The position numbers and the translations under genes were made by a program. From Mesorhizobium zhangyense (lineage in GTDB: Bacteria; Pseudomonadota; Alphaproteobacteria; Rhizobiales; Rhizobiaceae): 64,000 bases of DNA. Under the pieces are notes generated by a model that searched no databases, was not told where the DNA came from, and worked only from the letters and a program-made list of their open reading frames with translations. Positions 1-64,000 of this stretch are shown one piece after another (positions within the stretch are counted from its first letter, which is position 1; the number at the start of each line of letters is the position of its first letter). The stretch is from positions 186,001 through 250,000 of the forward strand of contig NZ_JAAKZG010000002.1 of assembly GCF_011045115.1 (NCBI RefSeq), read 5' to 3'.

Positions 1-36
1 TCTTCGTGGCACATCGCCGATCTGGTTCCTGGCTGG

Positions 37-2352
37 ATGTCGCGTATGGCGCAGCATCGCCAGCATCAGCTATCATCGGTCTCCGCCGAAGCCGCCTCCG
101 TCGATCAGGACCGGCGGCTTGCAACGCGGCGGCAGGATGATGACAGCGTGCGTGGCAACGAAGATCAGTTCGCTCAAAGGGGCGATGATGGTGACGACCA
201 GCAGTGGAAGCCGCTGGTCGACCCGATGAAGGTCATCGGCGGTGTCGCCCGCTCCAAATTGCTAATTGCAGCGACGACGATACTCGGCGCGCTGCTCGGC
301 ATCGCCATCGCATTGTCGACGCCCAAGACATACGAGGCGGCAACCGAGTTGCTGATCGATCCGCGCGACCTCAAGCTGGTCGACCGGGACCTCACCCAGG
401 CCGGCTTCTCCAACGAGGCGACGCTCGCCATCGTCGAGAACCAGGTTCGCGTCATCACGTCGGGAACCGTGCTCAACAAAGTCGTCGACCGCCTCAATCT
501 CGAAAGCGATCCCGAGTTCAACGGGCAGGGCGGGGGCGGGCCTCTGTCATTCGTCCGCTCGCTGCTGTCACGCGGCAGCAACGGCGCCGACGATCCCGGC
601 CGCCGCCGCTCGCTGGCCGTCGGCAACCTCGCCAAGGCCCTTTCGGTGGAACGCGGCGGCAAGACCTTCGTGGTCGTCATCGATGTGAAGACGCAGGACG
701 GCGAGAAGTCGGCGCTTATCGCCAACACCATGGCGGATGTTTTCCTGAAGACCTATGGCGAGTTGCAGTCCGATACCGCCGGCCGCGCCACCGACGAACT
801 GACGGCCCGTCTCGACGAGCTTCGCAGCGGCGTGGAAGCGGCCGAGCGCAAGGTCGAAGCCTTCAAGGCCGAGAACGATCTCATCAACGCACAGGGCCGC
901 CTGATCAGCGACGACGAGATCCTGAAGCTCAACGAGCAGCTTTCGATCGCGCGCGCCCGCACGCTGGAACTCAATGCCAAGGCCGCCTCCACCAGAGGCG
1001 TCAATGTCGATTCCGTTCTCGGCGGCGTGCTGCCGGAAGAGATAGCGTCGGCGAGCATGACCGAACTGCGCTCGCAATATTCGACGCTGAAGGGTGAGGC
1101 CGACCGTCTCGCCGTCAAGCTCGGGCCGCGCCATCCGCAGCGCCAGGCGGTCGAAGGGCAGCTTGCCGGCGCGCGAGACCAGATCGCCGCCGAACTGCGC
1201 CGCATCGTTTCCTCGGTCCAGACCGAACTGAAGCGCGCCGTGCAGCTTGAACAGGAGCTCTCCTCGCGGCTGGCCCAGCTCAAGGTGCGTTCGGGCAGCG
1301 TCAGCAGCGAACTCGTGACCCTACGCGAACTGGAGCGCGAGGCGACCGCCAAGCGCGCCGTCTACGAATCCTTCCTGCTGCGTGCCCGCGAGACCGGCGA
1401 GCAGAGGGACATCAATACGGCCAATATGAGCGTGATTTCGGTCGCATATGCGCCGTTGCAGGCCAATGGGCCGTCACGCTCGACGATAACGATAGCCAGC
1501 ACCATCCTCGGTTTTCTGGCGGGCATCGGGCTGGGCGGCATGCGCGGCGCTTATGAAAGCCTGCGCGATACCGCCGACGATCGCCGTCGCCGGCGCAATC
1601 CACGCAAGCGCGACGCCGCGCCGCTGGATGTCCCGCCGGGCAACCGCGAGCCAGCGCAGCATCCATACCAGCCGGCCCCGCAAGCTGCACCATCTCCATT
1701 TGCCGAACCCGCCTTCGCACGCGAACCCGCGGCGCCGGCTAGCGCGTACTCCGTCGCGGAACGCGCAGTTTCGCAGCCGGCTCCAATGCCGCAGCAGCCT
1801 TCCTACCCAGAGACAGACCCGAGGCAAAATCCCGCCGCCGGCTACCCGACTTATCATGCGCCACAGCCGGTTCAAGCGCCTGTGACCTATCAGCAGGCTG
1901 CGGTGCCGCCTTTCGTCCAGCCGACGCCTCAGCCGCAGGCCTATCCGCAGCAGCCGGCGCCGCATGTCGGGCATTATGGGCAACCGCCGGTGCAGCCCAT
2001 GACTTATGCGCCACAGACAACGCCTTATCCGCAGGCGCCCGCGCAGATGTACCAGCCGCTGCATTCGCAGATTCAGCCGCAGGGCTATTATCCCTATCCT
2101 CAGCAAGCGCCTGCCTTTGAACAGCAAATGCCGGTTCAGCCTCAGCCGGTAGCGCCGCCCGCATATCAGCCGATGATGCCGGGGGCATTCCAGCCCGCGT
2201 CCGCACCGCAGCCGCACGCGCCGGCCGGCCAGCAAATGCCGGATCCTGCGGCCCATCAGCCGCCCATCGAAGAAATCCGCGCCAGCCTGCGCGACTTCCG
2301 CCAGGCCGTGGAAGAGCTCGCGACGTCACGCGCGCGCCGCCGCTATTTCTAA
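37..2352 (+). CDS. GumC/Wzz-type polysaccharide copolymerase, proline/glutamine-rich tail
   Basis: Inner-membrane protein of the chain-length determinant (Wzz/GumC) family, which works with a polymerase and export machinery in exopolysaccharide assembly. A first membrane helix lies near residues 74-93. It is followed by the Wzz domain, a long periplasmic coiled-coil region (about 255-460, many ELEREA/ARTLELNAKAA-like heptads) and a second membrane helix near 482-505. ExoP-type relatives carry a Walker-type tyrosine kinase after the second helix. Here there is instead about 200 residues rich in Pro, Gln, Ala and Tyr (roughly 545-740), then a short charged C-terminus (REIRASLRDFRQAVEELATS-like). 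No Walker A motif is visible, so a kinase would have to be separate. The frame stays open to base 1, so the true start could lie left of the window; ATG 37 is the first ATG. Confidence 0.8.
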   Translation: MSRMAQHRQHQLSSVSAEAASVDQDRRLATRRQDDDSVRGNEDQFAQRGDDGDDQQWKPLVDPMKVIGGVARSKLLIAATTILGALLGIAIALSTPKTYEAATELLIDPRDLKLVDRDLTQAGFSNEATLAIVENQVRVITSGTVLNKVVDRLNLESDPEFNGQGGGGPLSFVRSLLSRGSNGADDPGRRRSLAVGNLAKALSVERGGKTFVVVIDVKTQDGEKSALIANTMADVFLKTYGELQSDTAGRATDELTARLDELRSGVEAAERKVEAFKAENDLINAQGRLISDDEILKLNEQLSIARARTLELNAKAASTRGVNVDSVLGGVLPEEIASASMTELRSQYSTLKGEADRLAVKLGPRHPQRQAVEGQLAGARDQIAAELRRIVSSVQTELKRAVQLEQELSSRLAQLKVRSGSVSSELVTLRELEREATAKRAVYESFLLRARETGEQRDINTANMSVISVAYAPLQANGPSRSTITIASTILGFLAGIGLGGMRGAYESLRDTADDRRRRRNPRKRDAAPLDVPPGNREPAQHPYQPAPQAAPSPFAEPAFAREPAAPASAYSVAERAVSQPAPMPQQPSYPETDPRQNPAAGYPTYHAPQPVQAPVTYQQAAVPPFVQPTPQPQAYPQQPAPHVGHYGQPPVQPMTYAPQTTPYPQAPAQMYQPLHSQIQPQGYYPYPQQAPAFEQQMPVQPQPVAPPAYQPMMPGAFQPASAPQPHAPAGQQMPDPAAHQPPIEEIRASLRDFRQAVEELATSRARRRYF

Positions 2353-2482
2353 ATAATTCACCGCTGTTTCACGTTAGCGGCACGCCGTGCCGTATTGACG
2401 GGATTGCGCTGCGAATTTTTCGTGACTATGCCTGATATACGGGTATGCTTGCTATGCAAGAAAAATTCATAGGAAGAAATAA

Positions 2483-3382
2483 ATGGCTGAAGTGATCGAT
2501 GGCAAGCTGGTAGCCGAAGATGTTGTCGCGACCGTCAAGCGCCTGACCGCCGATCTGTTGGCCAAGCATGGCGTGACGCCCGGCCTTGCGGTGGTCATCG
2601 TCGGCGAGGATCCGGCCAGCCAGGTATACGTCTCCTCCAAGGGCAAGAAGGCCAAGGAGTGTGGTTTCCACTCGGTCCAGCACACGTTGCCCGCCGACAC
2701 CGGCGAAGCCGAGCTGCTCAAGCTCATCGGCGATCTCAACGCTGACCCGGCCATTCACGGCATCCTCGTTCAGCTGCCGCTGCCCGATCACGTCGATGCC
2801 GGCAAGGTCATCCAGACCATCGCGCCGGAAAAGGATGTCGACGGCTTTCACTTCATCAATGTCGGCAAGCTCGGCACCGGCGAACTGGCGACGGCCTTTG
2901 TGCCCTGCACGCCTGCCGGCTCGATGCTGCTGATCGAACGCGTGCGCGGCAAGGATCTGTCCGGCCTCAATGCCGTCGTCGTTGGGCGTTCCAACATCGT
3001 CGGCAAGCCGATGGCCAATTTGCTGCTCGCCGCCAACTGCACCGTCACCATCGCCCACAGCCGCACCAAGGACCTGCCGGCAATCGCCCGCACCGCCGAT
3101 ATTCTGGTAGCAGCCGTCGGCCGTCCGGAGATGATCAAGGGCGACTGGGTCAAGCCGGGTGCTACCGTCATCGACGTCGGCATCAACCGCATTCCGGCGC
3201 CCGAAAAGGGTGAGGGCAAGTCGCGGCTGGTCGGCGATGTCGCCTATGCCGAGGCGGCGAAGGTCGCGGGCGCCATCACGCCGGTGCCCGGCGGCGTCGG
3301 CCCGATGACCATCGCCATGCTGATGGCAAACACGCTTGTCTCTGCTAGTCTCGCTGCCGGCATCGAACGCCCGTCCTTCTAA
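2483..3382 (+). CDS. folD: FolD, methylenetetrahydrofolate dehydrogenase/cyclohydrolase
   Basis: Bifunctional cytosolic enzyme: NADP-dependent oxidation of 5,10-methylene-THF and hydrolysis of methenyl-THF to 10-formyl-THF, feeding purine and formyl-Met synthesis. The 299-residue length is normal. Visible family motifs are the catalytic Tyr/Lys region [13 protein letters not shown] (residues 49-61), QLPLPDHVD, the Rossmann signature [14 protein letters not shown] and the C-terminal [13 protein letters not shown]. The start at ATG 2483 has GGAAG upstream at a normal distance. The 130-bp gap after the exopolysaccharide gene holds a plausible promoter (TTGACG near 2395). The gene is probably monocistronic or loosely linked to the GlxA-type regulator that begins 31 bp downstream. 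Confidence 0.95.
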
Positions 3383-3413
3383 CTATCTTTCAGCCCAAAC
3401 GCAGGTGGCATCT

Positions 3414-4412
3414 TTGCCGAAGCTTCCCGTTCCGGTAGATATGCCGCCCATGGCCGATTTGGTTCAAGGCGGCCGGCAGTTCGCTTTCCTGCTGGTCGAC
3501 AAGTTCTCAATGTTTTCCCTGGCAGCCGCGATCGACACGGTTCGTTCGGCGAACCGTCTGCTCGGCCAGGATTATTACGGCTGGACGACGGTCTCCGCCG
3601 ATGGCGATTCCGTCATTGCGTCCAACGGCCTGCCTTTGAAGGTCGATTACAGCGTGGCCGATGTACCGCCCGTCGACATATTGTTCGTCTGCGTCGGCCT
3701 GACCACGGAATTCCCCGGCAAGAGCAAGGTGCTCGGCGCGCTTCGCAACTGGGGAAGGCGCGGCGGCACGCTCGGCGCGCTCTCGGTCGGCTCCTACCTG
3801 CTGGCCGAAGCCGGCCAGCTCGAGGGCCATCGCTGCACCATCCATTGGGAAAACCGCGCCGGCTTCACCGAGCGCTTTCCCGACATCAACTGCACCGGCA
3901 ACGTCTTCGAGATCGACCGCAAGCGCTACACCTGCGCCGGCGGCACCACCTCCATCGACCTGATGCTGGAGATCGTCCGCACCGATTTCGGTTCCAACAT
4001 CGCCAATGGCGTCGCCAACCAGTTCCAGCACGAGCGTATCCGTTCGGCCGGAGACCGCCAGCGTGTCGGGCCGGAGCGGGACCTCACCGGCAAGTCGGAA
4101 AAGCTGCGCAAGATCGTCGAATTGATGGCCGACAATCTCGACGAGCCGTTTTCGGCGGTGCAACTGGCGAAGTCGGCCGGCCTCTCGGTGCGGCAGGTAG
4201 AGCGCCTGTTCCTGCGCCATCTCACCGTCACGCCCGGCCGCTACTACATGCGCCTGCGGCTGGAGCGCGCGCGCGAGCTTTTGCGTCAGACCAACATGCC
4301 GATCCTCGACGTGGCCATCGCGACCGGCTTCACCTCGCATTCCTATTTCGCGCAAAGCTATCGCCTGCAATTCGGCCGCCCGCCCAGCGAAGAGCGCCGC
4401 ACGACCTATTAG
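3414..4412 (+). CDS. GlxA/CdhR-family AraC transcriptional regulator
   Basis: Two-domain regulator. The N-terminal half is DJ-1/PfpI-like (FAFLLVDKFSMFSLAAAID ... LAEAGQLEGHRCTIHWENR), as in ArgR/GbdR/CdhR regulators of quaternary-amine and arginine catabolism. The C-terminal half is an AraC double helix-turn-helix (FSAVQLAKSAGLSVRQVERLF and LDVAIATGFTSHSYFAQSYR). The open frame extends back into folD (ATG 3336), but that start would overlap folD by 47 bp. TTG 3414 is preceded by AGGTGG at 3403-3408 with 5-nt spacing, so I chose it; ATG 3441 is the other option. The effector is unknown, and no metabolic operon of the usual targets sits beside it. Confidence 0.8.
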   Translation: MPKLPVPVDMPPMADLVQGGRQFAFLLVDKFSMFSLAAAIDTVRSANRLLGQDYYGWTTVSADGDSVIASNGLPLKVDYSVADVPPVDILFVCVGLTTEFPGKSKVLGALRNWGRRGGTLGALSVGSYLLAEAGQLEGHRCTIHWENRAGFTERFPDINCTGNVFEIDRKRYTCAGGTTSIDLMLEIVRTDFGSNIANGVANQFQHERIRSAGDRQRVGPERDLTGKSEKLRKIVELMADNLDEPFSAVQLAKSAGLSVRQVERLFLRHLTVTPGRYYMRLRLERARELLRQTNMPILDVAIATGFTSHSYFAQSYRLQFGRPPSEERRTTY

Positions 4413-4463
4413 AGCATGTCGCATTTTATGCGCCCCAGCGCTCCCTGCCTTCCAACGTCGGCG

Positions 4464-4585
4464 CTGCCCCTCACCTGCCTGCCGGCTTCCTCTCCCCGTA
4501 TAGAGACGGGGAGAGGAAGGCTGGCCGCAACGATGACGCCTCCCTCTCCCCGTTCTTACGGGGAGAGGGTAAGGGTGAGGGGCAG
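4464..4585. repeat. interspersed palindromic repeat, family A copy 1
   Basis: The element ends in the inverted pair CTGCCCCTCAC (4464-4474) and GTGAGGGGCAG (4575-4585). Inside are two strong hairpins: CTTCCTCTCCCCGT / ACGGGGAGAGGAAG (4486-4519) and CCCTCTCCCCGT / ACGGGGAGAGGG (4542-4569). A second copy of the same family lies at 55072-55236. It sits in the gap between two convergent genes, like typical REP/RPE-type elements of Rhizobiales. Confidence 0.85.
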
Positions 4586-4644
4586 CACGACATCCAAAGG
4601 CCATGCCCCCGCAGTGAGATGAAGGCCATCTCCATCAAGTTGTC

Positions 4645-5445
4645 TCAGGCCGCGAGGAACCCGCCGTCAGTCGCCAGCACATGCCCGACGACAAAGGCCG
4701 ACTGGTCGGATGCAAGCCACACCACGGCTTCCGCCACTTCTTCGGGTTCGCCCATGCGCCGCAGCGGCAGCCCCGCCGCCACCGCCTCCAATCCTCCGAC
4801 GCCGGACGCCGCCAGCTTCATCATGTCGGTCACCACCCGGCCGGGCGCGACCGCGTTGATGCGCACGCCGCGCGACGCATAGGTCATCGCCGCCGAGCGC
4901 ATCAGCGAGATCACTGCCGCTTTCGAGGCCGAGTAGAGCGCGAAACCGGGGTTGGGATTGCGCACACCGCTGACGGATGTGTTGATGACGATGCGCCCGC
5001 TGCCTTGCGGCAACATCACCGCCAGCTGCTGCTTCAGGCACACGAACACGGAGCGCACATTGGTGTCGAACACAGCGTCGAATGTCTCGGTGCTCTGCGT
5101 CTCCAGCGGCCCGGGCCGTTCCTGATAGCCGGCATTGTTGAAAGCCACATCCAGCCGCCCAAACCGCTCGACTGTCGCCCGCACCAGATGCTCGACTTCC
5201 TCGTCATTGGTCACGTCCGTGCGCACGAACAAGCTTTGCGCCCCGGTGGCGCGGCATGCTTGCGCAACGGCTTCACCTTCCTCGGCGCGACGCCCCGCAA
5301 TGACCACTGCGGCGGCACCTTCGACGGCCATCTTGAGCGCAGTCGCCTGTCCGATGCCGCTGCCGCCGCCGGTGATCAGGCAGACGCAGTCAGCCATTCG
5401 GGCATGTGCTGCTTGCTCGTTTGAATTAAAGGTTTCCACGGACAT
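4645..5445 (-). CDS. SDR-family oxidoreductase
   Basis: Classical short-chain dehydrogenase/reductase using NAD(P)H. The cofactor motif ITGGGSGIGQA follows residue 20, then NNAG in FNNAGYQERPG, the catalytic Ser in VINTSVSG, and YxxxK as YSASKAAV. The C-terminal PGRVVTDM and ATDGGF end is typical. Substrate cannot be read from sequence. ATG 5445 was taken; an internal Met at residue 17 (5397), just before the Rossmann fold, is an alternative start. It is transcribed divergently from the MarR-type gene at 5525, and both share a palindrome at 5484-5500, so it is probably that regulator's target. Confidence 0.85.
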   Translation of the reverse strand: MSVETFNSNEQAAHARMADCVCLITGGGSGIGQATALKMAVEGAAAVVIAGRRAEEGEAVAQACRATGAQSLFVRTDVTNDEEVEHLVRATVERFGRLDVAFNNAGYQERPGPLETQSTETFDAVFDTNVRSVFVCLKQQLAVMLPQGSGRIVINTSVSGVRNPNPGFALYSASKAAVISLMRSAAMTYASRGVRINAVAPGRVVTDMMKLAASGVGGLEAVAAGLPLRRMGEPEEVAEAVVWLASDQSAFVVGHVLATDGGFLAA

Positions 5446-5483
5446 GTCTGCCTCGTTTACGCAACTCTGATTGATTTCAGATA

Positions 5484-5500
5484 AGTTGTATCTTACAACT
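5484..5500. promoter_or_regulatory. palindromic operator between SDR and MarR genes
   Basis: AGTTGTATCTTACAACT is a perfect 7-bp inverted repeat around a 3-nt centre. It lies 39 bp upstream of the SDR start and 25 bp upstream of the MarR start. The size and position fit a MarR-family dimer site that would repress both divergent genes. Binding is inferred. Confidence 0.65.
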
Positions 5501-5524
5501 AATTATAAACAAGAGGATCATGAA

Positions 5525-5968
5525 ATGCTGGAAAGCGAAGAGATCGAAAAGGTCCGCGATTCCTCGCGCAAGCTCGTGCGCGAACTCGGTTTCATGCGGC
5601 CCACTCTTGCCTCAACCGGCCTGCCGATTTCCGCCGTTCATGCGCTGATCGAGATTGGCGGCAACGAGGCGATGACTGCCGGCATGCTCAGCGAAATCCT
5701 CAACCTCGAAAAATCGAGTGTCAGCCGGATGCTGCGCAAGCTGGTCGATACCGGCGAAATCGAGGAGCGGACAAGCCCCGGCGATGCCCGCTCAAAGCTC
5801 CTGACGCTGACGGCGCGCGGAAAGGCGACGCTCGCGGCAATCGACAGTTTTGGGCAAAATCAGGTTGCCGCGGCCTTCCGGCATTTGTCCGACGATCAGC
5901 GGAGCACGGTTGTTGCCGGGTTGATCGCCTACGCTGAGGCGCTGCACACAGTCCGCGCCGGCAAATGA
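5525..5968 (+). CDS. MarR-family transcriptional regulator
   Basis: Winged-helix regulator of 147 residues. The recognition region reads TAGMLSEILNLEKSSVSRMLRKLVDTGEIEE, followed by the wing R-S-P-G-D-A-R-S-K-L-L-T-L-T, both typical of MarR proteins. The start at ATG 5525 is favoured by AGAGG 8 nt upstream; the longer frame from 5471 would run through the operator and has no ribosome binding site. It probably autoregulates and controls the divergent SDR gene through the palindrome at 5484-5500. No efflux pump or aromatic-degradation gene is adjacent, so the ligand is unknown. Confidence 0.85.
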   Translation: MLESEEIEKVRDSSRKLVRELGFMRPTLASTGLPISAVHALIEIGGNEAMTAGMLSEILNLEKSSVSRMLRKLVDTGEIEERTSPGDARSKLLTLTARGKATLAAIDSFGQNQVAAAFRHLSDDQRSTVVAGLIAYAEALHTVRAGK

Positions 5969-6010
5969 TGCGAAGTTCGACGCTCCTCTAAGGAGACAGG
6001 CGCTTGCGGA

Positions 6011-6156
6011 GGGACCCCTACCCCTAACCCCTCCCCACAAGGGGAGGGGGACTTTGCTGCACGGCTGCTCAGCCCCAATCTTTAACGTTCTTGGTGGCAA
6101 AGGCGATGAAATCGTCCCCCTCCTCCTTGTGGGGAGGGGCTAGGGGTGGGGGTCCC
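6011..6156. repeat. interspersed palindromic repeat, family B
   Basis: The imperfect ends are inverted (GGGACCCCTACCCCTAACCC at 6011-6030 against GGGTGGGGGTCCC ending at 6156). Two inner C/G-rich arms, CCCCTCCCCACAAGGGGAGG and its partner CTTGTGGGGAGGGG, surround about 65 bp of non-palindromic core. It fills the gap between the convergent MarR and edd genes. Confidence 0.75.
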
Positions 6157-6198
6157 GCCGCAAGTGCTAATCCTCGATGAGAAACAGGCCGCCCGTCT

Positions 6199-8022
6199 TC
6201 AAACCATCCCGAACGCGCTCGCGCCCTGATCGGCACGAGCAACCATCTGCCGGAATCCAGCGAACAACTCGCGCCCGAAACCATATTCGTTTGCCGTGAG
6301 GTCGATCAGCGGCACCTTGCGCGCCTTCAACTCAGCCTCGGGAACGAACACTTCCAGTGTCCCATTGTCGGCATCAAGCCGCACGATATCGCCGTCGCAG
6401 ATTTTGCCGATCGGCCCGCCTTCCAACGCTTCCGGTGTCACATGGATCGCCGCCGGCACCTTGCCGGATGCGCCCGACATGCGGCCGTCGGTGACAAGCG
6501 CCACCTTGTGGCCGCGGTCCTGCAGGATGCCCAGAATGGTGGTCAGCTTGTGCAGTTCCGGCATGCCGTTGGCGCGCGGTCCCTGGAAGCGGATGACGGC
6601 GACGAAATCGCGGTCGAGTTCGCCGGCCTTGAAGGCGTCGTTCAGCGCCTGCTGGCTGTCCAGCACCACGGCGGGTGCCTCGATCAGGCGGCGTTCGGGC
6701 TTGACGGCAGACGTCTTGATGACGGCGTGGCCGATATTGCCCGACAGCATTTTCAGGCCGCCATTCGACTGGAACGCCTTGGCAAACGGCGCCAGCACCT
6801 TCTCGTCGCCGCTCTGCTTGGGCGCGGCTTCGCGGGTGACGCTGCCGTCTACGCCAAGCTTGGCTTCGACTGCATAGGGGCGCAGGCCTTCGCCCCACAC
6901 GGTCTGCACATCCTCATGCAGCAGGCCGGCGTCGAGCAGTTCGCGGATCAGGAAGCCGAGCCCGCCGGCGGCGTGGAAATGGTTCACGTCGGAAAGACCG
7001 TTCGGATATACGCGCGCCAGAAGCGGGGTCGCGTCGGAGAGATCGGAAATATCCTGCCAGGTCAGCTTGATGCCTGCCGCTGCCGCCATAGCGAGCAGGT
7101 GAATCGTGTGGTTGGTCGAGCCGCCGGTGGCGTGCAGGCCGACGACGCCGTTGACGATCGACCGCTCGTCGATCATCCGCCCGACAGGCGTATAGGCGTT
7201 GCCGAGCGCGGTGATCGCCAGCGCGCGCTTGGCGGCTTCCCTGGTCAGCGCATCGCGCAGCGGCGTGCCCGGATTGACGAAGGATGCGCCCGGCGTGTGC
7301 AGGCCCATGATCTCCATCAGCATCTGGTTGGAATTGGCCGTGCCATAGAAGGTGCAGGTGCCAGGGCCGTGATAGGACTTCGATTCCGCCTCAAGCAGTT
7401 CGGGACGGCCGACCTTGCCCTCGGCATAGAGCTGGCGAATCCGGGCCTTTTCGTCGTTGGGCAGGCCCGACGTCATTGGCCCGGCAGGAATGAACACGGC
7501 CGGCAGATGGCCGAAGGTCAGGGCCCCGATGAGCAGGCCCGGCACGATCTTGTCGCAGACGCCGAGGAACACGGCGGCGTCGAACATGTTGTGGCTGAGG
7601 CCGACAGCCGCCGCCATGGCGATCACGTCGCGCGAAAACAGCGAAAGCTCCATGCCCGGCTGGCCTTGGGTGACGCCGTCGCACATGGCCGGCACGCCGC
7701 CCGCCACCTGCGCGATGCCGCCCACTTCGCTCGCCGCCTGCTTGATCATCTGCGGAAAGGTCTCAAAAGGCTGATGCGCCGACAGCATGTCGTTGTAGGA
7801 GGTGATGATGCCGAGGTTCGGCACCTTGTCGCCGCCGAGCGCGATTTTTTCAGACGGGCTGCAAACCGCAAAGCCGTGAGCGAGGTTGCCGCAGGAAAGC
7901 ACCGCGCGGTTGGCCGAGCGGCTGGAGGCTTCGGCGATGCGCCCGAGATAGATTTCTCGCGAGCCCCTGGACCGCTCGCGGATGCGGTTGGTGATGGCTT
8001 CGATATCGCTTCTCGCGGTCAT
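6199..8022 (-). CDS. edd: phosphogluconate dehydratase (Edd)
   Basis: Converts 6-phosphogluconate to 2-keto-3-deoxy-6-phosphogluconate, the defining step of the Entner-Doudoroff pathway; a cytosolic iron-sulfur dehydratase of the IlvD/Edd family. Motifs include [49 protein letters not shown] and [17 protein letters not shown]. The start is ATG 8022 ([13 protein letters not shown]), giving 607 residues as in known Edd proteins. The frame stays open further upstream but only through the palindromic element. It is the last gene of zwf-pgl-edd, separated from pgl by a 127-bp gap holding a repeat. The aldolase (eda) is not in the window. Confidence 0.95.
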
Positions 8023-8050
8023 GGCTCTCGGTCCTGTCTTGTTGTTTGAC

Positions 8051-8103
8051 CATGACCTTTTCGAAAACCGGTTCCCGTCTTCGGGATCATGGTCTGGATC
8101 ATG
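8051..8103. repeat. small palindromic element between pgl and edd
   Basis: The segment reads CATGACC, then TTTTCGAAAACCGGTTCCCG, then TCTTCGGGATCATGG and a second GGATCATG. It matches the common Rhizobiales short repeat built around GAAAACCGG and GGGATCATG. It sits inside the zwf-pgl-edd operon, so it would be transcribed and could fold in the mRNA. A fragment of a related sequence (GCATGATCCTGAAAGGCCGG) occurs at 45648. Confidence 0.6.
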
Positions 8104-8149
8104 CCGCGGAAAACGTGGAGGAGCGTTCTCCGGCTCGACATGCAGAATA

Positions 8150-8851
8150 TTACAGCGTCCAGAACACCTGGACGGGTGTCTTTGCGTGGTCGAATACGGC
8201 GCGCACAGGCAGGTGGCTTCCATCGCCGAGCGCTGCTTCCAGAACGCGGCGCTTCTCCACGCCTTCGATATGCAAGGCGACGAAGCCTGCCTCGGCAATG
8301 CGCGGTAGCGTCAGCGTCAGGCGGGGCTCGATGCCGCTTGCCGCATGCACCGGCAGCACGTTCGACTTGGAAGCCGGGTCGAGCAGCGCGGCCAGATTGC
8401 CGGCGTCGGGGAAGAAAGAAGCCGTGTGGCCGTCGCCGCCCATGCCGAGGATCGCGGCATCCAGAGGCAGCGCGCTGCGGGCGATTGAATCATTGGCGCG
8501 CTGTGCGGCACTCTGCACGTTGCCTGCCTCGGAATAGAGGCCGACGAAATTTGCCGCCGCCGCTTCGTGCTGGAGCAGGTTCGCGGCCACCAGTCCGGCG
8601 TTTGAGCGCGGTGAATCCGCCGGCACGAACCGCTCGTCGATCAGCGTCACCGTCACCTTGGCCCAGTCGAGCTTTTCGCGCGAAAGCGTGCGGAAAAACA
8701 GACCGGGCGTGGTGCCGCCGGAAACGGCGATCGTCGCTTTTCCGCGCAAGGCGATTGCATCGCCGAGAACCTTGGCGACCGTGCCGGAAAGCCCCAGCGC
8801 CAGCGTCTCGGACGAGGCGAATTCGTGCCAGCTGCGGGCAGCCACGTCCAT
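8150..8851 (-). CDS. pgl: 6-phosphogluconolactonase
   Basis: Hydrolyses 6-phosphoglucono-delta-lactone to 6-phosphogluconate. The 233-residue protein has the glucosamine-6-phosphate isomerase-like fold: [37 protein letters not shown], and [20 protein letters not shown] with the conserved GGDGH. It is the middle gene of zwf-pgl-edd, with only 3 nt between the zwf stop and its start, so translation is likely coupled. Confidence 0.93.
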
Positions 8852-8854
8852 CGC

Positions 8855-10324
8855 TCAGCTCTCGTGCCAGGTGCGGCCGTCGCGTTCGATCAGCGCGATC
8901 GAGGCGGACGGACCCCAGGTGCCCGAGGTGTAGCCCTGCGTTTCCTGATGGCTGTCGGCCCAGGCGCCCTGGATCGGGTCGATCCACTTCCATGCCGCCT
9001 CGACCTCGTCGCGGCGCATGAACAGCGTCTGGTTGCCGCGGATCACGTCCATCAAGAGGCGCTCATAGGCGTCCGGATTGCGCTCCTGGAAGCTTTCGGC
9101 AAAGCTCATGTCCAGTGCGACATTGCGCAGGCGCATGCCGCCCGGACCCGGATCCTTGATCATGATCCATTGCTTGACGCCGTCGTCGGGCTGCAGGCGT
9201 ATCACCAGTTGGTTGGCGATGACGTTGCCGGCACTTTCCTCGAAGATCGAATGCGGGATCGGCTTGAACTCGATGACGATTTCCGAGACGCGCGAGGCCA
9301 GCCGCTTGCCGGTGCGCAGATAGAAGGGCACGCCGGCCCAGCGCCAGTTCTCGATCTCGGCCTTGATGGCGACGAAGGTTTCGGTCTCGCTTTGGCCGTT
9401 GCCGAGTTCCTCGACATAGCCCTTCACCGGGCCGGTGGCCGATGCGCCGGCGCGATATTGCCCGCGCACGGTCGATTTCGGCGCTTCCTGCCCGTTGATG
9501 CGCTTCAGCGAGCGCAGCACCTTCAGCTTTTCGTCGCGCACCGCGTCCGCTTCCATCGAGGCGGGCGCTTCCATGGCGACTAGGCACAGAAGCTGCAGCA
9601 TGTGATTCTGCACCATGTCGCGCAGCGCGCCGGCCTTGTCGTAATAGGTGATGCGGTCTTCCAGGCCGACGGTCTCGGCCACGGTGATCTGGACGTGGTC
9701 GATATGGGCAGAATTCCACAGCGGCTCGTAAAGCGCGTTGGCGAAGCGCAGCGCCATCAGGTTCTGCACCGTCTCCTTGCCGAGATAGTGATCGATGCGG
9801 AAAATCTGCTGCTCGGAAAAGACCTTGCCGATCTGGTCGTTCAGTTCGCGCGCGGAGGCGAGGTCGCGGCCGATCGGCTTTTCCAGGACGATGCGCGCGG
9901 TTGGCGTGACGAGATCGTTGGCCTTCAGGTAGTTCGAGATATCGCCGAACAGCGCTGGCGCCACAGCAAGATAGAAGACCAGCACGTTCTTGCTGTTGCC
10001 GATGGCCTTTTTCAGCTTCGGGAAACCATCGCCGGTTTTCGCGTCCACCGCGACATACGAGAGGCGTGCAATGAAGCTTTCGAGCTGGGCGGGGTCGATT
10101 TCCTCCGCTTTTACATGCTCGGAAATCGCCTTGCTCGCGAATGCGCGATACTCGTCGTCGGTCATCGTGGTGCGCGAGGCACCGATAATGCGGGTAGGTT
10201 CGGAGAATTGCCCGGCGCGCTGGCGCTGGTAGAGCGCCGGCAACAGCTTGCGCTCGGCAAGGTCGCCCGTGCCTCCAAAAACGACAAGGTCGAAGGCTTC
10301 GACGGGGATGATCTGGCTAGTCAT
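8855..10324 (-). CDS. zwf: glucose-6-phosphate 1-dehydrogenase
   Basis: Oxidises glucose-6-phosphate with NADP. The protein has 489 residues with the Rossmann motif VVFGGTGDLAERKLLPALY near the N-terminus and the active-site signature RIDHYLGKETVQN. IRPVP-like substrate and cofactor motifs and the typical C-terminus (WADSHQETQGYTSGTWGP) are present. It is first in the zwf-pgl-edd operon. The 5' leader holds a perfect 8-bp inverted repeat (10342-10362) and an AATCGATT palindrome (10372-10379) that could be regulatory. Confidence 0.96.
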   Translation of the reverse strand: MTSQIIPVEAFDLVVFGGTGDLAERKLLPALYQRQRAGQFSEPTRIIGASRTTMTDDEYRAFASKAISEHVKAEEIDPAQLESFIARLSYVAVDAKTGDGFPKLKKAIGNSKNVLVFYLAVAPALFGDISNYLKANDLVTPTARIVLEKPIGRDLASARELNDQIGKVFSEQQIFRIDHYLGKETVQNLMALRFANALYEPLWNSAHIDHVQITVAETVGLEDRITYYDKAGALRDMVQNHMLQLLCLVAMEAPASMEADAVRDEKLKVLRSLKRINGQEAPKSTVRGQYRAGASATGPVKGYVEELGNGQSETETFVAIKAEIENWRWAGVPFYLRTGKRLASRVSEIVIEFKPIPHSIFEESAGNVIANQLVIRLQPDDGVKQWIMIKDPGPGGMRLRNVALDMSFAESFQERNPDAYERLLMDVIRGNQTLFMRRDEVEAAWKWIDPIQGAWADSHQETQGYTSGTWGPSASIALIERDGRTWHES

Positions 10325-10341
10325 TGCAGTTCCGTGTTCAC

Positions 10342-10362
10342 GACGGCGGTGAGTCCGCCGTC
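10342..10362 (-). promoter_or_regulatory. inverted repeat in the zwf leader
   Basis: GACGGCGG (10342-10349) and CCGCCGTC (10355-10362) form a perfect 8-bp hairpin with a 5-nt loop, ending 18 nt before the zwf start codon. It could be an operator or an mRNA stem near the ribosome binding site. AATCGATT at 10372-10379 lies just beyond. No regulator is assigned. Confidence 0.4.
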
Positions 10363-10521
10363 TATTAATCTAATCGATTTAAAATTACCAGTGTCAGACT
10401 GTCACAGCTTCAACCTTGACACTGGTCCAACCGGGGCGTTTCTCATCAGGCGATAGTCACTCCGGTCTGTTCGCAAACGCAACATAAGACTTGAACGTGA
10501 CGATTTCCAAAGGAGATTGCG

Positions 10522-11997
10522 ATGGGAACGCATCTTTCCAGAACGGTGGCGGAAGGCCGCGCCTTCATGCAGATCGTCGATGGAAAGCAGGTCGACGCGC
10601 TTTCGGGCGAGCGGATCGACGTGCGCTGCCCTTCCGACGGCAAGGTTTTCGCCTCAATTCCCGCCGCCGGCGCTGCCGATGTCGACCGTGCCGTGCAATC
10701 GGCCCGCACAGCTTTCGATAACGGGCCATGGAGCCGCACGCCTGCTGTCGAGCGCGGCCGCTGCCTCACCCGGCTTTTCCAGCTCATCGAGAAAAACGGC
10801 ACCGAACTCGCCGCACTCGAATCGCGCGACACCGGCAAGCCGGTCCGGCAGGGCAGGGCGGATGTGAACGGCGCCATGCGCTATTACGAATTCTACGGCG
10901 GTGCAGCCGACAAGATCCACGGCGACACCATCCCGTTTCTGGAAGGCTACACGGCGCTGACCTTGCGCGAGCCGCATGGCGTGGTCGCCGGCATCATTCC
11001 CTGGAACTATCCACTGCAGATCCTTGCCCGTGTAGCGGGTGCAGCACTTGCCATGGGCAACACGCTGGTCGTCAAGCCGGCCGAAGACGCCTCGTTGACC
11101 ACGATCCGCATTGCCGAACTGGCGCTGGAAGCCGGCATTCCAGCTGGCGTGTTCAACGTCGTCACCGGCTATGGCCGCGATGCGGGGGCAGCCCTTTCGG
11201 CGCATCCGCTGGTCGACTACGTCACCTTCACCGGCTCGCCGATGACCGGCACCGCTATCCAGCAGGCGGCGGCAATCAACAATCGCGGGGTGACGATGGA
11301 ACTCGGCGGCAAGTCGCCGCAGATCGTCTTTGCCGACGCCGATATCGAGGCGGCGCTGCCCGTTCTCGTCAACGCGATCATCCAGAATGGCGGCCAGACC
11401 TGCTCGGCGGGCAGCCGCGTGCTGATCGAAAAACCGGTCTATGACAGGATTGCCGCCGGCCTCACTGAGCGGTTCTCAAAACTCGTCGCCGGCCCGCATG
11501 ATGCCGATCTCGATCTCGGCGCGCTGATCAATCCCAAGCAGAAGAGTCAGGTCGCGGGCATGATTGCGGCGGCGCAAGAGGCCGGCATTACGATCCTCGC
11601 GCGCGGCTCGATCCATCCTGACGCGCCCACTGAGGGCTATTATCAGGCACCCGTCCTGCTCGGCTCGGTCGATCCGGCGGCGGCAATCGCCCAGAACGAG
11701 GTGTTCGGGCCGGTGCTGACGCTGTTTCCCTTCGAGGGTGAGGAAGAGGCCATCCGTCTCGCCAACGGCACCGATTTCGGCCTCGTCGCCGGCATCTGGA
11801 CGAAGGACGGCGCACGCCAGCACCGCGTCGCCAAGCGCGTGCGCGCCGGCCAGGTTTTCGTCAATGGCTACGGTGCCGGGGGCGGCATAGAACTGCCCTT
11901 CGGCGGTTTCAAGAAATCCGGCCATGGGCGAGAGAAGGGGTTCGAGGCGCTTTACGATATGTCGGCCACCAAGACGGTGGTGTTCAATCATGGGTAG
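10522..11997 (+). CDS. NAD(P)-dependent aldehyde dehydrogenase
   Basis: Aldehyde dehydrogenase superfamily, 491 residues. It shows the cofactor and substrate motifs IIPWNYPLQI, KPAEDASLTTIRIAEL and FTGSPMTGTAIQQAA, the general-base Glu in MELGGKSPQIVF, and the catalytic Cys in NGGQTCSAGSRVLIE. The FGPVLTLFPFEGEEEAIRLAN and PFGGFKKSGHGREKG ends are complete. It resembles betaine/gamma-aminobutyraldehyde/PuuC-type dehydrogenases, which would suit the polyamine genes elsewhere in the window, but the substrate is not determined by sequence. AAAGGAGATTGCG precedes ATG 10522. It is followed after a palindromic repeat by an SDR gene in the same direction. Confidence 0.88.
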   Translation: MGTHLSRTVAEGRAFMQIVDGKQVDALSGERIDVRCPSDGKVFASIPAAGAADVDRAVQSARTAFDNGPWSRTPAVERGRCLTRLFQLIEKNGTELAALESRDTGKPVRQGRADVNGAMRYYEFYGGAADKIHGDTIPFLEGYTALTLREPHGVVAGIIPWNYPLQILARVAGAALAMGNTLVVKPAEDASLTTIRIAELALEAGIPAGVFNVVTGYGRDAGAALSAHPLVDYVTFTGSPMTGTAIQQAAAINNRGVTMELGGKSPQIVFADADIEAALPVLVNAIIQNGGQTCSAGSRVLIEKPVYDRIAAGLTERFSKLVAGPHDADLDLGALINPKQKSQVAGMIAAAQEAGITILARGSIHPDAPTEGYYQAPVLLGSVDPAAAIAQNEVFGPVLTLFPFEGEEEAIRLANGTDFGLVAGIWTKDGARQHRVAKRVRAGQVFVNGYGAGGGIELPFGGFKKSGHGREKGFEALYDMSATKTVVFNHG

Positions 11998-12000
11998 TTT

Positions 12001-12200
12001 GCGGAGGTCGGCGCTCTACGGCGTCCCTCTCTGTCCTGCCGGACATCTCCCCCACAGGTGGGGAGATCAGATGTCATTACTGTTTTCGCCAATCGCCAGC
12101 ATTGCAGGAAGAGCGCCGTCAATGCGGCCGGCTAATCTCCCCACCTGTGGGGGAGATGTCCGGCAGGACAGAGGGGGGCAACGTAGAGCGCAAGCCTCCG
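12001..12200. repeat. 200-bp imperfect inverted repeat, family C
   Basis: Nested arms run from the ends inward: GCGGAGG against CCTCCGC, GCGCTCTACG against CGTAGAGCGC, and a C-rich arm containing CTGTCCTGCCGGACATCTCC and CCCACAGGTGGGGAGAT against its complement (12132-12172). The core is about 60 bp. It sits between the aldehyde dehydrogenase and the co-oriented SDR gene, so it would form a long stem in any read-through transcript. Confidence 0.8.
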
Positions 12201-12219
12201 CAACATTTGAGGATCATGC

Positions 12220-12969
12220 ATGCCACGTTTGAAGAACAAGGTCGCAATCATCACCGGTGCAGCAGCGGGTTTCGGCGAGGGCATGGCCAAGCGCTTTGCC
12301 GAGGAAGGCGCAAAGATCGTCGTCGCCGACCTCAACGTGAAGGACGCCGAGCGCGTCGCCGCCGAGATCGGTCATCAGGCGATCTTCGTTCAGACGGATG
12401 TGTCACTGAAAGCCGAGTTCGACGAACTGGTCGCAGCGACCATGAAGGCGTTCGGGCGCATCGACATCATGGTCAACAATGCCGGCTACACCCATCGCAA
12501 CGGCGACATGCTGGAGGTCGAGGAAGACACCTTCGACCTGATCACCGCCGTCAACATGAAGGCGATCTACCATGCCGCCCGCGCCGTCGTGCCGATCATG
12601 GACGCACAGGGCGGCGGCTCCATCATCACCACGGCCTCCACCGCCGGCCTGCGGCCACGTCCGGGGCTGACCTGGTACAATGCCTCCAAGGGCTGGGCGA
12701 TCACCGCGACCAAGTCGATGGCGGTGGAACTCGCGCCGAAGAACATCCGCGTGAACTGCCTTTGCCCGGTCGCCGGCGAAACGGGAATGCTGGCCCAGTT
12801 CATGGGCGAGGACACGCCCGAGCTTCGCGCCAAGTTCCGTGCCTCGATCCCGCTCGGCCGCCTTTCGACGCCGCTCGACATCGCCAATGCGGCGCTCTGG
12901 CTGGCTTCCGACGAGGCGAAATTCATCACCGGCGTAGCGTTGGAAGTGGACGGCGGCCGCTGCATATAG
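12220..12969 (+). CDS. SDR-family oxidoreductase
   Basis: 249-residue classical SDR: IITGAAAGFGEGMAKRFAEEG (cofactor glycines), DLNVKDAERV, VNNAGYTHRNGD, active-site Ser in TTASTAGLRPRPG, YxxxK in WYNASKGWAITATK, and the C-terminal EVDGGRCI. It resembles glucose-1-dehydrogenase/3-oxoacyl-ACP-reductase-like members. The substrate is unknown. It lies about 220 bp after the aldehyde dehydrogenase and may belong to the same catabolic unit, but the long inverted repeat between them makes co-transcription doubtful. Confidence 0.85.
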   Translation: MPRLKNKVAIITGAAAGFGEGMAKRFAEEGAKIVVADLNVKDAERVAAEIGHQAIFVQTDVSLKAEFDELVAATMKAFGRIDIMVNNAGYTHRNGDMLEVEEDTFDLITAVNMKAIYHAARAVVPIMDAQGGGSIITTASTAGLRPRPGLTWYNASKGWAITATKSMAVELAPKNIRVNCLCPVAGETGMLAQFMGEDTPELRAKFRASIPLGRLSTPLDIANAALWLASDEAKFITGVALEVDGGRCI

Positions 12970-13113
12970 CGCGGCGACCCCGCCTTTATGCTGAGTTCTC
13001 CGGCGGGTGAGGCAAGCGAAAGCCGACATGGTTAAGGCTTTCGCCATCTTTTAGCCTGAAAAATGCACAATCTCGATTCTGGGCTGGGGACGACCAAGGA
13101 GTAAGGGGCCCTT

Positions 13114-14121
13114 TTGCTAAATCTCCCAAGGTGGAGGACGTTTCTTGCGTTCGGCACCGTCGTATCCGGTTGTGTGCTTGCTGGTTGTACCACGCAGGGC
13201 GCTGGCGGCTTGACGGAAGGCCTCAAGACCTCGTCCCTCGGCAAGACATCGTCCAAAACGTCCTACGCCTACACGGCCAAGGACAAGGAATGTCTCGCTC
13301 GCGCAATGTTCTTCGAATCCAACCGCTCGAGCCGGTCGGGGCTTGTCGCCGTCGGCACGGTGGTGATGAACCGCCTGAAATCCGGCGAGTATGGCGACAC
13401 CGTCTGTCAGGTCGTCGGCCAGAAAGGCCAGTTCGCGCCCGGTGTGCTGTCGCGCCGTATGGACTCCAAAGCGCTTCCCGACGTCGTCGATGCAGCCGAT
13501 TCCGTGCTGAAGGGCGAGCGCCATCCGAAGGTGGAGAGCGCCATGTTCTTCCACACCGCCGGCCTGCGCTTCCCCTACAAGAACATGCACTACGTGCTGG
13601 AAGCCGGCGGCAACGAGTTTTACGAAAAGCGCAGCCGGCGCCGCGCAAAGCCGGCGGTCGAAGAGACCCAGGTCGCAGAAGCCAGCCCGCTTCCCGGCGT
13701 GCAGGAGACGACGGCAAAGGCGGCTGCTCCGGTCGAGACGCAGATCGCCATGACCGAGAACGGACCACGTGTCGTATCGGCGAGCGCACGTTCTGCAGAT
13801 TCCGCGCCGGTTGCAACAATCGCCTCCGCCTCGGCAAAGGGCGCTCGCGTTGTTGCCCGCAGCAGCAGGTCCGACGACGCCGCGCCAGTCGAGACGCGGG
13901 CGAGCACCACCGGCAAGGGACCTCGGATTCTCGCACAGGATGCGAAGCCCGAAGCCTCTACACCGCAGGTCGCGGAAGCCACGCCGTCTTTGCCGGCCGA
14001 AGCGCCGCAGCCATCCGATCTGGCGCAGACGGCGATGTCCTATGAGGCCGACCCCAAGGCTGTCGACGCCATCGGCGCCATGATCGCCTCCCAGACGCGG
14101 CCGATGCCGACGGTGGAATGA
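13114..14121 (+). CDS. SleB-type cell wall hydrolase, predicted lipoprotein
   Basis: The N-terminus is a lipoprotein signal peptide ending in lipobox VLAGC (Cys25), so the protein is probably anchored in a membrane facing the periplasm. Residues about 52-165 form a hydrolase_2/SleB domain: CLARAMFFESNRSSRSGLVAV with the probable catalytic Glu68, VVMNRLKSGEYGDTVCQVV, then KGQFAPGVLSRRM. Such enzymes cleave peptidoglycan. Residues about 170-335 are a low-complexity Ala/Ser/Thr/Pro/Glu tail with repeats such as VETQIAMTENGPRV, likely a disordered spacer. The start is TTG 13114 with AAGGAG and GGGG upstream; no in-frame ATG fits the signal peptide. Confidence 0.8.
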   Translation: MLNLPRWRTFLAFGTVVSGCVLAGCTTQGAGGLTEGLKTSSLGKTSSKTSYAYTAKDKECLARAMFFESNRSSRSGLVAVGTVVMNRLKSGEYGDTVCQVVGQKGQFAPGVLSRRMDSKALPDVVDAADSVLKGERHPKVESAMFFHTAGLRFPYKNMHYVLEAGGNEFYEKRSRRRAKPAVEETQVAEASPLPGVQETTAKAAAPVETQIAMTENGPRVVSASARSADSAPVATIASASAKGARVVARSSRSDDAAPVETRASTTGKGPRILAQDAKPEASTPQVAEATPSLPAEAPQPSDLAQTAMSYEADPKAVDAIGAMIASQTRPMPTVE

Positions 14122-14612
14122 GGGGTAGCTCGGCGGCGCGCTTCATCATCGCCACGCCTGCTTTCGCATCTGGCCATTGTCAAAGATCGGGAAGCGGGGC
14201 GCATGGCCGTGCCTTCCTAGTGTTTAGTAAGTGGCGCGACTTCCGCGCCCCGCCGGCAATTTCTGTTCCCGTCCGTTCCGCTGCTCCCTGCTTTCATTCA
14301 TTTACGAATGAACGCAAAGCCTATGTGCTCGTCCAGCACGCGCGGGCCGTATTACCCGCAGGGGAGCCCTTGGACGGAACCTCCCCGGCCTCGCGGCTAC
14401 GTTTGCCACAAGACGGAAGCGCCGGTTCCTCCCCACAGATCACCGTCGCGACCGGTGTTCCCGTGGGAGGAACTGGGGCGAATTATGAAAGGTGCTCGAG
14501 GGGTGTGGAAAAATCGGGCGTTAGAAAGTTCGAGGCATAAGTAAAAACAATAGCTTGAGTGAAACCCGCCTGAAAATCTTTCCCCCCCCCCACTTCGCAA
14601 GCTTCAGCTTCG
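14122..14612. other. gene-poor intergenic stretch
   Basis: No gene I can support. The only notable items are a short open frame (14308-14544, Pro-rich, no homology recognised) and a run of ten C residues at 14582-14591, a possible slippage or sequencing-sensitive tract. The three repeat copies begin just downstream. Confidence 0.5.
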
Positions 14613-14721
14613 GCAGTTCTGCACCGCTGCGGCCTTCGCGGATGGTCCGGCATGGATCCCCGGGTTCTTCGCCCTTCGCTTCGCCCTTCGCTTCGCTCGT
14701 GCTGCGACCCGAGGATGACGA
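14613..14721 (-). repeat. interspersed repeat family E, copy 1 (inverted, partial)
   Basis: Read on the minus strand it has the same order of blocks as the copies at 14800 and 15075: GTCATCCTCGGG, CGAGCGAAGCG, GGGGATCCATGCC, then GCAGCGGTGCAGAA. It also contains a short tandem CTTCGCTTCGCC-type duplication near 14675-14700. It lacks the second half of the element. Confidence 0.7.
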
Positions 14722-14799
14722 GCTTGTTATTTGCCGCCTTCGCAAACCGCCAACGCCAAATCACCAACGCTTGGGATTGGCAGCAAGCCTAAATGCAAT

Positions 14800-14977
14800 T
14801 CGTCATTCTCGACCTCGTGAGCGAGGAACGAGCGGAGAGTGTCGGGAATCCATGCCGGAACGCAAAAGCGCTTCGGCGGTGCAGACCGCAATGGCGTCAG
14901 GATCGGTCCGTGCCTGACGATACCGGCCAATGGATCCCGGATAGCCTCCGCTTCGCTCCAGCTTCCGGGATGACGAA
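14800..14977 (+). repeat. interspersed repeat family E, copy 2
   Basis: Starts CGTCATTCTCGACCTCG, passes through GGGAATCCATGCCGGAA, CTTCGGCGGTGCAGA and GTCCGTGCCTGACGAT, and ends GGATCCCGGATAGCCTCCGC then CTTCCGGGATGACGA. The ends are inverted (CGTCATyC / GGGATGACG). It aligns along its length with the copy at 15075-15252. Confidence 0.75.
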
Positions 14978-15074
14978 TTGCATATTTGGCCTTCGCTGAT
15001 GGTCAACGCTGGGGCGCAGCAATTGCGTCTCTGGTCTTAAGCAACGTTTGCGATTAGCGGCGACACCCCTCCCT

Positions 15075-15252
15075 TCGTCATCCCGGGCGGAGCATGAGCG
15101 AAGCGAATGCGGAGACCCGGGATCCATGCCTGAATGGAGAAGAGCTTCAGCGGTGCAGAACGCGTCAACAGCAAGACCGGGCCGTGCCTGACGATGCTGC
15201 GGCCAATCGATCCCGGATAACCTGCGCTTCGCTTCGGTTTCCGGGATGACGA
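15075..15252 (+). repeat. interspersed repeat family E, copy 3
   Basis: Starts TCGTCATCCCGGGCGGAGC, then GACCCGGGATCCATGCC, CTTCAGCGGTGCAGAACG, GGCCGTGCCTGACGATG, GATCCCGGATAACCTGCGC and TTTCCGGGATGACGAGC. A fourth, more symmetrical relative lies at 22183-22311. Confidence 0.75.
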
Positions 15253-15364
15253 GCTGCCTTCGCTAGTCGTCGACATTGGATGGCGACTTCACGGTTGTCA
15301 CGGCTAGTCGCCCCTGCGCCAAGACGCGAAGACCACTTCCCGCATGCCGCACGAGCCCCGCGCA

Positions 15365-15392
15365 AACAAAAACCCCGGCGCGAGCGCCGGGG
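15365..15392 (-). terminator. Rho-independent terminator of the porin gene
   Basis: On the minus strand a stem CCCCGGCG / CGCCGGGG with a 4-nt loop (15373-15392) is followed directly by TTTTTGTTTG. It lies 25 bp after the stop codon of the outer membrane protein gene. Confidence 0.85.
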
Positions 15393-15416
15393 CAGTTCAG
15401 CCAATGAGACGGTTCG

Positions 15417-16109
15417 TTAGAACTTGTAGTTGAAGCCGAGGCGAATGCCGTCGGACTTCCATTTGGCTTCGACAGGCGCGCCATCCGACAGAGTGTAGTC
15501 ATCCTTGCCGAGATCGATATGCAGGTATTCGAGCTTGGCGGTGAACTGGTCGGTGAAGGCATATTCGAGGCCGACGCCGGCCGCCCAGCCGAACCGCGTC
15601 TGGTCGTCGCTGACGCTGGTGTTCGTCGCGGTGTCGCGCGTCGTCAGTTCGACATTGCCGAAGGCCGCGCCGCCGGTGATATAGGGCAGGAAGCGGTCAT
15701 ACGCATAGCCGAGGCGCGGGCGCACCGTGCCATACCATTTTACTTCCGAGTCGCAGGAGAAGGTCGGGTTCGGGCAGGTTACGCTGCCATCGGCGCCCGA
15801 CCAGGAGAGATCGCCTTCAAGGCCGAGCACGACATTGTTGGGGAATTGATAATTGTAGCCGACGGTGCCCCCGACCGAGCCGCCATTGGTGTCGAAATCG
15901 TTGTTGTCGCCGGTGTCGGTGAAGGTCCAGTCGGTCTTGCCCCAATTGTAGCCGCCGACGATACCGACATAGGCGCCGGTCCAGCTGAAAATCGGCGTTT
16001 CGGCAATGGGGGCCGGTGCTTCGGGCTCCACAACGTCAGCGGCATAGGCCGCCGTTCCGGTGGAAAGAAGTGCTGCGAGAACCGCAGCGCGTGCAAACCC
16101 TTTGGTCAA
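15417..16109 (-). CDS. Omp25/31-like outer membrane beta-barrel protein
   Basis: Predicted 230-residue outer membrane protein. The signal peptide covers residues 1-23 (ends STGTAAYA), then a short acidic-proline linker (DVVEPEAPAPIAETP). An eight-stranded barrel of the Opa/Omp25 type follows: FSWTGAYVGIVGGYNWGKTDW, VGYNYQFPNNVVLGLEGDL, WYGTVRPRLGYAYDRFLPYITGG, FTAKLEYLHIDLGKDD, ending in the aromatic-terminated strand IRLGFNYKF. I chose TTG 16109 because AGGAGG (16115-16120) lies 5 nt upstream and the signal peptide then has normal length; an upstream frame starting at 16154 would place that ribosome site inside the gene. A strong terminator follows. Confidence 0.85.
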   Translation of the reverse strand: MTKGFARAAVLAALLSTGTAAYAADVVEPEAPAPIAETPIFSWTGAYVGIVGGYNWGKTDWTFTDTGDNNDFDTNGGSVGGTVGYNYQFPNNVVLGLEGDLSWSGADGSVTCPNPTFSCDSEVKWYGTVRPRLGYAYDRFLPYITGGAAFGNVELTTRDTATNTSVSDDQTRFGWAAGVGLEYAFTDQFTAKLEYLHIDLGKDDYTLSDGAPVEAKWKSDGIRLGFNYKF

Positions 16110-16308
16110 GGCTGCCTCCTGCATCTGCAAAGTTATCAACCCGCCTGACTGCATGCCTTATACTAGCGTAAAACCGACAAGAAAACTGTTGCTGAGGTGC
16201 AATACTGCCCAGAAACGGTCACGAAATCGCGATTGCGAACTGTGGGCATAAAAACGGAGTGCTTTTTCAATCAGTTAGGGTAAGCCGAACCAGTTTCAGC
16301 AAGCTATC

Positions 16309-17592
16309 CTAAAACCTGTCCCTGAGCGCGAACCAGTTGAGCGCGAGGAACATCAGCGGCGCGCGGAAGCGCCGGCCACCGGGGAAAGGCGGGATTTTCA
16401 GGTCTTCGAACAGCTTGAGCCGGTCGCGGTTGCCGGCGATGGTCTCGGCGTAGAGCTTGCCGACGAAGTTGGACAGCATCACGCCATGGCCGGAATAGCC
16501 GCCGGCGAAAATGACATTGGGCATGACCTCGCGTACATAGGGCTTTCGCGGCACGGTGATGCCGACATAGCCGCCCCAGCCATGGGTGATCTCGACATCC
16601 TTCAAGGCGGGATAAAGCTCGGCGATCTGCTTGCGGATGTGGATGTGAATGTCCTTGGGATCATCGACGCCATAGACCTCGCGCCCGCCGAACAGCAGCC
16701 GGCCATCCCTGGATTTGCGGAAATAGCGCACGACGAAGCGTGAATCGTCGACCGATTCACCGCCCGGAATGACAGGGCTGTCAGCACCCAGCGGCACGGT
16801 CGCGCCGATGAAGGAGCCGATCGGCATGACATGGGCGGCACTCACCGGTTCGAGATTGCCGCCATAGGCATTTACCGCGATCAGGCATTTGTCGGCGGTT
16901 ATGGTGCCAGTCGGCGTCGTCACGCGCACCTTGCCGGCGGCGGAGACGATGCCGGTCGATGGCGTCTCTTCGAAAAGCTGTGCGCCTGCCTCCGCGGCCA
17001 CGCGCGCCGTGCCGATGACCAACTTCAGCGGGTGGATATGGCCGGTGCCGGTGTCGCGCGTTCCACCGAAATAGGCGGTTGAGCCGAGCCGCTCGGCCGT
17101 CTCCTTCTCGTCCATGAAGGAGATGTGCTCATAGCCGAAGCGCGTCGCCATGATCTCTGCATGGGCCTTGTAGTCGTCGACATAGCGCTTCTTGTGCGCC
17201 ACAGACAGTTGTCCGGGCATGAAGTCGATTTCGATATTGTTGGCTGCCGAAAATTCCAGCAGATGCGCCTTGGCTTCTTCGGCAAGGCCGAACAACGCCT
17301 TGGCGCGCGAAAGGCCGAGCTCGGCCTCGAGGTCTTCGGCCCAGGCGCGCTGGCCGGTGCCGAGCTGGCCGCCATTGCGCCCCGACGCGCCATCGCCAAA
17401 GCGATGCGCCTCGATCAGCACGACATTCGTGCCCGCCTTGGCCAGATGCGCCGCCGCCGACAGGCCGGTAAAACCGCCGCCGACGACGACGACATCGGCG
17501 CTGCGGTCGCCGTCCAGCGCCGGATAGACCGGCCGCTCGCCGGCCGTCGCTTCGTACCAGGAATGGCCTGGGGAGATGGGGGAATGATGCAT
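16309..17592 (-). CDS. FAD-dependent oxidoreductase, PuuB-like (gamma-glutamylputrescine oxidase family)
   Basis: DAO-family flavoenzyme, 427 residues. The FAD-binding motif ADVVVVGGGFTGLSAAAHLAKAG (about residues 32-54) is followed by the acidic E of LIEAHRFGDGASGRNGGQ. The C-terminal GWGGYVGITVPRKPYVRE and FAGGYSGHGVMLSNFVGKL match PuuB/OrdL proteins, which oxidise gamma-glutamylputrescine to the aldehyde. In the same direction, upstream beyond a small four-helix-bundle gene, lies a PuuA-like glutamine synthetase, which supports a polyamine role. The precise substrate is inferred. Confidence 0.8.
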   Translation of the reverse strand: MHHSPISPGHSWYEATAGERPVYPALDGDRSADVVVVGGGFTGLSAAAHLAKAGTNVVLIEAHRFGDGASGRNGGQLGTGQRAWAEDLEAELGLSRAKALFGLAEEAKAHLLEFSAANNIEIDFMPGQLSVAHKKRYVDDYKAHAEIMATRFGYEHISFMDEKETAERLGSTAYFGGTRDTGTGHIHPLKLVIGTARVAAEAGAQLFEETPSTGIVSAAGKVRVTTPTGTITADKCLIAVNAYGGNLEPVSAAHVMPIGSFIGATVPLGADSPVIPGGESVDDSRFVVRYFRKSRDGRLLFGGREVYGVDDPKDIHIHIRKQIAELYPALKDVEITHGWGGYVGITVPRKPYVREVMPNVIFAGGYSGHGVMLSNFVGKLYAETIAGNRDRLKLFEDLKIPPFPGGRRFRAPLMFLALNWFALRDRF

Positions 17593-17611
17593 GGAAACTC
17601 GATGAGGGGAA

Positions 17612-17639
17612 TAGGGCAGTAGGGCAGTAGGGCAGTAGG
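17612..17639. repeat. 8-bp tandem array, left flank of the IVP gene
   Basis: About three and a half units of GGCAGTAG. It is the reverse complement of the CTACTGCC array at 18015-18063, so the gene between them is bracketed by inverted microsatellites. Confidence 0.9.
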
Positions 17640-17640
17640 T

Positions 17641-18009
17641 TTAACCGGTCGAGAGCTTCCGGATAAGGAGCCGTAGCAGTTTTCCTATGCTCTCGCTCAG
17701 GGTCATCAGGGGCTCGATTGCTGGGCGGGACGTTATTCCGACCCGCTGTGCAATCAACAGGTGCGTCTCTAATTCCTTGAGCGAACCTTGGGCGATCCTC
17801 AGAAATTGCTGGTAGGAAGCACGGCTTTCTCTGCCGTATCCTTCCGCAATATTGGCAGGCACCGACGTTGCCGCTCGGCGTATTTGGCTTGTCAGCCCAT
17901 AAAGTTCGTCTTTCGGCCAGGCTTTTGTCACTTCGTAAATCGAAACCGCGAGTTCCATTGCCTGCTGCCAAACGACAAGATCCCTGTACGAATCAATCCT
18001 CGTCGACAT
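17641..18009 (-). CDS. four-helix-bundle protein (23S rRNA intervening-sequence protein family)
   Basis: 122-residue protein with the family signatures DLVVWQQAMELAVSIYEVT, ELYGLTSQIRRAATSVPANIAEGYGR, SYQQFLRIAQGSLKELETHLLIAQ and IGKLLRLLIRKL. These match the four-helix-bundle proteins first found in 23S rRNA intervening sequences and related to Avd of diversity-generating retroelements; the molecular function is not established. It interrupts a likely PuuA-PuuB gene pair and is framed by inverted 8-bp tandem arrays that lie within a few bases of its ends, as if it had arrived as a cassette. No rRNA, reverse transcriptase or template repeat is nearby. Confidence 0.88.
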   Translation of the reverse strand: MSTRIDSYRDLVVWQQAMELAVSIYEVTKAWPKDELYGLTSQIRRAATSVPANIAEGYGRESRASYQQFLRIAQGSLKELETHLLIAQRVGITSRPAIEPLMTLSESIGKLLRLLIRKLSTG

Positions 18010-18014
18010 TCTCT

Positions 18015-18063
18015 CCTACTGCCCTACTGCCCTACTGCCCTACTGCCCTACTGCCCTACTCCC
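18015..18063. repeat. 8-bp tandem array, right flank of the IVP gene
   Basis: Five to six perfect units of CTACTGCC, starting 6 bp before the start codon of the IVP gene and running almost to the stop codon of the glutamine-synthetase gene (18069). It would occupy the ribosome-binding region of the IVP mRNA, so unit number could change its translation. Confidence 0.9.
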
Positions 18064-18068
18064 CTAAC

Positions 18069-19502
18069 TCACACATTCAACAACAGATACTCCCGCTCCC
18101 ACGGGCTGATCACTTCCATGAAGGTTTCGAATTCGGCGCGCTTGATGGCCGCGTAGGTGGCGGCGAAGGATTCGCCCAGCATCGTTCGCAGTTCCTTATC
18201 GCCTTCGAACAGGTCGACCGCTTCGAGCAGTCCGCGGGGCAGGTCGATCTCGTCCGCATTGGCTGTGGTCAGGACCGGCGCATCCGGCTTCAGGCCGTTG
18301 TTCATGCCGATAAGCCCGCAGGCGAGCGAGGCAGCCAACGCCAGATAGGGATTGGCGTCGGAGGAGGGGATGCGGTTCTCGACGCGCCGTCCCGCCGGGT
18401 CCGACCGCGGCACGCGGAAGGCCACGGTGCGGTTGTCGTAGCCCCATTTCGCGTTGACCGGCGCAGACGCTGCCTGCGTCAGCCGGCGATAGGAATTGAC
18501 GTAAGGCGCAAACATCACCAGCGCGTTCGGCACATGGCGCTGCATGCCGCCGATGAAGTTGAAGAAAGCCTCGGTCTCCGAACCGTCTGGTGCCGAGAAA
18601 ATGTTCTTGCCGGTCTTGCGATCGACGATCGACTGATGGATGTGCATGGCCGAGCCCGGCTGGCCCTGGATCGGCTTGGCCATGAAGGTGGCGTAGGTGT
18701 CGTGCTTGAGTGCTGCCTCGCGGATGGTGCGCTTGAACAGGAACACCTGGTCGGCAAGCTCGATCGGATCGCCATGGCGCAGATTGATCTCGAGCTGGCC
18801 GGCACCCTCTTCGTGGATGAGCGTGTCGATCTCGAGGCCCTGGTTTTCGGAGAAATGGTAGATGTCGTCGATCAGCTCATCGAACTCGTTGACGCCGGCG
18901 ATCGAATAGCCGGCGCCGCCGCCGATCGGCCGGCCCGAGCGTCCGACAGGCGGCGTCAGCGGATAATCCGGGTCCGGGTTCTTGCGCACGAGATAGAATT
19001 CGATTTCCGGCGCAACGACCGGGCGCAGGCCCTTCTTCTCATAGGCGGCGACCACCTTCTTCAGCACGTTGCGTGGCGTGAACTCCACCGCACGCCCGTC
19101 CTGATGGACGAGATCGCAGATCACCTGCGCCGTCGGGTCTTCCTCCCAGGGCACGGCGGTCAGCGTCGAAAGATCGGGCATCAGCTTCAGGTCGCCGTCG
19201 TCTTCCGGATAGGAGAAGCCGTTGCCGTCTTCGGGATAGTCGCCCGAAATCGTCATCATGAAGGGCGCCGACGGCAGCGCCAGCGAGGTGTTCGAGGTGA
19301 ATTTGCTCGATGGCATCATCTTGCCGCGCGCGACGCCCGCCTGATCGGGAGTGATGCATTCTATGTCTTCGATGCCGCGCCATTCGAGCCAGTCGCTGAC
19401 TTCCTTCCAGTTCTTTACGCCGCGAAGGTTTTTTACGTAGGCGGGGGTTCGCGCGCGCCCTCCGGCTTTGGAGGGGCGGGCTTCCTTTTTAGGGGCAGGC
19501 AT
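18069..19502 (-). CDS. PuuA-like glutamine synthetase family protein (gamma-glutamylpolyamine synthetase)
   Basis: Type I glutamine-synthetase fold with an N-terminal beta-grasp and catalytic domain, 477 residues. Metal and ATP motifs are visible: APEIEFYLV, GAGQLEINLRHGDPIELAD, FMAKPIQGQPGSAMHIHQSI and NRTVAFRVPRSDPAGRRVENRIPSSDANPYLALAASL. The lack of the adenylylation-loop Tyr context and the neighbouring PuuB-like oxidase point to ligation of glutamate to putrescine or another amine rather than to ammonia. The first in-frame start is TTG 19505; ATG 19502 directly follows and is preferred. A lysine/proline-rich N-terminal 20 residues precede the domain. A paralog lies at 29042-30550. Confidence 0.82.
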   Translation of the reverse strand: MPAPKKEARPSKAGGRARTPAYVKNLRGVKNWKEVSDWLEWRGIEDIECITPDQAGVARGKMMPSSKFTSNTSLALPSAPFMMTISGDYPEDGNGFSYPEDDGDLKLMPDLSTLTAVPWEEDPTAQVICDLVHQDGRAVEFTPRNVLKKVVAAYEKKGLRPVVAPEIEFYLVRKNPDPDYPLTPPVGRSGRPIGGGAGYSIAGVNEFDELIDDIYHFSENQGLEIDTLIHEEGAGQLEINLRHGDPIELADQVFLFKRTIREAALKHDTYATFMAKPIQGQPGSAMHIHQSIVDRKTGKNIFSAPDGSETEAFFNFIGGMQRHVPNALVMFAPYVNSYRRLTQAASAPVNAKWGYDNRTVAFRVPRSDPAGRRVENRIPSSDANPYLALAASLACGLIGMNNGLKPDAPVLTTANADEIDLPRGLLEAVDLFEGDKELRTMLGESFAATYAAIKRAEFETFMEVISPWEREYLLLNV

Positions 19503-19600
19503 CAATCACCAGGATTTGATTTCGGATTGCCGAGTATAGCCGCGCCCCATCAGGGAAGGAAAGGGGGGCTTTCGCGGCCTTTTGTGGGCCACGCGCGGTC

Positions 19601-20059
19601 TTAGCCGCGCAGCCGATCCAGCAGCCGGTCGACCACAGGCTGGAGCAGTTCGGGCGTGATCGGCTTGGCGACGGCGGCATCGATTGCCGTCAGCGCCGAG
19701 AGATCGTCGGCATCCATGATCCGGGTTGAGAGCAGGATCACGCAGGGCGCTTCCGTTCCCGACAGCCGCCGCAGGGTCACCAACTGGCCCATCAGCGCCT
19801 CGCAGTCCGTATTGTCGACGCCGCCGTCGAGCACCACCGTGCCCGGCACCATCGTCTGCAGCGTCCTGAGCGCGGTTTCCGGATCTTCCGAAATCGGCCT
19901 GAGCCCGGATTTCTCGACAATCTTGGAAACCACGATCCGGTTGATCTGCGATTTGCCGACGACCAGAACCTTGTTTAGATCGACCGTGAAAACAGCGGGG
20001 TTTTGCTCTGTCGGGCCGGTGCCCGGGCGACGGCTGCTGTCGCTACGTGACTTGATCAT
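19601..20059 (-). CDS. degenerate response-regulator receiver protein
   Basis: 152-residue stand-alone CheY-like domain after about 25 disordered residues. The beta1 strand reads NKVLVVGKSQINRIVV, so the usual acidic pair that binds magnesium is replaced by Gly35-Lys36-Ser37. The phospho-acceptor position is kept (VVLDGG, Asp78), as are the beta4 Ser111 (VILLSTR) and beta5 Lys132 (AVAKPI). It therefore looks like a pseudo-receiver that may signal by protein contact or be phosphorylated poorly. There is no output domain and no kinase beside it. It lies about 100 bp upstream of the PuuA-like gene on the same strand; the link may be incidental. Confidence 0.75.
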   Translation of the reverse strand: MIKSRSDSSRRPGTGPTEQNPAVFTVDLNKVLVVGKSQINRIVVSKIVEKSGLRPISEDPETALRTLQTMVPGTVVLDGGVDNTDCEALMGQLVTLRRLSGTEAPCVILLSTRIMDADDLSALTAIDAAVAKPITPELLQPVVDRLLDRLRG

Positions 20060-20230
20060 GCACTAGCCTGTCCGCCCGTAGCTCAATTTATGGTTGAGGA
20101 GTGATGCAGCTAACCGCACGCCCGACCTTCATGTCAAGCGTAAAACCATTGCGTGGCGAGCGTGAGCAAAAAGTGAAGGGATTGGCCACGCCGCGCTTGC
20201 GACCAAAGGCGCAGCAAGGGCCATGGGGTT

Positions 20231-20266
20231 AAAAAAAGATCACCCACGCGAAACCGCGCGGGTGAT
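20231..20266 (-). terminator. Rho-independent terminator after the aceA unit
   Basis: On the minus strand ATCACCCGCGCG and CGCGTGGGTGAT pair (one G-U) around a 4-nt loop (20239-20266), followed by CTTTTTTT. It ends the transcript of the small gene at 20311 and probably of aceA. Confidence 0.85.
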
Positions 20267-20310
20267 TGAGTGGGCCTTGGAACTGTTTGTCGGCTGACGG
20301 ATGCCGGTTG

Positions 20311-20550
20311 TTAGCGGGTGCCCTGGGTGACGATCACCGGGATGAGCAGGTCGCCCCAGTTGCCGTCACCGCCATGATGGCGCGCCGAGCGCACGAGCTC
20401 GACCGAGACGCCGGCCTCCACCGCCTTCATCACCGACTGGTTGAGGCGGTGCAGGTCGTTGGCGACGATGCGTATGACCGCCTGCTGATCCATATTCATG
20501 GCCGAAGACTGTTCCTCGGCCCGCTCCTTGACGCGTGTTCTGGTTGCCAT
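20311..20550 (-). CDS. conserved small hypothetical protein downstream of aceA
   Basis: 79 residues, hydrophilic: charged N-terminus (TRTRVKERAEEQ), a central helix (DQQAVIRIVANDLHRLNQSVMKAVEAGVSVEL) and a GDGNWGDLLIPVIVTQ end. No known domain recognised. GGAGAAG precedes ATG 20550 at proper spacing, and a good terminator follows. The gene is co-directional with aceA, 92 bp downstream. The gap contains the hairpins GCCC-TTC-GGGC and CCCGGGGC / GCCCCGGG, which lack a proper T-run. It is probably co-transcribed with isocitrate lyase; function unknown. Confidence 0.7.
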   Translation of the reverse strand: MATRTRVKERAEEQSSAMNMDQQAVIRIVANDLHRLNQSVMKAVEAGVSVELVRSARHHGGDGNWGDLLIPVIVTQGTR

Positions 20551-20642
20551 GGTCTTCTCCCGTGCACTGTTTATTGCCCTTCGGGCGTTTCCTCTGTTTG
20601 TTGCCCGGGGCTAGTCGCCCCGGGATATTGCCTGCGGCCCGA

Positions 20643-21932
<1,290 letters not shown>

Positions 21933-22000
21933 ATTTCTCTCCGAACAGTCAACGGTGTTACATTGGCGGAGCAGCTTCCCGCTGCTTCTATGTTACGGAA

Positions 22001-22112
22001 TTTACATTGCGATGCGATATAAGCGAGATAATTCGGGAAAATCGTCCGGGAAATAGGGAAAACCTGTATTGTGTTTGACAGGATCGCGTTGTAAATTTGT
22101 AAATGTTGTAAA
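22001..22112. promoter_or_regulatory. TTGTAAA cluster upstream of aceA
   Basis: Three direct copies of TTGTAAA start at 22089, 22097 and 22106 (8-9 bp apart). An inverted relative, TTTACA, is at 22001-22006, and another CTGTAAATG is at about 22143. This lies between aceA and the ScfR/RamB-type gene. RamB-type regulators are known to control aceA through short A/T-rich sites, so these are candidate operators; assignment is inference. Confidence 0.5.
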
Positions 22113-22182
22113 GGATTTTGGCGGTGAGGAATTTGTCAATTCCTGTAAATGAGCGCGATCTGTCATACAGCGAGCCTGCAGT

Positions 22183-22311
22183 CGTCATCCCGGAAGCCGG
22201 GCGTAGCGAAGCGGAGCTGGGCTATCCGGGATCCATTCCGCGACGACAACCAGCAGACCGGAATGGGTCCCGGGTATCCCGCCGCTTTGCGTCGCTCGTC
22301 CGGGATGACGG
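22183..22311. repeat. interspersed repeat family E, copy 4
   Basis: Inverted ends CGTCATCCCGGAAGCCGGG and CGTCCGGGATGACGG enclose GGGATCCATTCC / GGAATGGGTCCCGGG. It is related to the copies at 14.6-15.3 kb but more symmetrical. It lies between the TTGTAAA cluster and the start of the regulator gene, 30 bp upstream of the coding region. Confidence 0.8.
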
Positions 22312-22341
22312 CGTCTTCCGGTGTATTGAAGGTCGAGACTG

Positions 22342-23781
22342 ATGGCCGAGCAAAAAATCTTCGCCGGGCCGCGCATCCGCCGCATCCGCAACGCCAAGGG
22401 CCTGACCCAGACGGCGATGGCCGAAGGGCTCGGCATCTCGCCCTCCTATCTCAACCTCATCGAACGCAACCAGCGCCCGCTGACGGTGCAGCTCATCCTG
22501 AAGCTCTCATCCGTCTACAAGGTCGAGCCGGAAGAGTTGCAAGGCGAGGCGAGAGGCTCGATCGCGTCACTCAAGGAGGTGTTTTCCGACCCGCTGCTGG
22601 CCGGCGAACTGCCGGGCGACCAGGAATTAGTCGAGATCGCCGAAGGCGCCCCGAACGCAGCGGCGGCAGTAATAAAACTGTTCCGCGCCTATCGCGAGCA
22701 GGCCGAGCGCCTGTCCGATCTTTCCGAGCTTCTGGCGCGTGAGGGCAGGGCGACCGCTCTGTCCGGCGCGCGGCTGCCCATCGATGAGGTGCACGAGGTT
22801 TTCGAACGTCGGCCCAACCATTTTGCGTCGATCGAGGAGGAGGCGGAGTCGTTTACCGCCGTGCTCGATCCCGGCGATGATCTGTTCGGCGCGCTGAAGG
22901 CGTGGCTCAGGCGCGAATATGGCATCGTGGTAAAAGTTCTGCCGGTCGCCACCATGCCCAACTGGCGCCGCCGCTACGACCGCCATTCGCAGCGCCTGTT
23001 CATTTCCGAGCGCCTGTCGCCCTTCGACCAGCTGCGCGAGGTGGCGATGGAAGCCTGCCTCATCCGAATGTCGGTGGCCGTTGCTGCCGAAATACAGGCG
23101 CTGAAACTGTCGTCCGACGAGGCGCGGCGTCTCGCCCGCTTCGAACTTGGCCGCTATGCGGCGCATGCGCTAATGATGCCCTATCAGGCGTTCCAGTCGG
23201 CGGCGCAGCGTTCGCGCTACGATGTCGACGTGCTGCGCTCGCGCTTCGGCGTCTCCTTCGAGCAGGCGGCAAACCGGCTCACCATGCTGCAAAGGCAGGG
23301 TGCTTCGGCAGTGCCGTTCTTCATGCTCGAAGTCGACAATGCCGGAAACCGCTTCCGCAAGGCCGGCGCCCAAGGTTTTCCGCAAAGCCGTTTCGGCGGA
23401 GGCTGTCCGAAACTGCCGGTGCATGCAGCCTTCACCCAGCCGGGACAGATATTCGTCGAAGCGGTCGAGATGCCGGACGGGGCGGAATTCCTGTGCGTCG
23501 CCCGCACGCTGGAAGGACCGCAAGGCGCTTTCAACGAACGCCCGCGCCGCACCGCCCTGCTCATCGGCTGCGACATCGCCTTCAAGGATGAGATCGTCTA
23601 CGGTGCCGCACTCCCCGGAGCCACTGGCGCGAAGCCCGGCCAGGTTCCCGCAACCCCGGTCGGCCCCGCCTGCCGGCTCTGCGAGCGCACCGGCTGCCTG
23701 TCCCGCGCCGAGCCCCCCGTCACCCGCCCGCTCGGACTGGACGAGATGGTGACGGGGTTGAGCGCCTTCGATTTTCAGTAG
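22342..23781 (+). CDS. ScfR/RamB-type short-chain fatty acyl transcriptional regulator
   Basis: 479 residues. The N-terminal XRE helix-turn-helix spans about residues 8-65 (GPRIRRIRNAKGLTQTAMAE, ISPSYLNLIERNQRPLTVQ). A middle ImmA/IrrE-like region follows (YDRHSQRLFISERLSPFDQLREVAMEACL, but without a clear HExxH). The C-terminal DUF2083-type domain has a Cys cluster GPACRLCERTGCLSRAEPP and the AFDFQ end. Family members (RamB, ScfR, PrpC regulators) control acetate and propionate genes including isocitrate lyase, which is its divergent neighbour here. The start codon is 30 bp after a palindromic repeat. Confidence 0.85.
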   Translation: MAEQKIFAGPRIRRIRNAKGLTQTAMAEGLGISPSYLNLIERNQRPLTVQLILKLSSVYKVEPEELQGEARGSIASLKEVFSDPLLAGELPGDQELVEIAEGAPNAAAAVIKLFRAYREQAERLSDLSELLAREGRATALSGARLPIDEVHEVFERRPNHFASIEEEAESFTAVLDPGDDLFGALKAWLRREYGIVVKVLPVATMPNWRRRYDRHSQRLFISERLSPFDQLREVAMEACLIRMSVAVAAEIQALKLSSDEARRLARFELGRYAAHALMMPYQAFQSAAQRSRYDVDVLRSRFGVSFEQAANRLTMLQRQGASAVPFFMLEVDNAGNRFRKAGAQGFPQSRFGGGCPKLPVHAAFTQPGQIFVEAVEMPDGAEFLCVARTLEGPQGAFNERPRRTALLIGCDIAFKDEIVYGAALPGATGAKPGQVPATPVGPACRLCERTGCLSRAEPPVTRPLGLDEMVTGLSAFDFQ

Positions 23782-23876
23782 TGGATAGCCGATGCGCGAG
23801 CGTGCAACAGCTTGCAATGCTGGGTTGTCAGGCTATCATTCCGCGCAGCATTTGATGGGGCGGCAACCGCATTGAG

Positions 23877-24815
23877 ATGCCGGTTGCGATGACTTTTCGG
23901 GGGCATGCTTTGAGGAAAACGGCTTTGTTGCTGGGCTTGACACTCATGTTGTCAGCCGGGTCGGCTTTGGCGGAAACATCGGCGGAATTCTTCAAGTCCT
24001 ATCAGGACTACGGAGATACGGGAAAAGAATTTCTCGACAAGATCGAGCCGAAAACCGGTGCCATCGATCTCGCCGATGGCGTTCACCTGGAACTCAAGGA
24101 CAAGTTCTATTTCCTCGACCACGACGACGCCGTGCAGGTTTTGACCGAAGGCTGGGGCAATCCGGCCGACACAACCGTCGAAACGCTGGGGATGATCTTC
24201 CCCAAAGATTACGACCCTCTGGCCGACGGCACCTGGGGTATCGAACTGCGTCACGAAAAGATCGGCTATGTCGATGATCTGGATGCGGCCACCATCGACT
24301 ACAGCGATTTGCTTAGCACGATGCAGTCGGACACGAACGCGCGCAACGAGGAGCGCGTCAAGGAAGGGTTCTCGCCGGTAACGCTTGTGGGATGGGCTTC
24401 GCCGCCCACCTATGACACCGTCAACAAGCGGCTTCATTGGGCCAAGGAGCTTCAGTTCGGCGAGGCGACCTCGCGGACGCTCAATTACGATGTGCGTTTC
24501 CTCGGCCGCGAGGGCGTCTTTGTCATGAGCTACATCGCGACAATGGATCAACTGCCCGAAATCAAGCAGAGCCTCGGTGAGGTGCTGAACCTTGCGAGCT
24601 TCGCCGAAGGCAAGCGATATGCTGATTATCTGCCGGGCGTCGACAGCGCCGCCACGATTGGCATCGGCGGGTTGATCGCGGGCAAAGCTGCGATCAAGAC
24701 CGGGCTCCTGGCTGTGGCGCTGGTTGCACTCAAGAAGTTCGGCTTTGTCTTGCTCCTGCCATTGATCGGGCTTTGGCGGTTCGTTCGCAGCAAGTTCTCG
24801 CGCAACGGCGCATAA
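23877..24815 (+). CDS. DUF2167 membrane-anchored protein
   Basis: 312 residues with a signal peptide (ends LSAGSALAETS) and a DUF2167 domain. Characteristic blocks are TGAIDLADGVHLELKDKFYFLDHDDAVQVL, WGNP, LGMIFPKDYDPL, WGIELRHEKIGYVDD and LVGWASPPTYDTVNKRLHWAKEL. A C-terminal hydrophobic segment (AAIKTGLLAVALVALKKFGFVLLLPLIGLW) ends in a basic tail (RSKFSRNGA). The protein is probably exported and anchored in the inner membrane with the domain in the periplasm. Family function is unknown. ATG 23877 or 23889 could be the start. It is convergent with the MFS gene. Confidence 0.85.
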   Translation: MPVAMTFRGHALRKTALLLGLTLMLSAGSALAETSAEFFKSYQDYGDTGKEFLDKIEPKTGAIDLADGVHLELKDKFYFLDHDDAVQVLTEGWGNPADTTVETLGMIFPKDYDPLADGTWGIELRHEKIGYVDDLDAATIDYSDLLSTMQSDTNARNEERVKEGFSPVTLVGWASPPTYDTVNKRLHWAKELQFGEATSRTLNYDVRFLGREGVFVMSYIATMDQLPEIKQSLGEVLNLASFAEGKRYADYLPGVDSAATIGIGGLIAGKAAIKTGLLAVALVALKKFGFVLLLPLIGLWRFVRSKFSRNGA

Positions 24816-24874
24816 GCGTTCATCATCGTCGCCACGCGTCCGATAAGCGCGTGGCGACGTGGTGGCTTCCTTTG

Positions 24875-26095
24875 TCAGTGGGAAACCGCCGCCGGGACGC
24901 GCGCAGCCTGAAATACCGCGATGCCGGCAGCTATGATCGCGACGGCACCGACTGCAGCGCCGGCATAGAGATAGGTCTGCTCGAAACCGAATGTCGCGAT
25001 CATCGGCTGGCTGACGAAGGGCGAGATGAAATGACCGGCGAAGACGCTGGCCGTCATGCCGCCGGCGACCCGGCCTCTCATCTCCGGTGCGGCTGCGGTC
25101 ATGGCGGCGGCAGCGATGTTGGGCATCATCATGCCCAGACCGAGCCCGACCACGCTGGCCGCTGTCAGCACCGCCGGTAGCGAGCCCGCCAATCCGAGTA
25201 GCGCATAGCCGGTCGCCATCAGGCCGAAGGCGAGGCCGAAGACGCCCGTCACGCCCAGTCTTGCGCGCAAGGGAGCGTAGAACAGCGAGACGCCAGCGCT
25301 GACAACGTTGCCCAGCCCGATGGCGAACCCCGCCAGCGTCGGCGAACCGATCCCCATGGCGTTGAGGTAGAAGGGAAGTTGCGTCGGTATCAGGTAGTAG
25401 GCGACGCTGTTGAGAACGGAAGCGAAGTACACTGCGGCAATGGCAAGCCATGCCGTCGTGCCCACGGCTCCGGCGAGCACGGTCGTGCCGCGGGCGAGAT
25501 TGGGCTCCTTGATGAAGGCCAACATGGCCGGGATCAGCAGGAGGGAAAGGCCATAGACGGCAAAGGGCGCGCGCCAATGCAGTTCGGCCAGCAGGCCGCC
25601 GCCGGTCAGGAAAACCAGCCCGCCTATGCCGACGAAAGCCGCCTGCAACCCCATGAAGCGGTCGCGCGCCGGTCCGGTGAAATAGTCGCCGACCAACGCG
25701 GTCACCGTCGTCATGACGCCCGCCACCGCAATGCCGAGTGCGGCGCGGCCGATCAGCAGGCCGGCAAGCGAATCCGCCAGCAGGCCCGACATGCCGCCGA
25801 TGCCGTAGAGCAGGGCGCCAGCCATCAGCAAAGGCCGGCGGCCGAAGCGGTCGGCAAGGCCGCCGGCGAAGGGCGCGCAGATGACGATGAAAAGCGCCGG
25901 CAGCGTCAGCACCAGCCGGGTCAGGATCTCGACATTGTCGCTGCCGGCGAAATGCGCTTCGATGGCCGGCAGGGAAGGCGCGATCGTGGCGCCCGACATG
26001 ATGGTCAGCGTGGCCGCCAGCAGCAGCGTGATGTTACGCCCACGATGCGGCTGACGGGCTGGTGCCGTATCTATCGGCCGAAGTTGCGCATTCAT
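24875..26095 (-). CDS. MFS efflux transporter (SoxR-type operon)
   Basis: Major facilitator protein with about twelve hydrophobic helices, 406 residues from ATG 26095. Typical loop-2-3 motif GGLADRFGRRPLLMAGALLYG and ALGIAVAGVMTTVTALVGDYF are seen, resembling drug/proton antiporters of the Bcr/CmlA type. The start ATG overlaps the TGA of the upstream flavin reductase gene by 4 bp, so the two are translationally coupled. The operon is preceded by a SoxR-type promoter, which suggests induction by redox-cycling compounds and export of them or their derivatives. Confidence 0.85.
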   Translation of the reverse strand: MNAQLRPIDTAPARQPHRGRNITLLLAATLTIMSGATIAPSLPAIEAHFAGSDNVEILTRLVLTLPALFIVICAPFAGGLADRFGRRPLLMAGALLYGIGGMSGLLADSLAGLLIGRAALGIAVAGVMTTVTALVGDYFTGPARDRFMGLQAAFVGIGGLVFLTGGGLLAELHWRAPFAVYGLSLLLIPAMLAFIKEPNLARGTTVLAGAVGTTAWLAIAAVYFASVLNSVAYYLIPTQLPFYLNAMGIGSPTLAGFAIGLGNVVSAGVSLFYAPLRARLGVTGVFGLAFGLMATGYALLGLAGSLPAVLTAASVVGLGLGMMMPNIAAAAMTAAAPEMRGRVAGGMTASVFAGHFISPFVSQPMIATFGFEQTYLYAGAAVGAVAIIAAGIAVFQAARVPAAVSH

Positions 26096-26640
26096 GCCGC
26101 CGCCTCGAAGTAAGACGAGGTTGCGCGCGCATCGCGCAGGGTCACGGCCCACCAGTGAAGGCGGGCGAGTAGCGTTTTCATCGCACGCTCTGCGTCCTTC
26201 GGCTCGACCAGCGCGCCGGCGCTATCGAATCTGTTCCACGGGTTGGCGAAGCTCACCGTGTCGCGAATGCCGACGGCATGAAGCTCGGCGAAGATCAGCC
26301 GAAGCTGCTCGACCGCCCGCAGCCCGCCTGAAACGCCGCCATAGGAGACGAAGGCGACCGGCTTGATCTGCCATTGCTGGTTGTAAGCGTCAATCAGCGA
26401 TTTCAGCGCGCCGGTGTAGCCGTGATTGTATTCGGGCGTGACGATGACGAAGGCGTCCGCCTCGTCGAGGTTGCGGCCGATTTCGGCGCTATTCGTCTCC
26501 ATATCTCGCGGGTCGATATGGCTTGCGGCAAACCGCCCGTCACTGAGAATCTCGGCTGCTGCCCAATTGACCATGGTATCGCAAAAGCGGCCTTCTCGGG
26601 CGCTGCCATAGATCAGGCCGAGCTTTGTTTTCTGGGGCAT
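26092..26640 (-). CDS. NADPH-dependent FMN reductase family flavoprotein
   Basis: 182-residue flavodoxin-like reductase: KLGLIYGSAREGRFCDTMVNWAA (FMN phosphate loop), VIVTPEYNHGYTGALKSLIDAYNQQW and KPVAFVSYGGVSGGLRAVEQLR are standard for NAD(P)H:FMN/quinone reductases. It is the first gene of a two-gene operon with an MFS transporter, under a promoter with 19-bp spacing and an embedded SoxR-like box. The arrangement resembles the Agrobacterium SoxR target encoding a superoxide-inducible flavoprotein next to an MFS gene, as I recall it. Likely role: detoxifying redox-active compounds. Confidence 0.88.
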   Translation of the reverse strand: MPQKTKLGLIYGSAREGRFCDTMVNWAAAEILSDGRFAASHIDPRDMETNSAEIGRNLDEADAFVIVTPEYNHGYTGALKSLIDAYNQQWQIKPVAFVSYGGVSGGLRAVEQLRLIFAELHAVGIRDTVSFANPWNRFDSAGALVEPKDAERAMKTLLARLHWWAVTLRDARATSSYFEAAA

Positions 26641-26680
26641 TTTGGGTAGGCACTCCGTTCAATGAAAGTTCAGGAGCACC

Positions 26681-26711
26681 CCTATAAAACCTCAGGTATA
26701 GTTGAGGTCAA
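26681..26711 (-). promoter_or_regulatory. SoxR-type promoter of the flavin reductase-MFS operon
   Basis: On the minus strand the -35 is TTGACC (26711-26706) and the -10 is TATAGG (26686-26681), separated by exactly 19 bp, the overlong spacing typical of MerR/SoxR-activated promoters. Within it CCTCAGGTATAGTTGAGG (26690-26707) matches the SoxR box CCTCAAGTTAACTTGAGG at 14 of 18 positions, including both CCTCA/TGAGG arms. The reductase start codon is about 40 bp downstream. No soxR gene lies in the window. Confidence 0.8.
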
Positions 26712-26765
26712 GCATTAAAAAGCACCGCCGTGATTTTTGGAAGCGCAGCGGGTCAGGGCCGGCAT

Positions 26766-27641
26766 TCAGTCGCCTCCCAGGGGTCGCTCCCCGGCAAACA
26801 GCGGCGCATGCGCGGCGATCAGCGCGGCCATCCGTTCGATGACCTTTCGTACCTCGGGGCGGTGGCGGTCGTCGTCATGCATGACGATCCACTGACGGTG
26901 GTGTAGTTCGGCAATCGGCTCGCCGGCGCGTTCGAGCAGCGGGTCGCGGTCGCCGGCAAAGCAAGGCAGGACGCCGGTGCCGACGCCGGCGCTGATGAGA
27001 TCGTAGAGCGTGCGCGGCGTGTTTGCCCAGGCGGCAATCGTCAGGTTCGGTTGCGCATTCGTCCAGCGGGCCGACGGCGTGGCGGCGTCGTCGGGCGCGA
27101 TCGCCACCCAGTTCTCGGCCCCCTGCACCGGCTGGTTGCGCGCCCTGAAGGGCGCATAGGCGACTTCACCCGCCGGCCGTGACGCCAGATTCATGCCCTC
27201 GGCCGGCCGATTGCGAACGCCGATCTCGACTTCGCGATGGGCGATGTCGAGCCGCGCTTCCGCCGTCTTGAAGCCGATGTGGAAAGGGTCGTCGGGCGTC
27301 CATAGCCGCGAGAAATTGGCCGAGAGCAGATTGGCGATCCAGGTACCGGCCGATATCCGCACCACCGGGCGTCGCATGTCGGCCGAAAGCCAGTCCTCGA
27401 TGGGTCGGGCGCTCGCCTCCATCGCCTGCGCCTTGGCAAGCAATGCTCGGCCGTCTTCGGTGAGTTCATAGCCGGTCTGGCGGCGGATGAAGAGCCGCCG
27501 CGCGAGCGCCTGTTCCAGCGACAGCATCTTGCGGCCGATGGTGGCCGGGCTGGAGCGCAGTTCGATGGCCGCTGCCGAAAGCCCGCCGCTGCGCGCGACA
27601 TGGATGAAGGCCTTCAGGTCGTTCCAATCGAGATTTTTCAT
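26766..27641 (-). CDS. LysR-family transcriptional regulator
   Basis: 291 residues; the N-terminal winged helix reads DWNDLKAFIHVARSGGLSAAAIELRSSPATIGRKMLSLEQALARRLF, the variant with S/A-T-I-G-R-K typical of the CrgA/AphB-like branch. A LysR substrate domain follows. It lies 125 bp upstream of the flavin reductase operon on the same strand, but the SoxR-like promoter sits between them, so it probably does not belong to that operon. The target is unknown; the divergent neighbour is a 57-residue small gene and then an EamA transporter. Confidence 0.85.
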   Translation of the reverse strand: MKNLDWNDLKAFIHVARSGGLSAAAIELRSSPATIGRKMLSLEQALARRLFIRRQTGYELTEDGRALLAKAQAMEASARPIEDWLSADMRRPVVRISAGTWIANLLSANFSRLWTPDDPFHIGFKTAEARLDIAHREVEIGVRNRPAEGMNLASRPAGEVAYAPFRARNQPVQGAENWVAIAPDDAATPSARWTNAQPNLTIAAWANTPRTLYDLISAGVGTGVLPCFAGDRDPLLERAGEPIAELHHRQWIVMHDDDRHRPEVRKVIERMAALIAAHAPLFAGERPLGGD

Positions 27642-27733
27642 AATTGAAAAAGATAGCGCGAAATCCGCTGGAGATACATCCGAAATCGCCCACTATCTTT
27701 TCGATTATGAACTTCGAACGAAAGGATATGGCC

Positions 27734-27907
27734 ATGGAGCCGCTTCACGTCTGGACGATGATGCAACACGAACTGACCCGAAAATCCCGCGAGCGCCAGC
27801 GCTCGTATAAGGGCGAAGCACAGGAGATTCCCTCGAGAGGCATCCTGCGCAGGCTGTGGTCCGGCCTGTTTCGCAGCCGCCGCGAAAGGCGCGACAACGC
27901 CTGCTGA
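27734..27907 (+). CDS. small basic hypothetical protein
   Basis: 57 residues starting MEPLHVWTMMQHELTRKSRE, very Arg/Lys-rich towards the end (GILRRLWSGLFRSRRERRDN). ATG 27734 has AAAGGA at 27721-27726, 7 nt upstream. The frame is open further up to 27644, but those starts overlap the LysR promoter region and lack a ribosome site. Its amphipathic basic C-terminus recalls small DUF1127-type proteins, though the motif is not a clear match. It is divergent from the LysR gene and may be its target. Moderate confidence that it is translated. Confidence 0.5.
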   Translation: MEPLHVWTMMQHELTRKSRERQRSYKGEAQEIPSRGILRRLWSGLFRSRRERRDNAC

Positions 27908-28036
27908 CCAGCCGGGTGCCACAACCACAAGCCCGGACTGGACCACCCGCAAAAAACATCTTTCGACTATCGGATTCCGAACGTGTTTGTCGCTTGGCGA
28001 CATGCGCGGCCTTTTCGAAACATCGATAGTCGAGCC

Positions 28037-28984
28037 ATGACAGAAACCGCCGTTTCACACGCAGGCTCCCACATCTCTCGGCGCGAGGAGCGCATCGGGA
28101 TGCTGCTGGTGTTCCTGTCGGCGCTGATGTGGAGCTTTGGTGGCGCGATCGCCCGCTTCATCGAGGTTGACGATAGCTGGACGGTCGTGTTCTGGCGCTC
28201 GTTCTGGGCCGCCGTTTTCCTGCTCGGCTTCATGGCCTGGCGCGATGGCCTGCGCGGCACGCTGAAGCTGTTCCGCAGCATGGGCCTGCCCGGCCTTGCG
28301 GTGGCGCTCTGTTTTGCGGTGGCCTCGACCTCTTTCGTCGTCGCGCTCGCCTACACCACGGTTGCCAACATCCTTCTGATGCAGGCCGGTGTTCCGTTGT
28401 TTGCGGCGCTGATCGGCTGGCTGGTGTTCCGCGAACGTGTCAGCGGGCCGACCTGGATAGCCATTGCCGCCGTGATCTGCGGTGTCGCCATCATGGTCTC
28501 GGAATCCTTCAACGGGCAGGTATCGCCCATCGGCGACGGTCTCGCGCTGCTGATTGCCATGGTGTTTTCGATCGCCACCGTCATCACCCGCCGCTTCGCC
28601 CATGTGCGCATGACACCGGCGACGTGCCTGGGCACGATTCTCGCCGGCATTTTTGCGGCCACTCAGGTCGAAGCCTTTGTCGTGTCGCCGCGCGACATGG
28701 GGTTCCTGTTTGCCTTCGGCGCGCTCAATCTCGGGCTCGGCCTTGCCTTCTTCGCCACCGGCGCGCGGCTGGTTCCGGCTGCCATCGCAGCCCTTCTCGG
28801 CTGTTTTGAGCCGATCCTCGGACCCATCTGGGTATGGCTCATCCACGGCGAAGTACCATCGGCCCGCACCATCGTCGGCGGTGCGGTCGTGTTCACGGCA
28901 TTGCTGGTTCACATCGGGCTGGAATTCCGGCGCCAGTCGCGTCCGGTGAGACCGGGCGTCACAGGCATGCCGTCTCCCCATTGA
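28037..28984 (+). CDS. EamA/DMT-family transporter
   Basis: Ten hydrophobic helices in two EamA repeats (about 315 residues): GMLLVFLSALMWSFGGAIARFI, WRSFWAAVFLLGFMAW, YTTVANILLMQAGVPLFAALIGWLVFRERV and, in the second half, LVPAAIAALLGCFEPILGPIWVWLIHGEVPS. Probable metabolite exporter in the inner membrane; substrate unknown. I take ATG 28037 (MTETAVSHAG) as the start; the frame is open to ATG 27983. The region just after carries polyamine-related genes in the same direction, but a 57-bp gap separates it from the next reading frame. Confidence 0.82.
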   Translation: MTETAVSHAGSHISRREERIGMLLVFLSALMWSFGGAIARFIEVDDSWTVVFWRSFWAAVFLLGFMAWRDGLRGTLKLFRSMGLPGLAVALCFAVASTSFVVALAYTTVANILLMQAGVPLFAALIGWLVFRERVSGPTWIAIAAVICGVAIMVSESFNGQVSPIGDGLALLIAMVFSIATVITRRFAHVRMTPATCLGTILAGIFAATQVEAFVVSPRDMGFLFAFGALNLGLGLAFFATGARLVPAAIAALLGCFEPILGPIWVWLIHGEVPSARTIVGGAVVFTALLVHIGLEFRRQSRPVRPGVTGMPSPH

Positions 28985-29041
28985 CATAACTGTTACAGAG
29001 CAGGCAGGTTATGTGATCTTCAACCAGTAAACAGGTATATC

Positions 29042-30550
29042 TTGCGTGAAATAACCGGAAGCATAGAAACCGGAACCAAACCTTCTTCCACAGGCGGCTC
29101 TTCTTTTCCCTCAAGCGGCACCGCCGGGAAAAAACGCCCGCCCGAAATTCCTTCCCCTGAAATTCCCCCGGTTCCAGCCTCTTCCGGCCAGAAGTCCTCA
29201 TTCATTTCCCCAGAGCACGAGGCCGAATATCGCGCCTTCGTCGAAAAACATCCCGACATCGAAGCAGTCGAATTTCTGCTGGTCGATCCCAACGGGATGA
29301 TGCGCGGCAAGTGGGCGCCCGGCGATGCGCTCAAGAAAGCTTTCCAGGACGGCGTCAATTTTCCGATGTCGCTGCACGGCCTCGACGTCTGGGGCCGCGA
29401 GGTCAGCGAGACCGGCCTGCATATCGAAACCGGTGACAAGGACGGCTACTGCCGCGCCACGCGCGGCTCGCTGTCGATCGTGCCGTGGGCCAAGCGCAAG
29501 ACCGCACAGGTGCTGCTCCAGACGTTCTCGCCAGAAGGCGAACCTTTCATGGCCGATTCCCGCCAGGTGCTGAAGCGCAAGGTGGCCGAGGTCAACGCCA
29601 AGGGCTTCTTCCCGGTCGTCGCCTTCGAGCTGGAATTCTATCTCCTCGATCCTGAGGTCGAATGGGACGACGGCATGCCGGCCCCCGTCGGCGCCACCGC
29701 CGGCCCGGACCGGTTGCGCATGTATGGCCTCGACGATCTCGCCGAACATGCCGACCTGTTCGACATGATCCGCGACGCCGCCGACGATCAGAACCTGCCG
29801 ATCGACACCATCATCAAGGAAGCCGCCCCCGGCCAGTTCGAGGTCAATCTCAAGCACCGGGGCGATCCGCTTCGTGCCGCCGACGATGTCATCATGCTCC
29901 AGCGCATCGTCATCGGCTCCGCCCGCGCCCATGGGCTGACGGCCACCTTCATGGCCAAGCCTTTCCTCGAATATGCCGGCAACGGCATGCACGTCCACGC
30001 TTCGATGCTCGACGCCGATGGCCGCAACATCTTCGGCGGTGTTGCGGGTCGCAAGACGCTCGAATCGGCCGTAGCAGGTCTCTTGAGGACCATGCCGGAA
30101 TCGCTGCTCCTGTTCATCAACACCTGGAACGGTTTCAGGCGCATCACGCCGGGTTCCTACGCGCCGACCCGCGCTGTCTGGGGCGAAAACAACCGCTCGG
30201 TCGCCCTGCGCATTCCGGTTTCCTCGGAAGAGAACACGCGGCTCGAGCATCGCATCGCCGGCGCCGATGCCAACCCCTATCTCGTCATGGCGACGCTGTT
30301 GCAGGGCATGGTCGAAGGCATCGAGAACAAGGAAGTGCCGCCGCCGCCCGTTCAGGGCAACGCCTATGACGATGGCGGGCTTTTCCTGCCCGACGACATG
30401 GACGATGCGCTGCAGCTGATGGCCAAGAGCGCTTTCGTCGACAGGGCGCTCGGGCCGTTGATGGCCAAGGTCTACCAGGACCTCAAGCGTGCCGAAATCC
30501 TGGCCTTCTGGGCCGAGATCACGCAGCTGGAACGCACAACCTATCTGTGA
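29042..30550 (+). CDS. PuuA-like glutamine synthetase family protein, second paralog
   Basis: Up to 502 residues. The catalytic domain has VAFELEFYLLDPEVEWDDG, GQFEVNLKHRGDPLRAADD, TFMAKPFLEYAGNGMHVHASMLD, WGENNRSVALRIPVSSEENTR and HRIAGADANPYLVMATLL. It is a diverged paralog of the protein at 18069-19502. No in-frame ATG precedes the conserved region; the only start I find is TTG 29042, which adds an unusual Ser/Pro/Gly-rich leader of about 50 residues (GTKPSSTGGSSFPSSGTAGK), so the N-terminus is uncertain. It lies immediately upstream of potFGHI, which strongly suggests gamma-glutamylation of imported putrescine or spermidine. Confidence 0.82.
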   Translation: MREITGSIETGTKPSSTGGSSFPSSGTAGKKRPPEIPSPEIPPVPASSGQKSSFISPEHEAEYRAFVEKHPDIEAVEFLLVDPNGMMRGKWAPGDALKKAFQDGVNFPMSLHGLDVWGREVSETGLHIETGDKDGYCRATRGSLSIVPWAKRKTAQVLLQTFSPEGEPFMADSRQVLKRKVAEVNAKGFFPVVAFELEFYLLDPEVEWDDGMPAPVGATAGPDRLRMYGLDDLAEHADLFDMIRDAADDQNLPIDTIIKEAAPGQFEVNLKHRGDPLRAADDVIMLQRIVIGSARAHGLTATFMAKPFLEYAGNGMHVHASMLDADGRNIFGGVAGRKTLESAVAGLLRTMPESLLLFINTWNGFRRITPGSYAPTRAVWGENNRSVALRIPVSSEENTRLEHRIAGADANPYLVMATLLQGMVEGIENKEVPPPPVQGNAYDDGGLFLPDDMDDALQLMAKSAFVDRALGPLMAKVYQDLKRAEILAFWAEITQLERTTYL

Positions 30551-30669
30551 ACTACCGGCGCGATTTCGCGCTTGTCGCACTGCAAAAACGCCAATAGGCT
30601 AAACCAAAAACCGCCCGGGGCAGGCTTGGCCCCGGAGCCGGAATGGAACACTAAAAACAGGAGATTGAG

Positions 30670-31767
30670 ATGATACGCAAAGCGCTTTGGCTCACCGCCA
30701 CGACGACTTTCGCAGCGGTTTTGACATTCTCGGCCAACGCGCAGGAGCGCGTCGTCAATGTCTACAACTGGTCGGATTACATCGATGATTCGATCATTGC
30801 CGACTTCACCAAGGAAACCGGCATCAAGGTCGTCTACGACGTCTTCGATTCCAACGAAATCCTCGAAACCAAGCTGCTCGCCGGCGGCAGCGGCTACGAT
30901 GTCGTGGTGCCGACCGCGAACTTCCTTGCGCGCCAGATCACGGCGGGCGTCTTCCAGAAGCTCGACAAGTCCAAGCTGCCGAACCTCTCCAACATGTGGG
31001 ACGTGGTTTCGGAGCGCACCGCCAAATACGATCCCGGCAACGAATACTCCATCAATTACATGTGGGGCACGGTCGGCATCGGCTACAACAAGAAGAAGGT
31101 CGAGGAAGCGCTCGGCACCGACAAGGTCGATACCTGGGAAACGGTCTTCAATCCCGAGAAGCTCGCCAAGCTGAAGGATTGCGGCGTCTACATGCTCGAT
31201 TCGCCGACGGATATGGTCCCGACCGTTCTGAAATATCTCGGCCTCGATACGGAATCGACCAATCCCGACGATCTCGCCAAGGTCGAGGAGACCTTGCTGA
31301 AGGTACGGCCTTTCATCCGCAAGTTCCATTCGTCCGAATACATCAACGCGCTCGCCAATGGTGACATCTGCCTCGCCGTTGGCTGGTCCGGAGACGTGTT
31401 CCAGGCACGCGACCGCGCTGCCGAAGCCAAGCAGGGCGTGGAAGTCGCCTATGTCGTGCCGCAGGAAGGCGCGGAAATGTGGTTCGATCAGATGGCGATC
31501 CCGGCCGACGCCAAGCATGTCGAGGAAGCACATGAATTCCTCAACTACATCATGAAGCCGGAAGTGATCGCGAAGGCGACGAACTTCGTCTACTTCGCCA
31601 ACGGCAACAAGGCCTCGCAGGAGTTCATCGAAAAGGACATCACCAGCGATCCGGCGATTTACCCGGACGAGGCGATGCTGGCCAAGCTGTTCACCGTCTC
31701 GCCCTACGATCCGAAGTCACAGCGCAACATCACGCGCCTTTGGACCAAGGTCGTCACCGGCCAGTAA
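30670..31767 (+). CDS. potF: PotF-type putrescine/spermidine-binding protein
   Basis: Periplasmic solute-binding protein, 365 residues. The signal peptide is about 1-24 (ends LTFSANA), then the family opening ERVVNVYNWSDYIDDSIIADFTKETGIKVVYDVFDSNE, with the polyamine-site Trp/Asp (NWSDYI), NYMWGTVGIGYNKKKVEE, LDSPTDMVPTVLKYLG and WFDQMAIPADAKH. AGGAGATTGAG precedes the ATG. A terminator follows 6 bp after the stop, so the binding protein is probably made in excess over the transporter subunits encoded just downstream. Confidence 0.92.
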   Translation: MIRKALWLTATTTFAAVLTFSANAQERVVNVYNWSDYIDDSIIADFTKETGIKVVYDVFDSNEILETKLLAGGSGYDVVVPTANFLARQITAGVFQKLDKSKLPNLSNMWDVVSERTAKYDPGNEYSINYMWGTVGIGYNKKKVEEALGTDKVDTWETVFNPEKLAKLKDCGVYMLDSPTDMVPTVLKYLGLDTESTNPDDLAKVEETLLKVRPFIRKFHSSEYINALANGDICLAVGWSGDVFQARDRAAEAKQGVEVAYVVPQEGAEMWFDQMAIPADAKHVEEAHEFLNYIMKPEVIAKATNFVYFANGNKASQEFIEKDITSDPAIYPDEAMLAKLFTVSPYDPKSQRNITRLWTKVVTGQ

Positions 31768-31772
31768 CTGAC

Positions 31773-31809
31773 AAAAAGAGCCCCGCGAAAATCTTCGCGG
31801 GGCTCTTTT
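31773..31809 (+). terminator. terminator/attenuator between potF and potG
   Basis: AAAAGAGCCCCGCGAA and TTCGCGGGGCTCTTTT form a near-perfect 16-bp hairpin with a 4-nt loop, ending in a T-run. Because potGHI continue in the same direction, it likely acts as a partial terminator that sets the ratio of binding protein to transporter. Confidence 0.85.
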
Positions 31810-31906
31810 CGGAAGCTCTCCCGCAAGCGCCCGCAAAGGGCCGGGGAGGGACTTCCAGACCATTTAAGTCAGCTAGAGTGGGAATCCGTACAAAGCGGAG
31901 AGGGAC

Positions 31907-33049
31907 ATGAAATCGCTTGGAAGCATTCGCAGGAGCTTTGCGCCGTGGAGCGATCCCGCCGCCAAGCCCTACATCGTCTTTGAAAACGTCACCAAGCGCT
32001 TCGGCGATTTCACCGCCGTCAACGACCTGTCGCTGAGCATTTTCGAGCGCGAGTTCTTCGCGCTTCTCGGCGCGTCCGGCTGTGGAAAATCGACGCTGCT
32101 GCGCATGCTGGCCGGTTTCGACGAGCCGACGTCGGGCCGCATCCTGCTCGACGGTCAGGATCTGCGCGGCATCCCGCCCTACAAGCGGCCGGTCAACATG
32201 ATGTTCCAGTCCTATGCGCTGTTCCCGCATATGACGGTCGAGAACAACATCGCCTTCGGCCTGAAGCAGGAGGGCATGGCGAAAGCCGATATCGAAAAGC
32301 GCGTCGCCGACATGCTCAAGCTGGTCAAGCTGGAGCAGTTCGCCAAGCGCAAGCCGCACCAGCTTTCCGGTGGCCAGCGCCAGCGCGTGGCACTTGCCCG
32401 TTCCGTCGCCAAGCGACCCAAGGTGCTGCTGCTCGACGAGCCGCTCGGCGCGCTCGACAAGAAGCTGCGCGAGGAAACGCAGTTCGAGCTGATGGACCTG
32501 CAGCAGGAACTCGGCCTCACCTTCGTCGTGGTCACCCACGACCAGGAGGAGGCCATGACCATGGCCGACCGCATCGCCATTCTCGACAAGGGCGAAGTCA
32601 TGCAGGTGGCGACGCCGACGGAAGTCTATGAGGCGCCAGCCTCGCGCTTCGTCGCTGGCTTCGTCGGCAACGTTAATATGTTCGAGGGCAAGGTCGCCAG
32701 CCGCGATGCCGGCAGCGCGCGCATTTCGGGCGGCAACGGCCTGACCATCAAGACCGAGAATGCCGGCGATGCTTCAGCCGGAAGCGATGTCGTCTTCGCC
32801 ATCCGCCCCGAGAAGATCAAGGTCTCGTCCAAGAAGCCGGCCGATGCGGAGGCCAATGTCGCTGAAGGCGAAATCTACGACATCGCCTATCTCGGCGACA
32901 TGACCGTCTATCACGTCAGGCTCGCCGACGGGCAGGTCGTCAAGGCAAGCTCGCTCAACGCGGTGCGCATCTCGGAAGACCCGTTGAGCTGGAACGACAG
33001 GGCCTGGATTTCCTTCCGCCCCGATGCGGGCGTGGTTCTGACACGGTAG
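31907..33049 (+). CDS. potG: PotG/PotA-type polyamine ABC transporter ATP-binding protein
   Basis: 380-residue ATPase: Walker A GASGCGKST (residues 55-63), Q-loop FQSYALFPHMTVENNI, signature LSGGQRQRVALARS, Walker B VLLLDEPLGALD and the switch His in VVTHDQEE. The C-terminal third is a TOBE-type regulatory domain (VVFAIRPEKIKV). It energises polyamine import with the two permeases that follow. GGAGAGGGAC precedes the ATG. Spacing to potH is 8 bp. Confidence 0.93.
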   Translation: MKSLGSIRRSFAPWSDPAAKPYIVFENVTKRFGDFTAVNDLSLSIFEREFFALLGASGCGKSTLLRMLAGFDEPTSGRILLDGQDLRGIPPYKRPVNMMFQSYALFPHMTVENNIAFGLKQEGMAKADIEKRVADMLKLVKLEQFAKRKPHQLSGGQRQRVALARSVAKRPKVLLLDEPLGALDKKLREETQFELMDLQQELGLTFVVVTHDQEEAMTMADRIAILDKGEVMQVATPTEVYEAPASRFVAGFVGNVNMFEGKVASRDAGSARISGGNGLTIKTENAGDASAGSDVVFAIRPEKIKVSSKKPADAEANVAEGEIYDIAYLGDMTVYHVRLADGQVVKASSLNAVRISEDPLSWNDRAWISFRPDAGVVLTR

Positions 33050-33057
33050 GTGCGGCC

Positions 33058-34026
33058 ATGACGGATACAGCCATAGCCGCTTCCAGCGCCACCGAATATG
33101 CCGGCAGATCGGGCTTTGCCCGCGCCTTGAACGCCTTCGTCAGCCGCCTCGTCATTATCGTTCCCTATCTCTGGCTGCTGTTCTTCTTCCTCGTCCCCTT
33201 CATCATCGTCTTCAAGATTTCGCTGTCGCAGACGGCCATCGCCATGCCGCCCTACATTCCGGTGCTGGGCTTTGGCGAGGGCCTGAGCGGATTCTGGGCG
33301 CAGCTGAAGCAGCTCAGCATCGACAATTACCTCTGGCTGACGGAAGACGCGCTCTATTTCAACGCCTATGTGTCGAGCGTCGTCATCGCCGGCATCTCCA
33401 CCATCCTGACGCTGCTGGTCGGCTACCCCATCGCCTATGGCATGGCGCGCGCGCCGGCGACGCTGCGGCCGACGCTCTTGATGCTGGTCATCCTGCCGTT
33501 CTGGACTTCGTTCCTGATCCGCGTCTATGCCTGGATCGGTATCCTGAAGCCCGAGGGCCTGCTCAACCAGTTCCTGCTCGCCACCGGCATCATCGACCAG
33601 CCGCTGATCATCCTCAACACCCACACGGCGATCTTCATCGGCATCGTCTATTCCTACTTGCCGTTCATGATCCTGCCGCTCTATTCGGCGCTGGAGAAGA
33701 TGGACTTCTCGCTGATCGAGGCGGCGCAGGATCTCGGCTGCCCGCCGATCAGCGCCTTCTGGAAGATCACCTTCCCGCTGTCGATCCCCGGCGTCGTCGC
33801 CGGCTGCCTGCTAGTGTTCATTCCGGCGGTGGGCGAATTCGTCATCCCCGATCTGCTCGGCGGTTCGCAGACACTGATGATCGGCAAGACGCTGTGGAAC
33901 GAGTTCTTTGCCAATCGCGACTGGCCGGTGTCATCGGCCGTGGCCGTCATCCTGCTTCTGCTTCTGGTGATACCGATCATGATCTTCCAGCATGCGCAGG
34001 CACGCGCTCAGGAACAGGGCAGGTGA
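33058..34026 (+). CDS. potH: PotH/PotB-type polyamine ABC permease
   Basis: Inner-membrane permease of 322 residues with about six helices after a short cytoplasmic N-terminus. The coupling EAA loop reads IEAAQDLGCPPISAFWKITFPLSIPGVVAGCLL, which docks the ATPase. WTSFLIRVYAWIGILKPEG and FVIPDLLGGSQTLMIG are characteristic of PotH/PotB. It is the third gene of potFGHI, with only 1 nt before potI, so the two are translationally linked. Confidence 0.92.
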   Translation: MTDTAIAASSATEYAGRSGFARALNAFVSRLVIIVPYLWLLFFFLVPFIIVFKISLSQTAIAMPPYIPVLGFGEGLSGFWAQLKQLSIDNYLWLTEDALYFNAYVSSVVIAGISTILTLLVGYPIAYGMARAPATLRPTLLMLVILPFWTSFLIRVYAWIGILKPEGLLNQFLLATGIIDQPLIILNTHTAIFIGIVYSYLPFMILPLYSALEKMDFSLIEAAQDLGCPPISAFWKITFPLSIPGVVAGCLLVFIPAVGEFVIPDLLGGSQTLMIGKTLWNEFFANRDWPVSSAVAVILLLLLVIPIMIFQHAQARAQEQGR

Positions 34027-34027
34027 C

Positions 34028-34846
34028 ATGAACAGCAGCTGGAGCCGTTTCAACATCACCTCGATCGTGCTGGGCTTTGCCTTTCTCTATCTGCCGATCG
34101 TGCTTCTCGTCGTCTTCTCCTTCAACGAGTCGAAGCTCGTCACCGTCTGGGGCGGGTTCTCGACCAAGTGGTACGGCACCCTGTTCCAGAACAAGGGCCT
34201 GATGGATGCTGCCTGGGTCACCGCCCGCGTCGGCGTCATCTCGGCGACGGTCGCCACGGTGCTCGGCACGCTGGCAGCACTCACGCTGACGCGTTACACG
34301 CGTTTTCGCGGACGGGTGCTGTTTTCGGGCATGGTGTTCGCGCCGCTGGTCATGCCGGAAGTCATCACCGGCCTGTCGCTGCTGCTTTTGTTCGTGGCGG
34401 TCGGCCTCGACCGCGGCTTCCTGACGGTGACGCTGGCGCACATCACCTTCTCCATGTGCTTCGTCGCCGTCGTCGTGCAGTCGCGCCTGCTCACCTTCGA
34501 CCGGTCGCTGGAGGAAGCAGCGATGGATCTCGGCGCGCCGCCGGTAAAGACCTTCTTCCAGATCACGCTGCCGGTCATCCTGCCCGCGATCGTCTCCGGC
34601 TGGATGCTGGCCTTCACCCTGTCGCTCGACGATCTGGTGATCGCAAGCTTCACCTCCGGTCCGGGCGCGACCACCTTGCCGATGAAGATCTATAGCCAGG
34701 TGCGTTTGGGCGTGACGCCGGAAATCAATGCGGCCTGTACCATCCTGATCGCGGTTGTGGCGGTCGGGGTGATTGCGGCTTCGGTGGTTAACAAGCGCCG
34801 TGAGGTCCAGCGCCTGCGCGACGAACAGGCGGCCCAGCGCGGGTAA
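34028..34846 (+). CDS. potI: PotI/PotC-type polyamine ABC permease
   Basis: 272-residue permease starting at ATG 34028 (MNSSWSRFNITSIVLG). It has six helices and the coupling loop EEAAMDLGAPPVKTFFQITLPVILPAIVSGWML. The typical VWGGFSTKWYGTLFQNK and LDDLVIASFTSGPGATTLPM segments are present. It is the last gene of the pot operon and ends 10 bp from the stop of the convergent AsmA-family gene, with no obvious terminator between. Confidence 0.92.
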   Translation: MNSSWSRFNITSIVLGFAFLYLPIVLLVVFSFNESKLVTVWGGFSTKWYGTLFQNKGLMDAAWVTARVGVISATVATVLGTLAALTLTRYTRFRGRVLFSGMVFAPLVMPEVITGLSLLLLFVAVGLDRGFLTVTLAHITFSMCFVAVVVQSRLLTFDRSLEEAAMDLGAPPVKTFFQITLPVILPAIVSGWMLAFTLSLDDLVIASFTSGPGATTLPMKIYSQVRLGVTPEINAACTILIAVVAVGVIAASVVNKRREVQRLRDEQAAQRG

Positions 34847-34856
34847 GCGAGAAGGT

Positions 34857-36746
34857 TTATTGAACCGGTGCTGCCGGCCCGGCCAATGCCGGCGGCGTCG
34901 AGCGTATCGGCGAAATGAAGGGCGCGTTCCACGAGCCGCCGACGAAGAACATCGCCTGCGGTGGCGTTGCGCCGTTCTGCGCCGCGGGCTGGTCCGGCGG
35001 CACGATGCCGCCCGAAAGCGCCAGCCCCCGTCCGACATAGGGAACGATGCCGGTCAGCCAGAGCCTGCCCTGCGGGCTCTTTGCTTCCGCCTTGTCGATC
35101 TTGACGACGCCGCGCGAGATGCTTGCCTTGAACTCCGCGCCGTCTATCGGCAACGTGCCTTTCGAGACGTCGCCGAGCGCGAAAAACCCACCCTCGGCGC
35201 TGCGCTTCTGGAATCCTGCCAGATCGAAATCGGAAAGCGCACCAGGACCGAAGGTCGCCGATATCGTGCCTTCGGCATTATCGAGAATGGAACCCCAGGT
35301 CCGTCCAGGCCCCTTCATGATCAGCGAAATGTTGCCGCGTCCGATCGGGAACAGCCGCGGCATGCCGGTTGCCGCACCGAAGGCGCCGCCCTCGATGTCG
35401 GAGGCCAGAAGCCGCATTTCCACCTGCGTTCCTTCCGGCTTCCGGTCGAAGCGTATGCCAGCCTGAAGGTTGCCGTCGAAGGCGGCGGCATCCGAAATGT
35501 CGAAGGCAGCCAGCCCGTTCTTGACCTGCACATTGGCGGCGACCTCCGACAGCGTGACCGAGCCGGCAACCGCGTGCCCGGCCGACAGGCGCAGGTCCAG
35601 GTTCATGCGGTTGGCGAAAGTCGTGTCGATCTCGGAAGGTCCCGTCTGAGCCGCATCGGCCGCACCCGCTACCGGCGCCAGCGGCGTGAAAGCGGCGAGG
35701 AACGAACGCAGGTCCAGCGTCTCGAACGCCAGCGTGCCGGCGATCGAAGGCACCCCGTCGGCGAAGGACGCATTCAGCACGCCCATGCCAGGATTGCCGT
35801 CCAGCCCGATCTCCGCGTTGTCCAGCTTGAGCCGCTGTGCGTCCCCGCTCATGCGCCCTGCTATCGAAAGCGAGCCGATGGCACTGCCCGGCGAGACGTC
35901 GGCCCGCGACCATTCCAGCATGCGCCGCAGCGACGGTGCTGAAAATTTCACCGTGCCATCGACGAAGGGGTTCTCCGTCGTCTTCACGATGCCGTCGAAG
36001 GAGGCCGTGGCCGGCTTTGCGGTGAGAGACGCCGTGACGGGCGCTTCGCCGCCGGCGAAAAGCATCAGGGGCTTGGCCGATGAAGCCTCGATGGCAACGG
36101 ATTCGCCGCGCCAGATGCCGGTAACGCTGAGCGTCGCGGTGCTGTTGAGCGTCGGCCAGCTCACCCGGCCGGCGACACCCGTCAGGATTTCGCGGTCCTT
36201 GCCGTCGGCAAACACAGTCACGCGGCCGTCACTGACCTCGACCATGCCGAACGGATCGGAGGAGACGCGTCCCGGTTCGGCCTGGCCGGCATTTGCCGCC
36301 ACTGCTTCCCGGGTCGCCTTGACCGAACTGGCGATGCGTCCGCCGGCCGGCAGGGCCGGCAGATAATGGCCATCTGCCGTGCGCTCGACGCGCAGTGTCG
36401 GCCGGATCATGCTGGCGGAGGAAAAGACAACATTGCCGCCGAGTGCGGCCAGTGCCGAAAGCTTGATTTCCATGCGCTCGGCTTCGATCACCGGCGGGTG
36501 GTCGGGCTCTCCCCATTGGGTCATCGCCACATTGGTCAGGACGGCGCGAAAGCTCGGCCAGACTTCTATCTCCGGCGTCGAATCGATGGTGACGCGGTAG
36601 CCGCTCCATGAACTCATCTCGTAGGCGATGCGATCGCGCACCAGCCGCGTCGAAGCGATAAGCGGGAGCATGGCGATGATCAGGCCGACGATCAGCGCAG
36701 CCGCGCCAATCACCCAGATGCTGCGCCTGACCAGAGGTGACGGCAT
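34857..36746 (-). CDS. AsmA-family protein
   Basis: 629 residues. The N-terminal membrane anchor (SIWVIGAAALIVGLIIAMLPLIASTRLV) is followed by the AsmA opening VRDRIAYEMSSWSGYRVTIDSTPEIEVWPSFRAVLTNVAMTQWGEPDHPPVIEAERMEIKLS-type region. The large body is rich in beta-strand (FDGTVKFSAPSLRR, LSIAGRMSGDAQRLKLDNAEIGLDG-type), and the C-terminal AsmA module has KIDKAEAKSPQGRLWLTG. Such proteins are thought to span the periplasm and take part in lipid transport and outer-membrane biogenesis. Monocistronic, convergent with potI. Confidence 0.82.
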   Translation of the reverse strand: MPSPLVRRSIWVIGAAALIVGLIIAMLPLIASTRLVRDRIAYEMSSWSGYRVTIDSTPEIEVWPSFRAVLTNVAMTQWGEPDHPPVIEAERMEIKLSALAALGGNVVFSSASMIRPTLRVERTADGHYLPALPAGGRIASSVKATREAVAANAGQAEPGRVSSDPFGMVEVSDGRVTVFADGKDREILTGVAGRVSWPTLNSTATLSVTGIWRGESVAIEASSAKPLMLFAGGEAPVTASLTAKPATASFDGIVKTTENPFVDGTVKFSAPSLRRMLEWSRADVSPGSAIGSLSIAGRMSGDAQRLKLDNAEIGLDGNPGMGVLNASFADGVPSIAGTLAFETLDLRSFLAAFTPLAPVAGAADAAQTGPSEIDTTFANRMNLDLRLSAGHAVAGSVTLSEVAANVQVKNGLAAFDISDAAAFDGNLQAGIRFDRKPEGTQVEMRLLASDIEGGAFGAATGMPRLFPIGRGNISLIMKGPGRTWGSILDNAEGTISATFGPGALSDFDLAGFQKRSAEGGFFALGDVSKGTLPIDGAEFKASISRGVVKIDKAEAKSPQGRLWLTGIVPYVGRGLALSGGIVPPDQPAAQNGATPPQAMFFVGGSWNAPFISPIRSTPPALAGPAAPVQ

Positions 36747-36943
36747 TGTGCCTCATTCATGCTTGTGGTTGATCGGCCGCCGTGCCGATTACCTTGTTGT
36801 CCGGTTTAGCGGACATGCGCGGCATTTCAACCCTTTGTGTCAGAGCTATGGCATTTTGTGAACGATGACGCCGCGACAGGGCCAGACGCCTTGCCTTGTT
36901 GCGCTGCAATATGCATAAGAAACCGCCGCTGGGAGGAAGATGC

Positions 36944-38902
<1,959 letters not shown>

Positions 38903-39233
38903 GGCGTCGGCGGGGTTCCTCGGTCTGAAGGCGATACCAAATTAGAAGTACATCTGTTTCGATTCCGCTTTTGTTTATAGCATCTTACCTGAATCGATTT
39001 GAATACGGATAATTCATTAAAGCATCTTCGGTTGAAAATACGAAGTTGCTTAAGTATTATTATGTCATCGCGAAGGGTGCGACGGCATACCATAAAATTG
39101 TATTTTAATAATAGGCGCTTGCGGTTGCGGCAACGCACGCCCGTCCTTTGTCTCATCGTTGGATTTCGCGAGGGTAGTGGGGGTTATCTCATGCGTCGGC
39201 CCGATATTGGTCGATGTATTCAGGAGGATGGCA
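38903..39233. other. AT-rich intergenic region upstream of the peroxidase gene
   Basis: About 330 bp, clearly more AT-rich than its surroundings between about 38940 and 39115 (for example TTGTATTTTAATAATAGG near 39098). No gene supported. It presumably holds the promoter of the peroxidase gene; base composition unlike its neighbours could also mark an acquired segment. Confidence 0.5.
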
Positions 39234-40823
39234 ATGTCCCTGAAAACAAAGAGCTTGCCCAAGAGCTCCAAGGCAGGCGGACTTCCAACGGAATTGTTGA
39301 ACACGCTCAAGCTGGCCGCCACTGCGGTCAAGACTACCCCCGGCCATGGCGTGGCCGGGCGGCATCCGAACAGGGAAATGCTCGACACGCTTACCGGAAA
39401 CAAGGATCCGGGCATGTTCGGCCGGATGTTTCCCAGGCTGCCGCCATTGCAGGTTTCCGATGCCAAGTTGAAGGCGCTGGCCGAGGCGATGGTGGACGCA
39501 AATCCCGGCGATCCCAATGGAAACAACCCGAATGTGCCGGCCGGCTTCACCTATTTCGGCCAGTTTATCGATCATGACATCACGCTCGACCTCACCTCGC
39601 TCGGCGAGAAGGAGAAGGACCCGCTCGGCATCGAGAATTTCCGTACGCCGAGCCTCGACCTCGACTCCCTCTACGGCCTCGGCCCGGACGGCAGCCCGCA
39701 ACTCTACGCCCGCAATCCCGTCGCTGGCGAAAAGCATGGCCCGAAGTTCCTTATCGGCAAGAACTTCAATTCGGGTGAGGGCGAGTTCCGCAACGACCTG
39801 GCGCGCAGCCCGGAAGGCTTTGCACTGATCGGCGATCACCGCAATGACGAGAACCTGCTCGTTGCCCAGACCCATCTCGCTCTGCTGAAGTTTCACAACA
39901 AGGTTTGCGATACGCTTTCGGCAGCGCCCAATCCGCCGCCGGACGTCTTCCAGGAAGCCCGCAGGCTGGTGACATGGCACTATCAGTGGATTGTGCTGCA
40001 TGATTTTGTCGAGCGCATCACCGAACCCGGCATTGTCGCCAAGATCCTGCACAACGGCCGCAAATTCTACCGCTTCAAGCGCGTGCCCTTCATGCCGGTG
40101 GAATTCTCGGTGGCGGCTTATCGCCTTGGTCACAGCATGGTGCGGCAGCGGTATGCCCACAACAAAGTCTTCACCGCGGCGGATTTCAACCTGTTCTTCG
40201 CCTTCACCGGCTTGTCGGGCGGCATCGTCGGCGATCTCGCCCCGACGCCGCCGACCCCGCCGCCCAACACGGCGTTCCCGCGTCTGCCCAGCAACTGGAT
40301 CATCGACTGGCGCCGGTTCCATGAACTCGGCGACATGGGCGGCGCGCCGGTCAACATGACGGCCTCGCGCAGGATCGATCCTTTCCTCGTGTCCTCGCTC
40401 CACACTCTACCGGGCGGCGGCGGCAATCTCGCCTTCCGCAATTTGAAGCGCGGCGTGATGCTGGGTCTTCCCTCTGGTCAGGATGTCGCGCGGCATATGC
40501 GGATCAGGAACCCGCTGACACCGGCCGAGATCGCGTCGGGAACGGATGGCGCGGTGGCAAAGCAGCAGGGTCTCGATAAGACGACGCCGCTTTGGTACTA
40601 CATCCTGAAGGAAGCCCAGGTGAAGAAGGGCGGACTGGGGCTCGGGCCGGTCGGCGCGACCATCGTCTCGGAGGTTTTCGTCGGGCTCGTGCATGGCGAC
40701 CAGACGTCATACCTCTGGCGCGAAGCCAACTGGAAGCCGACCTTGCCGTCGGCGGTGCCGGGCAAATTCACCTTCGCGGATCTCCTGCGGTTCGTGAACG
40801 ACATCAACCCGATCGGGGATTGA
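39234..40823 (+). CDS. haem peroxidase of the animal (peroxidasin/myeloperoxidase-like) superfamily
   Basis: 529 residues from ATG 39234; AGGAGG ends 6 nt upstream, which rules out ATG 39228 and the upstream TTG. The distal-haem motif FGQFIDHDITLDL places the distal His at 114. The proximal region FSVAAYRLGHSMVRQRY gives His 300, and GDHRNDENLLVAQTHLALLKFHNKV is the conserved substrate-side block. No signal peptide is visible, only a basic N-terminus (SLKTKSLPKSSKAGG), so a non-Sec route or cytoplasmic location is likely. Bacterial members oxidise halides or organic substrates with hydrogen peroxide; this substrate is unknown. It is monocistronic behind an AT-rich region. Confidence 0.85.
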   Translation: MSLKTKSLPKSSKAGGLPTELLNTLKLAATAVKTTPGHGVAGRHPNREMLDTLTGNKDPGMFGRMFPRLPPLQVSDAKLKALAEAMVDANPGDPNGNNPNVPAGFTYFGQFIDHDITLDLTSLGEKEKDPLGIENFRTPSLDLDSLYGLGPDGSPQLYARNPVAGEKHGPKFLIGKNFNSGEGEFRNDLARSPEGFALIGDHRNDENLLVAQTHLALLKFHNKVCDTLSAAPNPPPDVFQEARRLVTWHYQWIVLHDFVERITEPGIVAKILHNGRKFYRFKRVPFMPVEFSVAAYRLGHSMVRQRYAHNKVFTAADFNLFFAFTGLSGGIVGDLAPTPPTPPPNTAFPRLPSNWIIDWRRFHELGDMGGAPVNMTASRRIDPFLVSSLHTLPGGGGNLAFRNLKRGVMLGLPSGQDVARHMRIRNPLTPAEIASGTDGAVAKQQGLDKTTPLWYYILKEAQVKKGGLGLGPVGATIVSEVFVGLVHGDQTSYLWREANWKPTLPSAVPGKFTFADLLRFVNDINPIGD

Positions 40824-40979
40824 ATAGCCCCGCCGCCTGTCGGGCAGAACGCGACGGGCGGCGGTATGGTTAACCAAAGATAACCATGAAATTTACCGAG
40901 ATTTCATGAGTGGTACACTTTCGTAAACTGAATCGCATTCCGGTAAGGACTTGTTAAGGATTGGTCGCGATATTCGTTC

Positions 40980-41094
40980 GTAACTTGAGGGAGAAATCCC
41001 GTTCCTCACCTCCCGAGGAAAGCCAGTTCGCTCAAGTCCCCGTTGTGACAGCAATCAACACTCAGGCGTTCCCTTTGGAACGCCTTTTTCTTTT
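40980..41094 (+). ncRNA. candidate structured trans-acting sRNA
   Basis: No reading frame fits, but the segment folds cleanly. ACTTGA (40983-40988) pairs with TCAAGT (41032-41037) and encloses two hairpins: GGGA-GAAA-TCCC (40989-41000) and TTCCTC-ACCTCCC-GAGGAA (41002-41020). It ends with the terminator GGCGTTCC-CTTT-GGAACGCC and TTTTTCTTTT (41065-41094). The exposed ACCTCCC loop resembles an anti-Shine-Dalgarno sequence, as in alphaproteobacterial alpha-r14/alpha-r15 RNAs. The 5' end is estimated; CTTGTT at 40950 could be part of a promoter. It lies between the peroxidase gene and the convergent iron permease gene. It could also be a long 3' end of the peroxidase mRNA. Confidence 0.6.
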
Positions 41095-41120
41095 CTAGTG
41101 AGGGGAGTTAGCGGCCAGCG

Positions 41121-42836
41121 CTACATCTGCGCTTCGCGGTCGCGGGCGAGCGCACCGGACAGAAGCAGCACCGGCACCAGCGCTGTCAGGATGATGAGGA
41201 TCGCAGCCACCGCGCCATCTTCCGGCACGCCGCGCGAGGCGTTCTCGTAAACATAGGTCGCCAGCGTGTTGAAGCCGAAGGGCCGCAGCAGGATCGTCGC
41301 TGACAGTTCCTTGATCGTGTCGACGAAGACGAGAACGGCGGCGGTAAAGATCGCCGGCTTGAGCAGCGGCAGCAGCACGCGCGCGGCACTGCGTGCCGGC
41401 GTCTGGCCGAGGCTGCGGGCGGCTTCGTCGAGATTGGGCGGCAGCTTTTCCATGCCCGAGCGGATCGCGCTTTCGGCGAGCGCCAGGAAGCGGATGGCGC
41501 AGGCGATCACCACGGCCGCCGCCGAGCCGGTGAGCAGCAGTCCCGTGCTGAAGCCGAGATGCGCGCGGGCAAAACCGTCGATCGTGTTGTCGAAACGGGC
41601 GAGCGCGAACAGCAGCCCGAGCCCGAGAATGCCGCCGGGCAGGGCATAGCCGATCGAGGCAAGACGCACTGCACCGGTGATCGTGTGCGAACGTGCCAGC
41701 CGCACCGCGTTGATGAGAAATAGCGCCAGCACGACGGTGATGAGCGCGGTCACCGCAGCGGTCGCGACGCTGTGCAGAAAGGCTTGTCCAAGGGCGGGCG
41801 AGGAGAACTGCTCCAGCCGCCGCGCTGCATACTGGCCAAAGACGAACATCGGAATGCCGAAGCCGCATAGCACCGGCAGGCAGGTCGCCAGCAGCGCCAT
41901 CACGGCATGCCAGCCGGTGAGCCGCACGCGGGGAGGGCGCGCGCGCATATGCGTGGCCCGGCCGGTGTGGAAGCGCTGCCGCCGCCGCGCCCATTGCTCG
42001 GCGGCGAGCAGCAGGAACACCAGCAGCAGCATCAGCAGCGCGATCTGCGCGCCGCCTTCGAGGCTGCCGCGGTTCAGCCAGGTCGCATAGACCGAGAAAG
42101 TCAGCGTGCGCACGCCGAGATATTCGGCGGCACCGATGTCGTTGATCGTCTCCATCAGCACCAGCGCCACGCCTGCGACGATCGCCGGCCGCGCCACCGG
42201 CAGCAGCACGCGCCAGAACACCTTTGACGGTTTCGCACCCAGCGTGCGCGCGACATCGGCGATGTTGCGACCCTGCATCAGGAAGATGATGCGCGTGGTA
42301 AGGTAGACATAGGGGTAGAGCACCGAAGATAGCACGAAGGCTGCACCGGGTGTCGAGCGGATGTCGGGAAACCAGTAGTCGCGGATGGTCTGGAAGCCGA
42401 AAATGTCCCGCACCAGGCCCTGCACCGGCCCGGTATAGTGAAAAAATTCGCCAAAGGCGTAGGCGGCGAGATAGGGCGGCACCGCCAGCGGCAGCACAAG
42501 CGCCCAGGACAGGGTCTTGCGCAACGGAAACTCGTAGGCCACGACCAGCCACGCGCCAGCGACGCCGGCGATAGAGGTCAGTACCGCCACCAGCGCCATC
42601 AGGTAGAGCGTGGTGATGCTGGAGCCCGGCAGCACATTGGCAATCAGGTGTGGCCAATCTTCGCCCGTTCCGCTCAGCGCGACATAGGCCAGCGACAGGA
42701 TCGGCAGGAGAACGCAGGCAGAAACCGCAAGCGCCAGCAGATGCGCCGGCACATGGCGGTTGCGCTTGACGCGCAGCGGCTGCGGGGGCTTGGCCCCGGC
42801 GGCAGGCGCGTCCTCGATGCGTTGCAGTGCGGTCAA
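41121..42836 (-). CDS. ferric iron ABC transporter permease, fused two-half type (FbpB/SfuB-like)
   Basis: 571 residues with about twelve helices: two permease domains in one chain, each with a coupling loop: IADVARTLGAKPSKVFWRVLLPVARPAI in the first half and LDEAARSLGQTPARSAARVLLPLLKPAI in the second. This is the FbpB/ThiP-like layout of ferric-ion importers. It follows the iron-binding protein gene, separated by a hairpin terminator. No ATP-binding subunit gene follows; downstream is only the convergent candidate sRNA, so the ATPase must be encoded elsewhere or shared. Confidence 0.88.
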   Translation of the reverse strand: MTALQRIEDAPAAGAKPPQPLRVKRNRHVPAHLLALAVSACVLLPILSLAYVALSGTGEDWPHLIANVLPGSSITTLYLMALVAVLTSIAGVAGAWLVVAYEFPLRKTLSWALVLPLAVPPYLAAYAFGEFFHYTGPVQGLVRDIFGFQTIRDYWFPDIRSTPGAAFVLSSVLYPYVYLTTRIIFLMQGRNIADVARTLGAKPSKVFWRVLLPVARPAIVAGVALVLMETINDIGAAEYLGVRTLTFSVYATWLNRGSLEGGAQIALLMLLLVFLLLAAEQWARRRQRFHTGRATHMRARPPRVRLTGWHAVMALLATCLPVLCGFGIPMFVFGQYAARRLEQFSSPALGQAFLHSVATAAVTALITVVLALFLINAVRLARSHTITGAVRLASIGYALPGGILGLGLLFALARFDNTIDGFARAHLGFSTGLLLTGSAAAVVIACAIRFLALAESAIRSGMEKLPPNLDEAARSLGQTPARSAARVLLPLLKPAIFTAAVLVFVDTIKELSATILLRPFGFNTLATYVYENASRGVPEDGAVAAILIILTALVPVLLLSGALARDREAQM

Positions 42837-42850
42837 TTCACGCTCGGTTC

Positions 42851-42887
42851 AAAAACGGAAAAGCCGGGCTACGATTGCCCGGCTTTC
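42851..42887 (-). terminator. hairpin between iron-binding protein and permease genes
   Basis: AAAGCCGGGC (42860-42869) and GCCCGGCTTT (42877-42886) form a 10-bp stem; on the minus strand it is followed by TCCGTTTTT. As between potF and potG, this probably terminates part of the transcripts so that the binding protein is more abundant than the permease. Confidence 0.75.
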
Positions 42888-42905
42888 CCTGATTAGTTCA
42901 TGGCC

Positions 42906-43955
42906 TCAGCTTGCCGGGCCGTCGTCGAGGCCGACGCGGTCGACCATTTCGGAAGCGGCCTTGCGGTTCTTGGCGATCTCGGCCAGCGGCAGCGTGTCAG
43001 CCTTCAGTTCGCCGAACTCCTTGACGACCGGCGAGGGCTCAAGGCCCGGCTCGACCGGATATTCGAAGTTCTTCTCGGCATAGACCTGCTGCGCCTTGTG
43101 GCTCGACAGGAACTGGATGAGCTTGACGCCATTGTCGTGGTTCGGTGCGTATTTGGCGAGTGCCGCGCCCGAAATGTTCACATGGGTCAGGCCGTTTTCG
43201 AAGGTCGGGAAAATGACGTTGATGGCATTGCCCCATTCCTTTTCCTGCGGATCCTTCTCGTTGGTCCGCATCAGGCCGACATAATAGGTGTTGCCGATGG
43301 CGATGTCGCATTCGCCGGCAGCGATCGCCTTGGCCTGCGGACGGTCGCCGCCTTCCGGCTTGCGCGCCAGATTGGCCTTCACGCCCTTCATCCACTCTTC
43401 GGCCTTTTCCGGACCCCAATGGGCAATCGCCGCGCCGAACAGCGCCAGATTGTAGTCATGCTGGCCCGAACGGATGCAGATTTTTCCTTTCCACTTCGGG
43501 TCGGCCAGATCGGCATAGGTGATCGCCGTGTCCTTGACGCGGTCCTTCGAGGCATAGACGACGCGGGCGCGCTTGGTCAGGCCGAACCAGTGGCCTTCCG
43601 GGTCGCGATATTCGGCGGGCAGGTTGGCGTTGATTGTGGCGTCGTCCAGCGCCTGTGTCACGCCCTTTTCCTTGGCCGTGGTGAGGCGGGCGACATCGAC
43701 CGTCATGATGACGTCGGCCGGCGAATTCTGGCCTTCGGCGAGAATGCGTTCTTCCAGGCCCTTGTCGAGGAACAGCACCTCGGTCTTGATCCCGGTCTCG
43801 GCAGTGAAGGCGTCGAGCACCGGCTGGATCAGCTCGGGCTGGCGATAGGTGTAGATGTTGACGGTGCCGTCCGCGAGCGCGGTGCCTGCAAAGAGGGTGG
43901 CGAGGGCAAAAGCAGCGTATCCGGCCATCTTCGACCGGGCGTTTCCAATTGTCAT
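42906..43955 (-). CDS. ferric iron ABC transporter substrate-binding protein (FbpA/FutA-like)
   Basis: 349-residue periplasmic binding protein; the signal peptide ends at about residue 28 (LFAGTALA). Family opening GTVNIYTYRQPELIQPVLDAFTAETGIKTEVLFLDKGLEERI, then DVARLTTAKEKGVTQ and the iron-ligand tyrosines in GNTYYVGLM. AKYAPNHDNGVKLIQFLSS is also typical. It binds Fe(III) and delivers it to the fused permease encoded downstream. A 21-bp palindrome 126 bp upstream (44081-44101) matches an Irr/ICE-type iron box, so iron-dependent control is likely. Confidence 0.9.
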   Translation of the reverse strand: MTIGNARSKMAGYAAFALATLFAGTALADGTVNIYTYRQPELIQPVLDAFTAETGIKTEVLFLDKGLEERILAEGQNSPADVIMTVDVARLTTAKEKGVTQALDDATINANLPAEYRDPEGHWFGLTKRARVVYASKDRVKDTAITYADLADPKWKGKICIRSGQHDYNLALFGAAIAHWGPEKAEEWMKGVKANLARKPEGGDRPQAKAIAAGECDIAIGNTYYVGLMRTNEKDPQEKEWGNAINVIFPTFENGLTHVNISGAALAKYAPNHDNGVKLIQFLSSHKAQQVYAEKNFEYPVEPGLEPSPVVKEFGELKADTLPLAEIAKNRKAASEMVDRVGLDDGPAS

Positions 43956-44080
43956 TGTCTCTCTCCTGACCAGAGGGGTTCAAGGCCCCAGGGGTTTGCT
44001 GGCGACGGCGCCATTGCCGGGCCGATCGTCTACTCGTCTATTTATAAAGAGGGGTCAATACAAAGGCCAATGAATTCAAT

Positions 44081-44101
44081 AGTTTAGAATTATTCTAAAC
44101 T
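44081..44101. promoter_or_regulatory. Irr/ICE-type iron-responsive palindrome
   Basis: A perfect 21-bp palindrome: arm AGTTTAGAAT (44081-44090), central T, arm ATTCTAAACT (44092-44101). The core TTTAGAA-TTA-TTCTAAA matches the iron control element recognised by Irr in Rhizobiales. It lies 126 bp upstream of the iron-binding protein gene and about 107 bp upstream of the divergent acetyltransferase gene. Confidence 0.8.
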
Positions 44102-44207
44102 GGATGGTTTTTAGCAGCTTTCAAGAGTGCGGGAGCGGTAATGGATCGCGAGCGGTCCTGGTTTACGGACGTTGCTTTGTCCGTGCCCCGGACGCTAGAG
44201 AAAGGGC

Positions 44208-44672
44208 ATGAGCCAGAAAAATCCGACCTGCGAACTCCGGCCAGCGACCGAGGCCGATCATGATGCGATTGCCGATATCTGGCACAGCAGCGCGAGCCTG
44301 GAAGGTGTCGGCCCTCCGACCATGCCGACCTTGAAGGAGCTGAGGGAGCGGGTTGATGTGGAGTTTGCCGCAGCCTGGATCGTGACGGTCGCCGTGCGCG
44401 GGGATGAAGTGATTGGCTTTGCCGCGATCAAGCCGCGCGAAGCGGTTCTCGCCGAATTGTTCGTTCGCCCCGGATCGATCGGCGGTGGCGTCGGCCGGGC
44501 GCTTCTCACCCACTGCAAGACGGCAATGCCGGAGGGTTTCACGCTGTACACGCGGCCTGCGAATATGAGAGCGCGCCGTTTTTACGAGAAGGCCGGCCTG
44601 ATTTTTCTCCGCGACGATGTACATCCCCGAACCGGCGACCCGGTAACGCATTACGGCTGGAACGTCCGATGA
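44208..44672 (+). CDS. GNAT-family N-acetyltransferase
   Basis: 154-residue acetyltransferase: ELRPATEADHDAIADIWHSS at the N-terminus, VTVAVRGDEVIGFAAIKPREAVLAELFVRPGSIGGGVGRALLTHCK (acetyl-CoA pyrophosphate loop in the variant G-G-G-V-G-R), and NMRARRFYEKAGLIFLRDD. The substrate is unknown. AAAGGG precedes ATG 44208. It is divergent from the iron-binding protein gene and could share the iron palindrome, but no functional link is known. Confidence 0.82.
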   Translation: MSQKNPTCELRPATEADHDAIADIWHSSASLEGVGPPTMPTLKELRERVDVEFAAAWIVTVAVRGDEVIGFAAIKPREAVLAELFVRPGSIGGGVGRALLTHCKTAMPEGFTLYTRPANMRARRFYEKAGLIFLRDDVHPRTGDPVTHYGWNVR

Positions 44673-44676
44673 GGAT

Positions 44677-45030
44677 CTAGCTGCCCATCTCGGGAACAGC
44701 GTCATTCAGGCGCTGCTCCTTGATGGCGGCAACGAGGTTGACGCCGAGCGCCACGCAGATCAACAGACAGGCGCAGGCAACAACGAGTTTGAACGGCTTC
44801 CTGAAATGCCGCCCGTTCACGAACGCTCCGGCACCGTACAAGACCAGTCCCAGCCCGGCGAAAAAGAACACCAGCCCCGGCCCGTCGCAATCGATCCCGT
44901 CCCCGCCCCATGCCTTGTATTCGTTCGCCGGCATCAATCCCATCAGGGCGACGGGCAGCGCGATTACGAGTGCCGCATAGCCCAGGAAGGCCCAGATGCG
45001 CCGTTGCGGATGATGTTCGATCTCAGTCAT
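44677..45030 (-). CDS. small membrane protein, unknown function
   Basis: 117 residues from ATG 45030 (MTEIEHHPQRRIWAFLG). It has three hydrophobic segments: FLGYAALVIALPVALMGLMPA, GLVFFFAGLGLVLYGAGAFV and LVVACACLLICVALGVNLVAAI, with a short acidic loop (WGGDGIDCDGPG) between the first two. No family recognised. It is convergent with the acetyltransferase gene (4-bp gap). The longer frame up to 45114 adds residues without a ribosome site. Confidence 0.6.
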   Translation of the reverse strand: MTEIEHHPQRRIWAFLGYAALVIALPVALMGLMPANEYKAWGGDGIDCDGPGLVFFFAGLGLVLYGAGAFVNGRHFRKPFKLVVACACLLICVALGVNLVAAIKEQRLNDAVPEMGS

Positions 45031-45201
45031 GGTCGCAATTCTTGAGGGTGTGCAGTGGGTGAAGCCGAGGCAGGCAGTCGGCGACATTTGAGATGCCGAC
45101 GGCCACCATTCCAAGAAAAAATTGAAGACCTGTGTCGGATTGACGAAGCTTCATTCGTCCTAGGAGCATAGATAAGCAATTCAACCACAAGGATAATCGA
45201 T

Positions 45202-45645
45202 ATGCCCAGCACCGTACGCTTGCATCGCGTTTTGGCAACCAGCCCGGAAAAAGTCTATCGCGCGTTTCTTGAGGGAGATGCAGTGGCAAAATGGCTTCCG
45301 CCAAACGGCTTCACCTGCACGGTTCATCATCTGGAAGCAAAGGTCGGCGGCACGCACAGAATGTCGTTCCGCAATTTCACGACGGGCAACAGCCACGCGT
45401 TCGGCGGCGAATATCTCGAACTCGTTCCGGGCGAACGCCTGCGCTATACGGATAAATTCGACGATCCCAACTTGCCCGGCGAGATGGAGGTTACCGTGAC
45501 GTTGAAGAAAGTATCGGTCGGAACCGAGCTTGATATCACGCAGGCCGGCATTCCGGACGTCATCCCGGCCGAAGCCTGTTATCTCGGTTGGCAGGAGTCG
45601 CTTCGAAACCTGGCAAAGCTTGTCGAACCGGAAATCAAAGAATAG
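45202..45645 (+). CDS. SRPBCC (AHSA1/START-like) family protein
   Basis: 147 residues with the AHSA1 pattern: VRLHRVLATSPEKVYRAFLEGDAVAKWLPPNGFTCTV at the start, VGGTHRMSFRNFTTGNSHAFGGEYLELVPGERLRYTDKFDDPNLPGEMEVTVTL in the middle and CYLGWQESLRNLAKLVEPEI at the end. This fold binds a hydrophobic ligand; members are linked to Hsp90 activation or to small-molecule handling, and none can be chosen here. AAGGATAATCGAT precedes the ATG. Monocistronic. Confidence 0.85.
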   Translation: MPSTVRLHRVLATSPEKVYRAFLEGDAVAKWLPPNGFTCTVHHLEAKVGGTHRMSFRNFTTGNSHAFGGEYLELVPGERLRYTDKFDDPNLPGEMEVTVTLKKVSVGTELDITQAGIPDVIPAEACYLGWQESLRNLAKLVEPEIKE

Positions 45646-45691
45646 CGCATGATCCTGAAAGGCCGGAAGCGGAAGCATTCTCTCGCTGAGA

Positions 45692-45716
45692 GCATTCGAA
45701 GCATTCGAAGCATTCG
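45692..45716. repeat. 9-bp direct repeats between convergent genes
   Basis: Two perfect copies of GCATTCGAA plus a partial third (GCATTCG). Just before it, GCATGATCCTGAAAGGCCGG (45648) looks like a remnant of the short Rhizobiales palindrome seen at 8051. No terminator is obvious in this 80-bp gap. Confidence 0.7.
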
Positions 45717-45727
45717 TTACCGGCCTT

Positions 45728-48700
45728 CTACTCCGCCAGCACCCGCGTCGACGGAAACGTCACCTCCACCATCGTGCCTTCGCCGGGCGTCGAGGTAATC
45801 GAGAAGCGGGCGCGGTTGGCTTCCACCATCGCCTTGGTCAGCGGCAGGCCGAGGCCGGTTCCGTCGCCGCGCGCGCGCTTCAGGGCGTTGATCTGCTTGA
45901 AGGGTTTCAGCGCCTGCTCGATCTCGGCGTGGGTCATGCCGATGCCGGTATCGCGCACCCGCATGACGATGTCGCCCGAAGCCTCATAGGCGGTCGAGAC
46001 GATGACCTGCCCGCCGGCCTGCGTGTAGCGGATGGCGTTGGACAGGACGTTGAGCGCGATCTGGCGGATAGAGCGCAGGTCGGCGACCACGTCGGGCAGC
46101 TTCGAGGCGAAGCTGGAGCGGATGATGACGCGCTCGCGGTTGGCCTGCGGCTGCATCATCGCCACCGTCTCGCCCAGCGTGTCGTTGAGCGACACCGCCT
46201 CATGGGCCATTTCCTGCTGGCCGGCCTCGATCTTGGAGATGTCGAGCAGGTCGTTGACGATATCGAGCACATGGTTGCCCGAGCGGTTGATGTCGCGCAG
46301 ATAGTCGCGGTAGCGGTCGTTGGCGATCGGCCCGAATTTCTCGTCCACCATCAGTTCTGAAAAACCGATGATGGCGTTGAGCGGCGTGCGGATTTCGTGG
46401 CTGACGCGCGCGAGAAAATCGGTCTTCTGCGAGGAGGCCCGCTCGGCCACGCTGCGTGCCTGCGTCAGTTCCTCCTCGGCGCGCTTCCATTGGGTGATGT
46501 CGCGCACGACGGCGCAATAGCCGCTCTCGTTGGGCAGGCGGCCGATGGTCATGAACAGTGGAATGAAGCGGCCCTGCGCCTCGCGCCCGATCACCTCGCG
46601 CCCGTCATTGAGCACGCTGGCAACGCCATGGTCCGACATGCCGTTGAGATAGTCATGCGCGGCGCGCTGGCTTTCCATGGCGAAAAGCGAGGCGAAGGGC
46701 TTGCCGGTCACCTCGTCGCTGTCGAAGCCGAACAGCGCCTCGGCTGGCCTGCTGATTGAGCGGATCGTGCCGTCATTGGAAATCAGCACGACGCCGTCGG
46801 TTGCCGTGTCGATGATGGTGCGCATTTCGGCAACACGGCTGTGAAGCTCGTTCTCGCTCGGCGACAGCACCTGAAGCGGCGCGATATCGGCCTCGCCGGT
46901 GCGGCGTATGACCAGCATCAGCGCCTTGCCGCCCTGCCAGGGCACGGAGCGCAACAGCGCCTCGATCGGAAATTCCAGCCCGTCGGCAGTGCGCAGCTTG
47001 AGATGATGCTGTTCGGCCGACGACTCGTCGTCATAGCTTTCGGCAAACAGCGCATCGAGCCCGCCTGCCTCAGCCAGCTGCTCGACCGATTCATAGGCCG
47101 TCAGCGTCAGGAACTCTTCATTGGCATAATGTAGCACATCGCCCGAATGGATCAGCACCGGCACCGGCAGCTTTTCGAGGATCGGCGTGTCAGACGGCGC
47201 GGATTCGCTGGACTCGCAGGCGATAGGCTCCGGGGTCTCTTCGGCCGCAGCGGCATGTTCGGTGGTAGCTCCGTCGGCATCGTTGCCGTTTGCTGCAACT
47301 GGCCGGTCATCATCGCGCGATAGCCGGCCTGCATCGTCGATGCCGGTAACCGGAGGAATGGTATCGTCCGCAGCGTCCCCGATGACGGGCTCGTCCCGCG
47401 AGACGTCGACATACGTCTCTTCCGGCGCGCCTGCGTCTTCGCCTGGCTTGTCGGCCGTTGCCTCAGCTGCCAGATCCGCTTCCGCGGCATCAGCCGCAGG
47501 AGCAAACATTTCGCCCTGAACCTCGGCAGGGCGCGTTTCCGACTCGGTTAGCGTTTGGACGATTGGCTCCGATGCAGCGCCTTCGGCTTCCTGCAATTCG
47601 ACAGGCGAAACCTCGTCTGCCGAACCGAGCAAGGGTTCTGCCTGCGGTTCGACCGTCTCCAGCCTGCCTGCATCGTCATTCGCCGGCTGCTCATCGATTT
47701 CGCTCTCAGCCGCGCCGGCAGTCTCGCCGCGCTGCTTCAGCCTTTCGCCGATCTCGCGAAACGCGCTGCGCTCGATGGGGGAAAGGCCTTTTTCCGTCGC
47801 GGCAGCGGGGCGATGCTCGGCAAGGCGGATGACCTTGTCGGCGAAGCGGCGGTTGTCGGGCTTCGGCACGATGGTCAGCGCCGGCACCTCGCCCTGGAAC
47901 GGGTCGGCGGCCTGCGTGCTTTCAGGCGTCGGTGTTTTGTCGACGGTTTCTTCGGCCGCCATGCTTTCGCGCGGCGCGCCGGTCGAGGGCACCAGAACCA
48001 GCCCAAGGCCCTCCGGATCGGTCACGGCATCGGCCTTGCGGGCGACGCCGAAACCGCGAAAACCTTCAAAGTTGCGGTCGCGGCCATAGACGGGCAACGC
48101 GGCGAGATCGACGGGGATCTTCAGATCCGTTCCGGCCACCGGCCACAGCACCGAGCGGCCCGACCACGTGTCGCGACGCTCGAGCAGGTCGGCAATCTCG
48201 CCCGAGGGATCGAGCCCGAAGGTCATGGCAACATCGCGGAACCGCCGGCCGATCACGTCTGCTGCAAGCGGTCCGACCACCTCGATGAATTCGCTGGAGA
48301 CCGCGCTGAATTTCCCCTCGGCATCGGTGCGCCAGACGAAACGCGTGGGCGGCGTCAAGCGGTCGATCTCCACCGGCCTGCGTTCCGCGGCGGCTTCGGT
48401 CCTGCCCGCTTCGCTGGCATTGAAATACCAGTTATCGTGGTCGCCTTTGGCGGCGGCCTCTGCAGGCGTTTCCGAAATCGGCAGCTGCGGCGATTCATCG
48501 TCTTCCGGAGCGGAAACCTTCGCTGCGGGACTTTCCGTTGCGGCTGTCACCGGGCTTTCGGCAGTGGTGGCAGGCTTTGCGTCGGTCGATGCCGAGACAT
48601 GCGCCAGCACATCAGCCACCGAGGCGGCCGGCACCAGCGGAACCTCGGCCACCGGGGCCGCAGGCGCAATAACCTTGTCGTCGGGAGCTTCAGCCGTCGC

Positions 48701-49384
48701 AATCTCGTCGTCGGCGAACTGGCGCTCGTCGATCACCACCAGCAGATGCCGCGCCGGCTCATCGACCAGCCGCGCCAGTCCGGCGGGGAAGGAGCGCTCC
48801 GCTCCCGGCACCATGCGCTTCACCAGCCGCTCGCCTTCACCGCTTAGTTCCGCGACCATCTCGGCCAGCGTCTTTTGCGAGATGCCGAGCTCGGCGAAAC
48901 CTTGCGAGGCTGCCTCCACCGCACCGCGAGCGTCGATCAAGGCTGCGAACTGGCCGCGCTCGTTCAGGCCGCTGATGGCGCGCTCGGCGATGTCGCCGTC
49001 GCTGCGACCGCTGGCCTGTATGGCCGGCACCGCCAGCAATATCGCGTCCTCGCCGTCCGGCAGGGTCAGGGCAGTCGCGGTGAAATTGACGGCGCGGCTG
49101 CTGACCCCGGTCGCCAGCCGCACGGCAAGGTTCCGGTCGCGGCCGATTCGCGGAAAGCCGCTCGTCGCCATGATCTGGCGTCTGGCGGTCGGCCCGAGCA
49201 GGGGCGGCTCGCCGATGATCGATTCGATGTCCGGATAGCCGAGCAGCGCCGCACCCGGTCCGTTCGCCCAGATCACCTGGTCGATGTCGGTCGTCAGGAT
49301 GGCCAGCGCGTCGCCGGCCGCAAAACGCTGCCGCACGTCGTCGAGTATGGCTACATCGATGAACGAATACGAAGCTGACGGCAT
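45728..49384 (-). CDS. PAS-domain hybrid-less sensor histidine kinase, PleC/DivJ/PdhS-like
   Basis: Very large kinase, about 1220 residues. It opens with a PAS-like segment (AILTTDIDQVIWANGPGAALLGYPDIESIIG). A middle region is long, acidic and Ala/Glu/Pro-rich (about 220-340 and 480-760, likely disordered). Two further PAS units follow (EKLPVPVLIHSGDVLHYANEEFL; DTATDGVVLISNDGTIRSI). The kinase core is the H-box ARVSHEIRTPLNAIIGFSEL near residue 996, the N-box SNAIRYTQAGGQVIV and the G-boxes DTGIGM and GDGTGLGLPL. The H-box with GFSE resembles the PleC/DivJ/PdhS group of cell-cycle kinases that act on DivK. No transmembrane helix is seen, as in PdhS. A CtrA-type box lies just upstream. GTG 49393 is an alternative start. 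Confidence 0.8.
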   Translation of the reverse strand: MPSASYSFIDVAILDDVRQRFAAGDALAILTTDIDQVIWANGPGAALLGYPDIESIIGEPPLLGPTARRQIMATSGFPRIGRDRNLAVRLATGVSSRAVNFTATALTLPDGEDAILLAVPAIQASGRSDGDIAERAISGLNERGQFAALIDARGAVEAASQGFAELGISQKTLAEMVAELSGEGERLVKRMVPGAERSFPAGLARLVDEPARHLLVVIDERQFADDEIATAEAPDDKVIAPAAPVAEVPLVPAASVADVLAHVSASTDAKPATTAESPVTAATESPAAKVSAPEDDESPQLPISETPAEAAAKGDHDNWYFNASEAGRTEAAAERRPVEIDRLTPPTRFVWRTDAEGKFSAVSSEFIEVVGPLAADVIGRRFRDVAMTFGLDPSGEIADLLERRDTWSGRSVLWPVAGTDLKIPVDLAALPVYGRDRNFEGFRGFGVARKADAVTDPEGLGLVLVPSTGAPRESMAAEETVDKTPTPESTQAADPFQGEVPALTIVPKPDNRRFADKVIRLAEHRPAAATEKGLSPIERSAFREIGERLKQRGETAGAAESEIDEQPANDDAGRLETVEPQAEPLLGSADEVSPVELQEAEGAASEPIVQTLTESETRPAEVQGEMFAPAADAAEADLAAEATADKPGEDAGAPEETYVDVSRDEPVIGDAADDTIPPVTGIDDAGRLSRDDDRPVAANGNDADGATTEHAAAAEETPEPIACESSESAPSDTPILEKLPVPVLIHSGDVLHYANEEFLTLTAYESVEQLAEAGGLDALFAESYDDESSAEQHHLKLRTADGLEFPIEALLRSVPWQGGKALMLVIRRTGEADIAPLQVLSPSENELHSRVAEMRTIIDTATDGVVLISNDGTIRSISRPAEALFGFDSDEVTGKPFASLFAMESQRAAHDYLNGMSDHGVASVLNDGREVIGREAQGRFIPLFMTIGRLPNESGYCAVVRDITQWKRAEEELTQARSVAERASSQKTDFLARVSHEIRTPLNAIIGFSELMVDEKFGPIANDRYRDYLRDINRSGNHVLDIVNDLLDISKIEAGQQEMAHEAVSLNDTLGETVAMMQPQANRERVIIRSSFASKLPDVVADLRSIRQIALNVLSNAIRYTQAGGQVIVSTAYEASGDIVMRVRDTGIGMTHAEIEQALKPFKQINALKRARGDGTGLGLPLTKAMVEANRARFSITSTPGEGTMVEVTFPSTRVLAE

Positions 49385-49424
49385 GCGCTGCACGAACTCC
49401 CAGGCGGAGACAGATTCTCTGCGG

Positions 49425-49439
49425 TTAACTCTTTGTTAA
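49425..49439 (-). promoter_or_regulatory. CtrA-type box upstream of the cell-cycle kinase gene
   Basis: TTAA-N7-TTAA: on the minus strand TTAACAAAGAGTTAACC, the standard CtrA dimer arrangement. It lies about 32-41 bp upstream of the kinase start. A second TTAA-containing sequence (GGTTAACGCG) occurs at about 49502. CtrA binding is inferred. Confidence 0.65.
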
Positions 49440-49548
49440 TAACAAGGCGGCGGGGCAAACGTCCACAAAACAGCGCGTTTGAGCACCGAAACCCGATGGT
49501 TTGGTTAACGCGCCGCGATGGCTTGACCCGCTTGGATGACGGTTTTGT

Positions 49549-49579
49549 TGCAGTGCACAAAAGATATTGCAATGCACCA
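49549..49579 (+). promoter_or_regulatory. two PhaR-type boxes upstream of the phasin gene
   Basis: TGCAGTGCACAA (49549-49560) and TGCAATGCACCA (49568-49579), 19 bp apart start to start. Both fit the consensus TGCRNYGCASMA described for rhizobial PhaR, as I recall it. PhaR represses phasin genes until PHB granules titrate it away. The phasin start is 77 bp further downstream. Confidence 0.65.
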
Positions 49580-49655
49580 TTGGCTGCGCTATATGGAGAT
49601 TACGCATGAACGAGACCGGCTTTCGCAAGATCGGTCCACCGAAAAGGATGGAAAT

Positions 49656-50117
49656 ATGTCCAAGACCGCAACCAAAACCGCCGAATTCGCCAACGTTGAA
49701 TTCCCGACCTTCGATGCCTCCAAGGCCACCGACCAGTTCCGCGCCTTCGCCGAAAAGGGCGTCGAGCAGTCGAAGGAAGCCTACACCAAGATCAAGTCCG
49801 GCGCCGAAGAGACCCAGAAGGCTTTCGAATCGACCTTCGAGACCGCCAAGGCTGTCGGCAGCGAACTGTCGCTCAAGACCATTGCCACGCTCCGCACCAA
49901 TGCCGAGACCGGCTTCTCGCATCTCGAAGCCCTGTTCGGCGCCAAGTCGCTGTCCGAGGTGATCGAGCTTCAGACCGCTTTCCTGCGCAAGGGCGCCGAG
50001 ACCGCCGTCGAGCAGGCCAAGGAATTCCAGGCCGTTTCGACCAAGGCTGCCACGGACGTGACCAAGCCGATCAAGGATGTCTTCGAAAAGACGTTCAAGG
50101 ACCTCAAGGTCGCCTGA
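49656..50117 (+). CDS. phasin family protein
   Basis: 153-residue helical protein starting MSKTATKTAEFANVEFPTF at ATG 49656; AAGGATGG lies just upstream. Phasin pattern: FRAFAEKGVEQSKEAYTKIKSGAEETQKAFESTF, then SHLEALFGAKSLSEVIELQTAFLRKGAETAVEQAKEFQAVSTKAATDVTKPIKDVFEKTFKDL. Phasins coat polyhydroxybutyrate granules. The upstream frame (from 49536) is not used: it would contain the PhaR-type boxes. An alpha-r14-type sRNA follows 11-20 bp after the stop, so the phasin mRNA 3' end and the RNA gene overlap or abut. Confidence 0.9.
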   Translation: MSKTATKTAEFANVEFPTFDASKATDQFRAFAEKGVEQSKEAYTKIKSGAEETQKAFESTFETAKAVGSELSLKTIATLRTNAETGFSHLEALFGAKSLSEVIELQTAFLRKGAETAVEQAKEFQAVSTKAATDVTKPIKDVFEKTFKDLKVA

Positions 50118-50127
50118 TTTTCAGGTG

Positions 50128-50252
50128 ACTTCTTGAATACCCGAAGGGCGGTACCTCCTCCCACCAAACTTCGGGCATGACGGCCGGAATCCTCCTCCCT
50201 CCGGCCAGATACAAGGAAAAGACCGGCACCTCCTCCCGCCGGTCTTTTTCTT
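50128..50252 (+). ncRNA. alpha-r14 family (NfeR1-type) trans-acting sRNA
   Basis: Three consecutive hairpins, each exposing an exact CCTCCTCCC in its loop. Hairpin 1 is CCCGAAG / CTTCGGG (50140-50175, loop motif at 50154). Hairpin 2 is GGCCGGA / TCCGGCC (50182-50206, motif at 50191). Hairpin 3 is GACCGGC / GCCGGTC (50221-50244, motif at 50229), followed by TTTTTCTTTTT, a Rho-independent terminator. Three anti-Shine-Dalgarno loops of identical sequence and a length near 123 nt are the hallmark of the alpha-r14/NfeR1 family of Rhizobiales, which silence many ABC-transporter mRNAs. The 5' end is estimated. Confidence 0.85.
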
Positions 50253-50388
50253 TTTGGGCAAGGCGTTGCGCACTTTCCTGTGACTCTTATTCGCCCTGCG
50301 GCCAAATTGACCGGAATAACCGTCGCCAAGCGTCTTGAAATCTCCGTCGTTTGTCCGTATTGGAGCGCTTCGCCAGACGATGGCCTGC

Positions 50389-50465
50389 GCGGTTGTAGCT
50401 CAGTTGGTTAGAGCGCCGGATTGTGGATCCGGAGGTCGGTGGTTCGAGCCCACCCAACCGTACCA
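50389..50465 (+). tRNA. tRNA-His (GTG)
   Basis: Full cloverleaf of 77 nt including encoded CCA. Acceptor GCGGTTG pairs with CAACCGT, D-arm GCTCAGTTGGTTAGAGC, anticodon stem CCGGA-TTGTGGA-TCCGG with GTG, variable AGGTC, T-arm GGTGG-TTCGAGC-CCACC. It has a G1-U72 pair, A73 and no encoded G-1, the alphaproteobacterial form of tRNA-His that is read by an unusual HisRS. Confidence 0.97.
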
Positions 50466-50583
50466 TACCTTTCTCAATAAAATCAGGCATGCTCTACAGG
50501 CGGGCAATAGCTCCTCCGCCGATGGCGCTCATGCCACGCAGGTGGCCGCATAGCCGAGCATCTTGCGGGTGCCAGATGTCCGG

Positions 50584-50793
50584 TTAGTTTCCGCAGAGGA
50601 GGCGATAGCACTCTACGGCGCGGGCATATTCCGGGTCGTCTGGCGGGGGCATCCGACGTCCACCGTCGTACCGTTCAAGGACGCGCGAACAGGGTGCACC
50701 GTTCACCGCAATTGCGTTCGGGGCAAGCAACAGCAATCCGCTCAAGAAGACGCATCCGGCACTGGCGACGAGGAAAAGATAGCGCTTGTCCAT
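50584..50793 (-). CDS. small exported hypothetical protein
   Basis: 69 residues from ATG 50793: a signal peptide (KRYLFLVASAGCVFLSGLLLLAPNAIA) and a short mature part with three Cys (VNGAPCSRVLERYDGGRRMP, then AVECYRLLCGN). The frame is open further upstream, but that part is not protein-like and has no start signal. Mature size of about 40 residues and paired cysteines suggest a periplasmic or secreted peptide. Function unknown; translation not certain. Confidence 0.5.
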   Translation of the reverse strand: MDKRYLFLVASAGCVFLSGLLLLAPNAIAVNGAPCSRVLERYDGGRRMPPPDDPEYARAVECYRLLCGN

Positions 50794-51049
50794 GGCGACA
50801 AGGTTACGGCCGGCGAACGCGCAAGACAACCGCTGATTGCCTCCGTATCCAGCCGGACATGGCCCGACCATCTTTCCCGGTGCCGCCAAAAGACAACATC
50901 GCGATATCATCATGTTCGCGCTTGTTTTTATGCTTGATTGGAGCGGCTCCTGGAAAAATGCTAACTTCATTCGTCGCCGCACATTGTCCACGGACACTGG
51001 CGATCGAGAGACAAGACTTGGCTCCCGCCCTCGAAAAAGGGAGTAAGGC

Positions 51050-51304
51050 ATGGCCGCCAAATCCCCGGCGCAACCGACAGGACGCGTCTATTTTCCCGAC
51101 GAGCTGAGGCTGTTGCGGGAGATTTTCGACAATTGCACCGCTGGCCGTGCCGACCGCGAAAAAGTGGCCGGCATCGTCGCCAAGCGGCTGATGGACGCTT
51201 ATGAAAACGGCATCAGGGATGAGAAGCTGTTGCGGCTCATAGCCGTTGGAAACCGTGCTTCCCTGGCAACGCGCCCAGCCACGACCGTCCAGCATCACTT
51301 CTGA
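51050..51304 (+). CDS. small conserved hypothetical protein
   Basis: 84 residues: FPDELRLLREIFDNCTAGRADREKVAGIVAKRLMDAYENGIRDEKLLRLIA looks like a compact helical domain, followed by a less ordered end. GGAGTAAGG precedes ATG 51050 at proper distance. No named family recognised. Convergent with xseA (34-bp gap). Confidence 0.65.
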   Translation: MAAKSPAQPTGRVYFPDELRLLREIFDNCTAGRADREKVAGIVAKRLMDAYENGIRDEKLLRLIAVGNRASLATRPATTVQHHF

Positions 51305-51338
51305 CAGGCGCCTGGCGCGTTGCCGGGTTCAACATATC

Positions 51339-52904
51339 CTAAAACAGCGAACCCTGCGTGCCGGGGACTTTGGCCTTGGGCGCGGGTTTCGGTTGCGGCT
51401 TGGGCCGCGTGGCGCCTTCGCCGGCAACCACGCCCACCGTGCCGTCGGCAAAGGTGAGCGAAAGTGCTGCGTCGGTCGCGACTTCCGCGGCCCGCTTCAC
51501 CAGCACGCCTTCCTCATTCGTCACCAGCGCAAAGCCGCGCTCCAGAATCGATTGATGCGACAGCGTCAACATCAGCCGCTCGGCCTGGGTCAGGCGGCCG
51601 CGCAGCCGCTCCAGCCGGATTTTCGTCACCTGATCCATCCGCCGCTGAAGTGCGGCCAGCCCGTCGCCTGCAAGCTTCTGCCGGCGCACCAGCGGTTCCG
51701 GCCCGATGCGCTGCGCCGTGCGGTCGAGCCGCGTGCGCCGCTCACGCAGCATGGCGCGAAGGGCGGCATAGGCGCGGGCGATGTCGCGGTCTGTGGTCCT
51801 GCGGGTTTCGGCCAGGCGGCGGTCGAGTGTGGCCGGCGACAGGCGGATGGCCGAAAGCCGCGCCCGCTTGCGCTCGGTGCTGACGATCAGCGCGCGCGAA
51901 AGCCGGCTTGTCGCCTCGTCGAAATGACGGCGCGGCAGCGCGAGCAACTGGTCGGGCGAGGGCAGGGCGCGCGCAGCTGCCCGCAGCGCCTGCCGCTTGC
52001 GGTCGAAATTGCGCGACATGCAGCCTTTCAGCCGTGCGCCGAGATTGGCCAGCGTCGCCTCGAGATCGGCTTTCACCGGCACGGCGATTTCGGCCGCACC
52101 CGTCGGTGTCGGCGCGCGCACGTCTGCGACCAGATCGACCAGCGTCCAGTCAGTTTCGTGGCCGACCGCCGAGATCACCGGAATGCTCGATGCCGACACC
52201 GCGCGCGCCAGCGCCTCGTCGTTGAAGCCCCACAGATCTTCCAGGCTGCCGCCGCCGCGCGCCACGATCAGAAGATCGGGCCGCATGATCGCGCCGTCCG
52301 CAGCAAGTGCGTTGAAGCCGGCAACGGCGGCGGCAACTTCTGCCCCGGACGTATCGCCCTGCACACGCACCGGCCAGAGTAGCACATGCAGCGGAAACCG
52401 GTCCTTGATGCGATGGATGATGTCGCGGATGACTGCACCCGTCGGCGAGGTGATGACGCCGATGACCATCGGCATGAAGGGCAGGCGTCGCTTGCGCTCT
52501 GCGTCGAACAGGCCTTCCGCGGCCAGCTTGCGCTTGCGCTCTTCCAGCAAAGCCATCAGCGCGCCGGCGCCGGCGGGCTCCAGATTGTCGATGACGATCT
52601 GGTATTTCGACGACCCCGGATAGGTCGTCAGCTTGCCGGTGGCGATGACCTCCATGCCCTCTTCGGGCCGGAATTTCAGCCGGCCCATCGTGCCTTTCCA
52701 CACCACGGCCTCGATCCGGGCGCGGTCGTCCTTGAGGCTGAAATAAGCGTGGCCGGAGGAGTGCGGCCCGCGATAGCCGGAAATCTCGCCGCGCACCCGC
52801 ACATTGCCGAAGGCATCCTCGACCGTGCGCTTCAGCGCGCCGGAAATCTCGCTCACCGTATATTCGGCGGCGTTGGTCTTCGATTCGGGTAGAAAATCGC
52901 TCAT
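51339..52904 (-). CDS. xseA: exodeoxyribonuclease VII large subunit
   Basis: 521 residues from ATG 52904 ([32 protein letters not shown]). N-terminal OB fold: [38 protein letters not shown]. The catalytic domain has [49 protein letters not shown], and [30 protein letters not shown] long coiled-coil C-terminal half binds XseB. It degrades single-stranded DNA. The Lys/Pro-rich tail ([16 protein letters not shown]) is an extension. The small subunit gene is not in the window. Confidence 0.95.
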
Positions 52905-53029
52905 GGCGCGATTGGGGCCATTCCGGTGCGTCGGGTCAAGTCCGTTCGCCCGCACATATCGTTTGTCTCAATGTTTCAATCAGAAGAATTGGATGGACGT
53001 CTGCCACTGCGAAGAACTACCTGAGGCGC

Positions 53030-53974
53030 ATGAGCACGCAGACCAAGACAATCGCAACCCCTCAGGCCCCGTCCACCGTCGACAGGCCGTTCCAGCCGAT
53101 GGATTACGGGCTCTATGTCCTGACGGTGCTGTCGTGGAGCGTGTCGTGGTTTGCCATCTCCCTGCAGGTCGGCACCGCTGTGTCACCGGAGGTCAATCTC
53201 GTCTGGCGTTTCGCCATCGCCACCATGCTGATGTTCGGATGGGTGATCTTCGGCGGCAAGCAACTGCGCTTCCCGATCTCCGACCATCTGCGTTTTGCGT
53301 TGCTCGGCGTGCTGATCTTCTCGTCCAACTTCCTGTTCTTCTATTACGGCGCGCTCTATCTCGTCAGCGGCCTTTTGTCGGTGGTGTTTTCGCTGGCCTC
53401 GGTCATCAACATGCTGCTGGGTGCCGTCATCATGCGCGAGCGGCCGGCGCCGCGCATTCTCATGGGCGGCCTGCTCGGCTTTGCCGGCATCGCGCTGATG
53501 TTCTTTCCTGAAATCGCGGCCCATGGCCTGTCGGGTGGCACGCTCACGGGCCTGCTCCTGTGCATTGCCGGCACGTTTTCCTTCTGCCTGGGCAATCTGG
53601 TTTCGGCAGCCAACCAGCGCAGAAAACTGCCGCTGATTTCCACCAGCGCCTGGGGCATGCTCTACGGTACCATCTGGTCGGCGATCCTCGCCTTCATGCT
53701 CGGCAAGCCGTTCATCATCGCCACGACAGCTTCTTATCTGGGCTCGCTGGTCTTTCTGGCGGTGATTTCGACGGTGATGGCATTCGCCGCCTATCTTACG
53801 CTACTCGGCCGCATTGGCGCGGCGCGGGCCGGCTATGCCACCGTCATGTTCCCGATCCTTGCGCTGCTCGTCTCGACCGCGCTCGAAGGCTATGTCTGGA
53901 CCGCCTATGCGATTGCCGGCCTCGTCCTCGTCGCGCTCGGCAATGTACTGGTCATTCGCGGCGGCCGGCGATAG
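53030..53974 (+). CDS. EamA/DMT-family transporter
   Basis: 314-residue permease with ten helices in two EamA repeats: YGLYVLTVLSWSVSWFAISLQVG, FALLGVLIFSSNFLFFYYGALYLVSGLLSVVFSLASVINMLLGAVIMRERP, then the second repeat ending ALEGYVWTAYAIAGLVLVALGNVLVIRGG. Probable metabolite exporter; unrelated in detail to the EamA protein at 28037. It is followed 39 bp downstream by an alcohol dehydrogenase gene in the same direction; co-transcription is possible. Confidence 0.85.
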   Translation: MSTQTKTIATPQAPSTVDRPFQPMDYGLYVLTVLSWSVSWFAISLQVGTAVSPEVNLVWRFAIATMLMFGWVIFGGKQLRFPISDHLRFALLGVLIFSSNFLFFYYGALYLVSGLLSVVFSLASVINMLLGAVIMRERPAPRILMGGLLGFAGIALMFFPEIAAHGLSGGTLTGLLLCIAGTFSFCLGNLVSAANQRRKLPLISTSAWGMLYGTIWSAILAFMLGKPFIIATTASYLGSLVFLAVISTVMAFAAYLTLLGRIGAARAGYATVMFPILALLVSTALEGYVWTAYAIAGLVLVALGNVLVIRGGRR

Positions 53975-54013
53975 TTTCTCGATCTTTCCAATCCGAAGCC
54001 CCAGGGATCATCG

Positions 54014-55051
54014 ATGAAAGCTGTTCTGTTCGAGCATTTTCGTGAAGCGCCGAGCATCCGCAACGTGCCTGACCCGAAACCCTCGACCGACGGCGTGGTC
54101 GTCAAGGTCGAGGCGACCGGCCTGTGCCGCAGCGACTGGCACGGCTGGATGGGCCATGACGCCGACATCGTGCTGCCGCATGTGCCGGGCCACGAGCTTG
54201 CCGGAACTGTGCAGGCGGTTGGCCGGCAGGTCACGCAATGGCGCGTCGGTGACCGCGTCACGGTGCCTTTCGTCGGCGGCTGCGGCCATTGCCACGAATG
54301 CAATTCCGGCAATCACCAGGTCTGCGAGCAGCAGTTCCAGCCGGGCTTCACCGCCTGGGGCTCGTTCGCCGAATATGTCGCCATCGACTATGCCGACACC
54401 AATCTGGTGCGCCTGCCCGAAGAGCTGGATTTTGTCACCGCTGCCAGCCTCGGCTGCCGCTTCGTCACCTCGTTCCGGGCGATTGTCGATCAGGCGAAAG
54501 TGCTGCCCGGTGAATGGGTGGCGGTGCATGGCTGCGGCGGCGTTGGCCTGTCGGCAATCATGATCGCTACCGCCATGGGCGCCAACGTCGTCGCCATCGA
54601 CCTCACCGAGGAAAAGCTCGCCTTCGCCCGCGAACTCGGCGCCGTCGCCACCGTCAACGGGGCGGAGCAGGATGTCGTCGCGGCGGTGAAGGAAATCACC
54701 AAGGGCGGCGCGCATGTCTCGGTCGACGCACTCGGCCATCCCTCCACCTGCTTCAATTCCATCGCCAATCTGCGCCGGCGCGGCCGTCACGTCCAGGTCG
54801 GGCTGATGCTCGGCGACCACGCCACGCCGCAGGTGCCAATGGACAAGGTCATCGCCCATGAGCTGCAGATCGTCGGCAGCCACGGCATGCAGGCGTTCCG
54901 CTACAAGGCGATGATGGACATGCTCGAAACCGGCAAGCTGAAGCCACAGAAGCTGGTCGGCAAGCGCATCAGCCTCGCGGAGGCGCCGGTGGCACTGATG
55001 CAGATGGACCGCTTTGATGGAACGGGGATCAGTGTGGTGGATAGGTTTTGA
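54014..55051 (+). CDS. zinc-dependent alcohol dehydrogenase
   Basis: Medium-chain dehydrogenase/reductase, 345 residues. Catalytic zinc ligands are in [14 protein letters not shown] (Cys38 region) and [13 protein letters not shown] (GHE). The structural zinc loop is [18 protein letters not shown]. The nucleotide fold reads [24 protein letters not shown]. Substrate unknown; the family includes alcohol, sorbitol and glutathione-independent aldehyde enzymes. It ends just before a palindromic repeat. Confidence 0.9.
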
Positions 55052-55071
55052 GCTGGTTGCGGTAATAAGGT

Positions 55072-55236
55072 TGCCCCTCACCCTTACCCTCTCCCCGTAA
55101 GAACGGGGAGAGGGGGGCGTCAACGTTGGAGCTTCGTTCTTCTCCCTAAAAAAAATTGAAGGAAGGAGATTAGCCGCAACGCCGATGACCCCCTCTCCCC
55201 GTCCTTACGGGGAGAGGGTAAGGGTGAGGGGCAGCG
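55072..55236. repeat. interspersed palindromic repeat, family A copy 2
   Basis: TGCCCCTCACCCTTACCC at the left and its complement GTAAGGGTGAGGGGCAG at the right, with inner hairpins CTCTCCCCGT-AAGA-ACGGGGAGAG and CCCTCTCCCCGTCCTTACGG paired with GGGAGAGGG. The core shares GCCGCAACG and GATGAC with copy 1 at 4464-4585. It fills the gap between the convergent alcohol dehydrogenase and LysR genes. Confidence 0.85.
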
Positions 55237-55268
55237 CCAACCCAAAAGGGAATCGCGCTACCACCGCC

Positions 55269-56234
55269 TCACCACCCTGGCATGACATGGCTCGGTTTCA
55301 ACCGCTTGCTGCGAATGCCAGTCAGCGCCGCAAAATCGAATGTTCCCGTCTCCTGACCCGCCGGCACAGAAATATTGTCGAGGCTTTCGGCGATGTGCCG
55401 GGCCAGCGCCTCGACGATATCGGCGCTTGCCGTGTGGCCGCGCATGATGCCAATCTTGCAGTCGGGCAGGGGGCCGAAACCATCGGCCTCGCCAAGCACG
55501 CGCATGCCCGGCCTGAGCGCGCATTCCGGCAGCACCGAAATGGCCAGCCCTGAGAGCACGGCGGCGGTGATGACGGTGGCCGACCAACTTGTGAACAGGA
55601 TGCGATAGTCGCGCTGCATGCGGTCGAGGACGTCGCATGCCCCGCGCCGCCAGATGCAGGTCGGGCGGCCAAAGGCCATAGGCAGGATTTCCTGCTCATG
55701 CGTGGCGTGGTTGGCGGAACTCACCCAAAGCAGCGGTTCGCGCCGCACCACTTCCGACTGACCCTTCACGTCGTCATGCGTCACCAGCGCCAGGTCGAGA
55801 TGCCCGCGCTTGATGTGCTCCACCAGATTGAAAGTCGGCTCGCAGATGACGGTCAATTCGACGCGCGGGTTCGACCGGGCAAAGCGCGCCATGATCTCCG
55901 GCAGGAAACGGTCGGCGTAGTCGTCGGGCGTGCCGATGCGGATCGTGCCTTCCAGGCTGCGGTCGTCGAAGGCGGCCAGCGTTTCGCGGTTGAGATGGAT
56001 CAGCCGCCGCGCATAGGAGAGCAGCTTTTCGCCTTCCTCGGTCAGCTTGTTGGTGCGCCCGTCCTTTTCGAACAGCGGCTTGCCGATGCGCTCTTCCAGC
56101 CGGCGCATCTGCATGGACACCGCCGATTGCGTGCGGTGAACCTCGTCGGCGGCCTTGGTGAAGCTGCCGGTGTCGGAAATCATGATGAAGGTTTGCAGTT
56201 GATCGAGATCGAGCGGCGCGGCCATGACTTTCAT
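55269..56234 (-). CDS. LysR-family regulator, VtlR/LsrB-like
   Basis: 321 residues. The DNA-binding part reads LDLDQLQTFIMISDTGSFTKAADEVHRTQSAVSMQMRRLEERIGKPLFEK, close to the pattern of VtlR/LsrB regulators of Rhizobiales; a substrate domain follows (RIGTPDDYADRFLPEIMARFARSNPRVELTVICEPTFNLVEHIKRGHLDLALVT). In Brucella and relatives VtlR activates small DUF1127 proteins and an AbcR sRNA; here the divergent neighbour is a DUF1127 gene, followed by a possible sRNA. Met at residue 4 (56225) is an alternative start. The VtlR identity is inference. Confidence 0.75.
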   Translation of the reverse strand: MKVMAAPLDLDQLQTFIMISDTGSFTKAADEVHRTQSAVSMQMRRLEERIGKPLFEKDGRTNKLTEEGEKLLSYARRLIHLNRETLAAFDDRSLEGTIRIGTPDDYADRFLPEIMARFARSNPRVELTVICEPTFNLVEHIKRGHLDLALVTHDDVKGQSEVVRREPLLWVSSANHATHEQEILPMAFGRPTCIWRRGACDVLDRMQRDYRILFTSWSATVITAAVLSGLAISVLPECALRPGMRVLGEADGFGPLPDCKIGIMRGHTASADIVEALARHIAESLDNISVPAGQETGTFDFAALTGIRSKRLKPSHVMPGW

Positions 56235-56408
56235 CCATCATCGATGTTGATGATAAAGATTAAAAACATTCGTTGGATTAATCAATACGGCGATGGCAAA
56301 GTCCTAAGCGTCCACAGGAAGCGACGCAAAACACCGATGCGGAGCGCGATTTGCGCGTGTTCGTCTCGGAACGGCTTTCTGTGCCCTAACTCTTGAAAGG
56401 AGAGTGCC

Positions 56409-56699
56409 ATGACCACGATCGATTACGCAGCCAAGACGATGCAGACCGCAGCGCGTCCGGCGATTGCAGTGCGCGTGGTGAACTGGCTCTTCAATCTTTA
56501 CCGCGCACTGAAAAATCGCCGCGAATTCTACCGCTTGGGCGAGATGACCGATGCGGAACTGTCCGATATCGGCCTGACCCGCGCCGACCTCCACGTGGTG
56601 GTCAACCTGCCGTTTGGCGTCGACCCGACCTCGCGGCTCGGCTCGATGGTCAGCGCCCGTTCGGACCTGATTGAAGACATGGCCCGTCGGGTACATTAG
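56409..56699 (+). CDS. DUF1127 small protein
   Basis: 96 residues; the DUF1127 core is LFNLYRALKNRREFYRLGEMTDAELSDIGLTRADL (residues about 30-64), with an N-terminal extension and a C-terminal tail (SRLGSMVSARSDLIEDMARRVH). Such small Arg-rich proteins occur as VtlR/LsrB or stress targets and several bind RNA or affect phosphate and carbon traits. AAGGAGAG precedes ATG 56409. It is divergent from the LysR gene with a 174-bp shared regulatory gap. A strong terminator follows at 56766-56796. Confidence 0.85.
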   Translation: MTTIDYAAKTMQTAARPAIAVRVVNWLFNLYRALKNRREFYRLGEMTDAELSDIGLTRADLHVVVNLPFGVDPTSRLGSMVSARSDLIEDMARRVH

Positions 56700-56704
56700 G
56701 CCCG

Positions 56705-56796
56705 GTGCCTGAGTTACTGCAGGCTCCCCACTCCCTGCCGGTTTCCCTCCGGCCCGCCTGCACGCTGCCCGGTCCTCACGGACCGGGCATTTTTTG
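56705..56796 (+). ncRNA. possible AbcR-like sRNA or structured 3' UTR of the DUF1127 mRNA
   Basis: TGCAGGC (56718-56724) pairs with GCCTGCA (56756-56762) around an exposed CTCCCCACTCCCT strand and an inner hairpin GCCGG-TTTCCCT-CCGGC (56737-56753). It ends in the terminator TGCCCGGTCC-TCAC-GGACCGGGCA followed by TTTTTTG (56766-56796). The C/U-rich single-stranded parts could bind ribosome sites, as in AbcR (alpha-r15) RNAs that neighbour LsrB/VtlR genes in other Rhizobiales. I see no clear separate promoter, so a processed 3' UTR is equally likely. Confidence 0.4.
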
Positions 56797-56810
56797 TTGG
56801 CAGAGCAGCC

Positions 56811-57881
56811 TCAGCGCCGCCGGTCCATGCCCTTCGTAAACTGCTCGAAGATCGATTCCACGCCCTTCTGGTAATCGTCGCGCTGCTGGGCGCCGGTTTC
56901 GAACATCTTGCCGAACAGATCGTCATAAGGGTTCTTCGGCTGTCCGCCCGGAGCGGCCTGAGGTTGCGCTTGCGGCTGTGCCCTGCCGCTCGGTTGAGCA
57001 GCACCGCCTCCGAACATCCCTTCGAGTATCTGGCCTAGGGGATTGTCGCCCAGCGGGTTCTGACCCTGCGGCTGAGCGCGGCCGGTTGGCTGCTGCCCGG
57101 CCTGTCCACCGCCGAACATGCCTTCGAGGATTTGACCGAGCGGGTTGTCGCCAAGGGGGTTCTGGCCCGGCTGCTGCGTCCTGCCGGCTGGCTGCGCTGC
57201 GCCGCCGCCGAACATGCCCTCAAGAATCTGGCCGAGTGGATTGTCGCCGGCCGGGGCCTGCGCCTGCCTCTGCGGCTGGCCAGCCTGACCGCCGCCGAAC
57301 ATGCCTTCAAGGATTTGCCCGAGCGGGTTGTCCGCAGGGCTTGCCGTTTGCGGCGCCTGCTGTTGGGCAGCACCGCCCATGCCGCCCTGGCGCATCATCT
57401 GCTCGATGATGTCGCCGAGCGGATTGTTGCTGCCACCGCCGATGCCCGCTGCCTGAACCTGATTGGTCGACTGCTTGAACAGCCCGCCCATCACCATCGT
57501 CGCGATGGCCGGCAGCATCTGCTTCAGCACGTCCTGGCCGATGCCGGTGGCTTGCGCCGCCTGTGTGGCAACTGCGCGCGAAAGGTCTTTCGAACCGAAC
57601 AGATGGCCCAGAATGCCGTTGCCCTCGGCCATGCCGGCCGGAGAAAAGGCTGCTGCCGGGTTCTCGAAATATTTGGCATGCTGCCCGCTCGCCATCGCGC
57701 TCAGGAACGCGCCGGCGCCATAGGGATCGGCGGTGTTCTGCTTCAGCCCTTGCGAAAAGGCCGGCAGCAAGGCCGCGACGGCCGATTGCGCCTGCTGCGG
57801 CGACAGCCCGAACTGCCGCGCCAAGGCATCCATGCCGTTGCCGTTCTGGGCATTCGTCAGCATGTCGAATAGTGAAGCCAT
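56811..57881 (-). CDS. DUF937 protein with four tandem 30-34-residue repeats
   Basis: 356 residues. Residues about 1-140 are a DUF937/YidB-like helical domain (FDMLTNAQNGNGMDALARQFGLSPQQAQSAVAALLPAFSQGL, GILGHLFGSKDLSRAVA, LKQMLPAIATMVMGGLFKQ). Then the motif DNPLGQILEGMFGGG recurs at residues 184, 213, 245 and 279, with a degenerate forerunner NNPLGDIIEQMMRQGG at 152. Linkers are rich in Gln/Pro/Gly/Ala. Each repeat alternates a short amphipathic helix with a flexible linker. Function unknown. The gene is convergent with the DUF1127 unit. Confidence 0.82.
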   Translation of the reverse strand: MASLFDMLTNAQNGNGMDALARQFGLSPQQAQSAVAALLPAFSQGLKQNTADPYGAGAFLSAMASGQHAKYFENPAAAFSPAGMAEGNGILGHLFGSKDLSRAVATQAAQATGIGQDVLKQMLPAIATMVMGGLFKQSTNQVQAAGIGGGSNNPLGDIIEQMMRQGGMGGAAQQQAPQTASPADNPLGQILEGMFGGGQAGQPQRQAQAPAGDNPLGQILEGMFGGGAAQPAGRTQQPGQNPLGDNPLGQILEGMFGGGQAGQQPTGRAQPQGQNPLGDNPLGQILEGMFGGGAAQPSGRAQPQAQPQAAPGGQPKNPYDDLFGKMFETGAQQRDDYQKGVESIFEQFTKGMDRRR

Positions 57882-57973
57882 TTTCGATCTCCTCGGAGTG
57901 TCTCTCCGGGGAGCAGCCTAACCCAAAGCCGTGAACCCGCCTACGGGATTGTTATGGGCGAATGCAGAGACCG

Positions 57974-59347
57974 TTAATAGGCGTATTCGAGGAAAGCCGG
58001 CTCGATCGAGCCGCCCCAGCGCGTGTGATAGGCGTTGAGCATTTCCTGTGCGCTGGTGGTGCCGCGCGCCACGACTTCGTCGAGCGTGGAGAGGAACGTC
58101 GTCTCGTCATAGCCGTCGCGGTTCAATCGGGCGCGGTTCTTCAGGCCCTTGCGCGAAATCGCCAGCACCTCGCGGGAAACCTCGCGCAGGTCGGTGTTGC
58201 GGAACGGCGCGCCGATGCCCTGCGCCGGCACCGCGTTGCGCATCGCCAACACCTCCTCATAGGTCCAGCTTTTCGTCAGGGCTTCCGCCGCATCCAGCGC
58301 TTCCTCATCATAAAGCAGCCCGACCCAGAAGGCGGGCAGCGCGCAGATGCGGCGCCATGGTCCGCCGTCCGCGCCGCGCATTTCCAGGAAACGCTTCAGC
58401 CGCACATCGGGAAACAGCGTCGACAGATGATTGGCCCAGTCGCCGATGGTCGGCATGCCGTCCGTCAGTTCCTTGCGCGCGGCACCCGCCATGAACTGGC
58501 GGAAGGTGATGTGGGTCATGTCGTGATAGCGGCCGTCGCGGATGACGAAATACATTGGCACGTCGAGCGCCCATTCGACATAGTCGGCAAAGCCGAATTC
58601 CGGCGAGAAGCAGAATGGCAGCAGGCCCGAGCGCTGGTTGTCGGTGTCGGTCCAGATCTCGCCGCGCCAGCTCTGCAGCCCGTTGGCGTGGCCGTCGGTA
58701 AAGGGCGAGTTGGCGAAAAGTGCGGTTGAAAGCGGCTGCAGTTTCAGCGAAACCTGCATCTTGCGCCGCATGTCCTCTTCCGAGGAGAAGTCGAGGTTCA
58801 CCTGGATCGTGCAGGTGCGATACATCATGTCGAGGCCCTTGGTGCCGACCTTGGGCATGTAGTTGGTCATGATGTCGTAGCGCGATTTCGGCATGCGCGG
58901 CGTCTCGGCCAGCGTCCATTTCGGGCTGCCGCCGAGGCCGAGGAAGCGGATGCCGAGCGGCTCGGCGATTTCGCGCAGCTGCGCCAGATGGGCATTGCCC
59001 TCGCGACAGGTCTGGTGGATCGTCTCCACCGGCGCGCCGGAAAGCTCGAACTGTCCGCCGGGCTCCAGCGAAATCGCGCCCTGTCCGGTTGGCTCGACCA
59101 AGCCGATGATGCGCTCGGCATCGACGATCGGCTCCCAGCCCAGCGTGCGCTGCATGCCTTCCAGAAGGGCGCGGATGCCGCGGTCGCCGCCATAGGGCAC
59201 CGGGCTGTTGCCGTCGACGTAGAAGGGGAATTTCTCGTGTTCGGTGCCGATGCGCCATTTTTCGCGCGGCTTGTTGCCCTCGGCCAGATAGGCGACGAGT
59301 TCGTCCACGCCTTCGATCGGCCGGAAATCGGTGGTGTCACGCGCCAT
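57974..59347 (-). CDS. gshA: glutamate-cysteine ligase, plant/alphaproteobacterial type
   Basis: First step of glutathione synthesis: ATP-dependent joining of glutamate and cysteine. The 457-residue protein is of the GCS2/plant-like type: WRIGTEHEKFPFYVDGN, GAISLEPGGQFELSGAPVETIHQT, FLGLGGSPKW, MYRTCTIQVNLDFSSEEDMRRKMQVSLKLQPLSTALFANSPF and DVRLKRFLEMRGADGG. rsmE and gshA are neighbours in many Rhizobiales; here they lie on the same strand with a small acetyltransferase gene on the opposite strand between them. Glutathione would support the oxidative-stress and metal functions seen elsewhere. Confidence 0.93.
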   Translation of the reverse strand: MARDTTDFRPIEGVDELVAYLAEGNKPREKWRIGTEHEKFPFYVDGNSPVPYGGDRGIRALLEGMQRTLGWEPIVDAERIIGLVEPTGQGAISLEPGGQFELSGAPVETIHQTCREGNAHLAQLREIAEPLGIRFLGLGGSPKWTLAETPRMPKSRYDIMTNYMPKVGTKGLDMMYRTCTIQVNLDFSSEEDMRRKMQVSLKLQPLSTALFANSPFTDGHANGLQSWRGEIWTDTDNQRSGLLPFCFSPEFGFADYVEWALDVPMYFVIRDGRYHDMTHITFRQFMAGAARKELTDGMPTIGDWANHLSTLFPDVRLKRFLEMRGADGGPWRRICALPAFWVGLLYDEEALDAAEALTKSWTYEEVLAMRNAVPAQGIGAPFRNTDLREVSREVLAISRKGLKNRARLNRDGYDETTFLSTLDEVVARGTTSAQEMLNAYHTRWGGSIEPAFLEYAY

Positions 59348-59546
59348 GGTCTACCCTCTCGCCGCTCGAAAAAAGCGTCGCGCTTGATGGACGCAATCAT
59401 ATCTCGCGATCAAGCAAAAAATCCTGATCATTGGTTCAACTCAAATTGAGCATGCTGGCGAATCGAAAAAGCGTCGAAAATCATGCTCAAAACGACAGTA
59501 GGCCGTGACTTGAAGCGCACATCGGGAACCCGGAGGGCATCACCGC

Positions 59547-59951
59547 ATGAATTTTACATGGATCGAGCATTTTGGCGGCGACCGTGAGCAGGAACTGTTC
59601 GAGCTTTACCGGCAGGAATGGTGGACCAGGGATCGCAGCTTTGAAGACGTCGCCCATATGCTCAAGCATTCCGACATCGTGCTTGGCTGCTGCACCGACG
59701 GCGACCGGCTGATCGGCTTTGCGCGGGCGCTGACGGATTTCACCTTCAAGGCGTTGATCTTCGATGTCATCGTTCACGCGGATTTCCGCGGGGCGGGCGT
59801 CGGCAAGGTGATCGTGGAGAGGATCATCGGCCTGCCGTCTCTGGCTCGCGTTTCCAGCTTTGAGCTGTATTGCCCCGAGCGGCTCGTTCCCTTCTATGAG
59901 AAACTCGGTTTTGCCGAAGGGTCAGCGAAATTGCTCTTTCACCAGCGCTGA
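59547..59951 (+). CDS. GNAT-family N-acetyltransferase
   Basis: 134-residue acetyltransferase: WWTRDRSFEDVAHMLKHSDIVLGCCTDGDRLIGFARALTDFTFKALIFDVIVHADFRGAGVGKVIVERII carries the acetyl-CoA loop R-G-A-G-V-G-K, followed by FELYCPERLVPFYEKLGFAEG. Substrate unknown. It is inserted on the opposite strand between rsmE and gshA. Confidence 0.85.
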   Translation: MNFTWIEHFGGDREQELFELYRQEWWTRDRSFEDVAHMLKHSDIVLGCCTDGDRLIGFARALTDFTFKALIFDVIVHADFRGAGVGKVIVERIIGLPSLARVSSFELYCPERLVPFYEKLGFAEGSAKLLFHQR

Positions 59952-59986
59952 AGCAGCCGGCGCAGTAGAGTTCGCGTAGTGCCTGT

Positions 59987-60721
59987 TCACCAGTCGCCGA
60001 TCGTCGCCTGCAATACCGCCATCGCCGCCACCGCTGCCGTGTCGGCGCGCAGGATGCGCGGGCCGAGCGGAATGGCGGTGACGAAGGGCAGCGCATAGAG
60101 CTGGCGGCGCTCGTCTTCGGAAAAGCCGCCTTCCGGGCCGATCAGCAGGCCAAGCTTGCGCTCGGTGATGGCCTGAAGCGCGGGCAGGGGATTGTTGGTT
60201 TCCGCACTCTCGTCGCAGAAGATCAGCCGCCGGTCCGTCTCCCAGCCAGCGATCAGCCTGTCGAATTTCTGCGCCACGCGCACTTCCGGCAGAGCAAGGA
60301 TGCCGCATTGCTCGGCAGCTTCCACGACATTGGCGCGCAGCCGGTCGATGCCGGGCTTGGCGATTTGCGTGTGCTGGGTGATGACGGGTTGCAGCACGCC
60401 CGCACCCATCTCGACAGCCTTCTGTACCAGATAATCAAGCCGCCCCTGTTTCAGCGGCGCGAAGCAATAGACTAGGTCGGGCAGAGGCGGTTGCGGCCGT
60501 GTTTCCTCGACCGCGCGCAGCTTTACCGCTTTTTTGGTTTTGGCCTCGATCCGCGCCAGCCATTCGCCGTCGCGGCCGTTGAAGACGAGCAGTTCCGCGC
60601 CTTCGGAGAGGCGCAGCACGTGGATGAGATAATGACTCTGCTCCGTGCCCGTTTCGAAAACGGTATCCCTGGCGAGGTCCTGCGGCACGAACAGCCGCTG
60701 CATTTTGTAGTTTGCGCGCAT
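59987..60721 (-). CDS. rsmE: 16S rRNA m3U1498 methyltransferase RsmE
   Basis: SAM-dependent methyltransferase of the SPOUT class acting on U1498 of 16S rRNA, 244 residues. N-terminal PUA-like domain ([40 protein letters not shown]), then [35 protein letters not shown], the knot motif [14 protein letters not shown] and [21 protein letters not shown]. The start at 60721 gives RANYKMQRL; Met6-like MQRLF at 60706 may be the true start. Confidence 0.93.
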
Positions 60722-60775
60722 GGCCGATGAATGCTGGAGAGGAGAGGGGAGGTCAAGGGTTCGTGATGATCACCT

Positions 60776-60944
60776 TGGGATTCCCCCTCTCCGTCGCGCT
60801 TCGCGCGCCACCTCTCCCCCATTTCATGGGGGAGAGGAACCTGGGTTCTGCGAGGCCGCGACACTTCAGGACTTGGGTTCCTCGCCCCTGCGAAGCGGGG
60901 GAGAGGTGGCTCGGCGAAGCCGAGACGGAGAGGGGGCTACTTTC
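60776..60944. repeat. interspersed palindromic repeat, family D
   Basis: Inverted outer arms (CCCCCTCTCCGTC / GACGGAGAGGGGG) and inner arms (CACCTCTCCCCC / GGGGGAGAGGTG). The left half carries a direct hairpin CTCTCCCCC-ATTTCAT-GGGGGAGAG, and GAACCTGGGTTC/CTTGGGTTCC is also present. Its right end runs into the stop codon of the next gene (60937), so the element forms that gene's 3' end. Confidence 0.8.
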
Positions 60945-61584
60945 CCACACTCTCATGCCAAACCGGCTTATACCCCGCCCGCAACACTGCAACCGTCACC
61001 GCCGGCGTCAGCAGCGAAAATCCCGGCGATGCGAAGCCAATGCCCTCGCGCGGGGCCTCATAACCTTCGAAGCTCCAACGCCGCAGCACGCCCTTATGAA
61101 CCGCATAAGCGTCACCGCCCCGCGCCACCATCGCCCCATCCGGCAGGCGCTCCAACTCGCCACCGTTCAGCGCCAACAACTTCCCACCTGCCGCCAGCCT
61201 TTCCCCATGCAACCTCGCATCCATCTCCGGCGCTTTCACCTTCACCACCCCGAACGTCTCGCCATAAAGCCCCGCAAATTCCTTCGCCCGCTCGCGCTGG
61301 CAATAGAAGCAGGGCCGGTGCCCCGCTGCCAGTGCGGTCACCTCGTCGAGAAAGAAAAGCTCGGTCCAGCCGGCATTGCCGCTTGGCGCGTTTCGTCCCA
61401 TCACATCGCGCCGCTTGCCGCGGAATTCGCAGACGCAGATGATCCAGGCACGGGTCGCCCAGCGCCGCTTCAGCAGCGTTCGCGTTGCCGGGTCGTGAAT
61501 GACGCCGCGATTTCCCGTGAACAGGCCGCGCGCCGGCACGGCGTGGATATCGCCGAAGGGATCGATGCGGTTTTGCAGTGGCAT
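60937..61584 (-). CDS. conserved hypothetical protein with CxxC motif
   Basis: 215 residues from ATG 61584 (MPLQNRIDPFGDIHAVPARGLFTGNRGVIHD), with AGAGGAACGGAT just upstream. A conserved-looking block, WIICVCEFRGKRRDVMGRNAPSGNAGWTELFFLDEVTALAAGHRPCFYCQRERAKEF, contains CFYC and a Cys-Val-Cys that could bind a metal, recalling HNH-like zinc knuckles without a clear HNH triad. The C-terminal half (ALNGGELERLPDGAMVARGGDAYAVHKGVLRRWSFEGYE) is beta-rich. Function unknown. It is divergent from the amidotransferase gene, 74 bp apart. The 3' end overlaps a repeat. Confidence 0.7.
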   Translation of the reverse strand: MPLQNRIDPFGDIHAVPARGLFTGNRGVIHDPATRTLLKRRWATRAWIICVCEFRGKRRDVMGRNAPSGNAGWTELFFLDEVTALAAGHRPCFYCQRERAKEFAGLYGETFGVVKVKAPEMDARLHGERLAAGGKLLALNGGELERLPDGAMVARGGDAYAVHKGVLRRWSFEGYEAPREGIGFASPGFSLLTPAVTVAVLRAGYKPVWHESVGK

Positions 61585-61658
61585 ATCCGTTCCTCTCTTT
61601 TTGGCGATCGGCGCGCATGATATCGGGGCGGGAGAGTTTGTCATTGCGAGGGTCCTTC

Positions 61659-62357
61659 ATGCGGGTGCTGGTCGTCCAGAATTACGACAATACCGGTCTC
61701 GGCCAGGTCGGCGCCGCATTGCGCGAAGCCGGTGCCGAAATCGACCTGCGCAATGCTCATCACGGCGATGCCATGCCGCAAGACGCCAGCGGCCACGACG
61801 CCATCGTCGTGCTCGGCGGCGGGCAGAATGCGCTGGCCGACGACAAGTATCCCTATATTCCGGCCCTGCTCGACCTGATTCGTGATTTCGAGGCCAAGGA
61901 TCGTTCGATCCTCGGCATCTGCCTCGGCAGCCAACTCATGGCGCGGGCCTTTGGCGGCGAGAACCTGATCGGCACTTCGCCCGAATTCGGCTGGCGGCGG
62001 ATCTCGCTGACGGAAAAGGCGCAGGCCGATCCCGTTCTCGGCGCGCTGCCGAAGGATTTTTCAAGCTTCCAATGGCACGACGACACCTTCACACTGCCTG
62101 AAGGCGCTGTGCATCTTGCCGCGAACGAGGCGACGCAGAACCAGGCATTCCGCGTCGGCCGCGCCGCTTACGGCTTCCAGTTCCATTTCGAGGCCGACCA
62201 GCCGCTGGTGCGCTACTGGAACGCGTCGTTCCCCGACCTTCTGCGCGAGCGCCAGCCCGGCTGGCTCGATCGTCACGAGGAAGAGGCGGCAGCCCACGGC
62301 GCCGAGGCTGATGCCGCCGGTTTGTCTATCGCCCGGGCCTGGGTGGCGACCATCTGA
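61659..62357 (+). CDS. class I glutamine amidotransferase (GATase1) protein
   Basis: 232 residues from ATG 61659 (MRVLVVQNYDNTGLGQVG), GAGG 7 nt upstream. The nucleophile elbow is GICLGSQLMARAFGG with the catalytic Cys. HDAIVVLGGGQNALADDKYPY and FQWHDDTFTLPEGAVHLAANEATQNQAFRVGRAAYGFQFHFEAD supply the His-x-Glu (HFE) pair, so the triad is complete. It resembles stand-alone GMP-synthase-like amidotransferases of unknown acceptor. It could hydrolyse gamma-glutamyl compounds, but it is not close to PuuD. Confidence 0.85.
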   Translation: MRVLVVQNYDNTGLGQVGAALREAGAEIDLRNAHHGDAMPQDASGHDAIVVLGGGQNALADDKYPYIPALLDLIRDFEAKDRSILGICLGSQLMARAFGGENLIGTSPEFGWRRISLTEKAQADPVLGALPKDFSSFQWHDDTFTLPEGAVHLAANEATQNQAFRVGRAAYGFQFHFEADQPLVRYWNASFPDLLRERQPGWLDRHEEEAAAHGAEADAAGLSIARAWVATI

Positions 62358-62569
62358 GGGCCATCTACCTCTTTTGCACGTGGCAAAAATAACACGTCCG
62401 TAAGATTACGTGACTGTGTGCTTTTCGAGCACTGGACGTCCCGGAGGCCGCAAGCCTAGAAGGACGCCGCTTCCGCCAAAAAACCGGGTTAACCATCCGA
62501 CGGACCGCCCGCCGAAGCGAAACACATTCGTAATAATTTCATGAAGAGATGCAGGAAGCCGCAACCGAG

Positions 62570-62710
62570 ATGACCGCCGTGAAAGCCGCTTTACTGTCCT
62601 TCGCAATGCTCTCTGCCATCGTTATTGGCGGTCTCGGCATCTATGCTGCCGATGCTGCTGGCGACCATAATGTGGTCGACGGCTACGGCGTCACCGCTGC
62701 AAGCTACTAA
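62570..62710 (+). CDS. 46-residue predicted membrane or exported peptide
   Basis: ATG 62570 opens 46 codons: MTAVKAALLSFAMLSAIVIG, then GLGIYAADAAGDHNVVDGYG and VTAASY. A hydrophobic helix of about 20 residues is followed by a short polar tail; it could be a signal peptide cleaved after YAADA or a single-pass membrane peptide. AGGAAG is 11 nt upstream; an in-frame ATG at 62549 adds seven residues. TTAACCAT at 62489-62496 is a CtrA half-site 74 bp upstream. Too short to be sure. Confidence 0.45.
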   Translation: MTAVKAALLSFAMLSAIVIGGLGIYAADAAGDHNVVDGYGVTAASY

Positions 62711-62730
62711 GGGGCCGCGGGTCGCTCCCG

Positions 62731-63255
62731 TCAGGGGCGACTGGAATCCTGCAGGCCTAGTTTCTCGACCGTCGTCTTGAGCGGAACGGAGAAGGAAACG
62801 TATTTTATCGTTTCATCCTCCCGGTAGAACGCGCTTACCTGCACGTCGCCTTTCATCCAGTGATCCCAGTCGAACTCGCCGTCTTCCTGTTCCGTGTGAT
62901 ACGGTTCGCCGAACTCGCGCAGCGCATCGTCGCGGTAGTGGATAGGGCCACTGCTGAAGGGTATGGCACCGACATACGCCTGCCGCTTCTTGCCGGGCCG
63001 GTCGTAGGCGAAGATGGCGGAAAAGATTGCCTTGCCGTCATCCTTGGGCACGCCGAAACTATGTTTGTAGTCGGTGTGAAATTGGAACGCGAGTTCGATA
63101 CCGAGCGAATTCAGCTCGCAATGTCCAGTGCCGCCGCCACGTTGCGCGCGGCCCGGCATTAGGGAGACATCGAACCCGACCGTTGCCAACAGGTCGGACA
63201 GTCCGGTGTTTTGCTCGGAATGCCCGAGAAAGGGCAGAAGCACGCTCAGTTCCAT
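62731..63255 (-). CDS. hypothetical protein
   Basis: 174 residues with a good ribosome site (GGAGAA) before ATG 63255. Blocks such as LGIELAFQFHTDYKHSFGVPKDDGKAIFSAIFAYDRPGKK, HYRDDALREFGEPYHTEQEDGEFDWDHWMKGDVQVSAFYRED and TIKYVSFSVPLKTTVEKLGL suggest a mixed alpha/beta soluble protein; no family recognised. Acidic, with several Trp/Tyr in the second half, as in some immunity-like proteins, but no toxin gene is adjacent. Confidence 0.65.
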   Translation of the reverse strand: MELSVLLPFLGHSEQNTGLSDLLATVGFDVSLMPGRAQRGGGTGHCELNSLGIELAFQFHTDYKHSFGVPKDDGKAIFSAIFAYDRPGKKRQAYVGAIPFSSGPIHYRDDALREFGEPYHTEQEDGEFDWDHWMKGDVQVSAFYREDETIKYVSFSVPLKTTVEKLGLQDSSRP

Positions 63256-63317
63256 GGTTTCTCCAGCCTCGCGGTAACGTAAGCTTCACCGAATGTTCCT
63301 GTCGTGCCACGCTCAGA

Positions 63318-64000
63318 TCACGCGCTTATGTCACCGGTCACTGACAAAATCCGCTTTTGCGCGCCGTCTATGACGAGCGCGGTGAGGATGCCTGACTTGT
63401 AGGCCAGCGTGTCTACATTGACCCGGTTGGCCATCACTTCCGGTTCGTCATGGGGCGTGTGGCCGTGCACGACCACCTTCGGATGCAGGTACGGATAGTT
63501 CAGGAATTCTCCGCGTATCCAGATCAGGTCCTGGCTGTCCTGCCGGTCGAGTGGAATGCCCGGCCGGATGCCGGCATGGCAGAAGAAGAAATCGCCGAAG
63601 CTCGCCGAATAAAGGAGATCGGCGAGAAAGGTCACATGGTCTGCCGGCACGGCGTCCATGAGCGCGGCATGGCCTTTCCGGCACGGCTCAGCGTTCGTGA
63701 AATCGATATCGACGCCGTAGGAAAGCGCGGTCTCCTTGCCGCCATAGCGCGCAAACAGCCCATCCGGTTCGGGGCCTGCCAGAAAATCGAGAAAACCGCG
63801 ATCGTGGTTTCCGGCCAGCGAGATGATCCGGCTGTCGCGCTTTTCCGCCTCGAGCAGAAATTGCACAACGCCCTTCGAGTCCGGCCCACGATCGACATAA
63901 TCGCCGAGATGGATGATGCGCCAGTCGGCCGGAGCGTCGCGCTCCAGTTCACTTTCAATCTGCGCATGCATCATTTCGAGAAGGTCGCGCCGGCCATGCA
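63318..64000 (-). CDS. metallophosphoesterase (serine/threonine protein phosphatase family), 5' end beyond the window
   Basis: The frame runs to the right edge; its first visible codons read HGRRDLLEMMHAQIE, so the metal motif GDxHG is cut by the window end. The other PPP motifs are present: IIHLGDYVDRGPDSKG, ISLAGNHDRGFL and the C-terminal HGHTPHDEPE. CHAGIRPGIPLDRQ matches the family's fourth histidine. It hydrolyses phosphoesters with two metals, like PrpA/ApaH-type bacterial enzymes. The actual start lies outside. Confidence 0.85.
   Translation of the reverse strand, partial: HGRRDLLEMMHAQIESELERDAPADWRIIHLGDYVDRGPDSKGVVQFLLEAEKRDSRIISLAGNHDRGFLDFLAGPEPDGLFARYGGKETALSYGVDIDFTNAEPCRKGHAALMDAVPADHVTFLADLLYSASFGDFFFCHAGIRPGIPLDRQDSQDLIWIRGEFLNYPYLHPKVVVHGHTPHDEPEVMANRVNVDTLAYKSGILTALVIDGAQKRILSVTGDISA

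Follow-up and report, generated by a model that had tools for sequence, protein, structure and literature searches.

Does the intergenic stretch behind a peroxidase gene of Mesorhizobium zhangyense encode an RNA of its own, and if so, what turns it on and what does it act on? A sequence-only reading of the window (the whole stretch of 64,000 nucleotides, or 64 kb, analysed here) had proposed a structured small RNA (sRNA) with an anti-Shine-Dalgarno loop and possible iron or oxidative-stress targets. Judged by its sequence, the stretch is an independent sRNA gene with a terminator at its end (Table 1), which would be transcribed on the plus strand from about position 40982, at AACTTGAG. The closing stem, the GGGA-GAAA-TCCC hairpin, the hairpin with the ACCTCCC loop and the terminator described in that reading are all found in the window sequence.

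Table 1 Features of the sRNA locus, in window coordinates
Feature	Position	Strand	Evidence
AcsA, acetoacetate-CoA ligase, conserved upstream neighbour	36896..38902	+	TIGR01217, 1028 bits over cut-off 520.9; synteny 42/47 loci
Conserved upstream element, AAATTTACC..GATTTCA..GTGGTACACTTTCGTAAA	40868..40927	+	Alignment of homologous upstreams
CtrA-type box TAAGGACTTGTTAA (TAA-N7-TTAA)	40944..40957	+	55/59 distinct BLAST-found upstreams; consensus from PMC3616915
-10-like element GATATT (GATAGT in most relatives)	40969..40974	+	Constant distance from box and from AACTTGA
sRNA gene, ~113 nt	40982..41094	+	Predicted 5' end; sequence elements, homologues, covariance model
P1 5' arm ACTTGAG, last G common to P2	40983..40989	+	Fold, alignment pairs
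P2 hairpin GGGA-GAAA-TCCC, GNRA loop	40989..41000	+	Two-sided changes in 3/4 pairs; new stems in distant homologues
P3 hairpin TTCCTC-ACCTCCC-GAGGAA, loop 41008-41014	41002..41020	+	Loop CCCC-type in most relatives
P1 3' arm CTCAAGT	41031..41037	+	Fold, alignment pairs
Conserved C-rich linker plus TGACAGCA	41038..41063	+	Alignment, homologue counts
Intrinsic terminator: hairpin 41064-41085, T-rich tract to ~41094	41064..41094	+	Scan; two-sided changes in 5/8 pairs
PdhS/CbrA-like PAS-HisKA histidine kinase, conserved convergent neighbour	45728..49393	-	NF041593 PdhS, 1156.8 bits; synteny 41/47 loci
Palindromic TAA-N7-TTAA box upstream of kinase	49424..49439	-	15/15 relatives placed

Homologues and structure of the RNA

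BLAST with window positions 40930-41100 has matches in 62 of the 394 family genomes. A scan of named genomes with a promoter-plus-transcript pattern finds at least 116 stretches; among the matches listed are Mesorhizobium, Aminobacter, Pseudaminobacter, Aquamicrobium and unclassified Rhizobiaceae, and named M. huakuii, M. ciceri WSM1271 and other Mesorhizobium carry the sRNA. Promoter features had a part in the choice of homologues: the BLAST query took in sequence from 40930 on, GATA[GT]T or GATA[GTC]T was a requirement of the pattern scan and of the cutting of homologues, and a loose upstream match was also demanded in the cutting. Of 188 loci, four were off-pattern (L055, L056, L059 and L148) and 48 had repeat cores, leaving 136 distinct cores drawn from the BLAST matches and the pattern-scan matches listed. 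Counts of loops and P3 use 135 distinct homologues, with L007, which has no standard P1 3' arm, left out. Fifty representatives, clustered at 90% identity, form the alignment A1, the source of the covariance model R1.

R1 matches 136 of the 394 family genomes at E<=0.01 and 84 at E<=1e-5, with a single match per genome at the latter threshold; these E-values are rough, and family matches above 1e-5 are weak and mostly unverified. In an order-level search of 297 genomes, 23 genomes outside the family match weakly (E 1.6e-4 to 0.0094), which is treated as chance, and plasmid records gave no match. As far as tested, the sRNA is a family-level RNA within the genomes searched. Twenty distant loci were fetched. 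One of them, L236 (E 1.1e-4), with neither synteny nor promoter, is counted as a false match. In another, L237 (E 7.5e-4), the kinase synteny is present and the motif is matched, but the sequence is weak. Both are omitted from the 18 distant loci used below to count promoter boxes, and both are retained in the 47 loci of the synteny comparison and in the 19 loci of the P1 permutation.

The 115-nt segment of the window folds at -37.5 kcal/mol (z = -3.91), and none of 200 dinucleotide shuffles is equally stable. The proposed pairs are formed by 95.1% of the cells of A1 compared with 91.4% in shuffles, and 36 cells have two-sided changes compared with 9.7 in shuffles; in neither measure is any of 500 shuffles as high. 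When the partners are slid along A1, pairing falls to 23-49%. The covariance comparison that had been proposed as a check on the structure does bring out compensatory changes. In A1 they are confined to P2 (three of four pairs) and the terminator (five of eight pairs), the two elements that RNAalifold retained. The GNRA hairpin P2 is missing from the single-sequence minimum-energy fold of the window copy, and its support comes from the compensatory changes in relatives. Distant loci also place a GNRA-type loop on new P2 stems, TCGGA-GCAA-TCCGA in L219 and ATGGA-GCGA-TCCAT in L221. As for the terminator, called a textbook case in the sequence-only reading, the hairpin and T-rich tract are present and conserved in relatives. 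It is this conservation that supports it, since a scan of the region, which finds one terminator where shuffles give 0.6, is weak evidence by itself.

P1 is nearly invariant and has no two-sided change among the 50 representatives, so that in A1 it rests on conservation. Its pairs are replaced in some distant homologues (TGGGG/CCCCA in L218 and L224, TCGAG/CTCGA in L220), and its own arms pair modestly better than permuted arms (p 0.034, 19 loci including the false match L236). P3 is variable in both length and sequence, and its varying length makes its MAFFT alignment unreliable; its z is below -1 in 29 of 49 representatives, with a mean of -1.04 against mononucleotide shuffles. The stretch had also been said to have no coding potential. 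A TTG-started frame is in fact open through the window copy, and it is stop-free in 76 of the 135 homologues. At the P1 3' arm, however, the 135 divide about equally among the three phases of this frame (49/47/39), showing that no ORF is conserved, and a small protein is ruled out on this ground.

Promoter box and neighbouring kinase

A consensus scan of the region finds no usual sigma70 promoter (0.2 expected). In 122 of the 127 distinct upstreams listed, TAA-N7-TTAA precedes GATA[GTC]T by 11-12 nt, and GATA[GTC]T precedes AACTTGA by 6-7 nt; this set was partly selected on promoter features, GATA[GTC]T being a requirement for cutting. The shuffle rate of this motif is 0.13%, and the adjacent region from -170 to -61 has it in one of the 127. 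By origin, the box is present in 55 of 59 BLAST-found and 68 of 69 pattern-found upstreams among the matches listed. A cleaner test than the promoter-selected set is given by the 18 distant loci (L218-L235) that were found by the transcript model alone: 11 have the exact box and six have it with a mismatch at one position (L220, L222, L227, L230, L231 and L233), while L232 was not scored. Within the 64 kb window the motif occurs at two places only, the sRNA promoter and upstream of the kinase.

The CtrA consensus of Sinorhizobium meliloti is given as TAA-N7-TTAAC in the accessible part of its source (PMC3616915). TTAA is followed by G in 110 of the 127 upstreams listed and by C in 10, so most copies miss the final base of this consensus. 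The interior of the sRNA box is conserved beyond what a CtrA site needs, and a second factor may read the box. At 40942-40959 it is the interior GG..TTG that is conserved, whereas the interiors of the kinase boxes are variable. Upstream of the box, at 40868-40927, lies another strongly conserved stretch, which contains TTAACC-like and TTTAC/GTACC-like elements.

AcsA, the sRNA and a convergent PdhS/CbrA-like kinase make up the conserved context. Of 47 loci compared with flanks reaching at most about 3.8 kb, 42 have AcsA upstream on the strand of the sRNA and 41 have the kinase downstream in the opposite orientation, some of the misses being contig ends or genes beyond the flank. The kinase is labelled PdhS/CbrA-like because its score of 1156.8 bits against NCBIfam NF041593 (PdhS) is under the cut-off of 2000, with the best stretch in the C-terminal half. 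The CbrA of S. meliloti is presumably SMc00776, which adjoins acsA2. Kinase-start regions were fetched for 16 loci and the gene was placed in 15 of them (L273 is unplaced, and L282 was placed by extrapolation from residue 737). TAA-N7-TTAA is found within 220 nt upstream of the kinase, on one or both strands, in all 15 placed relatives; the background in the kinase loci is 14 of 463 tiled 220-nt segments, true sites included. In S. meliloti the cbrA promoter is bound by CtrA according to ChIP-seq data in the accessible part of PMC4433202, and for this reason the kinase box is a plausible internal control for the meaning of the motif in this lineage.

The reading we favour, and consider somewhat probable, is that the gene belongs to the CtrA cell-cycle regulon and encodes a trans-acting sRNA. 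The box TAA-N7-TTAA, whose centre lies about 31 nt before the start, would be bound by CtrA, which would activate a promoter with the GATAGT/GATATT -10-like element; locus and promoter together would place the sRNA in the PdhS/CbrA-DivK-CtrA circuit. Control by CtrA is favoured by the family-wide conservation, the covariation, the frequency of the box, the kinase synteny and the kinase's own box, as well as by the CtrA-bound cbrA promoter. Speaking against it are the predominance of TTAAG over TTAAC, the over-conserved box interior and the lack of a box at ctrA, where the 400 nt upstream of the gene in 10 genomes hold none of the form TAA-N7-TTAA.

The conserved GG..TTG, the final base that is mostly G and the further conserved element at 40868-40927 are also arguments for a conserved trans-acting sRNA whose promoter is controlled not by CtrA but by another regulator, with genomic inertia accounting for the kinase neighbour. 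We regard this as possible, though on the unlikely side. Against it, every placed relative has TAA-N7-TTAA upstream of the kinase, there with a divergent interior, and the promoter of the S. meliloti counterpart is CtrA-bound (PMC4433202, accessible part).

Transporter genes are absent between the sRNA and the kinase in 12 of the 47 loci, and also in L068 and L069; they are a variable insertion. Every NCBIfam match of the transporter proteins is under its cut-off. In L039, L061, L062, L222 and L227, a solute-binding-protein match of 28-31% lies on the sRNA strand between the sRNA and the kinase. Since it replaces the usual opposite-strand genes, the interval has been filled more than once. Where transporter genes are absent (e.g., L034, L049 and L219), the kinase adjoins the sRNA directly and convergently, an arrangement that would suit a cis-acting RNA tuning the 3' end of the kinase mRNA. 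Such a role is very unlikely, because in the window and many relatives the transporter genes intervene, with the kinase end 4.6 kb off, and the RNA is still conserved.

C-rich loop and predicted targets

In the favoured CtrA-controlled reading, the RNA of about 113 nt would fold into a three-way junction of the closing helix P1, the GNRA hairpin P2 and P3 with its C-rich loop, followed by the conserved C-rich linker and the terminator. Loop and linker would most likely pair with mRNAs that have G-rich translation starts, and translation would be tuned in this way. Action in trans through C-rich segments is favoured by the 135 distinct homologues: 87 have CCCC within the P3 loop or at its border, and in 106 the pyrimidine run after P1 is CCCC, CCCCC or TCCCC. 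In the window copy the loop reads ACCTCCC and the linker contains CCCC.

The sequence-only reading had instead taken the loop for an anti-Shine-Dalgarno element, with iron or oxidative-stress genes as possible targets, and the window copy does have the ACCTCCC loop, with a solute-binding protein and a permease adjoining. As a property of the family this fails: a CCTCC-like P3 loop is found in two of the 135 homologues, as opposed to CCCC in 87. The iron and peroxide neighbours are not conserved either. An animal-haem-peroxidase gene (PF03098) lies between AcsA and the sRNA at 39159-40823 on the plus strand, and it is matched in five of the loci compared, which belong without exception to the window's genome or to its one congener. 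With the peroxidase genus-specific, the transporter genes variable and their NCBIfam matches below the cut-offs, the iron or oxidative context is lost and this explanation becomes highly improbable. Although same-strand genes stand upstream, a processed or degraded 3' end of an upstream mRNA, which for the peroxidase had been named as the case that would undo the sRNA, is scarcely credible in view of the sRNA's own conserved promoter region, its conservation in loci without the peroxidase and its compensatory changes.

GGGG occurs shortly before the start of ctrA in all 10 genomes examined. Duplexes of P3, the linker and the whole RNA were computed with the leaders of ctrA (10 genomes) and gcrA (eight genomes, the start not being found in two of the 10), and three of 54 tests reach p<=0.05, as with shuffled leaders. 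Because this is the level of chance, the case for the favoured reading does not draw on pairing with ctrA or gcrA. The likeness of these duplexes to shuffles, a P1 without two-sided change and the promoter-biased choice of homologues count against the favoured reading.

Relation to described sRNAs

A covariance search of the sRNA region with Rfam finds nothing at the gathering score, and under permissive settings the best matches do not rise above chance. Membership of an Rfam family is ruled out (e.g., mmgR/suhB scores 13.6 bits against a cut-off of 41), and the earlier view of a structured sRNA candidate outside the described families holds. Annotation would also gain a new RNA family in this sRNA. 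The accessible parts of the open literature searched contain no account of an sRNA encoded at this locus.

The likeness to CcnA of Caulobacter crescentus lies in a CtrA box in the promoter, identified here by sequence only, and in a CCCC loop. As described in the accessible part of PMC8959179, CcnA is presumably CtrA-activated and its CCCC loop acts on GGGG in the ctrA and gcrA leaders. It is, however, 182 nt long and encoded at the replication origin, whereas the present sRNA of about 113 nt stands beside AcsA and the PdhS/CbrA-like kinase (PMC8959179). The pairing of the present sRNA with ctrA or gcrA is unsupported by energy, and the likeness described is one of features. Caulobacter CcnA is reported to perturb the cell cycle of S. 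meliloti, in which a CcnA-like homologue is not clearly detected, as far as the accessible text goes (PMC8959179). The sRNA could be the rhizobial counterpart of CcnA, CtrA-activated, with CCCC feedback on ctrA, gcrA or the PdhS/CbrA branch, arisen at the kinase locus and not at the origin, and kept across much of Rhizobiaceae sensu lato; this extension is decidedly doubtful.

Two S. meliloti cell-cycle sRNAs, EcpR1 and GspR, are named in the accessible part of a 2020 review (PMC7143759). EcpR1 (SmelC291) resembles the present sRNA in being a rhizobial sRNA with two structured domains and a link to the cell cycle (PMC4414408). According to the available text of that source, it lies between divK-pleD and rpmG, is controlled by stress and ppGpp, and has the SL1 loop UCCGCCGCAUCU, which is missing from the window copy of the present sRNA. 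Locus (AcsA and kinase, not divK-pleD/rpmG) and loop rule out identity. GspR (SmelC775) targets ctrA and in this respect is a rhizobial sRNA acting on the CtrA circuit, as the present one may be. It is 143 nt long, conserved in Sinorhizobium/Ensifer, and encoded between SMc03844 and SMc03845 (hypothetical proteins), with no known promoter signatures before its 5' end according to the accessible part of PMC5928217. Identity is ruled out by locus, AcsA and the kinase being the flanks here.

In M. huakuii 7653R, the intergenic sRNA candidates MH_s11, MH_s16 and MH_s22, listed without an Rfam name in the accessible part of PMC5596092, have flanking-gene orientations as expected for the present locus, and one of them may be the present sRNA gene. 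Mapping through tmRNA and RNase P did not single out one candidate, because the relative positions, including the distance between the sRNA and RNase P, differ between genomes.

The Rfam families ar14 (RF02344) and mmgR/suhB (RF00519) are similar in being alphaproteobacterial sRNAs with C-rich or CCUCC-type loops. The sRNA region falls short of RF00519 by the scores given above, and it has no match to RF02344, for which 58.8 bits are needed. A true ar14 member stands elsewhere in the window, at 50135-50253 on the plus strand (68.8 bits); it has three CCTCCTCCC loops, follows an ORF at 49536-50117 and precedes a tRNA gene at 50389-50462.
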